From Natrinema versiforme (GTDB lineage: Archaea; Halobacteriota; Halobacteria; Halobacteriales; Natrialbaceae), in assembly GCF_005576615.1 (NCBI RefSeq), contig NZ_CP040332.1:124001-188000 (forward strand): a stretch of DNA of 64,000 bases. Reading direction: 5' to 3'. A program made the translations under genes and the position numbers. How positions within the stretch are numbered: position 1 is the first letter of the stretch; every line of letters begins with the position of its first letter. Positions 1 through 64,000 of the stretch are shown piece after piece. The notes below the pieces were generated by a model. The model was not told the origin of the DNA and searched no databases. It saw nothing but the letters and a program-made list of their open reading frames with translations.

Positions 1-1
1 T

Positions 2-208
2 CGAGCGACGCCGCTGCACGACCCGCTCTCGCATCTCGTCTTCGGCGCGCACGGCGACGACGTGGCGTTTACCATGGTCGACGGCAACGTCCTCCTCGAG
101 GACGGCGAGGTCACCGTCGTCGACGCGGATGCGATCCGACAACGGGCAAGAGCGATCGATCTCTCGCTCGAGGAACACCGCGAGGACGCAGCCGACGCGC
201 GACCGTGA
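2..208 (+). CDS. C-terminal end of an amidohydrolase (MTA/SAH deaminase-like), cut by window edge
   Basis: Only the last 68 codons are present. The reading frame shows TPLHDPLSHLVFGAHGDDV followed by TMVDGNVLLEDGEV, the typical C-terminal small beta-domain of cytosine-deaminase-type amidohydrolases (TRZ/ATZ, methylthioadenosine/S-adenosylhomocysteine deaminase group). Such enzymes are cytoplasmic metal-dependent deaminases. The metal-binding residues lie outside the window, so the substrate cannot be judged; another amidohydrolase of the same fold is possible. Confidence 0.75.
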   Translation, partial: RATPLHDPLSHLVFGAHGDDVAFTMVDGNVLLEDGEVTVVDADAIRQRARAIDLSLEEHREDAADARP

Positions 209-292
209 CGCCAGTCGCAGCGAACCCGCTACCTAACGCTGCAGCCGTCCGAACCGATAACTAAAAGGGCTGAAAGGTCCGAACTCTACTCG

Positions 293-1123
293 ATGACCGA
301 TTCCGTCGTCGGCACGCTCAACGACCAAGCGACCGTCGCGGCACGCGTCGAAGCCGGTGACGCCCCCGATTGGGTCGCGGCCCACTGGGAGTCGTTCCGC
401 GACGGGCTGTTGGGCGAGCGAAACGACAGCCCGTTCCCCTGCTTTTTCGGCGTCGAATCCGTCCAGAACGGCGATCCGCTGTACACGGCCGTCCCGTCGA
501 TGACCGACAAAGACGCCCTGCTCGAACTGGGCCGAACGCTGCTCGAGTACCTCGAGACGTATCAGGATCACAGCGACCGCGCGTCGTTAGTGACGTTTTT
601 CAAACCGCCCGACGGCCGTCTGTCCGAGGCGGAGTACCACTGCGCGCTCTGGCACATCCTTCAGTTTCTCCACGTCCACGATCCGGAGCCGTGGCCAGAT
701 CGGATCCCAACCGATCCCGATGATACCCACTGGGAGTTCTGCTTCGGCGGTGAGCCGATGTTTCCGACCTGTCGCGCGCCGTTTTACGAGACACGCAAGA
801 GCCGCTACTGTCCGATCGGCCTCGAGATCACGTTCCAGCCGCGGGCGCTGTTCGAGGCGTTGAACGTCACCGGCGACACCGAGGCTGGCCAACACGCCCG
901 AGACGTGATTCAGGACCGACTCGAGGACTACGACGGCGTCTGTCCCCACGCCGATCTCGGCGACTGGGGGAACGAGGGCGATCGCGAGTGGCCACAGTAC
1001 ATGCTAACGGAAACCGAAACCGAAGCGCCGAGCGAGTGTCCGATCACCGTAACCCGGGCCCACCCGAAGTCGGAGTATCTCCTCGAACCATCGAGTCGCG
1101 CCGCACACGGTGATCGGAGATGA
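293..1123 (+). CDS. YqcI/YcgG family protein
   Basis: A 276-residue soluble protein. It has the family hallmarks: an early FPCFFGVES segment, then an aromatic block with [11 protein letters not shown] and later [12 protein letters not shown]. The biochemical role of the family is unknown to me. The stop overlaps the start of the next gene in an ATGA arrangement, so the two genes are probably co-translated. The start at 293 lies about 85 bases after the preceding gene, which leaves room for a promoter (the stretch gataactaaaag at about 257 is AT-rich). Family assignment rests on recalled motif similarity. Confidence 0.8.
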
Positions 1124-1698
1124 GCGATAGTTCGGCCCGCACGGCCCTCGTGCTCGTCGACTTCCAACAGGGGTTCGACGACCCCGTCTGGGGGAGTCGC
1201 AACAATTCGGACGCGGAATCGAACGCGGCGCGACTTCTCGCCCACTGGCGGACGGCCGGATTGCCGATCGCCCACGTTCGCCACGATTCGACGGAACCGG
1301 AGTCGCCGCTTCGCGGCGACCAGCCGGGATTCGAGTTCAAACCGGAACTGGCTCCTCGAGACGGTGAGACCGAGTTCGTCAAACGGGTCAACGGGGCGTT
1401 CGTCGACACGGAGTTGGAGCCGTGGGTACGCGAACGGGGTGTCGACTCGCTCGTGATCTGCGGCCTGACGACGGATCACTGCGTTTCGACGACGACCCGA
1501 ATGGCGGAGAATCGAGGCTTCGGCGTCACCCTCGTCCGGGACGCGACGGCGACGTTCGATCGGACGTTCGACGGGGAGCAGTTCGCCCCGTCGGTGGTCC
1601 ACAAAACCGCCCTCTCACACCTCGAGGGCGAGTTCGCGGAAATCGGTTCGACGGACGAGATCCTCGCGACCGTCACCGCCGAATCCGCCGGTGAATGA
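1120..1698 (+). CDS. Isochorismatase-like cysteine hydrolase
   Basis: A 192-residue cytoplasmic hydrolase of the isochorismatase/nicotinamidase fold. The catalytic triad can be read directly: Asp14 in [10 protein letters not shown], Lys88 in [10 protein letters not shown], and Cys121 in [13 protein letters not shown]. Members hydrolyse amides or enol ethers (nicotinamide, biuret, isochorismate and others). The metal-binding pair of true nicotinamidases is not evident, so substrate is open. The gene overlaps the YqcI/YcgG gene by four bases and is likely in the same operon. Confidence 0.88.
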
Positions 1699-2111
1699 TC
1701 GCATTCAGCAGTGTGGGAGTTGGTTCCGATCGACCCGTCCTCGAGGGCGCGTGTTCGCCGCCTTCGACCCTCTCCGGCCGGTACCGAGTTGAGTCCTAAA
1801 TCGCCGAATCGAATCGCAACCCCGGCTGCCGAACCCTCCATCTCCGCAAAGCGGACGATTCTACAGTAGGGATAGTCCTCTGCAGCATATATATTATAAT
1901 ATACTCATCTATGGGTTCACAAGTGGGTAAGGAATCGGCTAGAAACTGTTATACCTCATGATCAGGCTCTCGTAACGTGAACGATGATCTATCCGTCTTC
2001 CAACGCGGCTTTCGACCCGGTCTCGAGTGATTCACGGCCGGTCGATCCGTACGACCGTCGTTGCACTCGGCGTCCGACTACCGCTTCAGTTCGTCTCCCG
2101 GCGATGGAACG
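1699..2111. other. Intergenic region with AT-rich promoter-like island
   Basis: 413 bases without a convincing gene. The first 180 bases are GC-rich and featureless. At about 1886-1912 there is a strongly AT-rich run (catatatattataatatact) that stands out and could hold a TATA element for the downstream + strand gene or be the decayed edge of an insertion. I see no RNA gene here. Confidence 0.4.
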
Positions 2112-2966
2112 ATGACGGCGACCGATTCCGACACGGCCGTCGAGGGCCTCCCTCGCGATTCGGACGGTCTCGCGACGACCGACGAGGCGCTGACGACCCT
2201 GCGTGAACAGCTCCCCGCGTTCCTCGAGGAACTGGTCACCGACGCCAGCGCGGACGGTCTTGTAGTGCGACTGGACGGCAGTGTCGAAACGACGGTCGCG
2301 GCGACGCTCGCCGTGGATGCGATCGGCGAGGAGCGCGTAACTGCACTCGTGATGCCGGCGTTCATCAGTCACGAGGCGATCGCTCGAAACGCGGAGGCCG
2401 TCGCCGAGTCGCTGGGAATCGACCACAGCCGACTCCAACTCCAGCCGGTACTGGCGGCCGTTCAGGAGGCGGTCGGCGAATCGGACGGACCGGTCGACGA
2501 CGTCGTCGCGACGAACAACATGCTGTCACGGCTCCGGATGGCCTGTACCTACTACGTCGCAAACACGTCGAACGCTCTCGTCGTCGGCCCGATCGATCGC
2601 ACGCAGTATCTCCTCGGGTCCGCGACGAAATACGGTGAAACGGCGGCAGACTGCCTGTTGTTCGGTGATCTCTATCGAACCGAAGTGCGAGCGCTCGCTC
2701 GACATATCGGGATTCCCGAGGACCTCACCGTCGAAACGGCGGGGTCGCCATTGTATGCCGGGCAGTCGGCGACAGAACAGCTAGATGTCTCGCCGGAAAC
2801 CCTCGATCGCATCCTCCGACTGCGTTTCGACGAAGAGGGAGAGACCGCGACTGTCGCGGATCGGCTCGGCATCGACGAGGCGCTCGTCGACCGACTCAAC
2901 GAGTGGTGTACCCGAACCCGGCACAAACGACAACGACCGCCGACGCCGGGAGCGTATCGCTGCTAA
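2112..2966 (+). CDS. NadE-like (NAD synthase family) protein with degenerate active site
   Basis: A 284-residue homologue of ammonia-dependent NAD synthetase, clearest at TKYGETAADCLLFGDLYRTE, which matches the family block around TKYGDGGVD...GDLYKTEV. The ATP-pyrophosphatase P-loop SGGxDS is replaced by LDGSVET at residues 54-60. The GTGNRTE motif has become GPIDRTQ, and the KTPTAGLW-type loop is ETAGSPLY. A normal NAD synthetase is therefore unlikely; it may be a regulatory or repurposed paralogue. Start 2112 was chosen over 2061 because the extra residues look non-homologous. It stands alone between two gene-poor gaps. Confidence 0.75.
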   Translation: MTATDSDTAVEGLPRDSDGLATTDEALTTLREQLPAFLEELVTDASADGLVVRLDGSVETTVAATLAVDAIGEERVTALVMPAFISHEAIARNAEAVAESLGIDHSRLQLQPVLAAVQEAVGESDGPVDDVVATNNMLSRLRMACTYYVANTSNALVVGPIDRTQYLLGSATKYGETAADCLLFGDLYRTEVRALARHIGIPEDLTVETAGSPLYAGQSATEQLDVSPETLDRILRLRFDEEGETATVADRLGIDEALVDRLNEWCTRTRHKRQRPPTPGAYRC

Positions 2967-3140
2967 CTGTTCGACTCTCGTCTGCAGGACCAATGACAAA
3001 TGCGCTATCCGTCTCGGAACCGCGACAGCCGCAGCCCTGGAACTCGTCTGATTCCCTGTGAGAAGCTCGCTCTCTCGTGAACTGCAGTCGATCTCTCCGA
3101 CGGCTCAACGCAATTCGCTGTTCTCGTCACTGCGTCCGAA

Positions 3141-3341
3141 TTACTCGTTCAGAGCAGCTAATTCACCGTCTGCATAGCTCTGAACCCTCGTGTTAGCTAG
3201 GGAAGTCGCTCTAAAAACAATATCGAGCTGGTAGATATCATTTTCTATATCTTGAATTAGGTATTCGATTGCGTTCTGATGCCGCATTTTTGTCTCGAGT
3301 CTGAAGTACATAACGAGAGAGTGAGTGAAGCGGTAAATCAA
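3141..3341 (-). CDS. Possible small hypothetical protein
   Basis: 66 residues starting MIYRFTHSLVMYFRLE and ending ADGELAALNE. It is in a low-GC stretch, is not especially acidic for a haloarchaeal protein, and I recognise no family. Its start is 14 bases from the divergent frame at 3356, so the two would share a tiny promoter region. It may be a chance frame or the remnant of a larger gene. Confidence 0.25.
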   Translation of the reverse strand: MIYRFTHSLVMYFRLETKMRHQNAIEYLIQDIENDIYQLDIVFRATSLANTRVQSYADGELAALNE

Positions 3342-3355
3342 CGGATTAAATCGAC

Positions 3356-3610
3356 ATGAGCAGCGTATACCAACAGATTAGCCTTCATCAGATCGCTCGT
3401 ATTACTGGAGCTCTTCTGCGTTATCGACCGCGCCTATCGATAGTAGTTCCGTATCTCGAGCAGTATCTAAAATTGGTATTTCGGCGAGATAGAATCGAAT
3501 ACTCACTCGAGGAACGATTCATTTTTCGGTCCCCCGTCCCGAACCCGCGTGATGCTCTCAGTGCTGTGACGGATCAAGCATCGCGATTGATTACAAGGAT
3601 ATGTTCGTAA
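3356..3610 (+). CDS. Possible small hypothetical protein, basic
   Basis: 84 residues, rich in Arg and aliphatic residues (RYRPRLSIVVPYLEQYLKLVFRRD). The basic composition is unlike most haloarchaeal cytoplasmic proteins, which argues for a remnant or a chance frame. No domain recognised. Confidence 0.22.
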   Translation: MSSVYQQISLHQIARITGALLRYRPRLSIVVPYLEQYLKLVFRRDRIEYSLEERFIFRSPVPNPRDALSAVTDQASRLITRICS

Positions 3611-3850
3611 AGTTGGGTCGGAAGTTTCGAACGGTCGAATCGACGACTCATCCGCGATGGCCCTTTACCCACCGACCGTTTCGCGGCTGAAGGGGCCCGC
3701 TACGCAGCGTACGTGAAAAGTAACGATGGCAATAACCGTTAGGGTCACCTAGTGGGTGTAACTATCCCAACGAACACAACGATTGCAGTATCTGGAACGG
3801 GAACGGCGAGAATCGATACGAGTTCCGTATCACGAGTTACTCGCTGTATG

Positions 3851-3858
3851 TTTATACA
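3851..3858 (+). promoter_or_regulatory. Candidate TATA box for the DUF4350/MoxR gene set
   Basis: TTTATACA lies 24-31 bases upstream of the ATG at 3882. That spacing suits the short or leaderless transcripts common in haloarchaea and supports ATG 3882 over the farther upstream in-frame start at 3783. Confidence 0.5.
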
Positions 3859-3881
3859 CCCTGTCGGGGTACGAACGATGG

Positions 3882-4163
3882 ATGGCGACCCCGCGACGGA
3901 TGCGATTCGTCCACGGTCAACTCGCGTGGATGGTAGCGACGGTGCTCGTCCTCTCGTTGCTCGGTTCGCTCTCGTACGAGCTCTTTTTCGTCCTCTCACT
4001 GTTCGGACTGCTCGTCGTCACCGAACTCACGGCACCGGTCAACGTGACGCCGGAGTGGCGGGCCCGCTTGCGGTGGCTCACGCTACTCGGGTTGTTCGGG
4101 TTCGCCGCCCTCATGCTCCATCGGATCCTGGGACTGCTTCCGCCGAAGGTGATCCCGTGGTGA
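3882..4163 (+). CDS. Small polytopic membrane protein of the MoxR cluster
   Basis: 93 residues with about three hydrophobic segments: LAWMVATVLVLSLLG, LFFVLSLFGLLVVTE and LTLLGLFGFAALMLHRILGLL. It begins the + strand half of a MoxR/DUF4350 cluster and overlaps the next micro-frame at GTGA. An in-frame start at 3783 would add 33 residues, but the TATA-like box at 3851 favours 3882. I do not recognise a named family. A role in membrane anchoring of the MoxR-associated complex is inference from context only. Confidence 0.6.
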   Translation: MATPRRMRFVHGQLAWMVATVLVLSLLGSLSYELFFVLSLFGLLVVTELTAPVNVTPEWRARLRWLTLLGLFGFAALMLHRILGLLPPKVIPW

Positions 4164-4240
4164 CCGACGCTCGAGCGGCGCTCGTCCGGTTTCGTCCCGG
4201 CGTTGCACGGCCATCGACGCGGTCGGAGGTGATCGCATGA
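4160..4240 (+). CDS. Translationally coupled 26-residue micro-ORF
   Basis: A GTG start overlaps the previous stop (GTGA), and the TGA overlaps the start of the DUF4350 gene (ATGA). The peptide VTDARAALVRFRPGVARPST continues for six residues. The double overlap means ribosomes could pass from the membrane protein through this frame to DUF4350. It could be a coupling peptide or the stump of a longer gene deleted from the cluster. No homologue recognised. Confidence 0.4.
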   Translation: MTDARAALVRFRPGVARPSTRSEVIA

Positions 4241-5376
4241 GCTGGCACGCCGGCGTCCTGAAAGACGGGGACATCGTCTGGCCGCGTGCATTGCTGGTCG
4301 CGCTCGCCGTGGCGACCGTCGTCGCGCTGGGCGTCTTCGCGGCCACGTCCGCGGCGGCGTTCAGTCCGTACAACCCCTCGTGGGACGGGACGACCGATCT
4401 CAGCGATTCGCTCGAGAACGATCCCGACGTCGAGAGCGAACTCGTCCGCGATGCGGACAGATACGAGGCGTTCGCGAACGAGTCCGCCGCCAACGAGACC
4501 GTCGCGTTCGTCGTCGCGCCGGACGAACCGTACGCGGCCGAGGACGCGGCGCGGATCAGGGAGTTCGTCGAGAACGGGGGCACGCTCGTCGTCCTCGAGA
4601 ACTTCGGTGAGAACGGCAACTCGCTGCTCGCGGATGTCGGTGCCGAGGCCCGTGTGGACGGGAGGCTGGTGCGCGACGAGTACAACCACGACGGCGGGCC
4701 GGCGATGCCGGTCGCAACCGCCGTCGAGAACCACTCGATGACCGACGGCGTCGACCGGGTGACGCTCAACTACGCGACGGCGGTCGAGCCGGGGTCGGAG
4801 AACACGACGGTACTCGCCACGACGAGTAACGTCTCCTACCTCACGGAAGACGACGAGCGCCTCGGACAGGAAGATGAACTCGGATCGCACCCGGTCGCGA
4901 CCGTCGAGAACGTCAGCAGCGGGGCGGTCGTCGTGATCGGTGATCCGAGCATCGCGATCAACTCGATGTATACCCGCTCGGACAACGAGCGGTTCGTCCG
5001 TGAACTGTACGAGGGTAACGACCGCGTCCTGCTGGATGTCTCGCACGTTTCCGACGTGCCGCCACTGGCTGCAGCGGTCCTGACGATCCGTAGCGTCCGC
5101 CCCCTTCAGGCGTTGCTCGGGGCCGGCGGCATCGCCGCGATCGCGGCGCTGTCCAGCCGCCGCGTTCGCTCGATCGGAGCCCGCGTCCGGCGACTCATCT
5201 CGGGCGACCACTCCGGGGACGCCCCTCGAGAACGACGCCGTTCGGACTCGCTCCTGTCCGATGACGACCGGGCGGCGATCCTTCGACAGCGCCATCCCGA
5301 TTGGGACGACGATCGGATTCGGCGCGTGATCGGGGGGAGGACCCGCGATCGGCGGAACCGCGACGATAGCGACTGA
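4237..5376 (+). CDS. DUF4350 domain membrane protein
   Basis: 379 residues. An N-terminal hydrophobic helix (about 18-43) is followed by an extracytoplasmic Rossmann-like region with REFVENGGTLVVLENFGENG, typical of DUF4350 proteins, and a second hydrophobic segment near PLAAAVLTIRSVRPLQALLG (about residue 275-305). The tail is highly charged and rich in Arg and Asp. DUF4350 proteins regularly accompany MoxR ATPases and DUF58 proteins; their exact role is unknown. It sits 17 bases before the MoxR gene, so the two are almost certainly co-transcribed. Confidence 0.85.
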   Translation: MSWHAGVLKDGDIVWPRALLVALAVATVVALGVFAATSAAAFSPYNPSWDGTTDLSDSLENDPDVESELVRDADRYEAFANESAANETVAFVVAPDEPYAAEDAARIREFVENGGTLVVLENFGENGNSLLADVGAEARVDGRLVRDEYNHDGGPAMPVATAVENHSMTDGVDRVTLNYATAVEPGSENTTVLATTSNVSYLTEDDERLGQEDELGSHPVATVENVSSGAVVVIGDPSIAINSMYTRSDNERFVRELYEGNDRVLLDVSHVSDVPPLAAAVLTIRSVRPLQALLGAGGIAAIAALSSRRVRSIGARVRRLISGDHSGDAPRERRRSDSLLSDDDRAAILRQRHPDWDDDRIRRVIGGRTRDRRNRDDSD

Positions 5377-5393
5377 CCGAGTTACCACCGACC

Positions 5394-6479
5394 ATGACAC
5401 GACGAACGAACGAAACCGATCCACGATCCGACGACGCTAGTCCAGTCGATCCGGCGGCGATTCACGACGCACTGTGTGCGGAGATCGATCGCGTCCTCGT
5501 CGGCAACGACGACGCGGTCGAACTGCTCACGATCGCCATGTTGACGCGAGGCCACCTCCTCCTCGAGGGGGTCCCCGGCGTGGCGAAGACGACGCTCGCG
5601 GACCTCTTCGTACGGGCGAGCGGGCTCGAGCACAGCCGCGTCCAGATGACGCCGGACATCCTCCCGGCGGACATCACGGGGACGGAGATCTACCGCGAGA
5701 ACAAGGAGGCGTTCGAACTCCAGCGCGGCCCGGTCTTCGCGAACGTGGTCGTCGCCGACGAAATTAACCGCGCGACGCCCAAGACCCAGAGCGCCCTGCT
5801 CGAGGCCATGCAGGAGCGCCACGTCACGATCGGCGGAGAGACCCTCGAGTTGCCGACGCCGTTTATGGTGATCGCGACGCAGAACCCGATCGAGATGGAG
5901 GGCGTCTTCGAACTGCCGGAGGCCCAGCGCGATCGATTCCAGTTGAAACACCGAATCGAGCTTCCAGACGAGGACGACGAACTGAAACTCGTCGATCGCT
6001 TCGACGACGAGCCGACGCTCGGACCGGACGCGGTCGAGCAGGTCGTCAGCCGCGAGGACCTGCTCGCGGCTCGCGAGCGTACCGCGTCCATCCACGTCGC
6101 CGCACCCGTCAAGGAGTACCTCGTCGATCTCGTTGGCGCGACGCGGGATCACCCCGATGTCGCTCACGGGGCCTCGCCGCGGGCGACGCTCGCGTACCTC
6201 GACGTCGCGAAAGCGCGGGCCGCGATCCACGGCCGCGAGTACGTCATTCCCGACGACGTGAAAGCGCTTGCCGAACCGACGCTGATCCATCGGCTCGTAC
6301 TGTCCGCCGACGCCGAACTCGGCGATGTCGCTGCGGACGATGTCATCGCGGACATCCTCGAGTCGGTCGACGTTCCGGTGATCGACGCCGCGAACGAGCC
6401 GCAAGCGGTCAGCGACGGTGGCGACACCCGTGACAGCGGCGATGGCCGTGACGGTGGCGACAATACCGGGCAGCCGTAA
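5394..6479 (+). CDS. MoxR family AAA+ ATPase
   Basis: 361 residues. Walker A is GVPGVAKT (59-66), Walker B ends in Asp122-Glu123 of VVADEINRATPKTQ, and sensor residues lie in VIATQNPIEMEG. MoxR ATPases act as chaperones that mature or insert metal cofactors or assemble surface proteins, typically together with DUF58 and VWA-type partners. Here the partner DUF58 gene is convergent rather than in the same operon. The last about 30 residues are a Gly/Asp-rich repetitive tail (SDGGDTRDSGDGRDGGD) of unknown function. Confidence 0.93.
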   Translation: MTRRTNETDPRSDDASPVDPAAIHDALCAEIDRVLVGNDDAVELLTIAMLTRGHLLLEGVPGVAKTTLADLFVRASGLEHSRVQMTPDILPADITGTEIYRENKEAFELQRGPVFANVVVADEINRATPKTQSALLEAMQERHVTIGGETLELPTPFMVIATQNPIEMEGVFELPEAQRDRFQLKHRIELPDEDDELKLVDRFDDEPTLGPDAVEQVVSREDLLAARERTASIHVAAPVKEYLVDLVGATRDHPDVAHGASPRATLAYLDVAKARAAIHGREYVIPDDVKALAEPTLIHRLVLSADAELGDVAADDVIADILESVDVPVIDAANEPQAVSDGGDTRDSGDGRDGGDNTGQP

Positions 6480-6533
6480 TCAGCGCCGCGTCGCAGTTCG
6501 GATCGCGAGTATCGGGTAGTAGCCGAACCGTGT

Positions 6534-7427
6534 TCACTCCGTTCTCTCGTCCACGTGGTCCCAGCGACAGGTGACCAGCCACTCGTCGGGCGTCTCGCCC
6601 GCGTCGACCGCGAGTTCGATCGGCCGATCGAGAGCCTCGGCGACGCCGACCGCGAGAAACGAGGCGACGGGGTGGTCGACTCTGTCGACATCGCCGAACG
6701 CGCTCGAGTCGATCGCGACCGTGAGGCGGCCGTCGTCGGCGTCGACCGCCGGCTCCGCGCGCCGCGCGAGTTCGAACTGTTCGACGACCGCGTCGGCGAG
6801 GGTCGTCGCAGCGGCCGACGGCTCGGCCGGCAGCGGCTCGCCGAGCGTCCGCTCGAACTCGGCGAAGAGTCGCCCGCCGGTCGGCTCGAGGACGAGCCCC
6901 CGCTCGGCCGCTCGGGTGACGATCGGTCCCGATCGGTCGTCGGGAAGCTCGTACTCCGCTCGCTGTGGGACGAACAGCCGGACGGACGCGCCCTCGCTCC
7001 CGGGGAGATAGAGGCGCTCGTCGCGGAGGGCGAGATCGTCGATCAGGGCGGCCACGTTCGTCGCGGCGGCGGCGTAGACGCACTCGCCGACGTCGGCGGC
7101 GACGAATCGCCCGGGGGTGAGATACGCGGTGAGTATCCCGCCGAACAGGCCGGTGCCGCCGAGGGCGAACAGCACCGCCCGCCCGTCGGGGAACAGGAAC
7201 CCGCCGAGGACGGCGAGCGCGCCGACGACGGCGAGCCACCGCGCGGTGCGGCGGTAGGTCGTCCGGGTGGCCCGCGCGTACTCGTCCCGGAGTCGGGCGT
7301 TCTCCTCGGCGAGGAGTTCGGCTCTGGCGGCCAGCTCGGCTCGATCCGGGGCCGATTGCACAGCGGTGTCGTCGGTCGGCGAGGACTGGGAGTCGGTACG
7401 ATCGGGATCGTCGGTGGTCGTGCTCAT
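6534..7427 (-). CDS. Conserved haloarchaeal membrane-anchored protein of MoxR/DUF58 cluster
   Basis: 297 residues. The N-terminal 30-55 region is a short coiled coil (ELAARAELLAEENARLRDEY), followed by two closely spaced membrane helices (about 65-105) and a soluble C-terminal domain. It overlaps the upstream gene by four bases (ATGA) and is the last gene of the DUF58 transcript. It ends 54 bases from the convergent MoxR gene. I cannot name its family with confidence; the set DUF58 plus two such proteins is a recurrent haloarchaeal arrangement. Confidence 0.8.
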   Translation of the reverse strand: MSTTTDDPDRTDSQSSPTDDTAVQSAPDRAELAARAELLAEENARLRDEYARATRTTYRRTARWLAVVGALAVLGGFLFPDGRAVLFALGGTGLFGGILTAYLTPGRFVAADVGECVYAAAATNVAALIDDLALRDERLYLPGSEGASVRLFVPQRAEYELPDDRSGPIVTRAAERGLVLEPTGGRLFAEFERTLGEPLPAEPSAAATTLADAVVEQFELARRAEPAVDADDGRLTVAIDSSAFGDVDRVDHPVASFLAVGVAEALDRPIELAVDAGETPDEWLVTCRWDHVDERTE

Positions 7428-8080
7428 CGTTCAGTGTCCGTGTCGGGCGTCGTTTCGTCCGACAGCGACGGCTCGCCGTCGGTCGTGCAGACGGTCGTCG
7501 ATTCGTCGGTCGTCCGCCGGTGTGACTCGCCGCGATCGGTCGCTCCTCGCTCGAGGACGACGACGAGTCCGTACCGGTGGAGTCCGTACATGCTACCGGC
7601 CACTGCGGCGACCATCACGGCAGCGGCCACCCACAGCGGTTGTCCCGCCGGACCCAATGCGAGTCGGGCGAGTCCGGCGAGCGCACCGGCGCTGGCGAGC
7701 GCCGTCGCGGCGTACCGGATCGGAACGGTCGCCGCCGTTCGGGGGGCCGACGCGAGCACGAGCGCCACGAATCCCGCCTCGACGATCACGAACGATGTCG
7801 GGTCGATCGCGGCGGGAACGCAGACGACGAGCGCGACGTGGCCGAGCGCCACCGCGTACGGCGGCCCGAGCGCGTACCAGCCGGCGGCGGTCGCGACGCC
7901 GCCGATCAGCCCCGGCCATCCGGCGACGACCCAGAACGCCCCGACGAGCGCCGCGAGCGCGACGATCGCCGGCACGTTGAGTTCGGTCGCCCGGCCGCCG
8001 GCGGTGTCTCGAGCGCTCCGGTCGTCGTCCGTCTCGCCGGCTCCGGCCGCCTCGGTGGCGGCGGTCGACCGCTCGCTCAT
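7424..8080 (-). CDS. Polytopic membrane protein (DUF7519-like) in DUF58 operon
   Basis: 218 residues with an acidic hydrophilic N-terminus (about 35 residues), then about six hydrophobic segments between residues 35 and 175, including VAALAALVGAFWVVAGWPGL-type glycine-rich helices, and a polar tail. It overlaps both the DUF58 gene upstream and the next gene downstream by four bases, so the three are one translational unit. The family label is from memory and uncertain. A role in the membrane complex handled by MoxR/DUF58 is inferred from context. Confidence 0.75.
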   Translation of the reverse strand: MSERSTAATEAAGAGETDDDRSARDTAGGRATELNVPAIVALAALVGAFWVVAGWPGLIGGVATAAGWYALGPPYAVALGHVALVVCVPAAIDPTSFVIVEAGFVALVLASAPRTAATVPIRYAATALASAGALAGLARLALGPAGQPLWVAAAVMVAAVAGSMYGLHRYGLVVVLERGATDRGESHRRTTDESTTVCTTDGEPSLSDETTPDTDTER

Positions 8081-9600
8081 CGGCGACCACCCCGATCGCG
8101 CGCCGCTTCGAGGACGGTTCCGAGTCGATCGGCGGGGCCGACCTCGAACGCCCTGACACCCTCGAGCCGGCCGAGGTCGCGGCGGAGCGACTCGAACTCC
8201 CGGTAGCGCTCATAGGCCCGCTCGATATCGTCGAGGCCGCCGGGCTCGTAGAGGACGCTCGGCGCGAGAAACACCGTGACGTCGCTGTCGTTCCGTCTGG
8301 CCAGCGAGACCGTTTCGCGGACCTCGGCCGGATCGGAATCGTCGGTGAAGACGATCGTCCGCGTCGCGGACACGGACGACGCCAGCGACGTCCGGACCGC
8401 GTCGGAAAGCGGCCGATCCCGATCCCGGCAGCTATCGCGCCGCGACTCCGCGTAGAACGGGCGCAGCGTCTCGGCGAACGGATCGGTGTCGCCCTCGAGG
8501 TCCCGAACCGAGTGACGGGCCGTCCGTCGCGTCGCGCCGCCGTGGACTGACGGGGACGGGCCGGCGTCGTCCCGCGTCGCTCGAGGCGTCTCGGAGCGCC
8601 CGCCGTCGGTCGCCTGCGGTCGCGCGTGGGCGGTCGAGGCCTGCGGTGACGGCGTCGCGGGCGTCGGCTCGACATCGAGGAGTTCCCGGCGGATCGTCGC
8701 GTACGCCTCCGCCGTCGCGGCCGGCTCGAGATCGGTCGTCACGCCGCGGTCGCCCACACAGCGGAGCCCGAGCGGATCGTCGCTGTCGCGGGCGTTCTCG
8801 GCCGTCGCGAGCATCACTTCGCGGAGGTAGTCGAGTTTCGTCTCCGACGGCGGGCCGGACGCGAGGGGCCGTCGGTGGTCGACCACGAGGAGCGTCCGGC
8901 GGGTCGTCTCGGTCTCGTACTCGCGGACGTGGGGCGTCGCGAGCCGCGCGGTCGCTTTCCAGTCGATCCGCTTGGCCGCGTCCCCGGGGACGTGTTCCCG
9001 GAGTTCGGACGGCTCGAGGCCGCGGCCCGATCGCCGCAGCGCGTGGTCGCCGTAGACGCTCGTGAGCCGATCGCCGCCCTCGCCGACGTGGATCGCCTGC
9101 GGCCCGCGGGACTCGACCGAGACCGTCGGCGAACCGCCCGCGGCGAACGTCTCGCGGAAGCGGCCGTCGGTCGCGGTCACCCGCGCCGGATCGAACGCGT
9201 GCGTTCCCACAACCGGCCAACTCGCGACCGCGGTCCGCTCCGCGCCGGTCGTCTCCGGTTCGACGGCGACGGCCGTCGCGTCACCGTCGGCCGTCTTCGT
9301 CGCCGTCGGCAACCCCGCGTCGACATCGAGATGCAGCGGGGCCGGGTCCGCGAGCGTCGCGGCGAGGGTCACCGGAACCGATTCGTCGGCGCGGACGCTC
9401 GAGGACGGCATCGACCGGGTGACGGAGAGCCCGCGTCGCGTCCGCTCGAGGGCGGCGAGGAACGCGGACTGGGTCGCGAGGAGCCACGCGCCGATCAGCG
9501 CCACACCGGCCAAGAGGAGGGGACGCTCGAGGACGACCGCGAGCGCGGCCAGAAAGCCCGCGAGAGAGACACAGCCCCACAGGTGACGTGTCACGCGCAT
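8077..9600 (-). CDS. DUF58 domain-containing protein
   Basis: 507 residues. Two N-terminal membrane helices (about 8-45) are followed by a beta-rich region. The DUF58 signature is at about 198-228, with REHVPGDAAKRIDWKATARL and then HVREYE. The C-terminal part resembles a degenerate VWA-like fold with TLLVVDHRRP. DUF58 proteins are partners of MoxR ATPases in surface or cell-envelope assembly. It is the first gene of a three-gene - strand unit that converges on the MoxR operon. The middle (about 330-400) is low complexity and may be a linker. Confidence 0.9.
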   Translation of the reverse strand: MRVTRHLWGCVSLAGFLAALAVVLERPLLLAGVALIGAWLLATQSAFLAALERTRRGLSVTRSMPSSSVRADESVPVTLAATLADPAPLHLDVDAGLPTATKTADGDATAVAVEPETTGAERTAVASWPVVGTHAFDPARVTATDGRFRETFAAGGSPTVSVESRGPQAIHVGEGGDRLTSVYGDHALRRSGRGLEPSELREHVPGDAAKRIDWKATARLATPHVREYETETTRRTLLVVDHRRPLASGPPSETKLDYLREVMLATAENARDSDDPLGLRCVGDRGVTTDLEPAATAEAYATIRRELLDVEPTPATPSPQASTAHARPQATDGGRSETPRATRDDAGPSPSVHGGATRRTARHSVRDLEGDTDPFAETLRPFYAESRRDSCRDRDRPLSDAVRTSLASSVSATRTIVFTDDSDPAEVRETVSLARRNDSDVTVFLAPSVLYEPGGLDDIERAYERYREFESLRRDLGRLEGVRAFEVGPADRLGTVLEAARDRGGRR

Positions 9601-9708
9601 ACTGGTCGTCCCACCGGAACGGGTTTGAAGGTACTGGTCATCGGCGACTGGTGCAATTCCACACCGCGGCGTCGGGGGTCGTTGGACGTGTCGCGTGCGG
9701 ACCGACCG

Positions 9709-9855
9709 TCACTCGTCGTCGCGGCGCTCGCTGAGGTGCTTCCAGATTTCGACGCATCCCGCGCCGTCTCGCAAGTCGTCGACCAGTTCGTCGTCCGCTT
9801 CGTCGGCTTGGTCGGTCGGTTCGGTCTCCTCGGTTGTATCGCTCGTGTCGGCCAT
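9709..9855 (-). CDS. Small acidic protein, 48 residues
   Basis: A short frame starting MADTSDTTEETEPTDQADEA and ending WKHLSERRDDE. The first half is a run of Asp/Glu/Thr, and the second half holds the compact motif ELVDDLRDGAGCVEIWKHLS with a single Cys. Composition and codon use fit a genuine haloarchaeal micro-protein. It reads away from the glycan cluster and lies just upstream of the DUF58 operon in the same direction. Function unknown. Confidence 0.6.
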   Translation of the reverse strand: MADTSDTTEETEPTDQADEADDELVDDLRDGAGCVEIWKHLSERRDDE

Positions 9856-10032
9856 ACGAACCGACCTTGATTCACCGATGGTAATAAGTTTGCACTATTG
9901 GACCCTGATACTCTCACGAGATCGGACCGGTGAAACGGCGGAACTGTTCGGTAGATAACGCCTATGGAAGTATCATCGGTGCTTACCAATGGATACACTT
10001 TTGACCCTGTTTGGAACACTATCGATAGCATC

Positions 10033-11205
10033 ATGTCAGTACTGCTCACCGGCGGAGACGGCTATCTCGGATGGCCGACGGCAGTTCGGATCGCATCTCA
10101 AACCGACGAACAGGTCGTCCTCGTGGACAACTTCGCGCGACGAGGCTGGGTCGAGACCGTCGGCTCGACGAGTGCCACTCCCGTCGCGTCCATGGACGAC
10201 CGCCTCGACGCGCTCGAGGAGGTCCACGGCGTCCGGAACCTCTCGTTCGTCGAGGGCGACCTCACCGACGGCGACTTCGTCGACCAGTTGCTCCGCGTCC
10301 ACGAGCCCGAGACGATCGTCCACACCGCGGCACAGCCGTCCGCGCCGTACTCGCAGATCGGCCGCGAACGAGCCAACTACACCCAGCACAACAATCTCCA
10401 GTCGACACGGAACCTCCTCTGGTCGCTTCACGAAAACGATCTCGAGGACACGCACTTCGTCGAGACCACGACGACCGGCGTCTACGGCGCCCCCTCGTTC
10501 CCCGTCCCCGAAGGCGGCGCGACGATGGAACACGGTGGCGAGCGCGACGAGGTGCCGTTCCCCGCAATGGCCGGCTCGTGGTACCACCTGACGAAATCCC
10601 ACGACGCGGCGAACATGCGACTGGCCCACGAGCAGTTCGACATTCCCGTCTCCGACGTTCGGACGGCGATCACGTACGGCACCGACACGACGGAGACGGC
10701 GGCCGATCCCCGGCTCGGGACGCGGTTCGACTTCGACTACTACTTCGGCGTCGTCGCTCACCGGTTCTGTGCGCAGGCCGTCGCCGGCTACCCCATGACC
10801 GTCTACGGCCGCGGCCAGCAGCGCAAGCCCTTCATCGCGCTCGAGGACGCCGTGGAGGGATTGGCCCGGCTCGCGCTGTCCGATCCGGACGACCGGCCCG
10901 ACGACCACACCGTCTACAATCAGGTCACCCGCGCGATCAGCATCGTCGAGATCGCCGAGACCGTCGCCGACGTGGCCAACGAATACGGGCTCGGCGTCGA
11001 AGTCGAACACTTCGAGAACCCGCGTTCGGAGGACGAGACACACGAGATGGAGATCGAAAACGACCGGTACGACGCGTTGATCGGCGGCCAATCGACGACG
11101 TTCGAGGAGGGCGTCCGCTCGATCATCGAGACGCTGCTCGAGAACGAGTCGACCATCGTCGCCCACGAGGACCGGTTCCTCCCCGACGTACTGAGCGAGG
11201 GCTGA
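10033..11205 (+). CDS. UDP-sulfoquinovose synthase-like NAD-dependent epimerase
   Basis: 390-residue extended SDR. The glycine-rich nucleotide loop is GGDGYLGW (7-14). The DNFARRGW...STSATPVAS block and the WYHLTKSHDAANM motif (Tyr184, Lys188) closely follow SQD1/Agl3, in which UDP-glucose plus sulfite gives UDP-sulfoquinovose. Thr residues at 145-148 (TTTTGVYG) match the catalytic Thr region. The start at 10033 gives the usual N-terminus; the upstream in-frame ATG at 9964 adds non-homologous residues. It begins a + strand operon of sugar-nucleotide enzymes, suggesting a sulfonated sugar in a surface glycan or lipid. Other UDP-sugar epimerase activity cannot be excluded. Confidence 0.78.
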   Translation: MSVLLTGGDGYLGWPTAVRIASQTDEQVVLVDNFARRGWVETVGSTSATPVASMDDRLDALEEVHGVRNLSFVEGDLTDGDFVDQLLRVHEPETIVHTAAQPSAPYSQIGRERANYTQHNNLQSTRNLLWSLHENDLEDTHFVETTTTGVYGAPSFPVPEGGATMEHGGERDEVPFPAMAGSWYHLTKSHDAANMRLAHEQFDIPVSDVRTAITYGTDTTETAADPRLGTRFDFDYYFGVVAHRFCAQAVAGYPMTVYGRGQQRKPFIALEDAVEGLARLALSDPDDRPDDHTVYNQVTRAISIVEIAETVADVANEYGLGVEVEHFENPRSEDETHEMEIENDRYDALIGGQSTTFEEGVRSIIETLLENESTIVAHEDRFLPDVLSEG

Positions 11206-11208
11206 CCC

Positions 11209-12201
11209 GTGCGGGTACTGGTCACCGGCGGCTGTGGGTACATCGGCAGCGCGCTCGTCCGTCGCCTCTCGGAGAACGAGGCGGTCTCCGACGTCGTCGT
11301 TCTCGACTCGCTCGCGACCGGATCACCGCGCTCCCTGCTGGGCGCGGTCGACGGCCTCGAGTTCCGGCGCGGCGACGTTCGGGACGGAGACGATGTCGAG
11401 AGCGCAATGTGCGGCGTCGACCGCGTGATTCACCTCGCGTCGATCACCGGCGCTGCGAGCACGCACGACCGGCCCGAGGAGACGCGTGACGTTATCGTCG
11501 GCGGCACCGAGACCGTCGCGGCGGCGGCCGGTGCGGCGGGCGTCGACTCGGTCGTGTTCGCCTCCTCGTGTAACAGCTACGGCCGCGCGGCGAGTACGAA
11601 CCTCGACGAGACGACGACGCCGGCCCCGCTCAATCCCTACGCCGAGGCGAAAGTCGAGGCCGAACGCGTGGTCCGCGAGGCGGCGGCCGAGCACGGCTTC
11701 TCCGCGACGTCGCTGCGAATGAGTACGAACTACGGCTACGCGCCCGGCATTCGGTTCAACCTCGTCGTCAATCACTTCGTCTTCCGTGGCCTAACCGACC
11801 GGCCGCTGACGATCTACGGCGACGGCGAGAACTGGCGGCCGTTCATCCACGTCCAAGACGCAGCCCGGGCGTACGAACACGCGGCGGTGTTCCCCGAGCG
11901 ATGGCCACGAGACCTGTACAACGTCGGACGCACCGATCAGAACTTCCGTATCGAGGATATCGCCCGCATCGTCAGGCAGGAACTCGGCTGCGACCTCGAG
12001 ATCGTCTACCTCGAGGACGAACAGCCGGGGCCGTCCTACCACGTCGAGTTCGACCGGCTCGCAGAGACCGGATTCGAACCCGAGTGGACGCTTCGAGAGG
12101 GCGTCCGTTCGCTGGCCGACCAGTTCTCCCGATCGAGGGAGCCCGGACGGGCAGTGGCGGCGTCGCCGCGGCAACCGGTCTCGGACGGTGAGTACCGATG
12201 A
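11209..12201 (+). CDS. NAD-dependent nucleotide-sugar epimerase/dehydratase
   Basis: 330-residue extended SDR with GTG start. The cofactor loop is TGGCGYIG (6-13), and the catalytic pair is Tyr144 and Lys148 in NPYAEAK. The SSCNSYG block and RPFIHVQDAARAYEHA are typical of UDP-glucose 4-epimerase-like enzymes acting on nucleotide sugars. It starts three bases after the previous stop and overlaps the next gene by four bases, so it sits within a tightly coupled operon. The exact sugar substrate cannot be told from sequence. Confidence 0.85.
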   Translation: MRVLVTGGCGYIGSALVRRLSENEAVSDVVVLDSLATGSPRSLLGAVDGLEFRRGDVRDGDDVESAMCGVDRVIHLASITGAASTHDRPEETRDVIVGGTETVAAAAGAAGVDSVVFASSCNSYGRAASTNLDETTTPAPLNPYAEAKVEAERVVREAAAEHGFSATSLRMSTNYGYAPGIRFNLVVNHFVFRGLTDRPLTIYGDGENWRPFIHVQDAARAYEHAAVFPERWPRDLYNVGRTDQNFRIEDIARIVRQELGCDLEIVYLEDEQPGPSYHVEFDRLAETGFEPEWTLREGVRSLADQFSRSREPGRAVAASPRQPVSDGEYR

Positions 12202-13202
12202 GCGCGGCCGTCACCGAACCGACCGGCGTCGAGTCGGACCCGGTACACGTCGCGGTCACCGGCGCGGCGGGATATATCGGCAGCCGCGTCGTCGCACAGC
12301 TCCGATCCGAACGACCCGAGTGGTCGATCACGGCGATCGACAACTTCTATCGCGGCTCGCTCGAGCGGATCGACGATGTCGCCGTCGAACACGTCGACAT
12401 TCGACACCGCGACCGGTTGTGGAGCGCGCTCGAGGGGGCCGACATCGTGATGCACCTCGCCGCGATCAGCGGCGTCGAGGACTGCGCATCGAACCCCGAA
12501 CTCGCCTACGAGGTGAACGTGACCGGGACGGGCAACGTCGCCCGGTTCTGCAGACAGAGCGGTGCCGGACTGATCTTCCCGGCGAGCATGGCGGTCGTCG
12601 GCGACCCCCGCAAGTTCCCGATCAGGGCCACTCATCCGCGAGATCCGCTGAACTGGTACGGCCGAACCAAGGTCGTGGGCGAGCGGCTCATCGAGGAACT
12701 CGCCGTCGACTCGTTTCCGGCCCACAAGTTCCTCAAGTCGAACCTGTACGGGGATCACACGGTCGACGACCGGGTGGTCACGAAGGGAACGGTGCTCAAC
12801 TTCTTCGTCGACCGAGCGCTCGCGGCCGAGCCGCTGCCGGTCTACGAGCCGGGCACGCAGTCGCGGAACTTCGTCCACGTCAAAGACGTCGCCAGGTCCT
12901 ATCTCAACAGCGCCGATGTCCTCGTCGAGCAACTGGACGACGACGCGACCGGCGTCGATTCGTTCGCGATCGCCAGCGACGAGGACCCCAGCATCGGTGA
13001 GATCGCCGAGATCGTTCGCGAGTGCGTCGCGGAAGAACGGGGCATCGAGATCGAGACCGAACTGGTCGACAACCCCCGGGACAACGAGACCCTCGTCGAC
13101 GCCTTCCCCGTGGAGACGACGCGGACCCACGACGTCCTCGGCTGGGACCCGACGCACACGGTCGAAGACACGATCCGAAAGCAGCTCAGACAGGCCCCAT
13201 GA
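12198..13202 (+). CDS. NAD-dependent epimerase/dehydratase
   Basis: 334-residue SDR enzyme. The glycine loop is TGAAGYIG (21-28), and the YxxxK pair is Tyr154/Lys158 in NWYGRTK. The segment SMAVVGDP replaces the usual SS-V-YG serine block, so the catalytic Ser/Thr is in a slightly unusual context (Ala-Ser-Met). It overlaps both neighbours by four bases. It probably makes or remodels a nucleotide sugar for the adjacent DUF2304-type glycosyltransferase. Substrate unknown. Confidence 0.83.
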   Translation: MSAAVTEPTGVESDPVHVAVTGAAGYIGSRVVAQLRSERPEWSITAIDNFYRGSLERIDDVAVEHVDIRHRDRLWSALEGADIVMHLAAISGVEDCASNPELAYEVNVTGTGNVARFCRQSGAGLIFPASMAVVGDPRKFPIRATHPRDPLNWYGRTKVVGERLIEELAVDSFPAHKFLKSNLYGDHTVDDRVVTKGTVLNFFVDRALAAEPLPVYEPGTQSRNFVHVKDVARSYLNSADVLVEQLDDDATGVDSFAIASDEDPSIGEIAEIVRECVAEERGIEIETELVDNPRDNETLVDAFPVETTRTHDVLGWDPTHTVEDTIRKQLRQAP

Positions 13203-14233
13203 TCCCGGTTCCCCCCGACCCGCTCGACACGGCGTTACTCGTCCTCGCCGTCGGGATCCTCTACTGGGGATTCGATCGGTACCGCCGCCGATTCGAGCGG
13301 AGCGACCTCCTGATCGCAGTCGCGCTTGCAAGCGGCGTGCTATCGTTCGTGTTCGTCCCCGAGGCGTTCGACGCCATCGGGGGCGTCCTCGACATCGAGC
13401 GTCGATACATCGTCGTCTCGCTGCTCGCGAACGTCGTCCTGCTCGGGGTCGTCTTCCACGTGTTGAATCTCGCCCGACGCGCCAGCGACGAGGTGTCGGC
13501 GCTGACGCGATCGCTGTCCGTCGATCAGGCCCCGGCGACCGACGGCGGCGTCGAAACGGTGTTCGTCGTGATCCCCGCGTACAACGAGGGCGACACCATC
13601 AGCACCGTCGTTTCGTCGCTGCCGGACTCGGTCCGCGGCTACGAGGTCCAGCCGCTGGTCGTGTCGGACGGCTCCGCCGACGAGACCGCCACCAACGCCG
13701 CTGAAAACGGCGCGATGGTCGTCGAACACCCGATCAATCAGGGGCAGGGCGGCGCCCTGAAAACGGGGTTCGAGATCGCGCTCGAGAACGAGGCGGCCAT
13801 CGTCGTCACCCTCGACGGCGACGGACAACACCCGCCGGACGAACTCGAGCGACTCGTCGCACCGATCGTCGACGACGAGGCCGATTACGTCATGGGGTCG
13901 CGGTATCTCGGCGTCGATCGCTCCGGGAACGGCGTCGTCCGTCGGACCGGCATCCGGTTTTTCACCGGCGTGATCAACGTCCTGATGAACACCGCGATTA
14001 CCGACTGTACGAACGGCTACCGTGCGATCCGCGGCTCGATGCTCGAGCGACTCACGCTGACGGAGGAGCGGTTCAACGCGCCCGAACTGATCATCGAAGC
14101 GCGGAAGAACGGCCTCCGACTCGAGGAGATCCCGATCCGGATCGAGGATCGGAAAGACGGCGACACGAAGAAACCCAAGCTGGGCTTTGCGGTCGGCCTG
14201 ACGCGCATCATCGTCGTCGCGTGGCTGCGATGA
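13199..14233 (+). CDS. Glycosyltransferase family 2 with N-terminal DUF2304-like membrane domain
   Basis: 344 residues. The first about 95 residues hold three hydrophobic helices in a DUF2304-like arrangement (LLVLAVGILYWG; VALASGVLSFVFV; IVVSLLANVVLLG). Residues 118-344 are a GT2 domain with VFVVIPAYNEG and the metal-binding DGD at 206-208 in VTLDGDGQHPPDE. The enzyme class resembles dolichyl-phosphate sugar synthases. In many archaea DUF2304 and GT2 are separate neighbouring genes, so this is a natural fusion. ATG 13199 overlaps the previous stop; the longer in-frame start at 13022 lies inside the upstream gene and was rejected. Confidence 0.88.
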   Translation: MIPVPPDPLDTALLVLAVGILYWGFDRYRRRFERSDLLIAVALASGVLSFVFVPEAFDAIGGVLDIERRYIVVSLLANVVLLGVVFHVLNLARRASDEVSALTRSLSVDQAPATDGGVETVFVVIPAYNEGDTISTVVSSLPDSVRGYEVQPLVVSDGSADETATNAAENGAMVVEHPINQGQGGALKTGFEIALENEAAIVVTLDGDGQHPPDELERLVAPIVDDEADYVMGSRYLGVDRSGNGVVRRTGIRFFTGVINVLMNTAITDCTNGYRAIRGSMLERLTLTEERFNAPELIIEARKNGLRLEEIPIRIEDRKDGDTKKPKLGFAVGLTRIIVVAWLR

Positions 14234-14312
14234 CGCCCCACTGCGCCGCCGGTCTCGACCGGCGGGTACCGGCCCAGCGCCCGCGGCCGCAGCGAACACC
14301 CCTACGGCTACC

Positions 14313-14966
14313 ATGAGAGTAAACGAAACGCGCAAACGAAACGTGGAAAAGACGTTCGAACGCTGTATCGAAGCCCACGTCAGGGACGCGTCCGTCCTCG
14401 ACATCGGCTGTGTCGCACACGACTCCGACAAACGCCACGACGAGCCGTGGTTACACGAACTCGTCGTTCGGACGGCCGACGACGCGGTCGGCGTCGACAT
14501 CCTCGAGGACGAACTCGAAGCGCTCGACGACGCCGGCTACGACGTCGCTCACGGCGACGCACAGGCGCTCGCGCTCGAGGAGACGTTCGACGTGATCGTC
14601 ATCGGCGAACTGATCGAGCACCTCGTCGACTTCGACGGGCTGTTGCGATCGATCGACGACCACCTCGCCGAGAGCGGCAGGCTCGTCATTACGACGCCGA
14701 ACGCGACGGCGGTCCACTGGACCGCGCTGCGCCTGCTGGACCAGGAGTTCGTCAACACTGATCACACGTGCTGGTTCGACGCGACCACGCTGACCCAACT
14801 CCTCGAGCGATACGGCTTCGAGCCGACCGAGATCACGTATGTCGGCGACTGTCGGCTCACACTCGAGGACCCGCTGCAGGCCGGCGGCTGGCTGTGCGAG
14901 CGCCTCCTGCCCGACCGCGTCGGGAAGAGCACGCTCGCCGTCGTCGCCACGCGCAGCGGCGAGTAA
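14313..14966 (+). CDS. Class I SAM-dependent methyltransferase
   Basis: 217 residues with motif I as VLDIGCVAHDSD, motif II acidic VGVDILEDE, and the ubiE/coq-like block FDVIVIGELIEHLVD. The loop after DIGC lacks the usual GxG glycines (CVAHDSDK), as in some glycan O-methyltransferases. It follows the GT2 gene after 79 bases on the same strand. Methylation of a sugar in the glycan is the likely role, inferred from context. Confidence 0.85.
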   Translation: MRVNETRKRNVEKTFERCIEAHVRDASVLDIGCVAHDSDKRHDEPWLHELVVRTADDAVGVDILEDELEALDDAGYDVAHGDAQALALEETFDVIVIGELIEHLVDFDGLLRSIDDHLAESGRLVITTPNATAVHWTALRLLDQEFVNTDHTCWFDATTLTQLLERYGFEPTEITYVGDCRLTLEDPLQAGGWLCERLLPDRVGKSTLAVVATRSGE

Positions 14967-15246
14967 CCGATTGCTTCGGAGAAACGATCGCCGACGGCAG
15001 TCGATGCCGCTCGTTTTCGGCCGCGTATTCCACAGCTGTTCGTTCTCGAGTGAGAACCGAACGGTCGCTGCCACCTCTTCTCGAGCGGAGTCGTCGCTGA
15101 CCGCCCCCATCAGCGGAGTGTCGTAGCGAGTGCCAGAGAGAACGAGCGGTACAGCGAGGCGGGTCGTCGATATCTGTGTTCCGAGGTCTTCTCGTCCGGG
15201 TCAGATCAATCGTCGCTACAGAACACGAAGTTCGAATCCGGGCCGG

Positions 15247-16587
15247 TTACCGACGGAAGCCGGCCGCCGTTGCGAGCCGACCGAACCGGGCGCGGAGCCC
15301 GGACCCCGCGACCTCGCGCTCGCGAGCGACGTCCGCGAGGAGGTCGCCGACCCGGTCGCCGAGTTCGTCCCACCGATGCTGTCGGTCGACGAACGCGACG
15401 CCCCGTTCGCCCATCGAGCGGCGGCGGTCCGGGTCGGCGGCGAGTTCGCGCAGCGCCGTCGCGACGGCGTCCGGATCATTCTCGACGGCGAGCCCGGCAC
15501 CGGATTCCTCAGTGACGGACTCGATCTCCGCGACGGCGCTCGCGACGTAGGGCGTTCCGACGGCCATCGTCTCGAGGAACTTCGTCGGGCGCGCGTAATC
15601 GAGCGCGTGCTCGGTCTTCAGCGGCACCAGACTGATCGCCGACGACGCGACCAGCGCCGGAATCTCCTCGCGAGGAACCGGCCCGTTGATCCGGACGCGG
15701 TCGTCGATAGCCAACCGCGAGCTGAGCGCCTCGAGTTCCGCCCGGCGTTCGCCGAAGCCGTAGACGACGAGGTCGTGCTCGATCTCGGCGCGTCGAAACC
15801 CGCGCAGGAACGGCTCGAAGGCCTGCCCCTCGCCTAACTTCCCCGTGTAGATGATCCGCGGCTCCTCGTCGGTCGCGATCGATGGGTCGAACAGGTCGTC
15901 GTCGACGCCGAACGGGACCGTCTCGATCCGCTCCTTGTCGATATCGTACTCCGCTTGGTACTGTGCTGCCATTGTCGGCGTGAGGGCGATGAGCCGGTCG
16001 CAGCGCTCGATCGCGACCCGCTCCATCCACCGCAGCAGCCGGTAGGCGAGCGACCGTTCGTCGGTGAACCCGAAATCGACCGCGTTCTCGAGCCAGCGGT
16101 CGTAGACATCGACGACGAGCCCGCGCCCGGTCGCCAGCGCCGCGAGGCCGGGCACGAGCGTCGTGTGCGGGCCGATCTGGACGACCACGCAGTCGTACTT
16201 GCGGCCATGGACGAGCACGTAGACGGTCGCGAGCACCGCGAAGATAACGTGGTTCAGGATCCGCTCGAGGTTCGTCCGGTCGTCGACGGGCTGATAGGTG
16301 AACAGCCGCGTGACGGGAACGCCGCCGATCCGATCGGTCGACCACGGGCGGTAGCGGCGCTCGAACTCCCCGACGGGGACGGACGGCTGGGGACAGACGA
16401 CGCGGGATTCGACGGTCTCGGGCGTGTTCCGGAGGAGCTTCTCCCACCGGTGTGCGCCGGCCATCGACTCCGGCGGGAACAGTTGCGAGACGACCAAGAC
16501 GGACGACTCGTCGGTATCGCCCTCGGCGTCCGAAGCGCTCTCGTCGCGGGCGCGGCTCCGACTCGAGGATGCTGTCGATGCTGACAT
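15247..16587 (-). CDS. Glycosyltransferase family 4
   Basis: 446 residues, GT-B fold. The N-terminal acceptor-binding half opens with VLVVSQLFPPESMAGAHRWE, after about 40 low-complexity Ser/Arg/Asp residues. The C-terminal half has IIYTGKLGEGQAFEPFLRGF and PTKFLETMAVGTPYVAS, the conserved nucleotide-sugar loop of GT4 enzymes. ATG 16587 was chosen over 16650, which would overlap the upstream gene. It is 10 bases downstream of the WecC-like gene in a - strand operon that also includes an epimerase. Confidence 0.88.
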   Translation of the reverse strand: MSASTASSSRSRARDESASDAEGDTDESSVLVVSQLFPPESMAGAHRWEKLLRNTPETVESRVVCPQPSVPVGEFERRYRPWSTDRIGGVPVTRLFTYQPVDDRTNLERILNHVIFAVLATVYVLVHGRKYDCVVVQIGPHTTLVPGLAALATGRGLVVDVYDRWLENAVDFGFTDERSLAYRLLRWMERVAIERCDRLIALTPTMAAQYQAEYDIDKERIETVPFGVDDDLFDPSIATDEEPRIIYTGKLGEGQAFEPFLRGFRRAEIEHDLVVYGFGERRAELEALSSRLAIDDRVRINGPVPREEIPALVASSAISLVPLKTEHALDYARPTKFLETMAVGTPYVASAVAEIESVTEESGAGLAVENDPDAVATALRELAADPDRRRSMGERGVAFVDRQHRWDELGDRVGDLLADVAREREVAGSGLRARFGRLATAAGFRR

Positions 16588-16597
16588 GCGTAGTGAA

Positions 16598-17950
16598 TCA
16601 GGGTTCGATTGGGTTCTCGACGCCGAACTGGAGCAGTTCGATGCCCGCATCGTCGAACCACGAGCGGTGCTCCTCGAGGGCGGCCACCGTCTCCTCGTGG
16701 GGGACCAGTTGGACGACCACGTCGGGCGACTCGCGCTCGAGGACCGAGCGCAACTCGTCGTAGGCCAGCGCGTCGACGTGGCGGTCGTAGTGGCGAACGC
16801 GGTAGCCGTCCTCGCGGACGTCAGTCACGATCTGCGATGCGGGGCTGTTCCGGCGGTCGTCGACGCCCGGTTTGTACGCGGCCCCGAGCGCGACGACCGT
16901 CGGGTCCGCGAGCGGGGCGAGCGTCCGGCGGATCTTGCGTGCAGCGACGGCCGGCATCTTGTCGTTGATCCGGCGCGCGGTCGTGATGAGGTTCGTGTGC
17001 TCCGGATCGACCTCGTTCAGGAACCACGGATCGATCGGGAGGCAGTGACCGCCGACGCCGATCCCCGGCCGAAGGATGTCGACCCGCGGGTGGTTGTTCG
17101 CGAGGTCGATCACCTCGCTCATGGCGACATCGAGTTCCTCCCCGATCAGGGCGAACTCGTTCGCGAGCGCGACGTTGACGTCCCGGTACGTGTTCTCCAT
17201 GAGCTTGCAGAGCTCGGCCGACAGCAGGTCGGTGTAGTAGACGTCACCCTCGAGGAACGGCTCGTAGATCGCCGCGGCGCGTCGCCGGCTCCGCTCGTCG
17301 ATCCCGCCGATGATGCGGTCGTTGGTGACGAGTTCGTCGAAGACGTTTCCCGGGAGGATCCGCTCCGGCGAGTGCGCGAGCTGGATGTCCTCGCCCGGCT
17401 CGAGCCCGGCGTCCTCGAGGACAGGCACGACCGTCTCCTCGCAGGTCAGCGGCGGCACCGTTGACTCCACGTTGACGATGTCGCCCGGCTCGAGATACGG
17501 CAGAATCGACTCGAGGGCCGCCTCGAGCGCCGAGAGGTCCGGGCTCTTGTTCGGCTCGGTCAGCGGCGTCGGGACCGAGATGACGAACGCGTCGCCGTCG
17601 GTCGGTTCGGTCCGCGCCTCGAGGTTTCGCTCGACCGCGTCGGTCGCCAGCAGCGCTTGCAGTTCGTCCTCGTCGAGGTTCAGGGTCCTGTCGTTGATCT
17701 CCCGGACGAGGCCCCCGTCGATGTCGACGCCGACGACTCGCTTGCCGTTGTTCGCGAGCAACAGCGCCAGCGGCAGCCCGACGAACCCGGTGCCGACGAC
17801 GACCACGTCCTCGATCGGCTCGAGCGCCGGATCGTCGCTGCCGGTGCGGGCGTCGCGGTTGCCGAGATTGTCACGGTCTCCATCACTGCCACTGTCTGCG
17901 GACCGCGCCGGTCCGCGCGGCCGCTCGGATCGCGGCTCACTCGAGGTCAT
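16598..17950 (-). CDS. wecC: UDP-N-acetyl-D-mannosamine dehydrogenase (nucleotide-sugar dehydrogenase)
   Basis: 450 residues. The NAD loop is VVVGTGFVGLPLALLLA after a low-complexity N-terminus of about 45 residues. The catalytic Cys is in GVGGHCLPIDPWFLNEV, the form typical of WecC rather than UDP-glucose dehydrogenase. The C-terminal UDP-binding domain includes GAAYKPGVDDRRNSPA. It performs two successive NAD oxidations of UDP-ManNAc to UDP-ManNAcA. Its natural partner WecB is encoded two genes away at 18922. The start overlaps the upstream epimerase gene by about 12 bases; a GTG at 17959 is an alternative start. Confidence 0.87.
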   Translation of the reverse strand: MTSSEPRSERPRGPARSADSGSDGDRDNLGNRDARTGSDDPALEPIEDVVVVGTGFVGLPLALLLANNGKRVVGVDIDGGLVREINDRTLNLDEDELQALLATDAVERNLEARTEPTDGDAFVISVPTPLTEPNKSPDLSALEAALESILPYLEPGDIVNVESTVPPLTCEETVVPVLEDAGLEPGEDIQLAHSPERILPGNVFDELVTNDRIIGGIDERSRRRAAAIYEPFLEGDVYYTDLLSAELCKLMENTYRDVNVALANEFALIGEELDVAMSEVIDLANNHPRVDILRPGIGVGGHCLPIDPWFLNEVDPEHTNLITTARRINDKMPAVAARKIRRTLAPLADPTVVALGAAYKPGVDDRRNSPASQIVTDVREDGYRVRHYDRHVDALAYDELRSVLERESPDVVVQLVPHEETVAALEEHRSWFDDAGIELLQFGVENPIEP

Positions 17951-18854
17951 AGTACTCACGCATCCAGTCGATCGTCCGCGGAATGCCCTCCTCGAGGGAG
18001 ACGCGCTGTTCGTGATCGAGGTCGCGTTTCGCCTTCTCGACGCTGGCTTTCTTGTTGAGTGTGTTGTGGGTCTCGGTTCCCCGATACTCGACCTGCTCGT
18101 CGTTCTTGCCGAGGTAGCCGAGCACCATGTCCGAGAGTTCCTTGATATTGTAGTACTCCTCGCCGGCGATGTTGTACACCTCTCCGGGGTGGAACGAGTC
18201 GATGACGTTCGCGAGCGTGCGTACGGTGTCGTCGATGTACGTGAACGAACGGTGGTGGTCCTCGTAGACGTGGTACGGCAGGTCGTGCAGCGCCCGGTAG
18301 CAGAACTTGCAGACGACGCTCCGGTACTCGCTGTACTTCTCGCCCGGCCCGTACGTGTTGAAAAATCGGACCCGGACGGACTCGGTCCCGTGCCGGTCGG
18401 CCGCGTTCATAATCTGTTGCTCGTTGACCCACTTCGAAATCGCGTAGTCGTTCAGCTGGCGCGGTCCCTCCTCGAGCGGCACGGATTCTTCCATCACGTC
18501 GTCGTAATCGCCGTACACCTCGCTGCTCGAGGAGAAGACCAGTCGGAAGTCGTGCTCGGCCTGCAACCGGCACACGTTCTTCGTCCCGACCGCGTTCGAC
18601 TGCCACATGGTCTCGTAGAAGTCCTCGCCGTTCTTCCGGCCGAACTCCGCGCCGAGGTGGTAGACGTAGTCGAACTCGCGGTCCTCGAAGACCCGCTCGA
18701 GTTGGCGGTACTCGCTGACGTCACAGCGGTAGTATCGGTCGCGTTCGTTCCACGGGAGGTCGGCCACCCAGACGTCGTGATCGCGTCCTTCGAGTTCGTC
18801 TGTCAACGGTGCACCGATCGCTCCCAGTCCTCCGATGACGAGCACTGATGCCAT
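17937..18854 (-). CDS. NAD-dependent epimerase/dehydratase
   Basis: 305-residue SDR. The cofactor loop is VIGGLGAIGAPLTDEL, the catalytic block is SSSSEVYGDYDD with Tyr-Lys in DYAISKWVNEQ, and FFNTYGPGEKYSEYRSVVCKF is typical of the sugar epimerase branch. First gene of a - strand operon (epimerase, WecC, GT4). The start at 18854 is 67 bases from the stop of the WecB gene, which lies upstream on the same strand. Substrate not identified. Confidence 0.86.
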   Translation of the reverse strand: MASVLVIGGLGAIGAPLTDELEGRDHDVWVADLPWNERDRYYRCDVSEYRQLERVFEDREFDYVYHLGAEFGRKNGEDFYETMWQSNAVGTKNVCRLQAEHDFRLVFSSSSEVYGDYDDVMEESVPLEEGPRQLNDYAISKWVNEQQIMNAADRHGTESVRVRFFNTYGPGEKYSEYRSVVCKFCYRALHDLPYHVYEDHHRSFTYIDDTVRTLANVIDSFHPGEVYNIAGEEYYNIKELSDMVLGYLGKNDEQVEYRGTETHNTLNKKASVEKAKRDLDHEQRVSLEEGIPRTIDWMREYYDLE

Positions 18855-18921
18855 GTTCCCACGCTCTACAAGCAGTGGTAATTACCTTGCGGCGGTTGGA
18901 GCGGCGAAACGGGCCGATATG

Positions 18922-20001
18922 TCAGAGTAGGGCGTCCAAAATCCGGTCCGCGGCGGTGCCGTCCCCGAACGGGTTCGGCCACTCCCCGTCGCGATCGACC
19001 ATCGCCTCGGCTCCCTCGACGATCGCCGTCCGGTCGGTACCGACCAGGCGGTTCGCGCCAATGTCGATCGTCTCCGGCCGTTCGGTGTTGTCCCGAACCG
19101 TGAGACACGGCGTTTCCAGGATACACGTCTCCTCCTGGACGCCGCCGGAGTCCGTAATCGCGAGCCGCGCGTGGTCCTCGAGGGTCAGGAAGTCGAGGAA
19201 ATCGAGCGGGGGAACGAGCCGGATCGAGTCGGGGACCGACCGGTCGAGGTCCTCGAGATTCTCTCGCGCTCGCGGATGGATCGGGTAGACGACCTCGCGG
19301 TCAGTCCGCTCTGCGAACTCGCCGACGCCCGCGAGGATGCCTCCGAAGCGGTCGGGATCGTCGACGTTCTCCGCCCGGTGGGCGGTAAGCAGGTAGAACT
19401 CGCCGGACTCGAGGTCGCGGTCCTCGAGGACCGTGCTCTTCCGGGCCGCGAGGTCGCGGTGCTGCGAGACGGCGTCGACGATCGTGTTTCCGGTGACGAC
19501 GACCCGCTCGTCGTCGATCCCCTCCGCCGCGAGCAGCCGGGCCGACTCGTCGGTCGGCGCGAAGCGGTAGTTCGACACGTGATCGGCCAGCACTCGGTTA
19601 ATCTCCTCGGGCATGCTCCGGTCGAAGCTCCGCAGCCCCGCCTCGACGTGGGCGAGCGAGGGCTCGAGTTTGCTCGTCGCGATCGCACCGGCCAGCGCCG
19701 AGTTCGTGTCGCCGTGGACGATCACGTGATCCGGTCGCGTCTCGGTGAGGATCGATTCGATACCGCGGATCATCTCGGCCGTCTGTGCGCCGTGATCGTC
19801 CGAGCCGACCTCGAGGTTGTGCGTCGGCGTCGGTAACTCGAGTTGCTCGAAGAAGACGGTATCGAGCGAGTCCGAGTAGTGTTGTCCGGTGTGGACGACG
19901 ACGTACGGAACGTCCCGATCGTCACACGCCCGAATGAGCGGCGAGAGCTTGATGATCTCCGGACGCGTTCCCAGCACGAACGCGATTCTGGGGGCAGCCA
20001 T
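18922..20001 (-). CDS. wecB: Non-hydrolysing UDP-N-acetylglucosamine 2-epimerase
   Basis: 359 residues with the family landmarks RIAFVLGTRPEIIKLSPLIR at the N-terminus, HTGQHYSDSLDTVFFEQL, VHGDTNSALAGA, HVEAGLRSFD and SGGVQEETCILETP. It interconverts UDP-GlcNAc and UDP-ManNAc in the cytoplasm and feeds WecC, giving UDP-ManNAcA for glycan assembly. ATG 20001 gives the conserved N-terminus; a GTG at 20019 would add six residues. Confidence 0.93.
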   Translation of the reverse strand: MAAPRIAFVLGTRPEIIKLSPLIRACDDRDVPYVVVHTGQHYSDSLDTVFFEQLELPTPTHNLEVGSDDHGAQTAEMIRGIESILTETRPDHVIVHGDTNSALAGAIATSKLEPSLAHVEAGLRSFDRSMPEEINRVLADHVSNYRFAPTDESARLLAAEGIDDERVVVTGNTIVDAVSQHRDLAARKSTVLEDRDLESGEFYLLTAHRAENVDDPDRFGGILAGVGEFAERTDREVVYPIHPRARENLEDLDRSVPDSIRLVPPLDFLDFLTLEDHARLAITDSGGVQEETCILETPCLTVRDNTERPETIDIGANRLVGTDRTAIVEGAEAMVDRDGEWPNPFGDGTAADRILDALL

Positions 20002-20086
20002 GTGTTGTCGCGGTATCACATCGACGGTAAAGAATCCTCAGTGCGTAACGAGACGCTTCGTCTCACTGCCACTCTATTGGGCGTCC

Positions 20087-21274
20087 CTACCGAGTCCCTC
20101 CCGCTCGAGTGACCGCGGGCGCAGCCTCGCTCCCGCGGGCCGCCACGTACAGCTCGCGGTGGCGGTCGACACAGTGATCCACCGAAAACAGCGTTTCGGC
20201 GCGGTCTCGAGCCGCCACACCCCGTCGACGCCGCTCCGCGGGGGAGTCGAGCGCGTCGCAGATCGCGTCCGCGAGGGCCGCCGGGTCGGCCGGAGGAACG
20301 ACCCAGCCGTGCGTGCCGTCCTCGAGTTGCTCCGGGACGCCGCCGACGCGCGTCGCGACGATTCCCGATTCCATCGCCATGGCCTCCAGTACGGCGATCG
20401 GACACGCCTCCGTCACCGAGGGCAGGACGAACACGTCGAACGACGAGAGGAGCCGCGGCACGTCCGATCGGTGCCCGAGGAATCGCACGGTCTCCTCGAG
20501 GTCCAGCCGGGACCGGAGCCGCCCCAATCGCTCGGCGTACCCCCGTCGCGACTCGAGTATCTTCCCGGCGACGGGCACGACGACTGAGCCGATTCGATCG
20601 TGGACGCGTGCGATCGCCCGAAGCAAGTACTCGTGGCCCTTGACGGGGTTGATGTTGCCGACGGTGCCGACGATCGGCACGCCCTCGGCGACTCCCAGTT
20701 CCTCGCGGAGCGACTGCTCGCCGGCCGCCACCGTCGTCGGATCGAACTCGGCCACGTCGACCGGCGGGTACACCGTCCGCGTCCGGACCGACCCGTCGAA
20801 GAAGTAGTCGCCGACCGCGTCCGCGGCGAGCGCGATCTCGTCCGCGGTGGCTCGAGCGAGGCGGGCCATCCCGCGGGCGAGCGGCCGCGGGGTCCCGGTA
20901 TCGTTGAAGAACCAGGCCAGCGGCGTGTCCGTACGCCGGGCGGCGACCGCGGCCGGGAACGAGAGCGTCATGCTCGCGTGGACCACGTCGATGTCCCGGC
21001 GCTCGATCGTCGCCGCGAGCCGGGCGATCGACGGGAGCAGTCGGGCGGCAAAGCGCGCGTTCGCGAGCACGTTCCGGGGCGGCCGTAACTGCGGCGGCCC
21101 GGGCCGGACGACCTCGAACCCGCGGTCGGCAGCCAGTCGCTCGAACGCGTCGTCACCGTCCGGCAGGTGAAACACCGTCTCGATGCCGCGGTCGCGCAGC
21201 CCCTCCGCGACGGCCAGCGATCGGCGCTGGGGACCGCCCACGCGGGGGTCGGCGAGGCTATTGAGAACCCGCAT
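20087..21274 (-). CDS. Glycosyltransferase family 4
   Basis: 395 residues, GT-B fold. The N-terminus MRVLNSLADPRVGGPQRRSL contains the GG acceptor loop. The C-terminal half has GTVGNINPVKGHEYLLRAI, LSSFDVFVLPSVTEACPIAV and EAMAMESGIVATRVGGVPE, the EX7E region of GT4 enzymes. Cytoplasmic or membrane-associated transfer of a sugar from a nucleotide donor. ATG 21274 was preferred over the upstream in-frame start because residues before it are non-homologous and overlap the next gene. It lies between WecB and a sulfatase-like gene on the same strand. Confidence 0.9.
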   Translation of the reverse strand: MRVLNSLADPRVGGPQRRSLAVAEGLRDRGIETVFHLPDGDDAFERLAADRGFEVVRPGPPQLRPPRNVLANARFAARLLPSIARLAATIERRDIDVVHASMTLSFPAAVAARRTDTPLAWFFNDTGTPRPLARGMARLARATADEIALAADAVGDYFFDGSVRTRTVYPPVDVAEFDPTTVAAGEQSLREELGVAEGVPIVGTVGNINPVKGHEYLLRAIARVHDRIGSVVVPVAGKILESRRGYAERLGRLRSRLDLEETVRFLGHRSDVPRLLSSFDVFVLPSVTEACPIAVLEAMAMESGIVATRVGGVPEQLEDGTHGWVVPPADPAALADAICDALDSPAERRRRGVAARDRAETLFSVDHCVDRHRELYVAARGSEAAPAVTRAGGTR

Positions 21275-21407
21275 TCGTGATCGGTGCGTTCGATCCGAAC
21301 CCGCATAAAACGTACCGACGGACCGCGAGCGAACTCGGTACCTACGCTCAGCCGACGCCGCGGGAGACAGCCGTAAGGCGACGCTATGCCGACTCGAGGC
21401 GGGCGGC

Positions 21408-22640
21408 TTACGTGTATCCGAGATCGCGAAGGCGCTGCTCGGCCCCGTCCGAGAGCGACACCTGTTCACCGGCGACGGCACCTTCCGCCAGCCGCTCGAG
21501 CCGTTGCTCCGCTTCGCGTTCGGAAAACGACGGCTCGCCGTAGCGACTCGAGGCGCTGTCGGCGTACGCGCCGACCGCAGTCGGGAGGTTCCGGCGGACG
21601 TACCCCCGCTTCGCGCTCGCGACCGTCTTCCCGGCGAGGACGAGCAGCCGTTCGGGAAGCGACGTCCGGGCGAACGCGTAACCCCCGTCGGCGTCCCAGA
21701 GACCCTCGTAGTGGAGCGAGCCGGAGCCGACCGGCAGCGACGACGGCAGCACCCGGTTCTCGTATGTGCAGGGTCGGGGCTCGTCCGTGAGCGACCGCGC
21801 CGCCGATCGGCCGTCGAACTGCGTCCGGTCGTTCGGCTCCTCGACGCCGAGCACGTCGAGGACCGTCGGGAGCAGGTCGGCGTGATGGAACACGGCGTCG
21901 TCGACCGCGGCCGTCGGCAGCTCCGGGTGGAACAGCGCCATCGGCACGTAGACGAGTTCGGGCCGCATCGGCGAGCTGTGCCCGAGTTCGCCGCCTTCGC
22001 CGAGCAACTCGCCGTGGTCCGAGGTGTAGATGACGAGCGTGTCCTCGAGACGCCCCGTCTCCTCGAGGCGATCCAACCGTTCGAAGAAGCGTTCCACGTC
22101 CAGTTCGACGCTCCGCCGATACTCCTCCTGAAGCGTCGCCGTGTCGGCCGCTCGCCGCCGCCGGAAGTAGTCCGATGCGGTCCCCGAGAAGTCGCCGTAC
22201 GGCGCGTGGCCGCCCGGCCCCCGCTCCATCGCGACGAACGGCGACTCGAGGCCCTCGAGCGGGTCGTCGACGGCCGGCGGCTCGACGCCGAGGACGGTAT
22301 GGATCGGGTCGACGGCGTTGCCGTGTTCCCGTTCGGCGTACGCGAAGATCGAGTTGACGAACCGCGTTTCGTGTCCCGGCACGTCGAACAGTCGGAAGGC
22401 GTCGGCCGACAGTCGGTGATTGAACGTTACGACCCCGTGAGTCGTCGGGTAGCGACCGGTCGCGAGCGAGGCGAACGAACTCGGACTGTGCGTCGAGGCG
22501 CTCACCGATCGCACCGTGGCCGCCCGGTCGGTCACCCGATCGGGCACGGCGTCCCATCGCACGGCGTCGCCGACGTAGACGAAGACGTTCTCGACATCGA
22601 GCGACTCGAGGGCCCGCTCGAGCGTACGGCTGGATGACAT
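21408..22640 (-). CDS. Sulfatase-like hydrolase/transferase (alkaline phosphatase superfamily)
   Basis: 410 residues. Metal-binding Asp lies in NVFVYVGDAVRWDAV; the nucleophile region is STHSPSSFASLATGRYPTTH, where the sulfatase CxPxR motif is absent and a Thr or Ser would be the nucleophile; the second metal site is VIYTSDHGELLGEGG with downstream ELGHSS. Without the Cys/Ser-x-Pro-x-Arg formylglycine motif this is more likely a phospho- or phosphotransfer enzyme than a classical sulfatase. No signal peptide, so it may act in the cytoplasm. In the glycan locus it may trim or transfer a phosphorylated or sulfated substituent. Confidence 0.82.
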   Translation of the reverse strand: MSSSRTLERALESLDVENVFVYVGDAVRWDAVPDRVTDRAATVRSVSASTHSPSSFASLATGRYPTTHGVVTFNHRLSADAFRLFDVPGHETRFVNSIFAYAEREHGNAVDPIHTVLGVEPPAVDDPLEGLESPFVAMERGPGGHAPYGDFSGTASDYFRRRRAADTATLQEEYRRSVELDVERFFERLDRLEETGRLEDTLVIYTSDHGELLGEGGELGHSSPMRPELVYVPMALFHPELPTAAVDDAVFHHADLLPTVLDVLGVEEPNDRTQFDGRSAARSLTDEPRPCTYENRVLPSSLPVGSGSLHYEGLWDADGGYAFARTSLPERLLVLAGKTVASAKRGYVRRNLPTAVGAYADSASSRYGEPSFSEREAEQRLERLAEGAVAGEQVSLSDGAEQRLRDLGYT

Positions 22641-22775
22641 CGTCGCCCCGTATCATCCACTCCGTAACGAAGGTTTCGGTGAAACCTGTCCCTTATCGCT
22701 ATTGGAGATCGACTGTGTCGGTATCTGACTGACTACTCGGCCGACGGTTGCGACACGGATACAGGGAAACCGGTC

Positions 22776-24218
22776 TTAGAGCGGAATGCCGGACGCGTCC
22801 AGCGGAACGTTCCGCCGCACGGTCGAGCGAAACCGGGACGATTGAACGAACAGACAGAGGAAATACACCCCGGCACCGACGGCGACGAGGACGGCGAGGG
22901 ACACGTATTCGTTGAGCAGCGGGCCGCGACTCGTCTCGAGACGGAGTCCCGCGTAGACAACGGCGGACATCACGCCGGCGGACAGCCACTGATACGCTAT
23001 TTCCCGTCCCGGGATCGTCAGCGGGAGTTCCGCGTTGAGGTAATGCGCCGCCAACGCGAACCCGATCGCGGCCGAGAGCGCGGTCGCGACTGCGGCGCCG
23101 ATCCAGCCGTAGAGAGAGATCAACACGACGTTGAGGACGATATTGCTCGCCACGAACACGATGTTCGTTCGGAACGAGAGATCCGGGCGATCGATGGCGT
23201 TGAGGGCGTTTACCAGTTGGCGCTGATAACTGTACACGAGAACGGCCGCGACGAGGATCCACATGACGGTCGCTCCGGCGGCGAACTCCTCACCGTAGAT
23301 CCGCAGGATACGATCACCGAGTAAGACGCTCCCGCAGAGTCCGGGGATCAGAAAGAGGCCCGTATACGCGATCGAGACGTTGACCAGATCGGTTATCGCC
23401 CCCGTCTCGCCCTCGGCCGAGAGTTTACTCATTTCCGGGAAGAGCGTAGCTCTGATCGACGAGCCGAAGATATCGAGGAGTTTGGCGATCGACCACGCTA
23501 CGGAATAAATGCCGACCAGTCCGGACGGAACGAACGCACCCAGGACGAGGATATCGGCGTTGCTGAACGAGCGCGCCCGGAGCGACCCGAACCACGAGAA
23601 TTTGGCGAAGTCGAAGACGCTGGCGAAGTGACGTCGCCTCGGCACGCCGTAGTTGACGGAGAACAGAACGAACGTGATCGCACCGGCACAGAGACCGGCG
23701 ACCGCGTAGCCGACGAACATACCGGCCAACCCGTATCCGACGGCGACGAGCCCGATCTGTAGCAGGGCCTGACCGAGTTTTCGACCCAAGGAGACGAATC
23801 CCGAGACGTGAACGAGGCGGTAGCCGTTCAGCACGGCGATAGCGTACTCGAAGAACAGACTGGCGAAAAAGAGCAACGCGATCAGACTCGCGGCCTGCAC
23901 GCCGACGTACGCGTTCAGATGCTCTCTGAACAGGAATATCGCCGCGGACAGCGCCGCGATCGGAATCGCGAGCATCACCGCACCGGCGACGACGAACGCC
24001 CCCCGGTCGTCCCCCTCGCTCAGCCGTTTCGTGACTGCAGTCGTGATCCCGAACTGCCCCCCAATCTTCAACCAGAGGACGACCGCTATCGCCAGCGTGT
24101 AGATACCGTATCTCTCCGCACCGAGCACTCGAGCGAAGTACACCGTCGAGAGGAACCCGATTACCGTGGCCACGACCGTCGTCCCGTAGTAGACGAGCGA
24201 GGTTTGACCGAGCTTCAT
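22776..24218 (-). CDS. Oligosaccharide flippase (Wzx/MATE-like)
   Basis: 480 residues with about 12-14 hydrophobic segments, starting MKLGQTSLVYYGTTVVATVI with the FLSTVYFARVLGAERYGIYT motif typical of polysaccharide flippases (RfbX/Wzx family). It would move lipid-linked oligosaccharide across the cytoplasmic membrane. It is the first gene of the - strand block and is divergent from the GT4 gene at 24503, with a 284-base intergenic region containing an AT-rich stretch (agtataaagg near 24314). Confidence 0.92.
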   Translation of the reverse strand: MKLGQTSLVYYGTTVVATVIGFLSTVYFARVLGAERYGIYTLAIAVVLWLKIGGQFGITTAVTKRLSEGDDRGAFVVAGAVMLAIPIAALSAAIFLFREHLNAYVGVQAASLIALLFFASLFFEYAIAVLNGYRLVHVSGFVSLGRKLGQALLQIGLVAVGYGLAGMFVGYAVAGLCAGAITFVLFSVNYGVPRRRHFASVFDFAKFSWFGSLRARSFSNADILVLGAFVPSGLVGIYSVAWSIAKLLDIFGSSIRATLFPEMSKLSAEGETGAITDLVNVSIAYTGLFLIPGLCGSVLLGDRILRIYGEEFAAGATVMWILVAAVLVYSYQRQLVNALNAIDRPDLSFRTNIVFVASNIVLNVVLISLYGWIGAAVATALSAAIGFALAAHYLNAELPLTIPGREIAYQWLSAGVMSAVVYAGLRLETSRGPLLNEYVSLAVLVAVGAGVYFLCLFVQSSRFRSTVRRNVPLDASGIPL

Positions 24219-24502
24219 CGTTCACCGGACACCCGTTCTATCGACGTCGACGGGACGTACCCGAACAGGGTCTCGAAGGAATGGCATTTTGCTGTCGGCC
24301 GTAACGCGATGCCAGTATAAAGGAAATGGTCGATAGCAATAACTACTGATACGAAAAGCCATTCTTACCGGAATCGAACCGTGTCCGTAACTCGTACGCG
24401 TCGGGCGATGCGGGGAAAACACTAAACGGAATTGTCTCGTCTCTCGGCGTACGCGAGCGGTTCGACGTGACGACAGCCGGCGCGGACTCTGGAACGAAAC
24501 AC

Positions 24503-25594
24503 ATGAACGTATTGGGATTTACGGCCCACCGAGCTGAGAAGTTCCGACAACCGTTCGAAACCCTCGGCGGGAGCTGTGACTACATCTCCGTCGCGGACCG
24601 GAACGGGTTCGATCGGTACAGGACGATGCTCGTCACGGGCGCTCGCACGATCAAACGCGAGCGGCCGGACGCCCTCTTGGCGAACGGAGCGGATCTCGTC
24701 GGATTCGTCGCGATCCTTCTCGGGATCGTCTTCGATACGCCCGTCGTGATCCGCCACGGCGGGGATCTGTGGCGACAACGCACCGAGAAGCGACGCGAGC
24801 AGTTACGGCGGCGGGAGTATGTCGGCTATCTCAGTTTCTGCGGTCTCGCGGTGCTGAACGCGATCACGTATCGCCTCGCAGACGGGTATATCGTCGTCTC
24901 CGAGGAGTTACGGGAGATAACACACGAGAAGACCTCGTGTCCGCGATCGCGGATCAAGGTCGTCCCACCGCATATCGAGGTCGACCGGTTCGAGCCCGGC
25001 GAGCAGCGAACGGCAGCGTGTGCGCCCGACGCCGAAAACGTCGCCCTCACGGTCACGAATCTACGATATCAGGGGAAGTTTCTGGGCGCTCGAGACTGCG
25101 TCGACGAAATAACCGGTCTCCTCCGGGAGAACCCCGACACCGCATATATCATCGCGGGCGGCGGGTTGTACTACGACGAGCTCGTCCGGTACGTCGAGGC
25201 GGTGTCGTCTCCGTCGGTCAGAGACCGGATTCACACGCCGGGCCACGTCGCCGATATCGAAGCGCTGTACGGGCTCGCGGACGCGTTCGTCTACGTCTCG
25301 TACATCGACGGCTACCCGAACGTCGTTCTGGAGGCGCAGGCGGCGGGCCTGCCGGTTATCTCGAACCCGGCCCACGGGATGCCGATGCAGATCGACCACG
25401 GTGAAACCGGGTTCCTGGTCGACCCGTCTACCGAGGGCTCGATACGGGAGCCGCTCGAGCGCCTCTTCGAACGGCCGGACGTGAGCAGACGGATCGGCAC
25501 GCGGTCGATCGAACGCGTTCGCCGGGAGAACACCGCAGACGCGATCGCCACGGAACTCGTGGACGCGATCGGAGAGATCCATGCGCGGGTATAG
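24503..25594 (+). CDS. Glycosyltransferase family 4
   Basis: 363 residues, GT-B fold. It begins MNVLGFTAHRAEKFRQPFET, has the inter-domain VVPPHIEVDRFEPGE, and the donor-binding region FVYVSYIDGYPNVVLEAQAA with GLPVISNPAHGMPMQI. Start ATG 24503 gives the natural beta-strand N-terminus; a GTG at 24467 is in frame. Its last 14 bases overlap the following membrane-protein gene, so the two are co-translated. Confidence 0.88.
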   Translation: MNVLGFTAHRAEKFRQPFETLGGSCDYISVADRNGFDRYRTMLVTGARTIKRERPDALLANGADLVGFVAILLGIVFDTPVVIRHGGDLWRQRTEKRREQLRRREYVGYLSFCGLAVLNAITYRLADGYIVVSEELREITHEKTSCPRSRIKVVPPHIEVDRFEPGEQRTAACAPDAENVALTVTNLRYQGKFLGARDCVDEITGLLRENPDTAYIIAGGGLYYDELVRYVEAVSSPSVRDRIHTPGHVADIEALYGLADAFVYVSYIDGYPNVVLEAQAAGLPVISNPAHGMPMQIDHGETGFLVDPSTEGSIREPLERLFERPDVSRRIGTRSIERVRRENTADAIATELVDAIGEIHARV

Positions 25595-27353
25595 CGCGAT
25601 TCGAGAGGGGCGGCTCCAGCGGCTCCTGCTCGTCCTCTCGCTCGTCCTCTCGGTTGCCTCGGTCATCCACGTCCTCTCGACGCCACCGGCAACCGGGTAC
25701 GAGCCGTCAGTCACGTCGGCGTACTCGATGGAACTCTTCGGAGCCGTCGCCGTCAGTTCGGTGCTCGGGCTGTTCGTGGACGCCACCTCCGAGCGCAAAC
25801 GCTACTGGTGGAAGTTCCTGATTCCGCTCTTCGTGTCGTATCTCCTCCTGTTCTGCTTGCCGCTGTTCCGCGGCTACGCGCTCTACGGCCGCGGCAACTC
25901 GGATGTCCTGTTTCATCTCGGTGAAGCGCGAACGATCGTGAATACCGGATTCATAAGCCCCGATAACTGGTATCCCGTGATTCACGTCCTGCTCGCCGTT
26001 CTCGAGCAGTTCGGGATCCCCCTCGAGCAGGGCAGATATCTCGTCCCGCTCCTCTTTTTCGGCATGTACCTCGGCTTCGTATCGCTCTATGCCACCCGCG
26101 TCGCGTCCGACTCGACGGAATCGATCGTCCTGATCGGCTGTGCGCTCCCGTTGCTGTTCGGACGATTTCATCTGAGCCTCCACCCGTCCGTCCTCTCGTT
26201 TTTCGTCGCTCCGGTATTCCTCTATCTGCTGGAGTCGTACCGCAGTGGGAAAGAGCAGCGGCGATTCACTGCCCTCTCGCTCGTCTTCGCCTCGTTCGTT
26301 CTCTTTTTCCACCCGATCACGACCCTGTTAGTCGCCGTCCTCATCCTCGCGTATACGGTCTCATCGCGACTCACACGCGTGGTTCGTCGCACGACTCCGA
26401 CGACGGATCGACGGACCGCGACGGTATTCCTCTTCGTTCTCGTCGGGTTTTCGACGTGGTACACGCAGTTCGAGCGGCTCGGGACCAATCTGGTCCAGTT
26501 TATCGCTCCGGCACTCCGCACGCGGGAATCGGCGGCCGAGGCACAGCAAGCCGAAGCGATGGGGCTGAAGCCGACCGAACTGGTCGTACAATTCCTCGAG
26601 CTGTACGGTTCGATAGCCGTCTACGCGCTCCTCTCGGGGCTGTTCGTCGTCGCCGTTACCGTCGCCGTCGCGAAACGGACTGCGACGCGACGCGATCTGG
26701 ACGCCGCCGTCCAGTTGTTCGCCGGCGGCGGGATCGCCATCGGCTTGGTTTTTTACTTCACGATGAGCCCGATTCGCGGGTTCCGGTATCTGATACTCGC
26801 GATGACGCTCGCGGTCGGTCTTCTCGTATCACGGCGGTACGGGCGGGAACAACGTCGCGGGTTCGCACGCGTCGGCGCTCTCGGCGTCTGCCTCGTGTTA
26901 CTTGTCACGTTCCTCGCGGTCGGCGGTCTCTACACGGATCACAACCACCTTACCCACTCCGAAGCAGCGGGAGCGGAACACACCATCGAGACGGCGACGG
27001 GCAAGTACGACACCGCGTCGTATAGCACGTCTCGAGATATCGCCTGGTACTCGCTCGGCTACCGTACCGCGACCGACCGAGACGTGCAGCCGTTCCGAGG
27101 CGGCGGGCCCGAAACGGAACCGCCGCCGTCGCTCGGGTACGGTGACGACGGCGACCGTCCGGGGGACGCCTTCGAGACGTATCCCCAGTACCTGTTCCTG
27201 ACGGAACACGACCGACGAGCCCCGTACAACGGGTCCGAACGCGCGTACACCGACTCCGAGCACGCTCGGTTAGCCGACGATCGAGCGGCGAACAAAGTTT
27301 ACGAGAACGGGGAGACGGAACTCTGGCTCGTCGATCCGGCTGAGCGTCAGTGA
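25581..27353 (+). CDS. Polytopic membrane protein of glycan locus (candidate polymerase or GT-C enzyme)
   Basis: 590 residues with about 11-13 hydrophobic helices in the first 470 residues, and a soluble C-terminal domain of about 120 residues. Between the early helices is RGNSDVLFHLGEARTIVNTG, resembling the first extracytoplasmic loop of GT-C glycosyltransferases, which carries acidic catalytic residues. It overlaps a GT4 gene and is followed by a sulfatase-like gene. It could be a glycan polymerase or a lipid-linked-donor glycosyltransferase; no family is recognised with certainty. Confidence 0.75.
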   Translation: MRGYSAIREGRLQRLLLVLSLVLSVASVIHVLSTPPATGYEPSVTSAYSMELFGAVAVSSVLGLFVDATSERKRYWWKFLIPLFVSYLLLFCLPLFRGYALYGRGNSDVLFHLGEARTIVNTGFISPDNWYPVIHVLLAVLEQFGIPLEQGRYLVPLLFFGMYLGFVSLYATRVASDSTESIVLIGCALPLLFGRFHLSLHPSVLSFFVAPVFLYLLESYRSGKEQRRFTALSLVFASFVLFFHPITTLLVAVLILAYTVSSRLTRVVRRTTPTTDRRTATVFLFVLVGFSTWYTQFERLGTNLVQFIAPALRTRESAAEAQQAEAMGLKPTELVVQFLELYGSIAVYALLSGLFVVAVTVAVAKRTATRRDLDAAVQLFAGGGIAIGLVFYFTMSPIRGFRYLILAMTLAVGLLVSRRYGREQRRGFARVGALGVCLVLLVTFLAVGGLYTDHNHLTHSEAAGAEHTIETATGKYDTASYSTSRDIAWYSLGYRTATDRDVQPFRGGGPETEPPPSLGYGDDGDRPGDAFETYPQYLFLTEHDRRAPYNGSERAYTDSEHARLADDRAANKVYENGETELWLVDPAERQ

Positions 27354-27484
27354 CGGTGTTCGGTTCGGCGACCGGGTCGCCTCGAGCCGGGGACCCGATG
27401 GTCCGTTCTCGCGTCGTTCGTAGGGGGGCAATACTCGGCGGACGGACCTGTGATTTTTTGGCTCGTTTCGGTCAGTATGGAAGT

Positions 27485-28408
27485 ATGCGCCCGCTCACGA
27501 TGCTGCAGCGCGCTCTCGAGTCGCCGGAGCACGCTGCCAGATACCTGAATCGGCTGTATCACTCCTTCGCTCACGGGGACGACCACTATCGGAACGGCGT
27601 CGCAGTGTTGGGTGAAGACTGGGACAACCTGATACTCCTCGACGGCTGCCGGTACGATACGTTCGCTCGACACGTCGACTGGGACGGGTCTCTCGACTCT
27701 CGGTACTCGCGTGGCTCGAGCACCGTCGAATTTCTCCGGGCGAACGTATCGAACGAGACCCTCGACGATACCGTATACGTCACTGCGAACCCGCAGTTTC
27801 ACCAGCATCGAGACGAACTGGAAGCGGAGTTCCACGCTCGGATCGACGTCTGGAAGGACGACGGGTGGGACGACGAGTACAAAACCGTCCTTCCGGAGAC
27901 GGTCGCGGAATACGCCCTCTCCGCCGCCGAGGAGTATCCACAAAAGCGCCTCCTCGTCCACTTCATTCAGCCCCATTATCCGTTTATCGGCTCGAAGACG
28001 TCGTTCGATAAGCGACAGCTTCACAGCGACGACGAACGGCCGGCGTTCTGGAACGAAGTGTTCACCGGTCAGCTGGATCTCTCCGCCGAAGAGATCCGGC
28101 CGTTATACGACGAGAACCTCCGCTTGACGCTCCCGTCCGTCGAGGAGTTACTCGCCGAACTGCGAGGAAAGACGGTCGTCACCGCCGACCACGGCAACGC
28201 AATCGGCGAGCGATCGTTTCCGATCCCGATTCGGGAGTGGGGCCATCCGCAGGGAGTGTACATGGAAGAGACCGTGAAGGTTCCGTGGTTCGTGTGGGAA
28301 AACGGTGACCGAAAGGAGTACTGCGCCGATTCGACGCCCGATTCGCGCGACCGAGGCGATTCCGAAGTCGTCGAACAGCGGTTACAAGAACTCGGCTACC
28401 GGACGTGA
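27485..28408 (+). CDS. Sulfatase-like protein (alkaline phosphatase superfamily), short
   Basis: 307 residues. Metal-binding Asp in NLILLDGCRYDTFARHVDW, probable nucleophile Ser in SRGSSTVEFLRAN, HFIQPHYPFIG in the middle, and the C-terminal metal site VVTADHGNAIGERS with WGHPQG. There is no CxPxR formylglycine motif. A longer in-frame start at 27350 was rejected because the added residues are not homologous and begin inside the preceding gene. Like the gene at 21408 it probably acts on phospho- or sulfo-substituents, so the glycan locus holds two such enzymes. Confidence 0.8.
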   Translation: MRPLTMLQRALESPEHAARYLNRLYHSFAHGDDHYRNGVAVLGEDWDNLILLDGCRYDTFARHVDWDGSLDSRYSRGSSTVEFLRANVSNETLDDTVYVTANPQFHQHRDELEAEFHARIDVWKDDGWDDEYKTVLPETVAEYALSAAEEYPQKRLLVHFIQPHYPFIGSKTSFDKRQLHSDDERPAFWNEVFTGQLDLSAEEIRPLYDENLRLTLPSVEELLAELRGKTVVTADHGNAIGERSFPIPIREWGHPQGVYMEETVKVPWFVWENGDRKEYCADSTPDSRDRGDSEVVEQRLQELGYRT

Positions 28409-28482
28409 GTACCCGTGAGACGGTCACATAGTAGGGAACTCCCGTTCGGGACGGACCAAGGCTGCTCGAGCGAAGCCCTGCG

Positions 28483-29538
28483 TTAGGCGGACGACGACGC
28501 CTCGTCATCGACATCGATCCACAGGGACGTCGAGTACTCGGCGTTCTCGAGCGACGGATCCGCCGGCACGTCACCGTCCAGATACACGAGCCAGACGAAC
28601 CTGACGGTATCGCCGGTCGCGGCCGGCGTGATGTTGTGAGAGTGGCGCCACGTCTGGCCGTGATCGAGCTGGGCATCGAACCGAGTGAGTTCACGTTGCT
28701 CGACGACCGTTTCGTTTCCGTCGCCGTCGAGATTCTGCTGGGCGAGGACGACGGTGTAGTCGACGGGTCGTCGTTCGTCGTTGTTGATCTCGAAAACGAG
28801 TTCTCGGGACTCGTTGAGACCCATCGTCGAGGGATAGTCGCCGGCGACGAGTTCGCCGTCGTCTTCGGTCAGGACGGCCACTTCGGAGAAGCGCTCGCCC
28901 CCCGACGGCGTTGCCAGCGCGTAGCCGACGCCGCCGACGGTGAACAGGACCGTGACGACGAGCAAGACGTTCACCGCCGCATCGGCTCTCGAATCGGGAC
29001 CCCGTAGTGCCGTCCGACTCGCCGCGGTCCACCGCCGATACGGGACTCGAAACCGATTTCGCGGCGAGAGGTCCCGTCGACGAGCCGCGGCGATCGCCGT
29101 CGCACCGAGCGTCGCTGCGCTCACGGCGAGCAGTACCGGGCCGAGACGAACTCCCCACGGCGTGTAATTCAGCGCAAGCCCCGCCAGTGAGACGATCGCG
29201 ACGCTCGAGCCGAGCGAGAGGACGGCGCGTTCGGGGCCGCTGATCGCAGTCGACAGGGATGTGGTCCGAGACTGCTCGCGGTCCACAGCGGCATCCGTCG
29301 TGCTATCAGGGCCCGCCGAACCGTCGGCTTCGGGAAAGAGCGCCGCGACGAGCGCGTATCCGGGAACGAACAGTACGAAGACGAGCCCGAGCGGGATTCG
29401 GAGGGCGGTCTCTCTGACGATCGGCGCGAAGACGGCCACGTTCGTCGCGACGACCGCGCCGACGACGGCGACGAGGTCGGCGGGCGTTTCGCGGATCGGT
29501 CGCGGGAGCAACTTCCACAGTGTACCGGACACTGTCAT
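28483..29538 (-). CDS. DUF1616 domain membrane protein
   Basis: 351 residues. The N-terminal half has four hydrophobic helices (LVAVVGAVVATNVAVFAPIV; LGLVFVLFVPGYALVAALF; AVLSLGSSVAIVSLAGLAL; VLLAVSAATLGATAIAA) with the DUF1616 signature PLGLVFVLFVPGYALVAALF. A fifth helix (NVLLVVTVLFTVGGVGYALA) leads to an extracytoplasmic beta-rich domain with VFEINNDERRPVDYTVVL. DUF1616 proteins occur near archaeal glycan clusters; role unknown. It follows the DUF4129-like surface protein by 92 bases on the same strand. Confidence 0.9.
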   Translation of the reverse strand: MTVSGTLWKLLPRPIRETPADLVAVVGAVVATNVAVFAPIVRETALRIPLGLVFVLFVPGYALVAALFPEADGSAGPDSTTDAAVDREQSRTTSLSTAISGPERAVLSLGSSVAIVSLAGLALNYTPWGVRLGPVLLAVSAATLGATAIAAARRRDLSPRNRFRVPYRRWTAASRTALRGPDSRADAAVNVLLVVTVLFTVGGVGYALATPSGGERFSEVAVLTEDDGELVAGDYPSTMGLNESRELVFEINNDERRPVDYTVVLAQQNLDGDGNETVVEQRELTRFDAQLDHGQTWRHSHNITPAATGDTVRFVWLVYLDGDVPADPSLENAEYSTSLWIDVDDEASSSA

Positions 29539-29630
29539 CGATATCGACTAGCGACGGGGGACTTTGAAAGTTAGCCAGTCCGAACCCCGATCGCCCGCGG
29601 CGGTAAGGACGGCGATACGCGATACCGGTA

Positions 29631-31799
29631 TCAATCGGCCGACTCGGTCGGGGCGTCGCGGTCGTCGGTCGCGGTGAGATCGCACAACCGCCGCCCGGTC
29701 TCGAGGACGTGTTCGGCTTCCTCGGGCGAGATGTCCGCGACGTCGAACGTCGCTCGTTCGTAGTGTTCGGTCACGCGGCGGAGCAGTGCGCGCTCCGAGT
29801 CGCCGGACTCGCGGTCGGCGTCGGACTCGCCGATCCAACGATCGGCCGAGCGGCGGTAGAACTCCCAGTGGGTCAGCGCGTCGGTGGCATCGCCGGTATC
29901 GACGCGACCGGACAGGGCGTGCCGAACGGCCGCGTACCCCATTTCGACGGCCCGGTCGGGACGACCGCGTGCGAGCGAGTCGTGGCCGCGAGCGAGCAGC
30001 GATTCGGCGGTCGCGGTCCGCGATCGCTCGGCGCTCGAGTCCGGATTGCTGGACCTGTCCGCCGTCACCTCGGGATCGCGTCGATCACCCGACTGCGAAG
30101 AGCGGGCGCGTGACCGCCACGCGAACGCGGCGAGTCCGAGCGCGGCGATCAGTCCGACTCCCAGTCCGAGCAACGCCCACGCGGGGAGCCCCATCCACGA
30201 TCGGTTCGCAGTCGAGAACGACACGGTCGACGCCGCGGTAGCGGACGCGAGGTTCGACCCGGAGCCGTCGTGGGTCGCAACGATCCGAACGTCACCGACC
30301 GCGGTCTCCTCGGGGATCTCCACCGTCGCGGAGACGGAGCCGTCGGCGTCCGACGTCACGGTCTCGAGCGTGGTTCCGTCCGCGCTGAGCGAGACCGGCT
30401 GCCCGGCGATCCCCGTCCCGTCGACCGTCTCGAGGGTGCCGTCGACCGCGACCGTTCGCCCCTCGTCGGACAGGCGATTGGCCGAAACGTCCATGTCGGC
30501 CTCGGTTTCGCGGACCGTCACGTCGTTCGTCGCCGCCACCGGAGCGAGCGCGCGGTCGTCGTAGTTCAATCGGACGCCCACCTCCCGCTCACCGGCGGCG
30601 ACCGAGGCGGGGGCCTGAACGTCCGTCTCGAACGATCCGTTCGTCGTCTCGACGGACCCGAGTCGTTCGTCGCCGAGGGTCACCGCGAGCGAAACGCCGT
30701 CGACGGGGATCTCGTCGACGCGGAGGTCACCGCTGACTGTCGCGGTCTCGCCGTAGGCGACCTCGTCCGTCGTCTCGAGGTTCGAGACAGTCGGTTCGAC
30801 CTGCTCGATCGAGACGTCGACGGTCGTCTCGCTCCCGAGGAAGACCGAGTCATTGGTCGGAACGTACTCGACGGTGAGTTGTTCCGTCGACAGCCGATCG
30901 TCGGTCGGGCGGTACTCGAACGTGAACGACCCGTCAGCGTCCGTCGTCGTCCTGAGCGACTCGTTCCCGACCTCGAGTCGGATCGTTTCGTCACCGATCG
31001 GCCGCCCGTCGGCCGTCCGTATCCGTCCGACGCCGGTCAACGGTTCGCGGAACGAGATCTCCTCGCGTTCGGCATCGACCGTGAGCGATGTCGGTACGAA
31101 CTCCGTCTCGCGGATCGTCGCCTGTTCGGCCTGAATCTCCTCGTTTACCTCCTCGATCGAGGCGTCGGCCTCCGAGAGGTTCCGGTCGGTCTCGGCCTCG
31201 AGTTCGTCGTAGTTCTCGCGCAACTCGCCGCTCGACTCGTTGGCAGTCGCGGCGAGAGTCTCGAGTTCGCGAGCGAGCGATCGGGCCCGTTCTCCGTCGC
31301 CGGCGGCCCGCGCCTCCTCGTACGCCGCTTTGACTTCGTGATACTCCCGGACCGTGTCGATTACGGCTCGCTGGTTCTCGCCCGCGAGTTCGAACAGTTC
31401 GCTGCGACTCTCGTTCGGGGTCTCCGCCGCGATTTCGTCGTACTGGTCGAGCAACTCGGCGTATGAACCGTCGAAGGAGTCGGCGGCGCGATCGTACTCA
31501 CCCTCTCTGAGTCGGACCGCGCCCTCGTCGAGCACGTCGGTCATGCGAGTCTCCAGCCGATGTTCCAGCGCCGCGAGGTCGCCGGTCTCGTCGTACTCGC
31601 TCGGATTCGCGTGTCGGGTGGTCACGTTACTGTCAGCGTTCTCGTCGGCCTGAACGGCCAGCGGCGACTGTGCCATCCGGCCGACCGAATCGGACTCGAA
31701 CCCGGCGGCGGTCGTGGTTGCCACGCCGCCGACGGGTCCGCTCGCGAGGACGAGTACGGTGACGACGAAGACGGCGCTACTCGCACGCAGGTCGGTCAC
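29631..31799 (-). CDS. Large surface protein: signal peptide, coiled coil, Ig-like repeats, membrane helix, DUF4129-like tail
   Basis: 722 residues. A signal peptide (SSAVFVVTVLVLASGPVGGV) is followed by a helical coiled-coil region (about 70-225, rich in Glu and Ala) and then about four Ig-like or carboxypeptidase-regulatory-like repeats (about 235-540; for example GVGRIRTADGRPIGDETIRL). A membrane helix (LPAWALLGLGVGLIAALGLA, about 555-575) separates this from a cytoplasmic tail with ALLRRVTEHYERATFDVADI, resembling the C-terminal DUF4129 motif. The layout suggests a cell-surface sensor or adhesin linked to the MoxR-type membrane system. Ig repeats are acidic as expected for a halophile. 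Confidence 0.8.
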   Translation of the reverse strand: MTDLRASSAVFVVTVLVLASGPVGGVATTTAAGFESDSVGRMAQSPLAVQADENADSNVTTRHANPSEYDETGDLAALEHRLETRMTDVLDEGAVRLREGEYDRAADSFDGSYAELLDQYDEIAAETPNESRSELFELAGENQRAVIDTVREYHEVKAAYEEARAAGDGERARSLARELETLAATANESSGELRENYDELEAETDRNLSEADASIEEVNEEIQAEQATIRETEFVPTSLTVDAEREEISFREPLTGVGRIRTADGRPIGDETIRLEVGNESLRTTTDADGSFTFEYRPTDDRLSTEQLTVEYVPTNDSVFLGSETTVDVSIEQVEPTVSNLETTDEVAYGETATVSGDLRVDEIPVDGVSLAVTLGDERLGSVETTNGSFETDVQAPASVAAGEREVGVRLNYDDRALAPVAATNDVTVRETEADMDVSANRLSDEGRTVAVDGTLETVDGTGIAGQPVSLSADGTTLETVTSDADGSVSATVEIPEETAVGDVRIVATHDGSGSNLASATAASTVSFSTANRSWMGLPAWALLGLGVGLIAALGLAAFAWRSRARSSQSGDRRDPEVTADRSSNPDSSAERSRTATAESLLARGHDSLARGRPDRAVEMGYAAVRHALSGRVDTGDATDALTHWEFYRRSADRWIGESDADRESGDSERALLRRVTEHYERATFDVADISPEEAEHVLETGRRLCDLTATDDRDAPTESAD

Positions 31800-32049
31800 G
31801 GCCGTGCGTTCACCCTACCAGTACATAGCTATGCGTTCTGTTCGGACTCGGCAGCCATTGTTGAGGGACGGTATGGACAGCCTACAACCAGTACGGACGG
31901 ACACAACGTTTGAAGCAAAGCGCGATTCGATAGACGGTCTCGAATTCGTGACTGCGATCGGCGTGCGACGCTACGACCGGCGAAACGGGCTTAGCGGAGC
32001 AGTGATACCGGAAATGGGAGGCTACGGGACAGTGGTGCTTCGTCTACAG

Positions 32050-32107
32050 GCGGAGCAGGCCGAGTGCCTCGGGGCTTGACCCTGAGGGTGAAGGCCGTAC
32101 GCTCCGC
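32050..32107. repeat. Left-end hairpin of IS605-type element
   Basis: Nested stems: GCGGAGC (32050-32056) pairs with GCTCCGC (32101-32107), a GGCC/GGCC step lies inside, and the core CCTCGGGG pairs with CCCTGAGG with one G-T wobble around the loop CTTGA. The tnpA stop codon falls at the base of this structure. Confidence 0.75.
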
Positions 32108-32559
32108 TAAACGTGTTCTGTGCGCTCGATATATTGTTCAATCGTGTCGGTCGAAACATCTCCCGCCGTTCCGACGTAATACGATTCCTCCCAAAATCCG
32201 CCACCCCACAGATACTCTTCCAAGAACGGTTCGTGCTGTTCCCACATCTCTCGCGCCGTGATGCTCTTGACCGTTCGCACGATCTCGCTTGGTGCGTGTT
32301 TCGGATGGGCTGAAAGGAACAGGTGTACGTGGTCGGGCGAAATGTGGAGTCGTTCGAGAGACGAAGTCTCTCGTGATCACGAAAGTCGGAGATTTTCGGA
32401 CGACGACAGTATCTCGTATCCGTACTTGTCGCACACGTCGCGGAAACTCGCTTCCAGCGAATCCTCGATTGGTTCCAGTATCGCGTGTCGGTACTTCGGG
32501 CACCACACGAAGTGGTAGTTGACGTTGTACACCGTGTGGTTCGACCGCTTCTCGCCCAT
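32107..32559 (-). pseudogene. tnpA: IS200/IS605 TnpA (Y1 transposase) interrupted by in-frame stop
   Basis: The frame starts MGEKRSNHTVYNVNYHFVWC. After YEILS at about residue 52 come 18 extra codons that include a TGA (32377-32379), and then the same frame resumes with LHISPDHVHLFLSAHPKHAP. It continues to the Tyr region DTIEQYIERTEHV and a TAG. The HUH pair (His-Val-His in DHVHLF) and the catalytic Tyr in EQYIER are preserved. Without the 54-base insert the protein would be about 132 residues, the normal TnpA length. The insert is made almost entirely of palindromes. Confidence 0.85.
32350..32403. repeat. Palindrome-rich 54-base insert inside tnpA
   Basis: Contains an 8-bp stem with a 3-base loop (CGAGAGAC, GAA, GTCTCTCG at 32355-32373), the 12-base perfect palindrome TCGTGATCACGA (32371-32382), and a weaker CGAAA...TTTCG pair (32380-32398). 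It preserves reading frame on both sides but introduces TGA. The boundaries are inferred by comparing with the usual TnpA sequence across YEILS-LHISPDH. Confidence 0.6.
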
Positions 32560-32586
32560 ATCGAAGTCACTCCACCGACACAGTTA

Positions 32587-32607
32587 AGTATATCTAAAGG
32601 ATATACT
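32587..32607. promoter_or_regulatory. Perfect inverted repeat between divergent tnpA and DUF2080-tnpB
   Basis: AGTATATC (32587-32594) and GATATACT (32600-32607), separated by five bases, lie in the 53-base spacer between the two divergent starts. The site overlaps where TATA elements for either direction would be, so a protein bound there could control both. The adjacent AbrB-like DUF2080 product is the obvious candidate, by inference. Confidence 0.5.
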
Positions 32608-32612
32608 CAGGT

Positions 32613-32768
32613 ATGGCGAACCGTTTTGAAATCGACGGCGAGGAAGTTCTCGACGGCGAAGTCAAGGAGTTCGGGAACAGCGCCCACGTCACCGTCCCCA
32701 AACGCTGGCGTGGAGCCGACGTGAAAGTTGTCCGAACCTCAGAACCTACCGAACAAGACACCGAATGA
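32613..32768 (+). CDS. DUF2080 family transposon-encoded small protein (AbrB-like)
   Basis: 51 residues: MANRFEIDGEEVLDGEVKEF, then GNSAHVTVPKRWRGADVKVV. The block FGNSAHVTVPKRWRG resembles the swapped-hairpin AbrB/SpoVT DNA-binding fold. Such small genes are commonly found just before tnpB in haloarchaeal IS605/IS1341 elements. Its TGA overlaps the tnpB ATG (ATGA), giving tight co-translation. A role as a transcriptional regulator of the element is inferred, not shown. Confidence 0.8.
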   Translation: MANRFEIDGEEVLDGEVKEFGNSAHVTVPKRWRGADVKVVRTSEPTEQDTE

Positions 32769-34039
32769 CCGGCGCACAGGCCCTCGTCAAGACGCTGGAC
32801 TTCCAACTCGACATCCAGAGTGACAACGAGGGCCTGCTGTACGACGCCACCCTCGAAGCCCGCCGGGTGTACAACGAAACCATTCGACTCGCCAAAGAGG
32901 GCGTGGACTGGGACGCGATTCCCGACCGCGTGGCCGACGACGCCGACCTCGTGAAGAACACGACTCAGCGCGTCGTTGCGAAGGCACTCGGTGCGATGGA
33001 GAACTACTACGAGTACGACGACTTCGGCCATCCGAGCCACACCAAGGACGGCGCGTACCCGCTTCGTGCAAACTACGAGGAAGGGTACAACCTGTCGCTC
33101 ACCGACGACGGTGACGTGGCGTTCCGCATCAGCGCGAAGCCCTACAAGCACATCAAGGGCGTCCTTGAAGGGAGTGACACTCATCTCGGTATTCTCAAGA
33201 CCGCACTCGAAAGTGACGAGTGGAAGATTGGGACGGCTGAAGCCCTGTTCCACAACGAGAATGCCGAGTTGCACGTCAACGTCACCAACACCGAGCAGAC
33301 CGTTCGAGACAAGCAGGACTCGCAGACGGTCGTCGGCCTGGACGTGAACGAGGACAACGTTGCCTTGACCGCACTCTCAGCGGATAGTGTCGAAGATACG
33401 TTGGTCATTGACTTCCCCGAGATTAAGTTCGAGCGTCACCGCTACTTCACGATGCGGAAGCGCGTGCAGAACGCGGGGAAGGACAGCATCCACGACGCGC
33501 TGGAAGGGCGTGAGGAACGGTTCGTCCGCGACAGACTCCACAAGGTGAGCCGTCACATCGTGGAGTGGAGCCAGCAGTTCGAGAGGCCATGCATCGTCTT
33601 TGAAGACCTCAAAGAGATGCGCGACAGTATCGACTACGGCACGCGGATGAACCGACGCTTGCACCACCTCCCGTTCCGCGCCCTCCAGTTCTATACATCG
33701 TACAAGGCCGCTTTCGAGGGAATCCCGACCGCGTGGATTAACCCCGGGTACACGAGTCAACGGTGCCCGCTGTGCGGGCATACGGAGCGTGCGAACCGCA
33801 ATAAGAAGCGGTTCAAGTGTCGGTCGTGTTCCCATCAAGACCACTCTGACCGTGGTGCAAGCATTAACATCGCCGTGAAAGGCATGAAGAAACTCGATTG
33901 GAATGTGCCTGTTCTCAACAGCCTTCCCCAAGTTCGGAAGGTGCGACGGCAGGCATCGGGGGCCGTGGACGCCCCGACCGTGACCCACGACGCCGTTCGA
34001 GGCTATCAGACCGATGGTGTCGCGGGAGTATCCGACTAA
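32765..34039 (+). CDS. tnpB: TnpB, RNA-guided endonuclease of IS605-type element
   Basis: 424 residues, normal haloarchaeal length. RuvC-like residues are Asp193 (VVGLDVNEDN), Glu280 (CIVFEDLKEMR) and Asp362 (DHSDRGASINIA). The zinc ribbon has Cys334/Cys337 (RCPLCGH) and Cys352/Cys355 (KCRSCSH). All active-site residues are present, so nuclease activity is plausible even though the tnpA partner is broken. TnpB proteins use an omega-RNA derived from the 3' end of their own element to cut the donor site. The tail after residue 375 (VLNSLPQVRKVRRQASG) is typical of the group. Confidence 0.93.
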   Translation: MTGAQALVKTLDFQLDIQSDNEGLLYDATLEARRVYNETIRLAKEGVDWDAIPDRVADDADLVKNTTQRVVAKALGAMENYYEYDDFGHPSHTKDGAYPLRANYEEGYNLSLTDDGDVAFRISAKPYKHIKGVLEGSDTHLGILKTALESDEWKIGTAEALFHNENAELHVNVTNTEQTVRDKQDSQTVVGLDVNEDNVALTALSADSVEDTLVIDFPEIKFERHRYFTMRKRVQNAGKDSIHDALEGREERFVRDRLHKVSRHIVEWSQQFERPCIVFEDLKEMRDSIDYGTRMNRRLHHLPFRALQFYTSYKAAFEGIPTAWINPGYTSQRCPLCGHTERANRNKKRFKCRSCSHQDHSDRGASINIAVKGMKKLDWNVPVLNSLPQVRKVRRQASGAVDAPTVTHDAVRGYQTDGVAGVSD

Positions 34040-34072
34040 TCCACGGGAAGCCTCGGGGCTTGACCCCGAGGC
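33900..34072 (+). ncRNA. Probable omega-RNA region (3' end of tnpB to right end)
   Basis: In TnpB elements the guide RNA scaffold overlaps the 3' end of tnpB and ends at the element's right end, with the guide taken from flanking DNA. By that rule the scaffold here would finish with the RE hairpin at 34050-34072, and the guide would be the sequence just after about 34073, inside the last codons of the neighbouring SHOCT gene. Boundaries are approximate; no direct evidence of transcription. Confidence 0.4.
34050..34072. repeat. Right-end hairpin of IS605-type element
   Basis: GCCTCGGGG (34050-34058) pairs perfectly with CCCCGAGGC (34064-34072) across the loop CTTGA. The same core is present at the left end and, in a diverged form, as an orphan at 39440. 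Confidence 0.85.
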
Positions 34073-34075
34073 GGT

Positions 34076-34588
34076 TCACCCGTCTCGGTCCTCTATTTCG
34101 ACAGTGGTCTCGTTTCCGGACCGCGGCGTCTCGGTCGCGAAATCGTCGTCGAGTACCTGCTCCATCTCGCGTTCGAACTCTGCCTCGTCGATCTCGCCCG
34201 CCGCGTATCGGTCTTTGATCCGTTGTTCGCGGTCTTCGACTGTCGGCTCGACTTTCTCCGAGACGTCGAACTGCTGCAGGATCGGATACTCGCGCTCGAG
34301 TCGTTCAACGAGCGAGACGAGTCGGTCACTGCGGGGGAGTGACGCGCTCCGGAGCACGGAGACGATAGTCGCGCCGAGCAATACCACTGCGACCAGCCCG
34401 AGGACGAGCCCAACCATGACCCATTCGGCGGCTTCCCCGAGCATCGCCAGCAGGATGAACTCCTCGCCATAGTACACGTCACCGGAGAGCACCGACAGTG
34501 CATCTACCACTCCCATCAGACCGACACCGACCAGTAGAACTCCCGTGATCACGAACCCACCGAAGTACAGCCAGTGACGAGAGACCAT
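34076..34588 (-). CDS. SHOCT domain membrane protein
   Basis: 170 residues. Two hydrophobic helices (WLYFGGFVITGVLLVGVGLM and EWVMVGLVLGLVAVVLLGAT) precede a soluble C-terminal region with the SHOCT motif IKDRYAAGEIDEAEFEREME. SHOCT segments are short C-terminal helices found on many bacterial and archaeal membrane proteins; function unclear. ATG 34588 was chosen over 34699. The stop codon at 34076-34078 is four bases from the IS right-end hairpin, so the IS probably landed at or near the gene's 3' end and may have altered the final residues. Confidence 0.8.
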   Translation of the reverse strand: MVSRHWLYFGGFVITGVLLVGVGLMGVVDALSVLSGDVYYGEEFILLAMLGEAAEWVMVGLVLGLVAVVLLGATIVSVLRSASLPRSDRLVSLVERLEREYPILQQFDVSEKVEPTVEDREQRIKDRYAAGEIDEAEFEREMEQVLDDDFATETPRSGNETTVEIEDRDG

Positions 34589-34731
34589 ATGTCGACTATC
34601 GGGACCGGGAGAGATTAAACGTACGGAGTGAGCCGAACGATCGAAACGTACGGCGGAGGAGGAATATTCGACGGGTCGAACGCGATCGAAGTCTCGCAAC
34701 GACTAAATGAACCGCGGGAAAGGGGACGACT

Positions 34732-35886
34732 ATGACCGAAATCGTCGACTACGAACTGTTCGAAGTCCCGCCGCGATGGCTGTTCCTGCGTCTCGAGACG
34801 GCCGACGGAACGGTCGGCTGGGGCGAACCGGTCGTGGAGGGGCGTGCAAAGACCGTTCGGACCGCGGTCGAAGAACTCCTCGACACCTACCTGCTGGGGG
34901 AGGATCCGGACCGGATCGAGGACCACTGGCAGGCGATGTACCGCGGCGGCTTCTACCGCGGTGGCCCGGTGCTCATGAGCGCCATCGCGGGTGTCGATCA
35001 AGCCCTGTGGGACATCAAGGGCAAGCGACTGGGCGTCCCGGTCCACGAACTGCTGGGCGGTGCGACCCGGGATCGGATCCGGGTCTACCAGTGGATCGGC
35101 GGCGATCGACCCTCCGACGTGGCCGAACAGGCTCGAGCACAGGTCGAGGCGGGCTTTACGGCGCTCAAGATGAACGCGACGGAGGAGATCGAGCGCGTCG
35201 ACGATCCCGCGACGATCGAGGCCGCCGTCACCCGACTTCGCGAAGTTCGCGACGCCGTCGGTGACGAGGTCGACATCGGCGTCGACTTCCACGGCCGCGT
35301 GTCGAAACCGATGGCGAAACGGCTCGTCGAAAAGCTGGAACCCCACGAGCCGATGTTCGTCGAGGAGCCGGTCCTGCCGGAGCACAACGACGCGCTGCCG
35401 GAGATCGCGTCTCACACGACGATTCCGATCGCCACCGGTGAGCGGATGTTCTCCCGGTGGGACTTCAAGCAGGTCTTCGAGAACGGCGCCGTCGACGTGA
35501 TCCAGCCGGATCTCAGCCACGCCGGTGGCATCACGGAAGTCAAGAAGATCGCGGCGATGGCCGAAGCCTACGACGTGGCGATGGCTCCCCACTGCCCGCT
35601 CGGACCGATCGCGCTGGCTTCCTGTCTCCAAGTGGACGCCTGCTCGCACAACGCGTTCATTCAGGAACAGAGCCTGAACATCCACTACAACGAGACCAGC
35701 GACGTCCTCGAGTACCTGGCGGATCCGTCCGTCTTCGACTACGACGACGGTTACGTTCAGATCCCGGACGAGCCGGGACTCGGCATCGAAATCGACGAAG
35801 AACACGTCCGAGCGCAGGCCGAGATCGACCACGATTGGCACAACCCCGTCTGGCGACACGACGACGGCAGCGTCGCCGAGTGGTAA
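34732..35886 (+). CDS. dgoD: D-galactonate dehydratase (enolase superfamily)
   Basis: 384 residues that align nearly without gaps to recalled E. coli DgoD. Metal ligands are Asp185, Glu211 (MFVEEPVLPEH) and Glu237 (ATGERMF). The catalytic His pair is His187 (GVDFHGRVS) and His287 (APHCPLGP), each two residues beyond the E. coli numbering. The reaction is D-galactonate to 2-keto-3-deoxy-D-galactonate. The ending NPVWRHDDGSVAEW is typical. It heads a + strand group with an SGNH hydrolase and an SMP-30 lactonase, and has a paralogue at 39566. Activity on gluconate-type acids is also possible in haloarchaea. Confidence 0.9.
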   Translation: MTEIVDYELFEVPPRWLFLRLETADGTVGWGEPVVEGRAKTVRTAVEELLDTYLLGEDPDRIEDHWQAMYRGGFYRGGPVLMSAIAGVDQALWDIKGKRLGVPVHELLGGATRDRIRVYQWIGGDRPSDVAEQARAQVEAGFTALKMNATEEIERVDDPATIEAAVTRLREVRDAVGDEVDIGVDFHGRVSKPMAKRLVEKLEPHEPMFVEEPVLPEHNDALPEIASHTTIPIATGERMFSRWDFKQVFENGAVDVIQPDLSHAGGITEVKKIAAMAEAYDVAMAPHCPLGPIALASCLQVDACSHNAFIQEQSLNIHYNETSDVLEYLADPSVFDYDDGYVQIPDEPGLGIEIDEEHVRAQAEIDHDWHNPVWRHDDGSVAEW

Positions 35887-35983
35887 CGGCGACGCGCCGA
35901 GGCCGAGTTTCCGGGGTCGAACGCGGATAGTTGCGTGACGGCGTCCCAAACAGTTGATATGGGACGGCGGAACAGGTCTCGCC

Positions 35984-37009
35984 ATGCAACGGGACGGGAT
36001 CCAGTTCCACAACGTCGGCGAGGCCCGGCCGGTCGAGAACCGGGACGGTGAGCTACTGCAGCGCGTTCCGGAGGCCGTTCGGACCGAACTCAACGACGGT
36101 GCCCAAGCACGGATGCGCCACCCCGCGGGCGTCGAACTCCGGTTCGTCCCCGACGGACCCGCGCGGGTCACTCTGTCGACGGTACCCGGTGGGAGCGCCG
36201 CGAACGGGACCGTCCAGGTCTTCTGGGGGCCGATCCAGGGTGCGACCGAGGTCGTCGGTAGCGACCCCGTGACGATCGAGGTCTCGCCCCCGAGCGGACT
36301 GGCCGACCTCGAGCCGTTGGCACTCGAGGGTCTCGCGTTCGATCCGCGGGTCTGTCGGCTCCGGTTGCCCGGCGAACACCGCGGCGGGCCGATGATCTAC
36401 CAGGGCCTCGAGGGAGACGTTCGTCCGCCCCGCGAGGACGAACTCCCCGATCGGCGGTACCTCGCCTACGGAACCTCGATTACCGAGGGCGAGGCACCGT
36501 CGGGCGAGCACCTGACCTACGTCAGCCAGACGGCCCGGCGACTCGAGGCCGACCCGATCAACCTCGGTTCCTGTGGCACCTCCTACTGCGACGCCGCGAT
36601 GGCCGACCACATCGCCGAGCGCGACGACTGGGATTTCGCGACGCTCTCGATCTCGGTGAACATGGTCGGCACCTTCTCCCCCGAAGAGTTCCGCGACCGG
36701 GCCACACGGATGATCGACCGCGTGGCGAGCGCCCACCCCGAGAAACCGGTCGTCGCGATCACCATCTTTCGGAACTCCCGGGACGTCTGTCGGAGTTCCG
36801 ACCCTGATGGGTTGTGCGAGCGGTTCCGTTCGGAACTCCGGGAGATCGTACACGAGACGCCACACGAGAACGTCCACCTCCTCGAGGGACCCGAACTGCT
36901 GCCGACCATCGACGGACTCTCGACCGATCTGGTCCATCCCGGCGACAACGCCATGATCACGATGGGCGAGACCCTCGCCGCCGAACTCGAGCCGTTGCTC
37001 GAAGACTGA
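35984..37009 (+). CDS. SGNH/GDSL-type hydrolase with N-terminal beta domain
   Basis: 341 residues. The N-terminal about 130 residues form a beta-rich domain. The hydrolase domain has block I LAYGTSITEGEA (catalytic Ser), block II NLGSCGTSYCD (Gly), block III LSISVNMVG (Asn) and block V STDLVHPGDNAM (Asp-x-x-His). It is probably a carbohydrate esterase that removes acyl groups from a sugar polymer or oligosaccharide, consistent with its position between DgoD and an SMP-30 lactonase. No signal peptide. ATG 35984 was preferred to the in-frame ATG at 35954. Confidence 0.85.
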   Translation: MQRDGIQFHNVGEARPVENRDGELLQRVPEAVRTELNDGAQARMRHPAGVELRFVPDGPARVTLSTVPGGSAANGTVQVFWGPIQGATEVVGSDPVTIEVSPPSGLADLEPLALEGLAFDPRVCRLRLPGEHRGGPMIYQGLEGDVRPPREDELPDRRYLAYGTSITEGEAPSGEHLTYVSQTARRLEADPINLGSCGTSYCDAAMADHIAERDDWDFATLSISVNMVGTFSPEEFRDRATRMIDRVASAHPEKPVVAITIFRNSRDVCRSSDPDGLCERFRSELREIVHETPHENVHLLEGPELLPTIDGLSTDLVHPGDNAMITMGETLAAELEPLLED

Positions 37010-37169
37010 TGGAACCGGACCACCGGTTTCGACGGTAACGCCGGTCACTCGAATCGAAGCCGACGGAAGTGCTCCGGGTGGCGATGTCGGGGTCTCGGGG
37101 TCGGTTTTCGCGACAGCACGCAGACCGACTGAGTAAGACCTTTGACCGTTCACGGTAGTGGAACCGTGT

Positions 37170-38024
37170 ATGTCGCTGACAGTCGTCGCGGATTATCGTT
37201 GTCATACGGGTGAAGGACCCGTGTGGCACCCTGACGAAGAATTGCTCTACTGGGTCGACATCCCCAACGGTCGATTGTTCAGCTACGATCCCGCCACGGA
37301 CACCCATACTCAGCGGTACGAGACGGACGTTATCGGCGGGTTCACGATCCAAGACGAGGGACTGCTGCTGTTCAGGGGTGGCGGCCGAATCGAGCGACTG
37401 ATCGACGGTGAGACGACAGTCGTCGCGGAGATCGACGACGAAGGCGATTCCCGGTTCAACGACGTTATCGCCGATCCGCGCGGTCGCGTCTTCTGCGGAA
37501 CGATGCCGACGGAGGAACGGGCGGGCCGGCTGTACAGACTGGACACCGATGGATCGGTAACTCGCCTCTTCGACGATGTCGCGCTTCCCAACGGTATGGG
37601 ATTCTCACCCGATCAACGCTACTTCTACTTCACCGACTCGGAGGCGGGCTGCATCTACCGGTTCGACTACGAACCCGCAACCGGCGCTATTACGAACCGC
37701 GACGTAATCGTCGACGTACAGGATGAAGCCGGTGTCCCGGACGGGATGACCGTCGATACCGACGGCTATCTCTGGTCCGCTCGGTGGAACGGCGGCTGTC
37801 TCGTCAGATACGATCCAGCCGGCAACGAGGTCGATCGGATCGACATCCCCGCGCGGAAAGCGTCCTCGATCACCTTCGGCGGGCCAGCGTATACGGACGC
37901 GTACGTAACTACGGCGTTGACGGATGGGAAGCGCGAGGACGAGGGAGAACACGCCGGTGCACTGTTGCGCTTCGAACCGACGGTCGAGGTCGAAGGGAGG
38001 CCCGAATTCCGATCAGACGTGTAA
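37170..38024 (+). CDS. SMP-30/gluconolactonase family lactonase
   Basis: 284 residues, six-bladed beta-propeller. Metal-binding signatures are HTGEGPVWHPDEELLYWVDI (Glu15), VALPNGMGFSPDQRYFYFTD (Asn) and GVPDGMTVDTDGYLWSARWN (Asp). It hydrolyses sugar-acid lactones to the free acids, which fits feeding of aldonate dehydratases such as the neighbouring DgoD. ATG 37170 gives the natural start; a GTG at 37158 would add four residues. A 160-base gap from the SGNH gene leaves room for its own promoter. Confidence 0.9.
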   Translation: MSLTVVADYRCHTGEGPVWHPDEELLYWVDIPNGRLFSYDPATDTHTQRYETDVIGGFTIQDEGLLLFRGGGRIERLIDGETTVVAEIDDEGDSRFNDVIADPRGRVFCGTMPTEERAGRLYRLDTDGSVTRLFDDVALPNGMGFSPDQRYFYFTDSEAGCIYRFDYEPATGAITNRDVIVDVQDEAGVPDGMTVDTDGYLWSARWNGGCLVRYDPAGNEVDRIDIPARKASSITFGGPAYTDAYVTTALTDGKREDEGEHAGALLRFEPTVEVEGRPEFRSDV

Positions 38025-38098
38025 TCTGGACCAACAACTCGAGGCGATTCGCTCTAAGCGATGCTGGTCGGACTCGAGTCTCGATCGAACCCTCGACG

Positions 38099-38755
38099 TC
38101 ATCCGTCCACCCCGAAGATGTCGCGCTTCACCCGCCGGAACGTCTCGCTCTCGGTGAGGGGAATTCCCTCCTGTAGGATGGGGCGCAAATCCTCGCCACG
38201 CTTACGGGCGCTCTCGGGCGATTCGACGAAGACTTCGAACTCGTACCGATCGCCGTCGATCGGTTCTTCCTCGAGATCGCGAACGATGTCCGAGACGGTT
38301 CGTCGCACCGAAACCGGATCCTCGTCCTCGTCGACGAGGACGAAGAGGTCGACATCGCTCGCGCGGTCCGCCTCGCCGCGTGCCACGCTGCCGAAGCAGA
38401 GGATTCCAGCGATCGAGGACATTTCGTCGTCCACTCGTTCGACGAATCGTCCGAGCGGTTCGCGAAACTCCGCCTGCGGGATTTCGAGAAGCGGGTCGTC
38501 GGCATCGCGAAGCCGGCGTTCGTCGATCCGATAGAGGGTTCGATTCCCGGCGTCGCGCCTGACGACGAGTCCCATCGTCTCGAGGAGGGAGAGCGCCTTC
38601 GAAACGCTGGGACCGCCGTAACCGGTCAGTCGCTGGAGATCTCGGTTCGAGAATTCCTCGGTCGGGTTGCGGGCGAGTATCTCGAGAGCCTCGTCCATCG
38701 CCCCATACCGAAAGACTTGCTCGTCAGGGAGTGGGAGTCGGACTTCGACGGTCAT
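38099..38755 (-). CDS. Nucleotidyltransferase with N-terminal winged helix (MNT-like)
   Basis: 218 residues. An N-terminal winged-helix region (about 20-75: FSNRDLQRLTGYGGPSVSKA) is fused to a minimal nucleotidyltransferase domain with the signature GSVARGEADRASDVDLFVLV (Gly-Ser and Asp-x-Asp). Similar fusions are seen in archaeal regulators and MNT/HEPN-type toxin-antitoxin pairs. No HEPN partner is adjacent; the next sequence upstream is a decayed DUF429 gene. It may be a solitary regulator or a leftover antitoxin. Confidence 0.83.
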   Translation of the reverse strand: MTVEVRLPLPDEQVFRYGAMDEALEILARNPTEEFSNRDLQRLTGYGGPSVSKALSLLETMGLVVRRDAGNRTLYRIDERRLRDADDPLLEIPQAEFREPLGRFVERVDDEMSSIAGILCFGSVARGEADRASDVDLFVLVDEDEDPVSVRRTVSDIVRDLEEEPIDGDRYEFEVFVESPESARKRGEDLRPILQEGIPLTESETFRRVKRDIFGVDG

Positions 38756-38821
38756 TCGTTACATCTCTTGTAACACGTTATATCACATATACCCATCGAT
38801 CGACAGAAGGGGACTCAACGC

Positions 38822-39309
38822 ACGAATGACGCACTCGCGAGGAACGCGCTCGGTCCGAGATCGTCGAGCGTTTTCTCCACCGACCCGGCAGGCTGTCGAG
38901 TTCGCGAGGGGCGGGGACCAACATGAGACCGTTTCGGCGAAAAACCGAGACGTCGTCGGCAAAGGACTCTCGTCTAGGCTTATCACATCGCGCCCGGGAT
39001 CGCCGAGGTCGACGCGTTCCTCGGTCCCGCAGAGGACGAACGGAACCGCCGGCGCGAGCGAGTGAAAGAAGCACATCCCGAGGTGTGCTTCGTCGCGTTC
39101 GACGGTGGAGAGTTCGAGTACCCAAAACGAGCGCCGTCGGATTCGGAGAGCGGCTTTCCGCCCTCGAAAACGTGATGGACGAACCGGGCGAGACGTTCCG
39201 GCAGGGCAGTCACGAACCCGCGGAGCATGAAGGCGAGGTAGATGTCGCGGACGTCGAGGCGGACGACGTACTCGACGCGATGGCGCTGGCGATCACAGCC
39301 TGCGCTTGA
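38822..39309 (+). pseudogene. DUF429 gene remnant with three frameshifts
   Basis: Pieces of a DUF429 protein can be read in succession in changing frames: NDALARNALGPRSSSVFS, then FSPPTRQAVEFARGG with SAKNRDVVGKGLSS, then AYHIAPGIAEVDAFLGPAED with AHPEVCFVAFDGG, then PKTSAVGFGERLSALENV and finally EADDVLDAMALAITACA. Shifts fall near 38870, 38976 and 39122, and each looks like a single-base loss. The N-terminus is missing. DUF429 proteins are predicted RNase-H-fold nucleases of unknown role. Confidence 0.8.
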
Positions 39310-39439
39310 CTCCGAATTCTCTAATTCTCGAACGGTATTCGAAAGCGATAGTATCCTTCCTTTCTCTTCATCTAACGGATACAGCGCGAGTTCCACGGAT
39401 CCGGCGATCCGTCTTGTTTACAAGCGGTCTAAGAGAATT

Positions 39440-39461
39440 CCCCAGGGCTTGATCCCGAGGC
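39440..39461. repeat. Orphan IS605-type end hairpin
   Basis: CCCAGGGCTTGATCCCGAGG here is a diverged copy of the right-end core of the IS605 element at 34050 and keeps the CTTGA loop and flanking CGATT (CGGTT at the intact copy). No transposase gene is attached, so it is a solo end or the scar of a lost copy. It lies just after the DUF429 pseudogene. Confidence 0.6.
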
Positions 39462-39565
39462 GATTGTAACGCTGGGCCGGCAACGAGAGGCGATAGCTGG
39501 CGGACTCAAGTCCCGATCGAACGTCGAAATGGCTATCACAGACGGGTCGCCCAATCACAACTGAT

Positions 39566-40717
39566 CTACCACTCGGCGATCCCGCCGTCTTCGTGACGCC
39601 AGACGGGATTGTACCACTTCACGTCGGCGCGCGACTGTTCACGGACGTACGACTCGTCCACGTCGATTCCCAACCCCGGTTCGGTCGGTCGACTGACGTA
39701 GCCGTCGTCGAACTCGAACGTCTCCGGATCTTCTAAATACTGGAGCCCGACACTTTCCGCTGGGTCGTGAAGCGACAGATCCTGTTCCTGCATGACGGCG
39801 TTGTGCGAGGAAAAGACCACTTGCAGGTTCGCTGCGAAGGCGATCGGACTCAACGGACAGTGCGGAACGACGGCCACGTCGAACGCCTCGGCCATCGTCG
39901 TGATCTTCCGTAGTTCCGTGATGCCGCCGACGTGTGTCACGTCGGGTTGGATGACCGTGACCGCGCCCTCGGTGAGAAGGGGTTTGAAATCGTACCGCGA
40001 GTAGAACCGCTCGCCGGTCGCGATGGGAACGCTCGTCCGCTCGGTGAGCGTCGAGAGATACTCCGAGTGTTCCGGCAACACCGGTTGATCGACGAACATC
40101 AGCCCGTACGGTTCCAGCGCCTCGACGAGGCGGCGAGCCATTTGCTTCGAGACGCGCCCGTGAAAGTCGACGCCGAGATAGAGATCGTCGCCGACGGCGT
40201 CTCTGACGGTGGCGACGCGCCGTCGCGCCCGTTCGACCGCGTTTGGGGGCTCGAGCGAACGGAACTCGGCGGTCGCGTTCATCTTGAGCGCTTTGTACCC
40301 CTGATTGCGACGGGTGATCGCCGCTTTCGCGATCTCTTCTTCGTCCTCGCCGCCGATCCACTGGTGGACCAGCACCCGGTCCCGGACCTGTCCGCCGAGC
40401 AGTTCGTGGACCGGTGCCCCGTAGTGTTTCCCCTTGATGTCCCACAGGGCGTGGTCGATCCCGGACAGGGCGCTCATCAAGATCGGCCCGCCGCGGTAGT
40501 ACCCGCCCTGATACATCGTCCGCCAGTGGCGTTCGATCTCCAACGGGTCTTTCCCGAGGAGATACCCACTGACGAACTCGTCGACGGCGGCCCTGACCGT
40601 CTCGAGTCGTCCCTGGACGATCGGCTCGCCCCAGCCGACGAGGCCGGTGCTCGTCTCGAGTTTGAGAAAGAGCCACCGCGGCGGGACAGCGAAGAGTTCG
40701 TAGTCGGTAACGCGCAT
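39566..40717 (-). CDS. Galactonate dehydratase-like enolase superfamily protein, second copy
   Basis: 383 residues, clearly paralogous to the DgoD at 34732. Asp184, His186 (GVDFHGRVS), Glu236 (ATGERFY) and His286 (VPHCPLSP) are kept. The second metal ligand is Asp210 in MFVDQPVLPEH instead of the usual Glu in the E-[EQ]-P motif. That could change metal geometry or substrate. It is the last gene of the IclR-linked - strand operon, 106 bases after the NAD-dependent sugar dehydrogenase. A dehydratase for a related sugar acid is likely. Confidence 0.82.
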   Translation of the reverse strand: MRVTDYELFAVPPRWLFLKLETSTGLVGWGEPIVQGRLETVRAAVDEFVSGYLLGKDPLEIERHWRTMYQGGYYRGGPILMSALSGIDHALWDIKGKHYGAPVHELLGGQVRDRVLVHQWIGGEDEEEIAKAAITRRNQGYKALKMNATAEFRSLEPPNAVERARRRVATVRDAVGDDLYLGVDFHGRVSKQMARRLVEALEPYGLMFVDQPVLPEHSEYLSTLTERTSVPIATGERFYSRYDFKPLLTEGAVTVIQPDVTHVGGITELRKITTMAEAFDVAVVPHCPLSPIAFAANLQVVFSSHNAVMQEQDLSLHDPAESVGLQYLEDPETFEFDDGYVSRPTEPGLGIDVDESYVREQSRADVKWYNPVWRHEDGGIAEW

Positions 40718-40823
40718 GCCCTATTTCGCGACGGCGACTACTTCAAGACACCGAGTAGCCGAGGATTTCAGACGAGATCGTTCTCAGAGCTGTCGCCGTC
40801 GAATTGACCCGTTCCTGTGACAA

Positions 40824-41714
40824 CTACGCCGACAGGTCGCGCCAGCTGTGTTCGGGCTGCCAGTCGAGGAGTTCTCGCCCCTTCGAGAGGTCGACGATCG
40901 TGTCGCGGCCCTCGGGCGTCTCGTGTCGCTCCGCGTCGGGATAGAACTCCGCGACGAGGTCGGCCGTCGGCGCGTCGGCGGTCGTATCGCCGGCAACCGC
41001 CCAGAACGACTCGTGATCGTCGAAGTCGGCTTCGACGGCTTTTCGGGCGATAGACGCCGCGTCGTCGAGGGCGAGATACGAGAACAGCACGTCGCGGCCG
41101 GTCGCGGGGTGGACATCGTGGAGCGCCGTCAGCGAGCGGTCCCGCTCGATGAAGTGCTCGCGCATCTCCTCGTCGGTCATCACCCACGGGTACCGCAGTG
41201 ACACGACGGAGAGGTCGGTCGACGGACGCCGGGCGACGCCGTCGGCGGTCACCTCCATCGCGTGCTTGGCGATGCCGTAGGGATCGTCGGGCGTCCGCGG
41301 GTGCTCCTCGTCGACCGGAACGTACCGCACGTCAGCCGGCCGCTCCTGGTGTTCGCTCCCCATGACGTTGATGCTCGAGGGGAGGACGACCGACTCGAGG
41401 CCGAGCCCGTCGGCCGCCTCTAAGACGTGCGTTGCGGACATCACGTTGCTCTCGTACACCCGGAAGTCGGGGTTGCTGTACGGGTTCGGGATCGTTCCCA
41501 TGTGGACGACGGCGTCCGCGTCCGTCTTCGCGAGCGCGCCGTACGTTTCGCCCGCGTCCAAGAGATCCGTCGTGACGTATTTGTCCGACTCTTCCTCGCG
41601 CTGTCTGCCGCGGGAGACGTTGACCGTCTCGTAGCCGTGCTCGTTCAGCTGTGCGAGGATCTCCTCGCCGATCTTCCCGTTGCCTCCCGTGACTGCGATG
41701 GTCTCGAGTGTCAT
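40824..41714 (-). CDS. NAD-dependent sugar dehydrogenase/epimerase (uronate dehydrogenase-like)
   Basis: 296-residue SDR. The cofactor loop is VTGGNGKIGEEILAQL, the serine block is VVLPSSINVMGSEH, and the Tyr-Lys pair is in DPYGIAKHAMEVTA. The SxNVMG block and short C-terminus resemble uronate dehydrogenases, which oxidise hexuronic acids to aldarolactones. In this operon with UxuA, an AGE-type epimerase and an ABC importer, hexuronate or related acid metabolism is the best guess. A plain sugar epimerase remains possible. Confidence 0.78.
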   Translation of the reverse strand: MTLETIAVTGGNGKIGEEILAQLNEHGYETVNVSRGRQREEESDKYVTTDLLDAGETYGALAKTDADAVVHMGTIPNPYSNPDFRVYESNVMSATHVLEAADGLGLESVVLPSSINVMGSEHQERPADVRYVPVDEEHPRTPDDPYGIAKHAMEVTADGVARRPSTDLSVVSLRYPWVMTDEEMREHFIERDRSLTALHDVHPATGRDVLFSYLALDDAASIARKAVEADFDDHESFWAVAGDTTADAPTADLVAEFYPDAERHETPEGRDTIVDLSKGRELLDWQPEHSWRDLSA

Positions 41715-41742
41715 GTCTGATGTCTCTCTAAATCCGCAGTCG

Positions 41743-42705
41743 CTATTCGAGCAGTCCCTTGATGTAGCCGATGGCGAACAGCCGACCCATATCGGTGTAG
41801 CCAGCCATCGCGTCCTCGCGGTCCTGTTCGCCGACCATCCGCGGCACGTGGTCGGGACGGATGGGGCCGTCGAAGCCGACCGCCTGATAGGCTTCGATGG
41901 CGGCTTTCATATCGGTCGGTCCCTCGTCGTGCCACGTCTCGACGAAGTTCCGCTCGCCGCCCTCAACGTCGCGGAAGTGGACGAAGTGGATTCGGTCGCC
42001 GAACTCGCGGATCGTCGCTGGGATGTCGGCGTCCATCGCGGAGAAGTTCCCCTGACAGAAGGTGACACCGTGGCGCTCGCTGTCGTGGAGCTCGAGGATG
42101 CGACGATAGTCGTCGACGGACTGGACGATCCGCGGGACCCCGCGGACGGGTGAGGTCGGCGGGTCGTCCGGGTGGAGCGCGAGGTTTACGCCGTACTCCT
42201 CGGCGACGGGAACGACTTCCTCGAGGAAGTACTCCAAGTTCTCCCAGAGTGCTTCCTCGGTGATGTCGGCGGCCTCGTGCTCGGGTGCGCGTTCCGTCCA
42301 CTCGTGGTCGTAACCGATGCGCTGGGAGTCGCCGCGACCCGGCAGCGAGTCCGAGGTTCGGATGACACCGAGCGGGTTCTCGGTCCACACCCAGCAGTAG
42401 GTATCGATCCCGAGCCGTCCCATGTTCTCGATCAGCGTCTTCACCGTCTCGATTTCCGCGTCGCGGCCCTCCTCACCGAGGACCGTTCGCTCCATCGGCG
42501 GGCGGTCCTCGACGACGTCCAGCGAGAGGCCGTGGTCCTCGAAGCGGGTGACGGTGCGTTGGAGCGTGTCGTACTCCCACCAGTCGTCGACGCCCCAGAA
42601 ACGCACGACGGCCGTGTCGATGCCGAGTTGCTTGGCGATGGTCCACCGCCGATCGGGCTTCGGCGGGAGCAGTACGGTCGGGTCCATGTCGTCTCTATCA
42701 GTCAT
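41743..42705 (-). CDS. uxuA: D-mannonate dehydratase
   Basis: 320 residues, a TIM-barrel enzyme of the UxuA family: AVVRFWGVDDWWEYDTLQR-type N-terminus, NLALHPDDPPTSPVRGVPRI with a His-Pro-Asp-Asp-Pro metal region, VTFCQGNFSAM (Cys), and HFVHFRDVEGGERNFVETWH (His and Arg). It converts D-mannonate to 2-keto-3-deoxy-D-gluconate. It is shorter than enteric UxuA (about 394 residues), with the insert missing. ATG 42705 overlaps the AGE epimerase stop by four bases. Confidence 0.92.
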   Translation of the reverse strand: MTDRDDMDPTVLLPPKPDRRWTIAKQLGIDTAVVRFWGVDDWWEYDTLQRTVTRFEDHGLSLDVVEDRPPMERTVLGEEGRDAEIETVKTLIENMGRLGIDTYCWVWTENPLGVIRTSDSLPGRGDSQRIGYDHEWTERAPEHEAADITEEALWENLEYFLEEVVPVAEEYGVNLALHPDDPPTSPVRGVPRIVQSVDDYRRILELHDSERHGVTFCQGNFSAMDADIPATIREFGDRIHFVHFRDVEGGERNFVETWHDEGPTDMKAAIEAYQAVGFDGPIRPDHVPRMVGEQDREDAMAGYTDMGRLFAIGYIKGLLE

Positions 42706-43943
42706 GTTCGTTCGCGGTCGTGAAAGGTCGTTCGTCGGGCTATCCGTTTCTGCGCGGAACGCCAGCACTCGTAGAAGGCGCTGGCGGGGTGGTAGTCGGG
42801 CTCGACGCCCGGTGGGTTGGGGGCGACAGGGTCGTCATCGCCCGCGAGACGCTTCTCGTACCAGAGGCCGGCGGAGCCGCGGTAGCGGTCGGTACATGCG
42901 AGGAACTGCCGGTTCCACTCCCGTAGCCGATCGGCCGCGTCGGTGTCCCCGTGTGTGGCGGCTCGCTCGGCGAGCGCCGCGGAGGCGCCGATGGCCTCCG
43001 CCAACGCCCACCCGTACTGGTCGGACACGATGAGCGTCCCGTCCGCCTCGTGCGTGTAGGCGAAGCCGTCCTCGGTCCAGCCGTTGTCGACGGCGGTCTC
43101 GAACAGCTCGAGCGCGCGGGCGTACCAGCCGCCTTCGGGTGCGCCCTCGTCGCCATCCGCGGCGTACCGGTCGAGCAGCGCGAGGAACTTCGCCCACTCG
43201 AGGTGGTGGCCGGGCTGGTACCCCGGCGGTCGGAACTGGTGGCGGGGGTCGTCCTCGTTGTACCCGAAGTCGTGGTCCCAGTCGTCGGTATAGTGCTCCC
43301 ACAGCAGCCCGTCGGTCCCCGCGGCGAGATCGACCGTAATCGTCCGTGCGATGTGGCGCGCACGGTCGAGGTATTCGTCTGCGCCGGTCGCCTCGAAGGC
43401 GGCGAGGTACGCCTCGCAGGCGTGCATGTTCGCGTTCTGGCCGCGGTAGGCCTCCCGTTCGGTCCAATCCGGGTCGCAGTCGCTCCGGAGCATCCCGGCG
43501 TCGTCGCGGAACCGGTCCTCGAGCAGGTCGTGTGTCGCTGTGAGGCCGTTCTCAGCGCCGTCTACTCCGGCCACGGTGGCGCGTGCGTAGGCGAGGAGGA
43601 CGAAGGCGTGTCCATACGCCGAGCGGGTCCGGTCGAGCGGAGTGCCGTCCGCATCGACGAGGAGGTAGTAACCGCCATCGACGGACCGGTGGACCTCCTC
43701 GAGGAACCGCAGTCCGTGCTCGGCGGCGTCGAGACACCAGTCCGGGCCGTCGACGATTGCGCCGACCGCGAAGTTCGCGATCGATCGGCACGTCGCCACG
43801 AGGTGCCGGCGGTGGCCCGTGTACGGCTCCCCGGACATCGGGTGCAACAGCCGGAAGCCGCGCTCCGCGAGCGCGTCCGGGTACTGTACCCGGAGCGTCG
43901 CGAGCAGCCGGCCGCGATGTGCGGTTGCAGGGACGTCACTCAT
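42702..43943 (-). CDS. AGE family epimerase/isomerase
   Basis: 413 residues, (alpha/alpha)6-barrel of the N-acylglucosamine 2-epimerase family. Landmarks: GGYYLLVDADGTPLDRTRSA, QNANMHACEAYLAAFEATGA (conserved His-x-x-Glu), QPGHHLEWAKFLALLDR (conserved Gly-His-x-x-Glu-Trp) and DYHPASAFYECWRSAQ at the end. Members interconvert aldoses and ketoses or mannose and glucose-type sugars. In an operon with UxuA and a sugar ABC importer it probably prepares the imported sugar for the pathway. Confidence 0.88.
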   Translation of the reverse strand: MSDVPATAHRGRLLATLRVQYPDALAERGFRLLHPMSGEPYTGHRRHLVATCRSIANFAVGAIVDGPDWCLDAAEHGLRFLEEVHRSVDGGYYLLVDADGTPLDRTRSAYGHAFVLLAYARATVAGVDGAENGLTATHDLLEDRFRDDAGMLRSDCDPDWTEREAYRGQNANMHACEAYLAAFEATGADEYLDRARHIARTITVDLAAGTDGLLWEHYTDDWDHDFGYNEDDPRHQFRPPGYQPGHHLEWAKFLALLDRYAADGDEGAPEGGWYARALELFETAVDNGWTEDGFAYTHEADGTLIVSDQYGWALAEAIGASAALAERAATHGDTDAADRLREWNRQFLACTDRYRGSAGLWYEKRLAGDDDPVAPNPPGVEPDYHPASAFYECWRSAQKRIARRTTFHDRERT

Positions 43944-43952
43944 ATCGAGACA

Positions 43953-45131
43953 CTATAGCTGGCTCGAGTTCGCGCCTGCTGTCTGTGACTGCTTGACGGC
44001 GGATGTGCCGATGTCGCTGTCGAGTTTGCGCTGGTGGAGCGTCTCGCCGGTCGCGCTATCGAAGAGGTGTGCGTCTGTGGGCGGGACGTGCGCGTACAGT
44101 GTCTGGTCTTCGGTGATCGGCTGTTGGCCGTCGACTTCGACGACGAACGTGTCGTCGGGCTCGCGGTCCTCGACCCGACAGTAGACGTACGAGATGCTCC
44201 CCATCGGTTCGACCACGTCGACGGTGACTTCGAAACTGTTCCGGTCGACCGCCTCGCCGTGCAGTTCGATGTCCTCGGGGCGGATGCCGAGTTCCAGATC
44301 CCCGTGACTGCCGAGGCTCTCCTGCATCCGTTCCGAGAGGTCGTACTCGAACCCGTCACACTGTAGCGTGCCGCCTCTCGCGGTCCCAGTAAAGAAGTTC
44401 ATCGATGGCGAGCCGATAAATCCCGCAACGAACCGGTTTGCAGGTCGGTAGAAACATTCCAGTGGCGTGCCGACCTGCTGGAGTTCCCCCCGATTGAGGA
44501 CGACCAACCGATCGCCCATCGTCATCGCCTCGGTCTGGTCGTGCGTGACGTAGAGCGTGGTAACTCCGAGGTCGTTCTGGAGCCGGTTGATCTCCGTCCG
44601 CATCTCCGTCCGGAGCTTCGCGTCCAGATTCGAGAGCGGTTCGTCCATTAGGAAGACGTTCGGGTCGCGAACGATCGCCCGGCCGAGCGCGACGCGCTGT
44701 TGTTGTCCGCCGGAGAGCTCGCCCGGTTTCTTGTCCAGCAAGTCCTCGATGCCCATCATTTCCGCCGTCGACGTGACGCTCTCTTTGATTTCGGCCGCGG
44801 ACATGTCCGTCGACATCTTCAACCCGAACGACATGTTCTCTTGGACGGTCATGTTCGGATACAGCGCGTAGTTCTGGAACACCATCGCGATGTCCCGTGC
44901 GCGCGGCCCGAGCTGATTGACGACCGTCTCGCCGATCTCGATGTCGCCTTCCGTCTGCGTTTCGAGCCCCGCGACGGTCCGCATGAGCGTCGACTTCCCG
45001 CTGCCCGACGGTCCGACGAAGACGACGAACTCGCCGTCGTCGATCTCGAGCGAAACGTCGTCGACTGCGATCACCGAGTTCCCTTCCTCACCGAATCGTT
45101 TCGTCACGTTGTCGATCGTGATTTGCGCCAT
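43953..45131 (-). CDS. Sugar ABC transporter ATP-binding protein (MalK/UgpC type)
   Basis: 392 residues. Walker A is GPSGSGKST (40-48), the signature is LSGGQQQR (139-146), and Walker B ends at Asp163-Glu164 (FLMDEPLSNLD). The C-terminal about 150 residues are the TOBE-type regulatory domain found in MalK/UgpC proteins (GIRPEDIELHG). It drives import through the two permeases just upstream. It is 92 bases after the second permease and 9 bases before the AGE epimerase. Confidence 0.95.
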   Translation of the reverse strand: MAQITIDNVTKRFGEEGNSVIAVDDVSLEIDDGEFVVFVGPSGSGKSTLMRTVAGLETQTEGDIEIGETVVNQLGPRARDIAMVFQNYALYPNMTVQENMSFGLKMSTDMSAAEIKESVTSTAEMMGIEDLLDKKPGELSGGQQQRVALGRAIVRDPNVFLMDEPLSNLDAKLRTEMRTEINRLQNDLGVTTLYVTHDQTEAMTMGDRLVVLNRGELQQVGTPLECFYRPANRFVAGFIGSPSMNFFTGTARGGTLQCDGFEYDLSERMQESLGSHGDLELGIRPEDIELHGEAVDRNSFEVTVDVVEPMGSISYVYCRVEDREPDDTFVVEVDGQQPITEDQTLYAHVPPTDAHLFDSATGETLHQRKLDSDIGTSAVKQSQTAGANSSQL

Positions 45132-45222
45132 TAGTGTGTCTCCGTTGTGCAGCTGTCTGCCCCCGCTGCAGGGGTATCGTTCGTGTTCGATGCGTTCCGT
45201 TCGCGTGAGATCGTGCGCTGGA

Positions 45223-46098
45223 TCACTCTTTTAGCACCACGCCGAAGCTGAGTCCGGCAGCCAGATACCTGTTGACCGCAACGAGGAAGATCGCGACCGG
45301 GACGATCATCGACATCGACGCGGCCGCGAGCATTCCCCATTCGATCGAGCGCGAGCCGATGAACGAGTAGACGAACAACGTCACCGGAACTGCCTCGAAA
45401 CTCGTCAGCATGAGTCCGAACAACAACTCGATCCACGCGAAGATGAAGCTGATAATCGCGACCGAGAAGATCCCGGGTTTGGCCGCCGGGAGAACCACCT
45501 TTCGGAAGCCCTGGAACCGAGTCGCGCCGTCGACTCGAGCCGCTTCCTCGAGCGTCTCGGGGATGCCGTCGAAGAACGCCTTCATCACCCAGATCACGAG
45601 CGAGAGGTTGATGCTGACGTACATGAAGATCATCCCGATCCGCGTGTCGAAGAGGTTGAGTTCGCGGTAGACGATGAAAAACGGGAGCACGACGGCGATC
45701 GGCGGGAGCATCCTCGAGGAGAGGATCCACACGAGCACGTCGCGCTCCATGGGGACGTCGTACCGCGAGAGGACGTACGCCGCCGGCACCCCGATCAGCA
45801 AAACGAGGACTACCGACGCCGACACCATGACGAGGCTGTTGGTGAACGCCGCGATGAAATCCGGATTCTGAAGCAGCTGGATGTAGTTGTACACCGTCGG
45901 CAGGAAGATCCAGTCCGGCGGCAGCGCGTTCACTTCGCTCGGCGGCTTCAGCGACATCGACGCGAGCCAGTAGAGCGGGAACAGGACGATGACCGACCAC
46001 GTTAGTAAGACGGCGTGCCGGACGACCGTGACGACCGTCTCGCGCGTGTCCGTATCGAGGCGCTGGGACGAGCCGGGCTCGATGTCCGTCGTTGCCAT
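45223..46098 (-). CDS. Sugar ABC transporter permease (MalG type)
   Basis: 291 residues with six hydrophobic helices. The EAA-type loop is EEAARVDGATRFQGFRKVVL, the contact site for the ATPase. ATG 46098 overlaps the stop of the other permease by one base (TGATG), giving translational coupling. CUT1-family pairs like this import oligosaccharides, uronate-containing oligomers or similar. Confidence 0.93.
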   Translation of the reverse strand: MATTDIEPGSSQRLDTDTRETVVTVVRHAVLLTWSVIVLFPLYWLASMSLKPPSEVNALPPDWIFLPTVYNYIQLLQNPDFIAAFTNSLVMVSASVVLVLLIGVPAAYVLSRYDVPMERDVLVWILSSRMLPPIAVVLPFFIVYRELNLFDTRIGMIFMYVSINLSLVIWVMKAFFDGIPETLEEAARVDGATRFQGFRKVVLPAAKPGIFSVAIISFIFAWIELLFGLMLTSFEAVPVTLFVYSFIGSRSIEWGMLAAASMSMIVPVAIFLVAVNRYLAAGLSFGVVLKE

Positions 46099-47045
46099 CA
46101 GTCCCACACCCCCTTGAAGCCGACTTTCGCAATGACGATGTTACAGATCGCGATGACCATGACGAGGTAGACGACCGCGATCGCGGCGGCGACGGTGGTC
46201 TGGACGTTGATAAACATCTGTTCGTAGATGTTGATACTCACCAGTTGGGTGGCCGTTCCCGGTCCGCCCTGCGTTAACCCGTAGACCACACCGAACGTCC
46301 GGAACAAGTCGATCATCCGGATGAGGGTCGCGACGAACACGACCGGCTTCATGTACGGGATGATGACGTGGACGTAGCGACGCCACAACGGGGCCCCGTC
46401 GACTCGCGAGGCCTCGAGCAGCGTTTCGGGAACTGACGAAAGGCCCGCGTAGAAGATGATGAACATAAACGGTGTCCAGTTCCACGTGTCGAGAAGTATC
46501 ACCGTCAGCAGCGGCATCTCCGAGAGAAACGCCGGCGCGGCGAACGGAGTCGTCGTCTCGATCAGGTAGGGAATGATGCCGACCTCGCTGTTGAGCATGA
46601 TTCGACCGATCGTCGCGAGCGAGACGGGTGCGACCGCCATCGGGATGATGAACAGGATCCGGTAAAACGACTGCAACCGGTCCGAGTCGACGCCGGCGAC
46701 GAGCGCCGCGAGGCCGAATCCGAGGACGGTCTCTAAGAGCAGTGCGCTGGCGACGAGGGTGAGCGTGATGACGAGGGAGTGCGTCGCGCCGGCGAGAGTA
46801 AACGCCGCCTCGAAGTTACTCAACCCGACGAACTCGGCCTGGAAGACGTTCAGTGTCGGTTCGTCGATCAGACTGAGATAGAGGTTGTACGCACCGGGGA
46901 AGAAGGTAATCAGTACCATCACCAAAACCATCGGTGCCGTAAACCAGACCGGCAGGTATTCGTTCCACACCCCCTGAAGTCTGGCCACCCTCGTCTCTCC
47001 CGTCTCTCGCGTCGGTTCCGTTTGCGTTTGTGTTGGTGAACTCAT
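46098..47045 (-). CDS. Sugar ABC transporter permease (MalF type)
   Basis: 315 residues with about six hydrophobic segments after a polar N-terminus (VWFTAPMVLVMVLITFFPGA). The EAA loop is ETLLEASRVDGAPLWRRYVH. It forms the heterodimeric channel with the MalG-type partner, with which it shares a one-base overlap. It begins 27 bases after the solute-binding protein gene. Confidence 0.93.
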   Translation of the reverse strand: MSSPTQTQTEPTRETGETRVARLQGVWNEYLPVWFTAPMVLVMVLITFFPGAYNLYLSLIDEPTLNVFQAEFVGLSNFEAAFTLAGATHSLVITLTLVASALLLETVLGFGLAALVAGVDSDRLQSFYRILFIIPMAVAPVSLATIGRIMLNSEVGIIPYLIETTTPFAAPAFLSEMPLLTVILLDTWNWTPFMFIIFYAGLSSVPETLLEASRVDGAPLWRRYVHVIIPYMKPVVFVATLIRMIDLFRTFGVVYGLTQGGPGTATQLVSINIYEQMFINVQTTVAAAIAVVYLVMVIAICNIVIAKVGFKGVWD

Positions 47046-47072
47046 TGGTTTTGTGAACAGTTCGTCGGTGCC

Positions 47073-48470
47073 TTACACACTGTAGATATCCTCTGCCACG
47101 TCCGCCGCGTGATTCATCGCGGCTTCAGCGGACTTCTGGCCGTCAATCGCCCGTTGCAGTTCCTCGGAGTACCGCTGGCCCCATCGGGGATACTGGCGGT
47201 CGAACGGGTCCGGACTCGCGGCTCGCAACGACTCGAGCGAGACCTGAGCGAACTCTTCGCCGACGCGCGAACGGAACTCGTCGTTCTCCCAAACGGACTG
47301 GCGCACGGAGAACGAGGCGCTGGTGTTGAGGTGCATCCACGTCGTGGTCGGTTCGGAAGTCGCCCACAGCATGAACAGGAAGCCCTCTTCGGTGTTGCGG
47401 GCGTTTCTCGCCATCGAGAGCTGCCACGTATACGCGTTCGGAGAGAACTCGCCGTCGGCCGGCTTGGGCACTTTCGCGATGCCGATATCGTCGGAGACCG
47501 CGGAGTCGTCTCCCGTTAGATCCGGCCAGAACAGGTTGGCGTCCGCGACGATGTGCCCGGCGCGGCGTTCCTGCATCGTCGTCAGCGCGTCGGACCAGGA
47601 CTGGGAGGACGCACCGTCGGGGCCGTAATCTTGGAGCAACTCGACGTACCACTCCGCAGCGGTGATGGCTTCTTCCGTATCGAGCCCTGAGTCGCCCGAG
47701 AAATCCGTCCAGAGCTTCGCTCCGTGCTCCCGGAGGAACGCGTTCAAGACGAAAATGTTCATTCCGTATCCCTTCTGGCCCCGACCGACCGTGCCGACGA
47801 CATCCGATTCGTTCTCCTGAATCGTCGCCGCGTTCTGCCGGAACTCCTCGAGCGTTTCGGCGACTTCTAGCCCGTGTTTCTCGTAGAGGTCGGTCCGATA
47901 GAACTGGGTCTGGACCTCGACAGTGATCGGGAGCCCGGTCCACTCGTCCGTAAAGGGGCCGCCTTGGGACTGCCACTTCGACGCTTCGAAGATATCGTCC
48001 GGCCGGTACCACTCCTCGTCGTATAGACTGTCGTCGTCGAAGTACTGATCGAGGGACTGCAACCAGCCCGCTTCGCGGTACTGGTTGACGACCTGATCCA
48101 TGAAGAAGACATCGAACTGGCCAGCACCGGTACTGACGTCGGTCTGGCGTTTGGTCCGGAACTGGTTTTCCGGGAGGACGTTCCACTCGACCTCGATACC
48201 GGTGAGTTCCTGAAAGATCGACGTGGCGGGTCTGATCGCGTCGACCCACGGATGCTGGACCGCCCCGATATTGACCGTCGAGCCGTCGAACTGCGTCCAG
48301 TCGATGTCCGCGTTCTCGTACTCGCTGAGCGGGAGTTGATCGTTCGGGACGCTGAGCAGTTCGGGACTCTCGTCCGGACTACTACCGCGGGTACAGCCTG
48401 CCAGACCAGTGACGAGGCCGGCACTCGTCGACTTCAGCACCGTTCGTCGATCGTATGGTGTTTCGATCAT
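47073..48470 (-). CDS. Sugar ABC transporter substrate-binding lipoprotein
   Basis: 465 residues. The N-terminus carries a twin-arginine pair (Arg8-Arg9 in YDRRTVLK) and a lipobox ending in Cys26 (VTGLAGC), so it is a Tat-exported lipoprotein anchored on the outer face of the membrane. The body is a family 1 extracellular sugar-binding protein (COG1653-like), with FDVFFMDQVVNQYREAGWLQ and WQLSMARNARNTEEGFLFML. Its start overlaps the alcohol dehydrogenase stop by four bases. Confidence 0.92.
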   Translation of the reverse strand: MIETPYDRRTVLKSTSAGLVTGLAGCTRGSSPDESPELLSVPNDQLPLSEYENADIDWTQFDGSTVNIGAVQHPWVDAIRPATSIFQELTGIEVEWNVLPENQFRTKRQTDVSTGAGQFDVFFMDQVVNQYREAGWLQSLDQYFDDDSLYDEEWYRPDDIFEASKWQSQGGPFTDEWTGLPITVEVQTQFYRTDLYEKHGLEVAETLEEFRQNAATIQENESDVVGTVGRGQKGYGMNIFVLNAFLREHGAKLWTDFSGDSGLDTEEAITAAEWYVELLQDYGPDGASSQSWSDALTTMQERRAGHIVADANLFWPDLTGDDSAVSDDIGIAKVPKPADGEFSPNAYTWQLSMARNARNTEEGFLFMLWATSEPTTTWMHLNTSASFSVRQSVWENDEFRSRVGEEFAQVSLESLRAASPDPFDRQYPRWGQRYSEELQRAIDGQKSAEAAMNHAADVAEDIYSV

Positions 48471-49519
48471 CGTTGCTCTCTGTGAGCCGGCGGCTGCTGG
48501 TTGGGGTAGATCATCTTCTTCAGCCCGTCCCGGTCTTCCATCTGTTCGAAGGCCCGCTCCAGTCCGTCCAGCGAAAACTCGTCGGTGACGAGCGTGTCCG
48601 TGTCGATCCGACCGTTCTGGAGGAGTGCCACCGCCCGCGCGAACGAGTCCGGTGTCAGCGAATACGTGCCGACGATCTCCCGTTCCTCGTAAAACACGTC
48701 AAACGGCGATAATTCGACCGTTGCGTCCTCCGGCGGCACACCGAATACGAGGGTTCGACCGCCCGGGCCGGTGAGCTCGTGAGCCTGCTCGATGGTGTCA
48801 GGCAGCCCGACGGCCTCGATGGCGACGTCGACCGGGCCGACGAGCTCCGGAATCGCCGCCGTCGGGTCCACGTCAGTCGGGTCGATGACGTGGTCCGCAC
48901 CCACCTCGAGTGCCACCTCGCGTCGCTGGCATTCGGGTTCGGAGACGACCACGGTTCCCGCGCCGCTGATACGGAGCAGTTGCGTGAGCAACAGACCGAT
49001 CGTGCCGGCGCCGACGACGACGACCGTCTCGCCGCTCGTGAGGTCGATTTGGTCGACGCCGTTGATACAGCAGCCGAGCGGCTCCGCGAAGGCGGCCGTC
49101 CGGTAGTCGAGATCGCCGATTTCCTCGACGTTGCCGGCGGGAACCGTCACGTACTCCGCGAACGCCCCTTCGATGATGTGCGTGGCCGCACCGCCGAGCG
49201 AGGTGAGATTCCGGCAGAGGTTCTCCCGTCCGGATTTGCACGCTCGGCACTCGTTGCACGGGATCGAGGGGTTGATCGCGACGCGGTCACCCACCTCGTA
49301 GTCGTCGACATCGTTTCCGACAGCTACTACCTCCCCGGTACTCTCGTGACCGGGAGTTATCGGATAGTCGACGGTGAGTGACCCAGTGTACATGTGCACG
49401 TCCGTCGTGCAGACGCCACAGGCGTTGACTTCGACGAGCAATTCGTCGCTGCCCGTTTCCGGTCGTTGCCGCTCGTCGATCTCTACCGAGTTCGCCTCCG
49501 TGAGTGTTGCAGCGTTCAT
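48467..49519 (-). CDS. Zinc-dependent alcohol/polyol dehydrogenase (MDR)
   Basis: 350 residues. Catalytic zinc site: Cys in NACGVCTTDVHMY and GHE in TPGHESTGEV. Structural zinc site: four Cys in PCNECRACKSGRENLCRNLT. The NAD loop is VVVVGAGTIGLLLTQLL. It is the first gene of the IclR-divergent operon; oxidation or reduction of a sugar acid such as fructuronate, or of a sugar alcohol, would fit. ATG 49519 was used; a TTG one codon upstream is possible. Confidence 0.9.
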   Translation of the reverse strand: MNAATLTEANSVEIDERQRPETGSDELLVEVNACGVCTTDVHMYTGSLTVDYPITPGHESTGEVVAVGNDVDDYEVGDRVAINPSIPCNECRACKSGRENLCRNLTSLGGAATHIIEGAFAEYVTVPAGNVEEIGDLDYRTAAFAEPLGCCINGVDQIDLTSGETVVVVGAGTIGLLLTQLLRISGAGTVVVSEPECQRREVALEVGADHVIDPTDVDPTAAIPELVGPVDVAIEAVGLPDTIEQAHELTGPGGRTLVFGVPPEDATVELSPFDVFYEEREIVGTYSLTPDSFARAVALLQNGRIDTDTLVTDEFSLDGLERAFEQMEDRDGLKKMIYPNQQPPAHREQR

Positions 49520-49626
49520 CAAGCCACCTGTTATCTCGAGTTCGAAAGCCCCTGTTAAGAGTTTCGTGCAGAAAATAAATCGCCTTCCTCACGCTCCGAT
49601 AGCGGCAGAATATCCGTTTTCGAATC

Positions 49627-49645
49627 CGTTTTTCTCTGGAAAACG
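49627..49645. promoter_or_regulatory. Candidate IclR-type operator, site 1
   Basis: CGTTTTTCTCTGGAAAACG, a 19-base imperfect palindrome with six-base outer arms. It matches site 2 at 49740 to the consensus YGTTTTYCTCTGGARAACR. It lies 108 bases from the alcohol dehydrogenase start and just before an AT-rich TATAAATATA run (49661-49670). Confidence 0.6.
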
Positions 49646-49739
49646 AATTTTAAACCACGGTATAAATATAAGAAACCATTCTAGTAATGAACAATCATGT
49701 ATGTTGTGGTCGATTGGCAACCGGCTCTTTCGAACGTAC

Positions 49740-49758
49740 TGTTTTCCTCTGGAGAACA
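49740..49758. promoter_or_regulatory. Candidate IclR-type operator, site 2
   Basis: TGTTTTCCTCTGGAGAACA, 39 bases before the IclR ATG and centred 113 bases from site 1. Repetition of the same palindrome on both sides of the intergenic region supports shared control of the regulator and the catabolic operon. Confidence 0.6.
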
Positions 49759-49796
49759 ATTACTATGGGACTCGAACTCCTATCGGGAACCGATCG

Positions 49797-50561
49797 ATGT
49801 CGAGTCAGAGCCCGAAAACCGTCGAGGCAACGGTGAATTCGTTCGAAATTTTAGAGGTGCTCGTCGAGGCGGATCGTCCGATGGGCGTCACGGAACTGTC
49901 CGATGCAGTCGGACTCTCCAAAGGGGTCGTCTACAACCACCTCGGGACGCTCTCGGAACTCGGCTACGTTCGGAAACAAGATCGAAAATACTGCCCGTCA
50001 CTTCGCCTCCTGTCACCCGGGGAATTGACACGCTCGAGCCACGAGATCTACCGCGTCGCACGATCACACGTCGACAACCTCGCCGAAACGACCGATGAAG
50101 TTGCGACGCTCTTCATCGAGGAGGATGGAGTCGGGATCTGCACGTACATGGCAACGGGAACGAACTCCTGGGTGCCGGAGTACGTCTGTGGCGACGCCCT
50201 CCCGCTACACATTACCGCGCCCGGAAAAGCGATTCTCGGCACGCTCGAGCCCGACCGAATCGACGAGATCGTCTCGCAACACGGTCTCCCATCAGCGACC
50301 GACAGCACTATTTCAAACAGACAGTCGCTCGATGCGGAGCTCCGATCGATCCGGGACAACGAGATCGCGTTTTCCAGAGAAGAACAGTTCGAGGGCGTCG
50401 TCGGTGTCGGAACCTCGTTCGGCCTCGACGAGCGCGCGCCAGCCGCTGCGATCGGGGTCTGTGGCCCCCTCGAGCGACTGTCCGGCCGCTACCTCCAAGA
50501 GGATATCACCGGACAGGTACTCAGTACGGCGAAATCGATACAAGTCGAACTGACGAAGTGA
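49797..50561 (+). CDS. IclR family transcriptional regulator
   Basis: 254 residues. The N-terminal winged helix spans about 10-65 (MGVTELSDAVGLSKGVVYNH), and the C-terminal effector-binding GAF-like domain has LPLHITAPGKAILGTLEPDR. IclR proteins bind a small carbon-source metabolite and regulate adjacent catabolic operons. It is divergent from the alcohol dehydrogenase-ABC-UxuA operon. Start ATG 49797 fits the domain; longer in-frame starts would include the low-GC intergenic region. Confidence 0.93.
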   Translation: MSSQSPKTVEATVNSFEILEVLVEADRPMGVTELSDAVGLSKGVVYNHLGTLSELGYVRKQDRKYCPSLRLLSPGELTRSSHEIYRVARSHVDNLAETTDEVATLFIEEDGVGICTYMATGTNSWVPEYVCGDALPLHITAPGKAILGTLEPDRIDEIVSQHGLPSATDSTISNRQSLDAELRSIRDNEIAFSREEQFEGVVGVGTSFGLDERAPAAAIGVCGPLERLSGRYLQEDITGQVLSTAKSIQVELTK

Positions 50562-50713
50562 CTGACGATCCTCGTCTGCAGAAACAGCCCCAGTCTCTGT
50601 GACAAATCATCCGAGTTGATCTTTCTCTTCCAGATTGAATCCACACCAGTCAGCCTTCGCCCCATTTCACCTGTCTGCCACTTATATCCGACGAGCGGTC
50701 ACAGTGATGTCGT

Positions 50714-51051
50714 TCACTGGTGTTTCTCGTCGAGATTCACCGAGATGTGTTTCGTCTGGAGGGACGAGTCGAGCGCCTCGCCGATAAGGGCCTTCTCGAC
50801 GGTTTCGTCGACCGTCAGCAGGTCCGTGACGCCGACCATCGCGTACCTCGAGGACAGACTCGGCTTCTTCACGGAGGGTCCGACGGCGTCCGCCGCCAAA
50901 GGAACCTCGATACCGGTGAATATCTCGGCGGGCCGATGTCTATGGCGTACGTCCCGTAATAAAACTCGTCTGCGGGAATCGTGCGCTCGCCGTCGGGGCC
51001 TGCAAGACCAGCGTCGCATCGGAGGCCAACGCGGCGTCAAGAAGATCCAAG
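50714..51051 (-). pseudogene. Xanthine/CO dehydrogenase FAD-binding subunit remnant
   Basis: Three consecutive - strand frames together give a medium-subunit (CoxM/XdhB) C-terminal part: DLLDAALASDATLVL, then GPDGERTIPADEFYYGTY with AIDIGP, then EIFTGIEVPLAADAVGPSVK with RYAMVGVTDLLTVD. Frameshifts fall near 50998 and 50930. The first about 120 residues with the FAD-binding domain are missing. The neighbour at 51162 belongs to the molybdenum-cofactor cytidylyltransferase group, which normally serves this enzyme family, so this is the remains of a molybdenum hydroxylase locus. Confidence 0.75.
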
Positions 51052-51161
51052 ATTCACTACTGAAATATTTGTACACGGGCCACGTATGGGTCATGTGGAC
51101 GGCCGACCGTTGGTCCGACTCCCCGTCGCGATCTCGGTCGGCGAGACGATACAACACGTGA

Positions 51162-51818
51162 ATGAAACCCGATGATTTCCCCTGTTACGGCCCCGACAGG
51201 GTCGCTGACGCGCTCGATAGAACCGATCCCCTCAAGCCGACGATCGTCGGCGTCGTCCTCGCCGGTGGGACGAGTTCTCGGTTCGGGTCGGCAAACAAGC
51301 TACTCACCGAGTTCGACGGCGAACCGCTGATCCGACACGCGACGCGAACACTCGTAGACGCGGCCCTCTCGGAGGTCGTCGTCGTACTTGGATATGAAGC
51401 GGAGGCAGTACACACCGCCCTATCCGGCGTCGACGTGCGAACCGTCCGCAATCCCGACTACGAGAAGGGGCTGTCGACGTCCGTCGAGACGGCGATCCGC
51501 GTCGTCGGAACGCCGGAAACGGATGCAGTGGTGTTCCTTCCCGGAGACATGCCGGCCGTCGATTCAGCCACTGTCGAACTCCTTAGCGACGCGTATCGAG
51601 CAGAGTTGGGGACAGCGCTAGCGGCTGCCTTCGACGGCCACCGTGGAAATCCGGTGCTGTTCGATCGCAGCCACTTCGATGCCCTTCTCGAGGTCACGGG
51701 TGACGTCGGGGGCCTCCCTGTACTGGCAGAGAGCGACGAGAGCGCTCTTATCGAGACCGACGATCTCGGCGTCCTCAGAGACATCGACACGACTACCGAT
51801 CTCCGACACCAGAGGTGA
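51162..51818 (+). CDS. MobA/MocA-like nucleotidyltransferase (molybdenum cofactor type)
   Basis: 218 residues. The nucleotide-binding loop is GVVLAGGTSSRFGSANKLLT, with FLPGDMPAVDSATVELLSDA and GHRGNPVLFDRSHFDALLEV typical of MocA cytidylyltransferases that convert Mo-MPT to the dinucleotide cofactor for xanthine dehydrogenase-type enzymes. The only hydroxylase piece nearby is a pseudogene, so its partner is lost from here or located elsewhere. Confidence 0.85.
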   Translation: MKPDDFPCYGPDRVADALDRTDPLKPTIVGVVLAGGTSSRFGSANKLLTEFDGEPLIRHATRTLVDAALSEVVVVLGYEAEAVHTALSGVDVRTVRNPDYEKGLSTSVETAIRVVGTPETDAVVFLPGDMPAVDSATVELLSDAYRAELGTALAAAFDGHRGNPVLFDRSHFDALLEVTGDVGGLPVLAESDESALIETDDLGVLRDIDTTTDLRHQR

Positions 51819-52269
51819 GTTGGCCCTCCTTGTTTCACCGCTCCCGACTAACGGTGTTGGAGGAATCGACGCCTCGGACTGCTGAATCGATACGAGAGCG
51901 AACGCGATCCACGTCTCAATCACAACGACCCGAAAAGCCGATATGGCGCTGTGCTGTCTGCTGGTGTTCTGGACCGGCGGTGACCACACTCGAATGGACC
52001 GACGCTTTCGCCAATCAGGGCTTCTTCGAGACGAACTGACGAGGGCGCTTCGAAGCTGACGGCTTCCGACTCGAGGCCGAACAGCGAGCCGTCCTCGGAA
52101 CCGTCATCCACCACCGAGCCCGCTTCTGAGAGCGTTACGGACACGGCCGGCGAACCGGAGTCTCCCACGGAAACGGGATCTGCGTTCGAATACAGCGAGG
52201 TAAAACAGAGCCGTTCTCTGTCACGTGACGCGATTCACGTCCGCCGTAACCGGTGGGATCTCTCGCTGA
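51819..52269. other. Intergenic stretch with low-complexity Ser/Glu/Pro frame
   Basis: No convincing gene. On + a frame around 52040-52200 encodes a Ser/Glu/Pro/Thr-rich tract (for example SDSRPNSEPSSEPSSTTEPA) like the linkers of haloarchaeal secreted proteins, but it has no start, signal or domain. This looks like the remnant of a surface-protein gene. Confidence 0.4.
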
Positions 52270-52479
52270 TTAACGATCGACGACATAGAGCTCATGACCC
52301 GACGACTCAAACGCCGTTTCGAAGACGTCGAGTTCGCCCTTCTCAACGAGACCCTTGTCGACGACATCATCGAGGTTCGGATAGAGTTGCCCATGGTGGA
52401 TCTCTTTCTCGCAGTAGTTCTCGAGTTCCTCTTTAATCACGAGTCCAACAAAAGTCCACCACGGGAGTTCTCCGTTCAT
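52270..52479 (-). pseudogene. PadR-family regulator remnant
   Basis: 69 codons containing IKEELENYCEKEIHHGQLYP followed by NLDDVVDKGLVEKGELD, the wing and helix of PadR regulators. The first helix is replaced by MNGELPWWTFVGLV, and the end after GELD is unrelated to the usual YYxLTxxGxRE tail. Both ends therefore appear truncated or shifted. A functional DNA-binding protein is unlikely. It follows a small one-helix membrane protein by two bases on the same strand. Confidence 0.65.
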
Positions 52480-52481
52480 TC

Positions 52482-52685
52482 TCAGAAGAGGACCGGAAGC
52501 ATTCCTCGAGTATGCGCGTAGCCGATCATAACCAGGATCGCAGTGAGGAGGAGTAACCCGCCGTAGCCGGAACTTTCGTTGCTATCGTTGTATCCAAACG
52601 GAGTGAGGCTGTTCACCGTATCTTCTGATTGAAACTTTCCACTGTCGGAGTCGTGAACACGCTTCGATTTTGGATTCCGTTTCAC
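52482..52685 (-). CDS. Small single-helix membrane protein
   Basis: 67 residues from a GTG start. A polar Ser/Asn-rich N-terminal part is followed by one hydrophobic helix (YGGLLLLTAILVMIGYAHT) and a short end. No family recognised. It is closely coupled to the PadR remnant downstream; the pair sits alone in the degraded island. Confidence 0.45.
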   Translation of the reverse strand: MKRNPKSKRVHDSDSGKFQSEDTVNSLTPFGYNDSNESSGYGGLLLLTAILVMIGYAHTRGMLPVLF

Positions 52686-52891
52686 CTGTATATCACAGTT
52701 GTTGACATCCCGCGTCGTAAATCTATTGGAGCCTGAACTTGAGTGTCTCTCGCCGAGGCCAGAGAGGGACGCTTAGGCTATTTTGGATAGGATTCAGAAT
52801 TAGTGCAACCAAATTTGTATTACTACAATAAAAGTAAGACAACCACGCCACGTTTTATCAGGTATCAATGAATATCCTACCAGTGCGAACT

Positions 52892-52911
52892 GCCCCATTC
52901 CGGGCGTAGGC
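52892..52911. repeat. Direct repeat copy 1
   Basis: GCCCCATTCCGGGCGTAGGC. It matches the copy at 53060 at 18 of 20 positions and in the same orientation. Confidence 0.55.
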
Positions 52912-53059
52912 GCTTTGGGATGGAGGGTCGCGCCTATGAGATTCATCTATGATCGTTGATTTACCCACCCCAGATCCCACGGTCGTACTGCTTGCGGTGA
53001 ATGTCGCCCTGAATGCTGCTGCTCTGTGGTATCAAAGTTGGGGGCGTTAGGAGTACAAC

Positions 53060-53079
53060 GCCCCACTCCGGGCTTAGGC
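53060..53079. repeat. Direct repeat copy 2
   Basis: GCCCCACTCCGGGCTTAGGC, 57 bases before the end of the integrase gene. Possibly paired recombination or binding sites. Confidence 0.55.
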
Positions 53080-53135
53080 AAGTTGTACCCAAGAAGGGGC
53101 AGACTGTTAGTCTTTCGCTCGAGGGGAGCTGGTTG

Positions 53136-54239
53136 TCACTCTCCGTCGAACACTTCCGTATTGTCTTCAGCCAGTTCGCTCGCTTCGATGTGCGAGTACA
53201 TCTCCGACGTCGTCTGTGGGTCGGCGTGGCGCAACGTTCGTTGCGCGGCGGCGGCCCCGCGCTCACGATAGAGTTTCTCGCCGACACCGCGGCGGGCTCC
53301 GTGCAGCGTGAGATAGTCGTCTTCGTCGAGTCCCGGCACGTCGGCGTCTGCCGAGAGTCGCTTCAACAGCGTGCGAGCGCCAGAGGTGCTCATTGACGGC
53401 GGTTCGATGCCGGTCTCGAGGACGTATCCCCACGGGTTGCCGTCGGGTTTCTCGTGTCCCGCCTCGTCGATCGCGGAGTACAGCGACGGCGGATGCCTCG
53501 AGGGGAACACCGGCCAGCCGTCGGCGGGCAGATCGAGCAGCGTCTCGAGTCGCCGGAGCGGTTCGACCGCCTGTTGAGGGAGTGCGGTCTCCTCTTTTTG
53601 CTGGCTCTTCCCGAGGACGGTTATCACGCCGTTCTCGAGGTCGACGCTGTGCCAGCGCAGGCCGTTGCGTCGCTCGTCACGAGAGTCCGCGAGGACTTCC
53701 GCGCCACGCACACCCGAATAGGCAAGCATCGTCACAAGCGCCCTGTCACGGACTTCCTCGAAGGCATCGATGCCGTCGGTGTCGATCGCCTCGCGAGCAC
53801 GGTTGTCGACGTAGGAGACGATCGTCCGGCGCTGGTCTGGCTGCCAGAACTGTTGGTCGCCGCTGGTACTCGAGGTCGCTGTCGGAAGTTGTTTCTTTGC
53901 CTTCCGTTTCTCTGCCGGGTTCTCGGGAAGGTATTCGACTTCGACGGCCCACGAGAGGAACGCCGAGACGTAGTTGTAGTACGTTCGCGCCGTCGACGCC
54001 GCGATTCCCGTGTCACCGCGGGCTCGCCGCTCGAGGTAGTTCGCGTAGTGGCGCATCGTCAGCGGTGTCACATCGGTCAGCGTTTCCTCGTCACGATCGG
54101 CGAGCCAGTCATCAGTCCATTTCTCCAAGGTGTACTCGAGGTTCGATCCGTAGTTCCCTTTCTTCTCGTCAATGAACTCGTCACGGGCGGCTTTGATGGG
54201 GATTTGGTCGCGTGAACCCTCGGGGTTGTGCTGAGACAT
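53136..54239 (-). CDS. Tyrosine recombinase/integrase (XerC/D type)
   Basis: 367 residues. The N-terminal SAM-like core-binding domain spans about 20-110. The catalytic domain has Arg178 (YSGVRGAEV), Lys211 (VLGKSQQ), His313-x-x-Arg316 (LHGARRG), His338 (LRHADPQTT) and Tyr348 (SEMYSHIEA), so all key residues are present. It probably integrates a plasmid, virus or genomic island. It lies within a stretch of pseudogenes and repeats, and no intact phage or plasmid genes accompany it. Confidence 0.93.
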   Translation of the reverse strand: MSQHNPEGSRDQIPIKAARDEFIDEKKGNYGSNLEYTLEKWTDDWLADRDEETLTDVTPLTMRHYANYLERRARGDTGIAASTARTYYNYVSAFLSWAVEVEYLPENPAEKRKAKKQLPTATSSTSGDQQFWQPDQRRTIVSYVDNRAREAIDTDGIDAFEEVRDRALVTMLAYSGVRGAEVLADSRDERRNGLRWHSVDLENGVITVLGKSQQKEETALPQQAVEPLRRLETLLDLPADGWPVFPSRHPPSLYSAIDEAGHEKPDGNPWGYVLETGIEPPSMSTSGARTLLKRLSADADVPGLDEDDYLTLHGARRGVGEKLYRERGAAAAQRTLRHADPQTTSEMYSHIEASELAEDNTEVFDGE

Positions 54240-54686
54240 CGACTCGGCTTACCAGAGGGCGCGGCCCCTAGTAAATCCACTGTACATTATTGGTCTAATG
54301 TGCTGTGCTGTGTTGGTGTTGACTCGGCTGTAGTTGCAGGCTGTGAGAGTATAGATTTCGGGAGAATAGGATTGTAGCGAGTGGATTTAAACTGCATAGC
54401 GCTATACAGAACTGCGACCGAATGGAAGTTGAGACTACAGCGGGTTTAGCGGTGCTGTGATGCATTTTTCGGTCGGTTCGACGAACGGAACCTGCCTCAG
54501 ATTACTCTCGAAGCGCGTGTTCTTGTCGAAGTGGAAACTAATTCGGAGTATTTCCGAGACATAGGATAGTGTAGCCATTCAGACGCTGCGCTAACACGTG
54601 TAGAGTCCCCTCATTATCCGATTCCCGTTTCTTTCTTCAACAGCGTCAGCGTATTGTCGGCCGTCACAATTGGCGAGTGCTCGTAC
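54240..54686. other. Gene-poor stretch between integrase and transposase remnant
   Basis: 447 bases with mixed GC. No tRNA was found. It holds one copy of the GGAAGTTGAGACTACAG repeat (54424). Near 54615-54710 a - strand frame reads VDLLVQVELTDEYEHSPIVT with DNTLTLLKKETG, which does not match the transposase frame and could be the end of another decayed gene. Confidence 0.45.
54424..54452. repeat. 29-base repeat, copy 1
   Basis: Begins GGAAGTTGAGACTACAG and ends TTTAGCGG. The same sequence with two substitutions is at 56447 in direct orientation, and similarity continues weakly for about 30 further bases (TTTCGG...CGACGAACGGAA). Possibly a mobile-element end. Confidence 0.6.
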
Positions 54687-55169
54687 TCATCGGTCAACTC
54701 GACCTGTACCAGCAGGTCCACCGCTCGCCAAATCGTTTGCAGTGAACCGTTTGTTCCAACTACGCCACAGCGTCGATTGATCTGGTACCGTCTCTAATCC
54801 CAGCTGATCGCAGAGTACAGGATAGCGGTTGAGGTACTCAACGAGTGCTGTCTCGTGGTCCCACCCGTAACAGTCTTTCAGCATGAATACCCGAAAGAGG
54901 GAGACCATCCCGTAGCTGGTCGGCCCTGCGTAGTGGTCGTGCGTGCTGAATTTAAAATACGCAAGTGGGAGCGAGCAGACGAACTGCTCGACAGAGGTGT
55001 GGTCGTCGTGTCTGAACCATGTTTGTGTAACGATCCGAACGTCTGATTCCAGCGCGGTGAGCGAGGCTCGATTATACAACGGCGTCGAATCGTATACCGG
55101 CCAGTCAGCGTCCGATTGACGAGCGATTTGTCGAAAGACAGTCCGGCGAGAGTTGAGAGTCGAAACCAC
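54687..55169 (-). pseudogene. DDE transposase N-terminal fragment (IS4/IS5-like)
   Basis: 160 codons resembling the N-terminal part of haloarchaeal DDE transposases: FSTHDHYAGPTSYGMVSLFR, KDCYGWDHETALVEYLNRYP and GLETVPDQSTLWRSWNKRF. The frame then runs into unrelated sequence (SGGPAGTGRVDR) and stops. The catalytic Asp and Glu residues, normally farther downstream, are missing, so it cannot act. Family assignment is by general resemblance. Confidence 0.65.
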
Positions 55170-55316
55170 TACGAGACGCTGGCAACGACACGTTCAAGAA
55201 CTTATCTAGTCAATACGGAGAGGCTACCGAACACTTCTGTGGCCAAACTTGGTGAAATGAGAACCAGTTCCTGATAGTTCAAAAGGTAGAAGTGAACGTA
55301 TAGAGTAGCGAGCGAC

Positions 55317-56096
55317 ATGGGTAGACCGGACGGTAAGTCAGCGAACGAGTGGAATACCGATAGTTATGACGAAGGACACTCCTTCGTCTTCGAGTACGGT
55401 GAAGGGGTGGTGGATCTTCTGGAGCCAGAGCACGGGGAGCGGATACTCGACCTCGGCTGTGGGACCGGCCACCTCACAGATCGAATTGCCGAGTCAGGAG
55501 CGGATACCGTCGGTCTTGACGCCTCCGAAGAAATGATCGAAAAGGCCCAGGATGCCTATCCCGCGTGCGAGTTCGTCAATGAGGATGCCCGCAGATTCTC
55601 GTTCGACGACCCGTTTGACGCCGTGTTTTCCAACGCGGCACTCCACTGGATTCCGGAACAGGATGCCGTTCTCGATTCGGTCACCGATACACTCGTTCCT
55701 GGTGGCCGGTTCGTTGCTGAACTGGGTGGGACAGGAAACGTCGCCGCCATCGTTAGCGCAGTTCGTGAAGAGGCGGCTGTACGCGGTTATGATGTCGAGA
55801 GTCCGTGGTACTTCCCGAGTATCGGCGAATACACCTCAAAGCTGGAAGCACACGGTCTTGAAACGCGCTACGCGACGCTCTTTGACCGACCGACCGAACT
55901 CGATAACGGTACCGACGGACTCGCTGAATGGCTCGGCATGTTCGGTGACAGTCTCTTATCTGCAATCCCAGACGACGAACAATCAGCGGTCATCTCCTCC
56001 GTTGAGGATCGACTTCGAGAAGAACAGTTCCGTGACGGGACATGGATCGCGGATTACCGACGGCTTCGCGTCGTAGCTCGGAAGATCCGCAGGTAG
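55317..56096 (+). CDS. Class I SAM-dependent methyltransferase
   Basis: 259 residues. Motif I is ILDLGCGTGHLTDRI, followed by VGLDASEEMIEKAQDAYPAC, FDAVFSNAALHWIPEQDAVL and LVPGGRFVAELGGTGNVAAI. The HWI motif resembles trans-aconitate 2-methyltransferase-type enzymes. Substrate unknown. It is the only intact metabolic gene in the 50.5-56.7 kb island and lies between repeats, so it may have come in with mobile DNA. Confidence 0.88.
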   Translation: MGRPDGKSANEWNTDSYDEGHSFVFEYGEGVVDLLEPEHGERILDLGCGTGHLTDRIAESGADTVGLDASEEMIEKAQDAYPACEFVNEDARRFSFDDPFDAVFSNAALHWIPEQDAVLDSVTDTLVPGGRFVAELGGTGNVAAIVSAVREEAAVRGYDVESPWYFPSIGEYTSKLEAHGLETRYATLFDRPTELDNGTDGLAEWLGMFGDSLLSAIPDDEQSAVISSVEDRLREEQFRDGTWIADYRRLRVVARKIRR

Positions 56097-56422
56097 TCGC
56101 ATTCAGTACGACCTATTGTCGCGCGACGGCTGCGTCGTCGCTAACAAAAACTCGACCAAAAGTCTGCGAGCCTCCTGATAGTCGGTTCTCAACTTCGCTT
56201 ACGGCGAGTGAATCGGCGGCCGTCACGCGAATGTCTGGAGCAAACGAGTGTGACTCAGTGAGAGCGAAGTTCTCACGCTATCCCAAGTTCTTCGAACCAC
56301 TCAATCGCCAACCACGTGTACCCATCGTCTGTTCAGTACGTACTTCTACTGAGCAGTTGATCCAGTCACAGCCCCTCTAAATGAAACTACAAGGAGTTCA
56401 CATCGTATACATTGAGACGACC

Positions 56423-56459
56423 AGTCTCAACTTCCCGTGGCCGTGTGGAAGTTGAGACT
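56423..56459. repeat. 13-bp perfect inverted repeat
   Basis: AGTCTCAACTTCC (56423-56435) and GGAAGTTGAGACT (56447-56459), spacer 11 bases. The right arm is the start of the 29-base repeat family, so this is two element ends facing each other. Confidence 0.7.
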
Positions 56460-56475
56460 ACAGTGGGTATAGCGG
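56447..56475. repeat. 29-base repeat, copy 2
   Basis: Begins GGAAGTTGAGACTACAG and ends GTATAGCGG. With copy 1 it brackets the transposase fragment and the methyltransferase (about 2 kb). Confidence 0.6.
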
Positions 56476-56693
56476 GTCTACATGGTTTCGGCCGAACCGA
56501 CGAGCGGAAACCGCTGTCGGTCATCGTCGCGAACTCGGTCGGGGCCGAGGGGACGATCTCGCCTGAACTCGAGGGCCGGATCACGACGGAGTAATGCGCC
56601 GGCCGTTGCGGTCACTCGTCCGATCGAATCGGGGTCCGTGACCGTCGAACGCCGCGAGTGGCGAGAACCGCAGGACGGCGGACGCCGCTCGAC

Positions 56694-57791
56694 CTACCAG
56701 GACGTGATCGTCACGTCGCAGAGCGGCCGGTCGAGCGGCACCGACACGTCGCCGCCGGTGTAGTGTGAGACGTAGAAGCCGACGATTATCTCCAGCGACC
56801 GGGCGGCTTCCCGGCCGGGCGAGCGGTTCCTCGCCTCGCCGTCGAGGAGTTCGACGACGTGGTCGGCCGCGTTGCCGAACGCCGATTCGTAGTCGTCTTC
56901 CCACGTCCACGCGCCCTCGATCCCGGGCAGCGGCTCCTCGACATGCTCGCCGTCATCGAGCGTCCAGTAGCGCCACTCGCCGTCGTCGTTGTTCATGTAC
57001 AGCTTCCCCTCGCTCCCGACGAACAAGAGCGTCATCGACGAGTCGTCCCGCGGGATCGTGCAGTCTATCGTGGCGAACGTCCCGTCGGCCATGAGGGCGT
57101 AGCCGCCGCCGGCGGCGTCGTCGACGTCCTGGTCGGCGTCGAGCGAGTCGACCGCCTCGTTCTCCCCGGAGATGTAGCCGGATACCCGCTCCGCGCGGGC
57201 GTCGAGCAGGTAGACGAGCGTGTCGAGCAGGTGGGTCGAGTTGCGCAGCAGTTCCATCCGGAACTGGCTTGACACCGAGTGGACCTCGCCCAGCAGGTCC
57301 TCCTCCTGCATCAGGTCGTGGAGCCGGCGGAGCTTATCAGTAAAGCGGAACGAATGGTTCACGAGCAGTTCCACGTCGGCGTCGTCACAGATGTCGATCA
57401 TCTCCTCGGCGTCGGTCACCGAGGAGGCGATCGGCTTCTCGCACCAGACCACGTCCGGGTCGGCCGCAGACTGCGCGGCGTCGACGACGTGGTCGCGGTG
57501 CAGGAACGACGGCGTACACACAGACACAACGTCCAGATCCTCCGCCTCCAGCATCGCCTCGTGGCCGACGTACCGGCGCTCGGGCGAGATCTCCCAGGCC
57601 TCACCGAACGTGTCGAGCTTCTCCTCGTCGACGTCGGCGACTGCGACGAGCTCGACGCCCGCCGCCTCGTCGTACCCGCCGGCGTGGCTGGCGCGGATCT
57701 TCTCCTTTCCAATGGCTTCCTCGTCGTGCATCCCGAGGATGCCCATTCCGGCGATCCCGCCGGTGCCGATTATGCCCGCGCGATACGTCAT
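56694..57791 (-). CDS. Gfo/Idh/MocA family oxidoreductase
   Basis: 365 residues. The NAD-binding loop is [20 protein letters not shown] with an unusual insert ([20 protein letters not shown]), followed by [20 protein letters not shown] and [18 protein letters not shown] (the EKP motif). These enzymes oxidise or reduce sugars and polyols such as inositol, fucose or xylose. It overlaps the FAH-family gene by four bases. It is the last gene of the 56.7-64 kb catabolic operon. Confidence 0.87.
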
Positions 57792-58519
57792 CGTCGGACG
57801 AACTCGTTTTCGAGGGTGCCGACGCCCTCGACCTCCACCTCGACGACATCGCCGTCGGAGAGCGGGCCAACGCCGGCCGGCGTCCCGGTCGAGATCACGT
57901 CGCCCGGCTCCAGGGTCATGTACGCCGTGATCTCGGCGATCAGCTCCTCGACGCCGAAGATGAACTGGTCACGTCCGGAGTTCTGCTCGACTTCGCCGTT
58001 GACTCGGAGTTCGATGCCGGCGTCGTCGGGCACCTCGTCGGGCGTCGCCACGACCGGGCCGACCGGGGCGGCGTTGTCGAACGCCTTCCCGCGGACCCAG
58101 TTCTGCTCGATGCGCTGGTCGTCGCGGTTCGACACGTCGTTGAGGCAGGTGAACCCCCCAACGACATCCATCGCCTCGCTCTCGGAGACGTTTCGGCACT
58201 GCTCGCCGACCACGATCCCCAGTTCGGCCTCCCACTCGACGGTCTCCTTGCCCGCCGGGAGCGGGATCGTGTCGCCGTGTCCGGACACCGTGTTCGGCGG
58301 CTTTAGGAACAGCAGCGGCCGGTCGGGCAGCTCCATGCCCTCCTCCTCGGCGTGGTCGGCGTAGTTGAGGCCGACGCAGACGATCTTGCTCGGCTCTGTC
58401 GGGGGCAACACGTCGACCTCGGCGGGATCGTACGTCCGTCCGCCGAACTCGATCCCGTCGTCGGTCCAAGTGCCGTTGCGAACGCTCCCTGCGGGGTCTT
58501 CGAATCGGACTCGTCGCAT
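57788..58519 (-). CDS. Fumarylacetoacetate hydrolase family protein
   Basis: 243 residues. The core includes [57 protein letters not shown] (metal-binding Glu pair) and [20 protein letters not shown] at the end. Members split or hydrate beta-diketo acids. In sugar pathways this family includes the 2,4-diketo-3-deoxy-sugar acid hydrolases that release pyruvate plus a hydroxyacid. The nearby MR/MLE dehydratase and lactate dehydrogenase genes support that role. Confidence 0.88.
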
Positions 58520-58839
58520 ACGACTAAGTCACTCCCAACCAACAAAAACATTCTGATAGGCCAGTGGTCAACCGCTCCCGTGGGGCCGTCGGCTCGGTCT
58601 CCGGGGCATCCAACTTGATTGGACACCATCGCTTCCGGAGATAGCGTGGATTCACGCTACCGTCCGCAGTGTATATCTCTATCTTTTATGCGAAATACGC
58701 CGTCGATAGGGCGATTTACAACCATAGATCTGTGATATCATTCCAACCTCTCTCAGTGAACTCTCCGCACCCTTCGTCCACCATGGGTGGACAATCGGGT
58801 CAACCGTGTAGCCCCGGGCCACGAGCCGCCTGCAATCCG
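58520..58839. other. Intergenic region with hairpin
   Basis: 320 bases between the FAH-type gene and the upstream dehydratase, lower in GC at 58660-58740. It holds a perfect inverted repeat at 58776-58792 (listed separately). Probably terminator or promoter sequence between two parts of the operon; no gene is seen. Confidence 0.45.
58776..58792. promoter_or_regulatory. 17-base perfect inverted repeat
   Basis: GTCCACC, ATG, GGTGGAC. It lies 48 bases beyond the 3' end of the MR/MLE gene and could be a terminator hairpin or an operator for the FAH-Gfo/Idh pair downstream. Not followed by a clear T-tract on the - strand. Confidence 0.4.
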
Positions 58840-59934
58840 TCAGTCCACCCGGTACTGCTCCGCGCCTTCGAAGGCCATCCCGTGGCCCGGCCGGTCCGGC
58901 GGCGTTATCTCACCGCCCTCGACTGGGATGGGGTCGGCGAGTAGTTCGTCCAACACGGTCGAATGATGTTCGATGTACGGCACGTTGCCGAAGGCACACG
59001 CAAGGTGGGCGTGGAGCGGTTCGATGTAGTGTGGCGAGATGGGGACGCCGGTCGCCGCCGCTTGCTCGGCCACGTTCACCCACGGCGTAATCCCACCGAC
59101 GCGGCAGACATCGGGCTGTACGTAGTCGACCGCGTCCCGCCGGAGCACCTGCTGGAACTGCGTCTCGTTGTAGAAGTTCTCCCCGGTGGCGATCGGCATG
59201 TCGACGCGGCTGCGCAGGTCGGCGTACGACGCGTAGTCGCCCTTGGGAAGCGGCTCCTCCAGCCAGGTGATCGCCACGTCGTCAAGCCGGCGGGCGAGCG
59301 CCCGCGCTTCCGGCACCGAGTAGGAGCAGTTCGCGTCCAGCATCAGATCCAGACCGGCCGGGAGGGCCTCGCGGACGGCCCGGACACGCTCGACGTCGCG
59401 GTCGAGCGACGAGCCGACCTTCATCTTCATCCCGGCGAACCCGGCGTCGGCGATACCCTCGGCGTTTTCGACCAGCGCGTCGGCGTCGTACTGAAGCCAG
59501 CCGCCGTCCGTCTCGTACATCGTCACCGGCTCCCGCGCGCCGCCGAGTAGTTCGCACAGCGGCAGCCCCGCGGCCTTCCCGAGGAGGTCCCAGAGCGCGA
59601 TGTCTGCGGCCGCGACGGCGAACTCGCTTATCCCCTCGCGTCCGATGAACGTGGTCTCGCCCCGGAGGTTTGTCCGCACGGTCCGCGGGGAGACCAGCTG
59701 ACCCTCCAGGCGCGGGGCGAGTACGTCGTCGAGGAACCGCTTCGTCGCCGCGCCGCCGCGTCCAATAGTGTAGGTGAACCCGAGGCCGGCGTGACCGGCG
59801 TCCGACTCTGCGGTCAGCGCAACGATCTCCAGCGTGTCGAACGACTGGGTCGCATCCTCCAGTGCCTGCTCGTTCGGCACACGGTAGAGGCTAGTGTCGA
59901 CGCTCCGCACGGTGTCCGTTGCTAAGTCACGCAT
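58840..59934 (-). CDS. Mandelate racemase/muconate lactonising enzyme family sugar-acid dehydratase
   Basis: 364 residues. The KxK motif is Lys170/Lys172 (GMKMKVGSS), metal ligands are Asp200 (LMLDANCSY), Glu226 (WLEEPLP) and Glu252 (ATGENFY), and the His is His302 (SPHYIEPLH). This is a complete MR-subgroup active site, different from the two DgoD-type genes. L-fuconate, L-rhamnonate or similar acids are plausible substrates given the FAH-family and lactate genes next to it. ATG 59934 was selected; an upstream in-frame start at 59961 is possible. Confidence 0.88.
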   Translation of the reverse strand: MRDLATDTVRSVDTSLYRVPNEQALEDATQSFDTLEIVALTAESDAGHAGLGFTYTIGRGGAATKRFLDDVLAPRLEGQLVSPRTVRTNLRGETTFIGREGISEFAVAAADIALWDLLGKAAGLPLCELLGGAREPVTMYETDGGWLQYDADALVENAEGIADAGFAGMKMKVGSSLDRDVERVRAVREALPAGLDLMLDANCSYSVPEARALARRLDDVAITWLEEPLPKGDYASYADLRSRVDMPIATGENFYNETQFQQVLRRDAVDYVQPDVCRVGGITPWVNVAEQAAATGVPISPHYIEPLHAHLACAFGNVPYIEHHSTVLDELLADPIPVEGGEITPPDRPGHGMAFEGAEQYRVD

Positions 59935-60035
59935 ATACGGTGAGTCGGGGCCCCGGTACAAACAGTTTGCCCACGCGGTCGGCGGTCGCCCCGTCCCCGA
60001 GCGTCATGGCGCAGTTCCGGAACGCCGAGCGGCGG

Positions 60036-62249
60036 TCAGCGGCCGGCGGGGTCGAGTAGTTCGACCGGGTGACGCGTCCCCGGTAACAGGAGCGCGTCGA
60101 GCTGTTCCATGCAGGAGGTGCCGCTGGCGACGACTGTCCGGTCGTCAACCTCCGGCTCGAACTGCTCGGCGAGCGTCTCGCCGACATCCATGCTCAGGTC
60201 ATAGTACTCGCTCTTGTAGCCGAAGCTGCCGGCCATGCCGCAACACTCCACGTCCGAGGTCAGCACGTCGTAGCCGACCCGATCGAGCACCGTCTCGGTG
60301 TACGTCTCCAGACCGAGCGTGCGCTGCTGACAGTGGCTGTGGTACGCGACGCCGTCCCCGTCGCCGGCTGGCACCGCGTCGGCGTCCGCTCCATTCTCCA
60401 GCAGCCCGTACACGTACTCGAGTACCTCGTAGCTCCCCTCGTCGAGTTGCGCCTGGGTTTCGGCGGGAAGTAGCTTCTCGTACTCCCGGCGGAACATCGC
60501 CAGGTCGCTCGGCTCGACGACGACCACGTCGTACCCCTCCTCGACATAGGGGAGCAGCGCCGACGCGGCGTCCGCCGCCTTCGCCTCGGCCGTCGCGATC
60601 ATCCCTTGGGACAGCGGCGCGCGCCCGGAGCCGCCGACATCGGGGACGACTACCTCGCAGCCGAGCGCCTCCAGCACGCGGACGGCGGCCTTGCCACGCT
60701 CGGTCTGGACGTAGTTCGTGTACACGTCCGGGTACAGCGCGACGCGACGGTCGGGATCCGCGACGCGGCTCTTGCGCTCCCCGGCCCAGTCGCGCAGCGT
60801 CGTTCGCTCGAACGCCGGCAGGTCGCGCCGGGCGTCGATGCCCAGCACCGACTCCATCGCCTTCCGGGCGATCCCGGTCGAGGCGACGGCGTTGGAGAGG
60901 GGGGCGGTCGCGCTCCCGAGCTTGGCGACGGTCTCGAAGTTCCCGAAGAACCGCTTGCGCAGCGGCGTGCCGCTCTCCTCCTCGTCGGGCACGAGGCCGT
61001 CGACGAGCAGGTCGTCGAACCCCGGGTCCTTCCCGCGGTTGATGCGGTCGCGGACGACCGTGTTGATCCACGGGATGTCAATCTTCACCGGACAGGCGTT
61101 CACGCAGCGCGAGCAGCCGGTACAGAGGTCGTTGAACTCCTCGGCGACGTCGTTTCCCTCGATCCCGGCCTCCCAGCCGGTGGCGATGCCGCCCGTGTAC
61201 GTCTCGCCGCCGAACGCGTGCCCGCCAACTGACTGGAAGTTCGCACACGAGTTCGCACATGCGCCACACCGGATGCAGTACAGCGTCTCCCGGAGGTCGT
61301 CGTCCTGCCGCATCGCCCGCCGGCCGTTGTCGATGAGGACGAGGTGGAAGTCCCGCTCCTCGTCGCCGGCCCCGGAGCCCGGTTCGTCCGCCCGGTTGAA
61401 GTCGATTGTCGGCGTATCGACCGGCGGGGTCAAAAGCGACAGGTACTGCGGGATCTCCTGGCCGGTGGCCGACCGCGAGATGAGCTCCGCGAACGGCTCC
61501 AGTTCGGCGACCGACGGGATGATCTTCTCGATCCCCGCGACGGCGACGTGCGTGTCGGGGATCGACGCGCACTTGCGGGCGTTCCCTTCGTTGGTCACCA
61601 GAGCGATCGACCCGCTCTCCGCCATGACGAAGTTCGCGCCCGTGATTCCGACCTCCGCGTTGTCGATCCGGTCGCCGAGGAACTCGCGGGCGAACGCGGT
61701 CAGCTTCTGGGCGGAATCAAGCGACTCGTCGGGGTCGAACTCCCGCTCGAACAGTTCCGTTATTTCCTCTCGGGACTTGTGCAGCGAGGGGCCGACGATG
61801 TGCGACGGGGCTTCCTCGGCGACCTGGATGACGAACTCCCCGAGGTCGGTCTCCCAAATCTCCAGCCCGCCCTCCTCCAGGGCCTCGTTGAGGTCTATCT
61901 CCTCGGTCGTCATCGACTTCGACTTCACGACCGTCTCGGCGGCCTCCGCCTCGGCCACCTCGGCGATGTAGCGGTTCGCGTCGGCCGCGTCGTCGGCCAC
62001 GTACACCGTCCCACCGTTCTCCTCGACGGCGTTGCGCGTCCGGTGGATGAGCTCCGGGAGGCGTTCTATCGCGTCCTCCTTTATCTCCCGCGCCCTGGTG
62101 CGGTTCCGTTCGTGGACGTCCTCCCCGACGGCCTTCACGGCGTCGTACCGGTCGGCGTTGAACAGCCGCGTGTTCGCCTTTATTTCGTCGCCCTCCAATG
62201 CTAGCAGCGTGCGGATGCGGTCGGCATCCGTTCGTTGTGAGTCACTCAT
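60036..62249 (-). CDS. LutB-LutA type fused L-lactate dehydrogenase iron-sulfur protein
   Basis: 737 residues. Residues about 60-290 are a LUD domain (LutB N-terminal part: MAESGSIALVTNEGNARKCA). Two [4Fe-4S] motifs follow (CIRCGACANSCANF and CTGCSRCVNACPVKI). The last about 240 residues form a CCG-type domain (HSHCQQRTLGLETYTETVL with DVECCGMAGSFGYKSEYYDL) as in LutA/GlpC. In bacteria LutA, LutB and LutC are separate proteins that together oxidise L-lactate to pyruvate; here A and B are one chain. It overlaps the LutC gene by eight bases. Confidence 0.88.
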   Translation of the reverse strand: MSDSQRTDADRIRTLLALEGDEIKANTRLFNADRYDAVKAVGEDVHERNRTRAREIKEDAIERLPELIHRTRNAVEENGGTVYVADDAADANRYIAEVAEAEAAETVVKSKSMTTEEIDLNEALEEGGLEIWETDLGEFVIQVAEEAPSHIVGPSLHKSREEITELFEREFDPDESLDSAQKLTAFAREFLGDRIDNAEVGITGANFVMAESGSIALVTNEGNARKCASIPDTHVAVAGIEKIIPSVAELEPFAELISRSATGQEIPQYLSLLTPPVDTPTIDFNRADEPGSGAGDEERDFHLVLIDNGRRAMRQDDDLRETLYCIRCGACANSCANFQSVGGHAFGGETYTGGIATGWEAGIEGNDVAEEFNDLCTGCSRCVNACPVKIDIPWINTVVRDRINRGKDPGFDDLLVDGLVPDEEESGTPLRKRFFGNFETVAKLGSATAPLSNAVASTGIARKAMESVLGIDARRDLPAFERTTLRDWAGERKSRVADPDRRVALYPDVYTNYVQTERGKAAVRVLEALGCEVVVPDVGGSGRAPLSQGMIATAEAKAADAASALLPYVEEGYDVVVVEPSDLAMFRREYEKLLPAETQAQLDEGSYEVLEYVYGLLENGADADAVPAGDGDGVAYHSHCQQRTLGLETYTETVLDRVGYDVLTSDVECCGMAGSFGYKSEYYDLSMDVGETLAEQFEPEVDDRTVVASGTSCMEQLDALLLPGTRHPVELLDPAGR

Positions 62250-62769
62250 TGTCCCTGATGATGACGATGTGGACCTCCTCGGGGCCGTGGACGCCCTGCA
62301 CGAGTGCGCCCATGTCCCCGGTCGAACTCGGCCCCGTTGCGAGGACGAACGACCGGCGACCGGCCGCGAACTCGGCCCGCAGCCAGTCGAAAGCCTCCGA
62401 GAGGTCCGTCCTGATGTCGCTCGCCCTGATCACGACCACGTGCCGTGACGGGTACAGGCCGACGAACTCGTCGCCGTCGGCCCGCGACTCGACGGCGACC
62501 GTGCCGAGCGACGCGATCCCCATGCGCGACCCCGTCACGCCGGTCGCCGCCGCCCGGAGCTGTGACGGTGACGGGTCGAGCGTCACTGGGGCGTCCGCGA
62601 GCGAGAGGTCGTCGAACGGGAGTTCGGCCCCGACGGCGGGCGCTTCGATCACGTCCGCGAGCGTCGCCCCGAGCTCGTCGGGCGGGACGACCGTCGTCGG
62701 GGTGTCCAGGTCTGACAGTGATTGCCGGAACTCCGTCACCGACCCCGTGACCGCCCCTCCTTCAGACAT
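62242..62769 (-). CDS. lutC: LutC-like LUD domain protein
   Basis: 175 residues. LUD-fold landmarks include ASLGTVAVESRADGDEFVGL with YPSRHVVVIRASDI and ATGPSSTGDMGALVQGVHGP. LutC is a required partner of LutA-LutB for lactate use. It is the gene immediately upstream of the fused LutB-LutA gene and overlaps it, so the complete lactate oxidation module is present. Confidence 0.9.
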   Translation of the reverse strand: MSEGGAVTGSVTEFRQSLSDLDTPTTVVPPDELGATLADVIEAPAVGAELPFDDLSLADAPVTLDPSPSQLRAAATGVTGSRMGIASLGTVAVESRADGDEFVGLYPSRHVVVIRASDIRTDLSEAFDWLRAEFAAGRRSFVLATGPSSTGDMGALVQGVHGPEEVHIVIIRDNE

Positions 62770-62865
62770 CGTTCCCTCGTTCGGCGCTCGCGGTTCGGTC
62801 CATTAGGGGACGACGGCTCGTCCTCGCCGGTCGCGGTGACACCGACATGCTGGTGGAGAGAATGG

Positions 62866-63297
62866 TTACTCGGCCCCCGTAACCGTGACGACCGGCCGCT
62901 CTGTATTCAGGAGGATCGACTGTGTCACGCTGCCGAACAGCGCCTTCCCGGTGGGGGACCGCGACCGCCCGCCGAGGACGAGGTAGCGGGCGTCGACCTC
63001 GTCGGCGTACCCGACGACGGATTTGTTGGGGTTCCCGACCCTGCTGACGACCTCGTGGTCCCCAATGACCTCGTCAAGCCCTGCCGTCGCCTCGGCCGCC
63101 GCGGTCGCCTCGATGGACCCCGAGTCCGTCTCCCGCGTACTGGACTCCCGCTCGACACGTCTCGTGTACTCGGTCTCCTCGATGACGTGGACGAGGTGGA
63201 GTTCGTCGCCGAACGCCCTGGCCAACTCGTCCGCCTGCATCGCGACGTCTCTGGACCCGTCGGAGCCGCTGATGGCTGCCACGATAACCATATTCAT
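62866..63297 (-). CDS. Universal stress protein (UspA domain)
   Basis: 143 residues. It has the UspA fold with N-terminal MVIVAAISGSDGSRDVAMQA, the central LHLVHVIEETEYT, and the C-terminal ATP-binding-type loop LVLGGRSRSPTGKALFGSVT followed by QSILLNTERPVVTV. A G-2x-G-9x-G pattern (GGRSRSPTGKALFGS) is recognisable. Role in this operon unclear; Usp genes often accompany transport or catabolic operons in haloarchaea. ATG 63297 (MNMVIV) was used; 63318 is an alternative. Confidence 0.88.
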   Translation of the reverse strand: MNMVIVAAISGSDGSRDVAMQADELARAFGDELHLVHVIEETEYTRRVERESSTRETDSGSIEATAAAEATAGLDEVIGDHEVVSRVGNPNKSVVGYADEVDARYLVLGGRSRSPTGKALFGSVTQSILLNTERPVVTVTGAE

Positions 63298-63350
63298 TGG
63301 GGATAGCCGTTCGAACATAAATGTTCTCCCTCCGAGGCTCGACCCGCTGC

Positions 63351-64000
63351 TCAGTCGACTGAGATCACGCCTTTGACAACGTCCGGCTCCGCGGCCCGCT
63401 CGAACGCGTCACCGATCCGATCGAGCGGGGCCTCGAAGTCGATGATCCCCGCTGCGTCGACGACGCCGCAGTCGAGCATGGATATCGCGGTCGGGTACGT
63501 ATTCGCGAAGCGGTAGCTCCCGCGGACATCCAGCTGCCTGCGGACCAACTCGAACGTGTCGACCGGCACCTCAGCCTCGGGGGCGAGGCCGACGAGCACT
63601 GCGGTGCCGCCGGCCCGCGGCACGTCGAGTGTCGCTTCGATGGCGGGCGGTGCACCGGTCGCCTCTATCGCGGCGTCGACGCCTCCCCCGAACGCCTCCC
63701 GGACCGCCGCGGTCACGTCCGCCTCGCGGCTGTCGACCGCGAGATCGGCCCCGCGGTCCACGGCCCGGTCGAGCTTCGACTCGACGACGTCGACGACCGC
63801 GACATCTCCCGCGCCGGCCGCCCGCGCGGCGTCGGCCGTGAGGAGCCCTATCGGCCCCGCGCCCATGACTAGCACCGAGTCGCCCACGCCTATCTCCGCC
63901 CGGCGGACGGCGTGGACACCGACGCTCAGCGGCTCACAGAGTGCGCCCTCCCGGGTCGGTACCGAGTCGGGGAGGGCATACACGTACTCGGCCGGCCAGG
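63351..64000 (-). CDS. Zinc-dependent alcohol/sugar dehydrogenase, C-terminal part (runs off window)
   Basis: About 215 residues seen. It has the MDR-family Rossmann domain: EPLSVGVHAVRRAEIGVGDS, NAD loop VLVMGAGPIGLLTADAARAA, and VDAAIEATGAPPAIEATLDV. The EPLSVGVHA motif is typical of sorbitol/L-threonine dehydrogenase-type sugar dehydrogenases. The N-terminus with zinc sites lies beyond 64000. It is the first visible gene of the - strand operon and could oxidise the pathway's sugar or 2-keto-3-deoxy acid. Confidence 0.87.
   Translation of the reverse strand, partial: WPAEYVYALPDSVPTREGALCEPLSVGVHAVRRAEIGVGDSVLVMGAGPIGLLTADAARAAGAGDVAVVDVVESKLDRAVDRGADLAVDSREADVTAAVREAFGGGVDAAIEATGAPPAIEATLDVPRAGGTAVLVGLAPEAEVPVDTFELVRRQLDVRGSYRFANTYPTAISMLDCGVVDAAGIIDFEAPLDRIGDAFERAAEPDVVKGVISVD

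Follow-up and report, generated by a model that had tools for sequence, protein, structure and literature searches.

The window, that is, the whole stretch of DNA that was analysed, covers 64,000 nucleotides of Natrinema versiforme (NZ_CP040332.1, positions 124,001 to 188,000). It carries an insertion sequence (IS) in which tnpB is divergent from tnpA, and which also comprises a small DUF2080 reading frame and two terminal palindromes. The features of this IS and of the repeat that interrupts it, in window coordinates, are as follows:

32066..32087: terminal palindrome of the IS on the tnpA side; in relatives the repeat family inserts into its loop, which is empty here
32110..32559, minus strand: tnpA, an IS200-type Y1 HUH transposase gene interrupted by the repeat (from the reading frame and Pfam)
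32350..32403, minus strand: paired-hairpin repeat of 54 nt, TCGTC-hairpin 1-TGATCA-hairpin 2-AACGA, between G and C (from alignment to empty relatives and a covariance model)
32355..32373, minus strand: hairpin 2, CGAGAGAC-ttc-GTCTCTCG
32374..32379, minus strand: TGATCA core, the source of the TGA stop in the tnpA frame
32380..32398, minus strand: hairpin 1, CGAAAATC-tcc-GACTTTCG, with one A.C mismatch in the window copy
32613..32768, plus strand: small ORF for a DUF2080 transposase-associated protein of the same IS (from the ORF list, named through homology to annotated plasmid copies)
32765..34039, plus strand: tnpB, the RNA-guided endonuclease gene of the same IS, free of inserts in the window copy
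33903..34100, plus strand: sot2652-like sense overlapping transcript at the tnpB 3′ end, probably an omega RNA (Rfam RF02657)
34050..34072: terminal palindrome of the IS on the tnpB side; its loop is likewise an insertion site in relatives and is empty here

Read on the minus strand from 32559 to 32110, a single frame (MGEKR...YEILS-SSENLRLS*SRETSSLER-LHISPDHVHLF...EHV) contains the whole of an IS200-type tnpA plus 18 surplus codons after YEILS, one of which is TGA. The Pfam domain Y1_Tnp (PF01797) spans this read-through frame end to end, with E 4.9e-35 and about 18 surplus residues, and the HUH motif and tyrosine found within it place the gene among the IS200/IS605 tnpA genes. The original prediction, a frame-preserving insert with a stop at 32350-32403, is correct to the base: since close haloarchaeal relatives read uninterrupted YEILSLHISPDHVHLF, without the 18 codons, alignment to them fixes the borders exactly there, so that EILS and LHIS are split. 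The three palindromes that it described are a hairpin, the TGATCA core and a second hairpin, and the stop, at 32379-32377 of the minus strand, is part of the core. It had also placed all catalytic residues on correct sides, which has to be corrected: the HUH motif and the catalytic tyrosine of the window tnpA both sit downstream of TGA, and a terminated product would therefore be without them. The TGA is not an assembly error, because about 15 independent assemblies have it. No intact copy of the window IS tnpA occurs elsewhere in the genome, the nearest relative being 45% identical. At the 3′ end of tnpB, RF02657 matches 33903-34100 with E 1.1e-9 and 52 bits, which is below its gathering score of 61; judged by this match, the omega RNA of the window IS probably lies there.

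Structure and distribution of the repeat family

Nineteen elements of 54 nt align without a gap; their two stems are 97% and 99% paired, and their covariation is 0.369 against 0.140 in shuffled alignments. The unit can be written as TSGTY-(8-bp stem with 3-nt loop)-TSA, and two such units are inverted about a TSATCA core (S = C or G). Base 2, in the foot, pairs with base 26, in the core, in all 61 distinct elements (CG in 35, GC in 24 and GT in 2), while the alternative outer pair 2-53 forms in 35 of the 61. Therefore, each half is a unit of its own and the element is an inverted doublet. GNA or TNC loops account for 90 of the 122 loops in these 61 elements. C-GNA-G loops form very stable DNA hairpins, and single-stranded DNA is therefore suggested as the working form of the repeat. 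The foot is TCGTC at the window tnpA site and at the tnpB site, and TCGTT or TGGTT elsewhere.

A scan for paired hairpins with 3-nt loops found 48 in the fetched loci and 0 in shuffles, a count that belongs to loci chosen for tnpA and is not a genome-wide rate. Folding energy was also tried as evidence of structure and was set aside, being unexceptional against shuffles (z −1.0 as DNA, −0.7 as RNA). That is to say, a chance origin of the insert is countered by recurrence, covariation and genome-wide matches rather than by folding energy. No known RNA family matches over the insert.

The covariance model of the repeat, R1, matches the window at exactly 32350-32403 (E 3.5e-23) and was used for genome searches. 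Matches were found in 120 of the 121 genomes of the window's family; in the phylum sample they occur in 31 of the 33 listed genomes of the window's order and in only 5 others, weakly. The repeat family is haloarchaea-wide, occurring in nearly all sampled haloarchaeal genomes; no copies were found in phages. The window's own genome holds about a dozen clear copies, among which the tnpA copy is the only one of 54 nt and the remainder, intergenic copies included, are 57-62 nt long; one of them sits downstream of a gene with a GGM-rich, thermosome-like tail end. Clear copies elsewhere are about 54-62 nt. Outside ISs the preceding base is G in 18 of 18 copies and the following base is C in 17 of 18, and insertion between G and C is scarless and without target duplication. 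As separate observations, four genomes of other families of the phylum (G435, G444, G451 and G542) have 13-24 weak R1 matches each, with E 1e-9 to 1e-11, which may belong to a separate family of hairpin repeats found beyond the haloarchaea, and an adjacent pair of perfect hairpins, CGCGCTCCGCGAGCGCG TCCGGGTACTGTACCCGGA, lies outside the IS at 43859-43894 of the window and may be chance or another repeat family.

The distribution also bears on removal from RNA, in which the insert would be an archaeal bulge-helix-bulge or other intron. Precise borders, a conserved secondary structure and an otherwise intact host gene are what such an intron would have. However, the predicted fold is a junction of two hairpins and lacks, where the insert meets tnpA, the two 3-nt bulges on either side of a 4-bp helix, and the element also lies in terminal palindromes and intergenic DNA, where splicing would be pointless; an intron is hardly credible here.

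Insertion sites and turnover in IS200/IS605 elements

About 20 haloarchaeal lineages have an insert at the window tnpA site (site A), and most have none there; among 80 fetched relatives about 14 hold a 54-nt element of the same design. Other sites in tnpA are B (HPK^HAPSE, 54 nt), C (CPK^YRH, 51 nt) and D (around WC^PKYR, 45 nt). At the tnpB 3′ end most inserts are 54 nt long, in frame and with TGA, and the others are of a different kind and out of frame. A further site, GGGGTCAAG^CCCCGAGG, is the loop of the terminal palindrome at either end of the IS, with one position filled in many lineages. Every element at the sites in tnpA, at the tnpB 3′ end and in the palindromes consists of two hairpins with 3-nt loops.

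Two side observations concern these sites. A second paired-hairpin family (CTCAAAGTC.../CACAAGAGC...) occurs in L026 (1059-1111), L040 (1026-1078), L044 (1059-1111) and L057 (1060-1110), very close to where the 54-nt element enters the tnpB 3′ end, out of frame and within the region of the sot2652-like omega RNA. In L075 (2501-2898), tnpA has the start of an A insert fused to the downstream flank of site B (SSENRRFSGSRETKFLER-HAPSE), apparently by recombination of A and B inserts with deletion of the intervening segment.

Mapped on a tree of 77 distinct tnpA sequences, which does not separate gain from loss, the A insert requires 14 state changes, and for the TGA form alone at least six changes are forced by well-supported (starred) branches. 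IS copies from Natrialba (L026), Natronocalculus (L048) and Natronobiforma (L059) are near-identical, with few base differences over about 2 kb, and lie at different genomic places; the first has a tnpB insert only, the second D only, and the third A, B and the tnpB insert, all with clean junctions. Because near-identical IS copies of different genera hold different sets, the inserts come and go quickly. In a Halorhabdus copy (L028), whose tnpB is somewhat further removed, the tnpB insert is accompanied by one in a palindrome, again with clean junctions. The insert is not the 'decay scar' that had been considered, being intact, recurrent and scarless; the other suggestion, a REP-like insertion, was right in kind, the insert being a mobile inverted doublet of hairpins. 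The IS as a whole has changed place as well: TGA-bearing copies in two species (L032 and L142) are 98.5% identical and lie at different genomic places, and therefore this IS moved at least once, perhaps in trans. These two copies also share about 560 extra bases between tnpA and tnpB (about −786 to −205 from the tnpA start in L032).

Most probably the insert is a haloarchaea-wide, non-coding mobile repeat of two inverted REP-like hairpin units, which would move as single-stranded DNA through a Y1 transposase in trans and whose TGA would end the window TnpA. The repeat inserts between G and C, without target duplication, and in IS200/IS605 elements it does so at a few recurrent points. Its half-element resembles an IS200/IS605 right end, in which, as is reported of IS608, a guide 5′ of the hairpin base-pairs at the point of 3′ cleavage; in the repeat TC would be this guide, pairing with GA, and cleavage would follow A54. 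The candidate mover would be an IS200-type Y1 HUH transposase reading the GNA-loop hairpins and the foot paired to the core. IS200-type TnpA would be the candidate because archaea have only the IS200-type subclass of Y1 enzymes and no RAYT (PMC6006769).

The main weak point of this insertion account is site A itself. The p-distance between its elements is 0.025 outside the loops and 0.62 in the loops, with 0.297 at fourfold sites of the same genes, and its stems are nearly constant, whereas the stems of the family vary widely. Insertions drawn independently from a diverse pool would not be expected to agree so closely; subfamilies specific to each site could play a part, as could precise losses that start from an ancestral state or recombination of short tracts among IS copies. 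No donor for the L059 insert was seen in its genome in a non-exhaustive look, the visible non-IS copies being different. Stem sequences that differ by site and hardly vary at site A would also agree with one old insertion at each site that later passed from one IS copy to another via homologous recombination or gene conversion. However, the flanks of A and B in L059 match insert-free near-twins up to the junctions, so conversion must twice have acted on very short tracts, and synonymous sites near the insert vary among carriers. We consider this course of events rather unlikely.

The filled and empty states are scarless among near-identical ISs, and excision of IS200/IS605 elements is scarless too, as established for IS608. 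A Y1 transposase might accordingly insert and excise the repeat precisely, toggling tnpA as a form of reversible silencing. Deletion of whole REPINs has been observed in Pseudomonas reads (PMC3116915). However, the tnpA tree gives no direction to the changes and no excision within one strain was seen, and reversible silencing is kept as a lesser possibility beside a mobile repeat that interrupts the gene.

The TGA stop and the fate of TnpA

Most site A copies keep TGA, and about seven have GGA or CGA in its place. GGA is carried by L019, L055/L057, L059, L075, L149 and L163, and CGA by a Haloferax larsenii plasmid copy (L191) with an annotated 150-aa tnpA; one plasmid record of a TGA copy has no tnpA among its genes, while one of a CGA copy lists the 150-aa gene (that gene table is known to be incomplete). 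It had been proposed as a refuting observation that relatives normally contain the 18 codons with a sense codon in place of TGA; this holds for these few carriers, but most relatives are free of the insert. By hand count, about 7 of 23 lineages have another codon in place of TGA, whereas the mirror position is changed in 0 of 23 (p 0.009); replacement of TGA is also commoner at site A than in non-coding copies (p 0.03). Selection against the stop was considered as the cause and rejected, since the GGA copies have C at position 5, pairing the new G. Judging from these sequences, structure may explain most of the replacement, and only the CGA copy (L191) escapes the pairing account. In a predicted structure of the GGA form the fold is kept and insert residues 54-67 are disordered (pLDDT under 50), so that an 18-residue loop derived from the insert is conceivable in a modelled TnpA.

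The preserved frame was likewise rejected as evidence of selection. It is weak evidence of function because 18 codons are the usual size of IS-borne copies: 54 nt is also found in 21 of the 24 copies in non-coding palindromes. The frame would be kept for this reason, perhaps helped by weak selection.

It had also been suggested, more speculatively, that the insert is bypassed or read through, that is, that TGA is read or the 54 nt are hopped, with TnpA being made and the insert tolerated or regulatory. Several observations fit: among 14 distinct TGA copies, 13 show no other damage (1 of 14 has a further lesion, as have roughly one in five uninserted copies), dN/dS is about 0.12 on either side of the stop (dS about 0.4-0.6), and the TGA-bearing IS has changed place. 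Nevertheless, dN/dS had to be discarded as proof of read-through: it is the same in carriers and uninserted copies, and it is uninformative because the stop is young in each lineage and purifying selection before the insertion gives the same ratios. Under rapid turnover, dead young copies would look just like working ones. Moreover, the GGA and CGA replacements in some carriers would be unneeded if TGA were decoded, copies in non-coding DNA have this TGA core as well, and UGA decoding is not known from haloarchaea. Read-through is unsupported, and it is unnecessary to explain the TGA copies; we regard it as very unlikely.

The window tnpA is most likely switched off by the insert rather than read through. 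The TGA of the core would end TnpA after 60 residues, ahead of HUH and the tyrosine, and the window IS would then at present be unable to move itself. In the simplest account, the TGA copies are interrupted, IS copies have possibly moved in trans, and a minority regain an open frame. It is improbable that the 54-nt pair is instead a reversible Y1 switch (or is removed or bypassed in expression), with TGA copies of tnpA that are regulated and working, as part of a REPIN-like haloarchaeal system without RAYT. The interrupted copies nevertheless carry a warning, namely that a stop within an in-frame palindromic insert of an archaeal transposase is not necessarily a sign of recoding; a pseudogene label on tnpA may hide a recent, possibly reversible interruption, and the GGA and CGA carriers may show the gain by a protein of an 18-residue segment from a mobile repeat.

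Relation to known mobile repeats

With the present repeat, mobile palindromes of the REPIN/SMR type now include a family that spans the haloarchaeal lineage and whose structure and insertion dinucleotide are defined; its nearest precedents are the SMR-A repeats and the bacterial REPINs. Since near-identical ISs offer cleanly filled and cleanly empty sites, the question, raised in 2011, of what moves small repeats that attack IS605 elements becomes directly testable. No other description of a haloarchaeal counterpart was found in the open-access literature.

The mobilisation of the SMR-A repeats of Haloquadratum walsbyi (HqIRS42, 43 and 55) has been called enigmatic (PMC3119063). As far as that description goes, they are short and non-coding, with inverted ends and no target duplication, all of which is also true of the present repeat, and they strongly prefer near-terminal palindromes of IS605-type transposons, where the present repeat fills GGGGTCAAG^CCCCGAGG too, with the window copy in tnpA. 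By the same description they are set apart, being about 110 bp long against 54 nt here (about 54-62 nt elsewhere), lying mostly outside the transposase ORF and not being described as two hairpins with 3-nt loops; moreover, they are given for one species, whereas the present repeat is haloarchaea-wide and also lies inside tnpA and tnpB (PMC3119063). The haloarchaeal PATEs are, in the account given there, palindromic, linked to IS605 and without target duplication, as is the repeat; however, they are derived from IS605 ends and have no terminal inverted repeats, whereas the ends of the repeat are inverted and IS605 palindromes are its targets (PMC3119063).

With REPINs and BIMEs the repeat shares two inverted REP-like hairpins, compensatory changes, dispersal and replication as a doublet (PMC3116915, PMC6006769). 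Unlike them, it has TSGTY in place of a GTAG foot, is shorter, and is intragenic in ISs. The CGTC-tagged REPs, including RPE-4 and RPE-6 of Rickettsia, resemble it in their 8-bp stems, inverted dimers, in-frame copies within ORFs and want of a dedicated transposase (PMC3733652). Their tag, CGTC (TGTC, CCTC) at one end, is matched in part by the CGTC/CGTT-like foot of the repeat, which is TCGTC in some copies and TCGTT or TGGTT in others. They are bacterial, with loops of 4-5 nt, an AT stem start and a CCA tail, whereas the repeat has 3-nt loops, a CG stem start and a TSA (TGA) tail (PMC3733652). In summary, the repeat is of the same kind as SMR-A, REPINs and CGTC-tagged REPs and is a member of none of them, a defining feature of each being absent from it.
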